From Tangfeifania sp. (GTDB taxonomy: Bacteria; Bacteroidota; Bacteroidia; Bacteroidales; Prolixibacteraceae): a stretch of 5,556 nucleotides of DNA. Location: contig JAGYMR010000195.1 in NCBI GenBank assembly GCA_018400515.1, positions 1-5,556 on the forward strand. The letters run 5' to 3'. Below are positions 1-5,556 of the stretch, piece after piece (within the stretch, counting starts at the first letter, position 1; every line of letters begins with the position of its first letter). Position numbers and translations under genes: made by a program. The notes below the pieces were generated by a model. It did not search any database. It saw only the letters and a program-made list of their open reading frames with translations, and was not told the origin of the DNA.

Positions 1-49
1 AAAACAGCAACAGAATCCAGGGCATTAGAAAAAGATAATTGTTTTTCAT
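1..49 (-). CDS. 5' end of a secreted or membrane protein gene, cut by the window edge
   Basis: An ATG at 49-47 on the minus strand opens a frame that stays open to the window edge and reads MKNNYLFLMPWILLLF. A short polar, basic start followed by a strongly hydrophobic stretch is what a Sec signal peptide (or lipoprotein signal) looks like. No cleavage site is visible because the gene leaves the window. The start lies 303 nt after the stop of the SusD remnant on the same strand, which is where the next gene of a SusC/SusD locus (a SusE/F-like binding protein, a glycoside hydrolase or a sulfatase) often sits. That role is inferred from position only; the family cannot be recognised from 16 residues. 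The A-rich stretch before the ATG has no Shine-Dalgarno sequence, as is usual in Bacteroidota. Confidence 0.6.
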   Translation of the reverse strand, partial: MKNNYLFLMPWILLLF

Positions 50-352
50 CGTATTGTTAGTTTTTATTTACGGATTGGATGAAACGGGCTTTTAATGATC
101 CATAAGTATAGCAAAATTCCGTCATCCCCGATTGTTTATCGCTTTTGAAAGTTTGCAGGACAAACTCCCCGGCGGGACCATGAACATGCCATTCCCATCC
201 CAAAAAATCTGAAAACCGGAACGCCGGAATTCAAATATTACCTTCAAAAATAAATTAAAATGGCGATCGGGAAAAGAGATGGGTCGGATGTGACTTAATT
301 TTCTCAAATCCAACCCCTCTCAAAATAATCGCTAAGCATCATTTTAATTTCT
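50..352. other. intergenic gap after the SusD remnant, no gene supported
   Basis: This 303-nt stretch lies between the SusD-remnant stop and the start of the partial gene at the left edge. I find no recognisable protein in either strand. An open frame on the minus strand at 313-122 starts with TTG, has no family resemblance I can name, and is not called. The only structure is a 6-bp stem AGTTTG/CAAACT with a 5-nt loop at 150-166, too short and lacking a T-tract to count as a terminator. No convincing TAnnTTTG box precedes the ATG at 49, so the promoter of that gene, if it has its own, is not identified. Confidence 0.5.
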
Positions 353-598
353 CTAGTCCCCCCATTCGGGATTTTGATCAAGATTCGGATTCAGGATGAC
401 CTCACGCCGGGGCAGGGGTTTTAAATAGTGTTTTGCCGGGTCAAATTCCCTTTTCGAAGCATCTTCCACAATAATATATCCGTCGGCGTCGAAATTGGCA
501 TCAAGGCCGGCCCATCGTGGATCGGTTTCATATTGAGTGCCTTTATATTTAACACCAAGCAGGGGTTCAGGCAATTCAAATTCGGCTGTTTTCCACCG
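353..598 (-). pseudogene. C-terminal remnant of a SusD/RagB-family outer-membrane glycan-binding lipoprotein
   Basis: On the minus strand from about 598 to the TAG at 355-353 the frame reads some 81 codons that match the end of SusD-family proteins. It opens with RWKTAEFELPEPLLG, like the 'DLxRWK' segment that follows the family's ERR-E-L-x-EGHR region. It continues with DPRWAGL and DGYIIVEDA, then FDPAKHYLKPLP, and ends NPNLDQNPEW, the counterpart of the usual 'YLxPIPxxEixxNPNLxQNPGW' ending. Intact SusD proteins are around 450-600 residues, begin with a lipoprotein signal, and cap a SusC TonB-dependent transporter at the cell surface. Here the lipoprotein signal, the TPR helices and most of the binding domain are missing. 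Upstream the frame runs into a sigma factor gene in another frame. A TTG at 574-572 could in principle start translation, but nothing suggests a functional product. The assignment rests on motif recognition, not on a search. Confidence 0.85.
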
Positions 599-938
599 GC
601 TTTGCCATTGCGTATTCCCGAGCGGTGGAAAGCTTCCGGATCTCTTCCTTCAGAGTTTGATTGTTTAAACGGCTTCGGAGTTCATTCAGCAAAAGATTCC
701 GGGTTATCGTGAAAATAAAGGAATTGAATGTTTCGGAAGATTTAATTTTTTTACGGTTTTTCCAGATCTTCAGAAAAACTTCCTGAAGAATATCATCAAT
801 GCCATCCTCGATTTTCAAGAATGATCTGGAAAAATTATATAAGCGCGGATAGTAGTAATCGAACAATTCGCGGAGTGGGGCATCATCGTCGCGCGCCAAT
901 CCGGCAATTATTCTTTCCAGGTTCAGCTTGTCAGCCAT
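576..938 (-). pseudogene. truncated ECF sigma-70 factor: region 2 kept, region 4 lost
   Basis: The frame from ATG 938-936 to TGA 578-576 gives 120 residues. Residues about 17-86 are a good sigma-70 region 2: LFDYYYPRLYNFSRSFL, then DDILQEVFLKIWKN (49-61), the core-binding and -10-recognition helices, then FIFTITRNLLLNELR. After a linker (LKEEIRKLSTAREYAMAKPVE) the protein stops at about 120 residues. Family members of about 180-200 residues continue into the helix-turn-helix of region 4, which binds the -35 element. Instead, the DNA switches to a SusD reading frame (see 353-598). The open frame extends upstream to 1229, but that part runs through a terminator and has no family match, so 938 is the better start; a TACTTTTG box sits 21 nt before it. 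In Bacteroidota such sigma factors usually pair with a FecR-type anti-sigma and control an adjacent susC/susD pair; neither an anti-sigma nor a susC is present. Loss of region 4 should abolish normal promoter recognition. Confidence 0.85.
590..598 (-). other. deletion junction between sigma factor and susD sequences
   Basis: The minus-strand bases CGGTGGAAA fit both parents. In the sigma frame they lie within codons for P-V-E-N, in the SusD frame they are R-W-K of the RWKTAE motif. Sigma-like coding is convincing upstream of this point and SusD-like coding downstream, with a frame change between them. The exact breakpoint cannot be fixed without an intact relative; this is the best estimate and could be off by some tens of bases. 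Confidence 0.55.
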
Positions 939-959
939 ACTAATTAAAATTAGTTGAAA

Positions 960-967
960 CAAAAGTA
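960..967 (-). promoter_or_regulatory. Bacteroidota-type -7 box for the truncated sigma gene
   Basis: On the minus strand TACTTTTG matches the Bacteroidota primary-sigma -7 consensus TAnnTTTG exactly and ends 21 nt before the ATG at 938, implying a leader of about 15 nt. No TTTG -33 box is seen at the expected 19-21 nt spacing, which weakens the call. The sequence is AT-rich, so a chance match is possible. Confidence 0.4.
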
Positions 968-1145
968 AAAATTTTTTTGGTTGAATATTCATTCCCGTTT
1001 GATGTCCACGGAAAATACCTGACGAGAATTTTACCGGAAACGGCTTGGAGTTTTGCCGGATTTTGCTTTTGTATTTGTCAAAACATGCCCGTTTCATTAA
1101 ATAAGCACCTGGCGAAATACCCGGAGATGAGCCAGGGACACCCAC

Positions 1146-1190
1146 AAAGAAAAAAGGAGGAGATCCGGACAACCCCTCCTTTTCCTTTTT
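1146..1190 (-). terminator. intrinsic terminator after the large surface-protein gene, probably bidirectional
   Basis: AAAAGGAGG at 1152-1160 pairs perfectly with CCTCCTTTT at 1175-1183, a 9-bp stem with a 14-nt loop that can close further through GG-ACAA-CC. On the minus strand the stem is followed by TTTTTTCTTT and on the plus strand by a T-rich run up to 1190, so it could work both ways. It lies about 100 nt after the stop codon at 1287 of the large minus-strand gene, a sensible place for that gene's transcript to end, and before the sigma remnant. Confidence 0.7.
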
Positions 1191-1286
1191 TAATTCTGCC
1201 GGTCCCGAAAGAATGATCCATAACTCCACCGGGAATACAAGAATTTCAAAAGTCCTTCCTATTTTTAAGGTAGCTTAAAACAGGAA

Positions 1287-4200
1287 CTACGGGTCGATCA
1301 CCACGGTCCGTCCCTTTACATCTTCTCCCGAATAGAGGAGCACCCGGTACATTCCTGCAGCAAGTCCGCGGAGATCCAGGTCCAGGTTATGAACTCCCGG
1401 TCCCTTTTCCCGGGGCCTGAATATCCGGAGGGTTTGTCCCGTCGTATTAATGAGCCTTAATTCCACATCCTCCCGGTTACCAGTGGCGTAGGTGACCCTG
1501 AAAGAACCATTGCTCGGATTGGGATAAAGGTTCAGGAATTCGAACATACTGCCGGATGCTTCTCCCAGTTGGTTCAGGGAAGAAATAACCGTATCGGGAG
1601 AAGCCACATCGATCTTTCCGGAGAAAACCTCATTCCCTTCTGCATCAAAAAGGGCACATCCGATTTCGGGCAGGTCCCCTTCCACCACCAGGTTAAATGT
1701 GGGAGAGCCCTTCCCTTCGGCCGGGGTCCAGGGACATGACAGGTCAAAGAATGCATTGTGTTTTCCCATGTAGGCTGCCCCTGGATGAACCACGCGGCCA
1801 TCATCATCGCAATCACCCCCGCCTGCCGCGATGGCAAAAAACCTGGACTCCCCGCCGAGGACTTCTTCATTAAAGAATCCAAACGAAACATACTTAACTT
1901 TTTCCGTAATATTAGTGGTTAATTCAGGTTTCACACGCACGGCCACCAGTTTTTTTCCAATATCCGCCTGGTCAATTTCAACACCCACATCGACCAGCGG
2001 TTTCCGGTTCCAGTTGAATTCAAAGCAACACTTCGTCCCATCGCATTTTTGCACACAAACGGTCACCGTTCCTTTGTAGTTGCTGGAGATCAGACTGAAC
2101 TGCATCTCGTTCACAGCTCCGGGACTGAGCGACCCCGTAGCGGGGATGGACGTGGCATTCCAGTTTTGCGAAGAGGTTGCTCCATCAATTATCAGGTTGC
2201 CGGGGTTGAAGTTCCCGGATGGGTTGGCGCTGATCGTCACGGAACAGATGGGCGAAGCCGGATCCAGGTTGGTAATGTCAAAGGTCCCTACCAATGTGCC
2301 CCAATAGGGCCATTTGGGTTTCAGTTTGAAATCGACCTGGGCACAACAATCGGATGGAGGAGGATCCTGGGCTTTGCAATCCATTCTGATCTGCTGCTCA
2401 CAAACTTCCCCGTTTGTTAAATGAATCACATAGTTCACCGCGACGATACCCGTGGAATCCGGCGAGACACAGGTAAGGAGATCGATGGCACAGCCGTTTG
2501 CATCAAAGGTATGGGTGGTTTGTCCGGCAAAGCCGGCGGGTATGCTCCCGCAATTCCAGCTTGCTGAGGAAAACGTTCCGTTGCTGACGGTCGCCACAAC
2601 GGAATCCACTTCACATTCCGTGACCAGGCGCGCACAGCACTCCCCCAGGTCCGGATCCTGCACCGCTTCCACCTTGATATTCTCACAGCACTTGCCCGTC
2701 CCCTCTGAATCCACGGTAAGGCATACGGGAGGCGCAGCAATGGGGGTCAGCGCCACCGACTGGGGCGCTCCGTCAAGCAGGAAACTGGAAGTTGAAACGG
2801 CAGCAAAATCATTGCAGGCTTTTTGTTGCTCAGGGGCACCTGCGGGAACGGTTACATCGAATTCCTCCTGAAGAGAGATTCCGGGCCCCAGCAGAAAGGA
2901 ACCATAGGTCATGCGCACATTCTGGTCCACAGCCGATCCCCAGCTGGAAGAGTTACAACCGGCAGTAACTCCGAACCCCGGCAGGCAGACATTCTGACCG
3001 CCGGCATAGCTGAGGGTTACCGGCGGAGCCGTAGCAGCAGGCAGCAACGAGGTGGTGTGGTTCCCTCCGTAGTTCAGATCAAACTGGCTCCCCCGGGAAG
3101 TGCTCCGGTCGAGCACCAGCCAGTCATCGGTACCGTCGTTGCGGGCCAGAAGGTCGACCAGGCCGACATCCGTAACCGGCACGTTGGAGGTATTTTTATA
3201 ATTCAGCCGAAAACGGGCGGTACCTCCGGCATTCACAGTGCCGGATGATGCGAAGCCGGATCCGCTTCCGGCACTCACCTGCTTTTTTACTTCCTGTCCA
3301 AAGCTGGCAACTACCAGCACATGGGCTGTGTTAGAGGTAACAGCCGAAGCCAGGTTGCCTCCCGAAATTTCATATTGATTGGGAGTCACTCCCGGCATGG
3401 CCGTGCTGTCAACCCTCACATCAAATTCGATAAAATGGAAGGGCAGTCCCCAGGTGCCGTAATAACCACAGTACCCCACGTAAAACAGCTGGCAGTCGGA
3501 ATCAATATCCGGAAGCGACCATTGAAGGTTGTTTCCGTTATGGTTGGGAGAAACGCCGCCCCAGGAAGTAGCCCCGGCCGGTATATTGCCATTCCCTGCA
3601 CAAGAGGGATTGTAATCATTGATGGTATAATAGGTTTCATTCCCCACGTAAGTAAAATTGCTGTGCAGCGCATCCTGAATGGTGGCACCAGAGATATCAG
3701 CGCTTCCAATGTTCTGCACCCGCAGCCGGAAACGCAAAACATCGCCCGGTTCATAACTGTCTTCAGGAGAGCAGACCTCCTTCAGGACACACGGTTTGGG
3801 TTCTCCTTCCGCCACAGTAAATGAAACACAGGCATCCTGCAGAGTGAGATTGTTAGCCAAACCATCAAAGGAGGCGCAGTTTTCGACGACCGTTCCGGGG
3901 GGATTGGGCTGCACGGTAAAATAGATGTACATATTGATCCAGTCTCCCGCCGGCAGGGAGCCGGTCATTTGCCACTGCAGATCATTCACCGTAAACCCGA
4001 GGGACCCTGAATCAAAAAAGTTGGTATTAATTTGGGAAGCGATGGTATTGCCCCCTGAATTGGCCGTCAATGCCATGGTGGTTGTGGAGCTGCCGCCGAA
4101 TACCCTGACACTGTTGACAGAAACACCGGAGGGGACCACATCTTCTATATTGAAAGCAGACAACGCCCCTGTGCCGGTATTCTTGAAAGCAATCCGGTAA

Positions 4201-5318
4201 TAGCCGTTGCATCCCGGTACACGGTTGGTCATATAAACGTATTTGCGGAAAAAAGCACTGGTATCAACAGTCACCTGTCCCACTTCAATGCAGGTTTCGT
4301 TGCTGGTATGTGCCACCTGCTGGCCACACATTTCTCCGTCAAGAGTGGCCTCATTGTTGATAAAAGTCCCATTGGGAAAGGAACCCGCCGGATAATACAC
4401 GGTAATGTCGCAGGAATAATAGGCCCAGGGGGTGGCTGCATCAAGGAGTCCACCGTTGGGCGACCAGCTGAAGGTATTTCCGGAGAGGGGCGGAGTTACG
4501 CCACAACTGCTGCTGACAAATACAGCCCCCGGAGGAAGCACATCGGTAACCACCGCGTTGTTCATATTTTGCTGACCAACCACATTCCCGTAAAACGGGC
4601 TCTTCTTTACCACCGACAACCGGTAAGTTACCGTGTCTCCCTCGGCCATCACATAACCGCAACTGCCTCCGTTGGGATTCACTACCGGCCCCGATATGAT
4701 CGACTTGCTCACCTCCCAGGGATTCTCAGCAATGGCGGTTGTACTTACATAAGGGGTATAGTTCCACTGATCATTGATCCGGATACCGGCCCGGTTGCGG
4801 GCCGCATCGCCATTGCAGGTGGTTCCTTCCGGGAACCTGACAACAATGGTAAACGATCCCGAAGCCGCACTTCCCGGGGGCAACGAATTTAAGGAGTAAG
4901 TAACCGTCTGCCCCGAAATATTGACGGTGGGCGTGACTCCGTTCACCGGTGAGGGGGTGGGCACGGACACTACATCCAGCGTGCCCGGCACCTCATCCTG
5001 AACGACAATGTTGGTTGCGCCCGCCGGGGCAGAAAACATAATGGTGTAACTAAAATTCACACCGCTCTGAATGGAGGTGTTGCTGACGATCTTTTTCAGG
5101 AAGTAGCCGTTGCCGTTCCATTCAGCCTCATTGGCATTCTGCTGGGCTGAGCCCGTAAAAGGCATCAAAAAAATTGCTGCCAGCAAAATGACCCCCCGGG
5201 TCAAAAAACCAAACAGAGGGTTAAATTCCCTCTTTCGTTTCCTGTCAGGCATTCGCCCGACATCCCTTTTAGGGTTATCCTTTTCAGGAATGCGTGTGTA
5301 GTTGAAAGTGTTGTTCAT
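1287..5318 (-). CDS. large modular T9SS-exported surface protein with DUF11-like repeats
   Basis: This is an intact gene of 1343 residues, most likely a secreted or cell-surface-attached protein; its ligand is unknown. Residues 1-58 look like a signal peptide with a long basic n-region (MPDRKRKREF at 23-32), a hydrophobic core at about 42-54 (GVILLAAIFLMPF) and likely cleavage at TGSA/QQ. About five DUF11-like beta-sandwich repeats follow, at roughly 72-195, 200-347, 350-503, 505-670 and 674-868. They are recognised by the recurring order 'K-x-V... G-x-x-x-x-(Y/F)-x-(I/L) ... V-x-D-x-(V/L)-P-x-G ... N-x-A', for example TDVLPPGAVFVSS and IEDVVPSGVSV. Residues 869-1105 are cysteine-rich, with CC pairs at 877, 894, 991 and 1097. 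Residues 1108-1240 form a domain I do not recognise, containing GGDCDDDGRVVHPGA. Residues 1262-1343 are a T9SS type A sorting domain (LYPNPSNGSF, then GLAAGMYRVLLYSG), cleaved on export and usually leading to attachment or release at the surface. The gene stands alone with its own control region and terminator. An adhesin or surface-layer role is inference. ATG 5252 is an alternative start. Confidence 0.95.
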   Translation of the reverse strand: MNNTFNYTRIPEKDNPKRDVGRMPDRKRKREFNPLFGFLTRGVILLAAIFLMPFTGSAQQNANEAEWNGNGYFLKKIVSNTSIQSGVNFSYTIMFSAPAGATNIVVQDEVPGTLDVVSVPTPSPVNGVTPTVNISGQTVTYSLNSLPPGSAASGSFTIVVRFPEGTTCNGDAARNRAGIRINDQWNYTPYVSTTAIAENPWEVSKSIISGPVVNPNGGSCGYVMAEGDTVTYRLSVVKKSPFYGNVVGQQNMNNAVVTDVLPPGAVFVSSSCGVTPPLSGNTFSWSPNGGLLDAATPWAYYSCDITVYYPAGSFPNGTFINNEATLDGEMCGQQVAHTSNETCIEVGQVTVDTSAFFRKYVYMTNRVPGCNGYYRIAFKNTGTGALSAFNIEDVVPSGVSVNSVRVFGGSSTTTMALTANSGGNTIASQINTNFFDSGSLGFTVNDLQWQMTGSLPAGDWINMYIYFTVQPNPPGTVVENCASFDGLANNLTLQDACVSFTVAEGEPKPCVLKEVCSPEDSYEPGDVLRFRLRVQNIGSADISGATIQDALHSNFTYVGNETYYTINDYNPSCAGNGNIPAGATSWGGVSPNHNGNNLQWSLPDIDSDCQLFYVGYCGYYGTWGLPFHFIEFDVRVDSTAMPGVTPNQYEISGGNLASAVTSNTAHVLVVASFGQEVKKQVSAGSGSGFASSGTVNAGGTARFRLNYKNTSNVPVTDVGLVDLLARNDGTDDWLVLDRSTSRGSQFDLNYGGNHTTSLLPAATAPPVTLSYAGGQNVCLPGFGVTAGCNSSSWGSAVDQNVRMTYGSFLLGPGISLQEEFDVTVPAGAPEQQKACNDFAAVSTSSFLLDGAPQSVALTPIAAPPVCLTVDSEGTGKCCENIKVEAVQDPDLGECCARLVTECEVDSVVATVSNGTFSSASWNCGSIPAGFAGQTTHTFDANGCAIDLLTCVSPDSTGIVAVNYVIHLTNGEVCEQQIRMDCKAQDPPPSDCCAQVDFKLKPKWPYWGTLVGTFDITNLDPASPICSVTISANPSGNFNPGNLIIDGATSSQNWNATSIPATGSLSPGAVNEMQFSLISSNYKGTVTVCVQKCDGTKCCFEFNWNRKPLVDVGVEIDQADIGKKLVAVRVKPELTTNITEKVKYVSFGFFNEEVLGGESRFFAIAAGGGDCDDDGRVVHPGAAYMGKHNAFFDLSCPWTPAEGKGSPTFNLVVEGDLPEIGCALFDAEGNEVFSGKIDVASPDTVISSLNQLGEASGSMFEFLNLYPNPSNGSFRVTYATGNREDVELRLINTTGQTLRIFRPREKGPGVHNLDLDLRGLAAGMYRVLLYSGEDVKGRTVVIDP

Positions 5319-5408
5319 AATGTCAATCTGTTTAAAATTTTTTAATTACTTTAAAATGAAGCAATTAAAAATGAATTTCAATTTTTGAATTTACAATAAG
5401 CGTTCACC

Positions 5409-5419
5409 GGGAGCGTCCC
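5409..5419 (-). promoter_or_regulatory. small GC hairpin at the expected 5' end of the large gene's transcript
   Basis: GGGA-GCG-TCCC can fold into a 4-bp stem with a 3-nt loop. It is the only GC-rich spot in an otherwise AT-rich leader and falls just after the TATGTTTG box, where transcription should begin. It could protect the 5' end of the mRNA, but it is short and may mean nothing. Confidence 0.25.
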
Positions 5420-5424
5420 CTTTG

Positions 5425-5450
5425 CAAACATAAAAAAATATTAATACAAA
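5425..5450 (-). promoter_or_regulatory. candidate promoter of the large surface-protein gene
   Basis: On the minus strand TATGTTTG (5432-5425) matches the Bacteroidota -7 consensus TAnnTTTG exactly. A TTTG lies upstream at 5450-5447, but the spacing is 14 nt rather than the usual 19-21, so the -33 part is doubtful. Transcription would begin near 5418-5420, giving a leader of about 100 nt to the ATG at 5318. That leader is very AT-rich and has no Shine-Dalgarno sequence before the start codon, as expected for this phylum. Confidence 0.45.
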
Positions 5451-5470
5451 AAGATGTTTTTATGTTATTA

Positions 5471-5524
5471 TTTTTCATCTTATTATAATTGTCTGTTTTT
5501 TTCATCTCATTAAAATTGTTTGTT
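5471..5524. repeat. two abutting imperfect 27-bp direct repeats upstream of the large gene
   Basis: Copy one is 5471-5497 and copy two is 5498-5524, with no gap. Each begins TTTTTCATCT on the plus strand and ends with TGTT, and they agree at 24 of 27 positions (differences at unit positions 11, 15 and 23). They sit about 40-90 bp upstream of the candidate -7 box of the large gene. A 27-bp period is about two and a half helical turns, so bound proteins would lie on opposite faces of the DNA. They may be binding sites for a regulator, or simply a local duplication in AT-rich DNA. Confidence 0.6.
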
Positions 5525-5541
5525 TTCTACGGTATGAGATG
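5503..5541. repeat. inverted repeat CATCTCAT/ATGAGATG
   Basis: CATCTCAT at 5503-5510, inside the second 27-bp repeat, is the exact reverse complement of ATGAGATG at 5534-5541, with 23 nt between the arms. A shorter AAGATG at 5451-5456 likewise mirrors CATCTT at 5476-5481 in the first repeat. The four sites therefore alternate in orientation around the tandem repeat. This suggests an operator more than a terminator, since the loop is long and no T-tract follows the stem. Confidence 0.45.
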
Positions 5542-5556
5542 GAACTCGCATCATTT

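Follow-up and report, generated by a model that had tools for sequence, protein, structure and literature searches.

The locus

The window (the whole 5,556-base stretch of DNA analysed) carries on its minus strand the remains of an ECF sigma factor gene, joined directly to the end of a susD gene. The features of the locus are:

5318-1287, minus strand: gene for a DUF11-repeat protein of 1343 aa with a T9SS sorting tail (domain and profile matches)
960..967, minus strand: match to the Bacteroidota -7 promoter element, TACTTTTG, 29 bases upstream of the sigma start
576..938, minus strand: truncated ECF sigma factor ORF of 120 aa (PF04542, alignment to 193-aa relatives, residue statistics)
591..606, minus strand: junction zone between sigma and SusD (protein and DNA alignments, residue statistics)
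353..598, minus strand: tail of a SusD-family lipoprotein, the last 81 residues and stop (PF07980, identity to full-length SusD, tree)
1..49 (49-2), minus strand: possible next gene, first 16 codons, MKNNYLFLMPWILLLF, cut by the window end (translation)

The sigma ORF holds about 113-116 sigma residues, with region 2 complete, followed by a few out-of-frame susD residues and a stop; the SusD tail is read in another frame. Downstream of the susD tail and on the same strand, the possible gene at 49 has an N-terminus that looks signal-peptide-like by eye. No tRNA or known RNA was found at the junction site, and a simple scan of positions 1-1300 gave no terminator-like sites.

PMC7366714 quotes TAnnTTTG as the Bacteroidota -7 promoter consensus. 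Of the 21 sigma relatives for which the upstream region was taken, 18 have this element 26-30 bases ahead of the start, and the copy in the window appears to be intact.

The two fragments

The original prediction placed sigma-70 region 2 on the minus strand from 938 to about 600, and these coordinates hold. The Pfam family Sigma70_r2 (PF04542) matches sigma residues 25-90 with an E-value of 7.8e-14 (51.7 bits, cut-off 24), and region 2, which binds the core polymerase and the -10 element, is present. The best NCBIfam model, TIGR02985 (Sig70_bacteroi1, 2.6e-21), is covered from 4 to 91 of its 162 positions at 76.5 against 126.4 bits; the full-length score is not reached, and region 4, which binds the -35 element, is absent from the window sigma. 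A protein search returned 494 matches. Among the 120 of these listed, the top intact sigmas are 70-75% identical to the window sigma, the closest at 75%, and mostly 193 aa long, with organism names that include Draconibacterium, Mariniphaga and Prolixibacteraceae. The truncated protein itself is a singleton in this search, with one member on one contig.

At columns that are at least 95% conserved the retained sigma part has no deviations, as is the case for 61 of the 120 rows, the window's own included. Since this part is free of decay, the deletion that we discuss below looks recent, or else the fragment looks not free to drift. A second truncated relative, P0035 (135 aa, on an 845-base contig), loses its homology at about residue 115, nearly the same residue as in the window, and continues as unrelated hydrophobic sequence.

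The other half had been predicted to be the last 81 or so residues of a SusD-family protein, in a different frame at 598-353, and this is borne out. PF07980 matches the tail over profile positions 233-297 of 297, that is to its last position, at 8.6e-5 (22.7 bits, just under the cut-off of 23.1), and the SusD homolog 7bll_A in the PDB matches at 1.2e-4. Genome G018 encodes a full-length SusD whose end shares 76% identity with the tail over 79 residues (E 6e-41), and another, in G086, shares 65%. To judge by the 76% identity to a full-length SusD, the tail is clearly SusD, and the same identity rules out a chance similarity. The lipoprotein signal and N-terminal part of SusD are absent, and the sequence upstream of the tail is sigma. 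The protein similarity search of each half that had been proposed as a check thus found both sigma relatives and full-length SusDs.

The junction

Homology to SusD proteins begins at an Arg at window position 598 (query position 4 in most alignments), upstream of which the relatives read ...D(L/I)(R/M)-RWK, and DNA homology to G018 begins at 601 (query position 400). When 38 intact sigmas are aligned to the window, the alignments end at 591 (26), 579 (8), 612 (3) or 621 (1). Among the 116 sigma relatives longer than 170 aa, 94 have Ile or Val at the window's Val115 and 94 have Glu at Glu116, and all 116 have Tyr or Phe instead of Asn117. As the sigma fit runs to Glu116 (591) and SusD starts at 598, the two protein readings share 8 nt, 598-591, CGGTGGAA.

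This overlap suggests a short microhomology at the junction, with GGTGGAA at 597-591 as the candidate; had it been common to both ends, it would explain why the readings overlap. We infer the shared GGTGGAA from a parent sequence that is itself inferred, and at the corresponding place it occurs in none of the 13 sigma relatives compared at codon level.

A 19-nt inverted repeat (580-598 and 623-641, 79% complementary) straddles the junction, and within it 9 nt are perfect, TTTCCACCG/CGGTGGAAA; it could have helped a deletion or be there by chance. Long direct repeats flanking the junction were ruled out, as positions 1-1290 hold a single reported direct repeat, a 12-mer at 94 and 1212, off the junction. 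The window gave no convincing trace of FecR or SusC; with 38 proteins of each as queries, the best matches were at 0.023 (FecR) and 0.006 (SusC), both away from the junction. In a nucleotide search of the junction region against 140 Prolixibacteraceae genomes, no match among those listed spans the junction. A scan of genome contigs gave 8 loci, each of which matched one half only when compared by tblastn.

Intact relatives

We searched the same 140 genomes with the sigma. The 50 strongest matches are 43-74% identical (E 5e-29 or better), number at most two per genome, are separate from weaker paralogs (next E 1e-19) and all lie in open frames of at least 174 codons. The loci of 40 of these 50 were examined, with genes labelled by similarity to the ORFs of loci L071 and L108, to which those of L073 and L077 were added for SusD. 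Pfam confirms FecR, SusC (CarbopepD_reg_2, Plug, STN) and SusD in L071 and L108, although the STN of L071 falls below the cut-off. FecR and then SusC follow the sigma on the same strand in 40/40 loci, and SusD follows SusC in 38. Two loci depart from this: L076 stops at a contig edge, and in L080 a 502-aa ORF (13016-14524) without a Pfam match sits in the place of SusD after SusC.

From the other end, 15 loci around the best SusD matches were examined. In 13 of them the order sigma, FecR, SusC, SusD recurs; the ECF sigma of these loci is on the strand of the tail and 6.6-7.3 kb upstream of it. Of the other two, L047 is cut by its contig, while L046, the nearest SusD relative (76%), lacks both a FecR and a sigma ORF over the 2.7 kb that precede its SusC and so counts against a universal rule of gene order. 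Both sets agree with the gene order on one strand that the original prediction took from Bacteroidota loci. Compared with the window sigma, those found upstream of the SusD relatives show an identity of only about 24-37%, and that of L060 (30%) was matched by the full-length query only. The SusC of L046 (2682-5919) lies in two overlapping frames, so it has a frameshift or a sequence error.

Applying the window's retained lengths to 38 intact templates implies a deletion of 5,970-6,745 bp (median 6,231), an estimate with an uncertainty of some tens of bases, because alignments start at different points and tails differ in length. The 5-6 kb proposed earlier is therefore slightly low against the 6.0-6.7 kb of the templates. 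Comparison with the relatives shows the missing parts to be those predicted: sigma region 4, the anti-sigma, the transporter and most of SusD.

Widening the search to 393 order-level genomes did not reveal a better intact parent, with matches in 4 and 3 of the 393 at E 1e-20 and 1e-32. At 1e-32 the sigma clade is found, among these 393 genomes, in Prolixibacteraceae only, and the best SusD outside this family is 58% identical; within it the best sigma reaches 74% and the best SusD 76%.

One operon or two

Our trees place the window sigma within the sigma-side clade (39 rows, support 100/99). The SusD tail groups with L046 as its sister (98/96), in a clade made up of 17 SusD rows (100/100); it covers just 13% of the columns in the SusD alignment, and long branches occur in several rows. 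The SusD clade includes just one of the 38 sigma-side rows, L108 (one of 37 without L080). This set of 38 leaves out L076 (contig edge) and L093 (sigma ORF not picked up), and counts the L080 ORF as SusD despite its lack of a Pfam match. The sigma clade and the SusD clade thus appear usually to sit in different operons.

The intact operon L108 brings together a sigma and a SusD of the window's two clades. Its sigma is 49% identical to that of the window; its SusD is 42% identical to the tail and is not the nearest relative of the tail. The proposed search for an intact locus matching both fragments therefore succeeded at the level of clades, but gave no close intact parent, and the two clades are usually apart.

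The proposed deletion and its alternatives

We propose that the window is the scar of a single deletion that took about 6.2 kb out of one sigma-FecR-SusC-SusD operon, made by illegitimate recombination at a short microhomology, and put the probability of this reading at about 0.65. A break in the sigma linker between regions 2 and 4 would have been joined to the last 82 codons of susD, with illegitimate recombination at the microhomology making the join. Sigma region 4, the FecR anti-sigma gene, the SusC transporter and most of SusD would have gone with it, so that the locus would be left with no working sigma, sensor or transporter. The sigma promoter element remains, and the possible next gene starts (at 49) about 0.9 kb downstream of it. 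A residual transcript may still arise from the old sigma promoter, the response to substrate having been lost, and transcription from it into the gene at 49 is possible.

The window agrees with the ECF sigma/FecR anti-sigma/SusC-SusD (TonB-dependent) operons of Bacteroidota in order, orientation, region-2 family and SusD C-terminus. Unlike the intact operons, it keeps only about 113 sigma and 81 SusD residues, and the ends that are otherwise separated by FecR and SusC are joined directly. Pseudogenes derived by deletion at short microhomologies are a known kind in bacteria. The window resembles them in its clean join, short overlap, same strand and undecayed sigma part. It differs in that its microhomology is putative, and in that the 9-nt inverted repeat also flanks the join. 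The loss is nothing unusual for so common an operon type: one of the bacterium's many sigma-controlled nutrient-uptake operons seems to be gone, apparently caught soon after the event. It illustrates that a single step can be enough to remove a sigma-controlled SusCD operon, with its promoter left reading toward downstream sequence.

Other events could have produced the same join. A bigger deletion or rearrangement may have fused the sigma of one operon to the susD of another, for example between tandem operons. The usual separation of the two clades speaks for this, as do the second FecR-SusC pairs found after the sigma-clade operon in L078, L080 and L096; in L096 a distantly related SusD (37-38% identical) is encoded on the same strand, some 14 kb downstream from the sigma ortholog. 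That said, L108 shows that the pairing is possible within one operon, and with cargo as variable as that of the sigma-clade operons, a rare SusD type is unsurprising. We consider a cross-operon event unlikely, though deserving of real weight, and prefer the deletion in one operon because it needs fewer assumptions. The earlier claim of a single deletion, from inside the sigma gene to near the end of susD, thus stands as the simplest account, while its confinement to a single operon is likely rather than certain, as L108 alone among the sigma-side loci in the tree pairs both clades.

The join could also be an artefact of assembly or amplification that fused two real fragments. The window is a single 5,556-base contig, the protein search gave no second copy of the truncated protein, and an inverted repeat straddles the junction, all of which a chimeric contig would accommodate. 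However, the candidate overlap is only about 7-8 nt, and assembler word lengths are far above this. In addition, a random breakpoint would enter a susD gene on the same strand in only about 0.5% of cases (median of 60 genomes, maximum 1.6%), by a rough arithmetic that uses first-look counts of susD candidates and an assumed gene length of 1.65 kb. As sigma and SusD both find their best matches in Prolixibacteraceae, a join of two unrelated organisms is ruled out, and a chimera in general seems to us quite improbable. We give hardly any credence to the idea that the truncated sigma, with region 2 only, has been kept as a working small protein. The absence of decay, the intact promoter element and the similar truncation point of P0035 would be in keeping with it, but an ECF sigma without region 4 does not recognise the -35 element, every one of the 50 strongest sigma matches in the 140 genomes lies in a much longer frame, and a recent deletion accounts equally well for the absent decay.

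A proposed head and cargo in the intact operons

To compare the operons gene by gene we hand-picked 14 of the 38 sigma-side loci, leaving out near-copies and more distant loci, and used 13 SusD-side loci. On the sigma side, mean identity is 0.64 for sigma, 0.53 for FecR and 0.57-0.59 for SusC residues 1-120, against 0.20-0.29 for SusC beyond residue 360 and 0.23 for SusD. The pattern is reversed on the SusD side, with 0.28 for sigma, 0.29 for FecR and 0.32-0.33 for the SusC N-terminus, against 0.30-0.45 further along SusC and 0.47 for SusD. These identities suggest a conserved head (sigma, FecR and part of the SusC N-terminus) and an exchangeable cargo of barrel and SusD (L071-L110, L048-L060), and head and cargo seem to have separate histories, which would explain why the pairing of sigma and SusD clades varies. 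Barrel and SusD are unrelated from one sigma-side locus to the next, and on the SusD side it is the other way round. The contrast is partly built in, because the loci were chosen for similarity in either sigma or SusD, and faster divergence of the cargo could add to it.

More independent evidence for separate histories comes from L108 and from the scattered positions of SusDs in the tree. The head of L108 is closer to the sigma side than to the SusD side (sigma 0.44 against 0.28, FecR 0.40 against 0.31, SusC residues 61-120 0.42 against 0.34), SusC residues 1-60 are neutral (0.32 against 0.30), and the barrel and SusD go with the SusD side (SusD 0.48 against 0.27). On this comparison, L108 is a hybrid locus.

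A bolder idea is that in Prolixibacteraceae the sigma-FecR-STN head moves about as a control module and has time and again been attached to unrelated SusC barrels and SusDs, through recombination in the conserved N-terminal region of SusC (about residues 120-360). The window would then be a failed or collapsed exchange and not the simple decay of one operon. We regard this as speculative and rather improbable for the window. A search for literature on SusCD deletions, pseudogenes, diversification or recombination found nothing on point among the papers listed. The results suggest that the exchange of head and cargo is a more interesting by-product of this work than the loss itself; a conserved regulatory head with exchangeable transporter cargo bears on how nutrient sensing is rewired in these bacteria.

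The neighbouring gene

The best relative of the 1343-aa gene (1287-5318) is 72% identical; this match does not by itself place the contig, because Prolixibacteraceae was the only group searched for it. Among the neighbours of 10 of its relatives there was neither a sigma nor a SusD-tail match, so synteny gave no support for the position of the locus. The relatives differ from one another in how many copies they have of a repeat of about 110 residues, and query residues 876-983 match one such gene several times.
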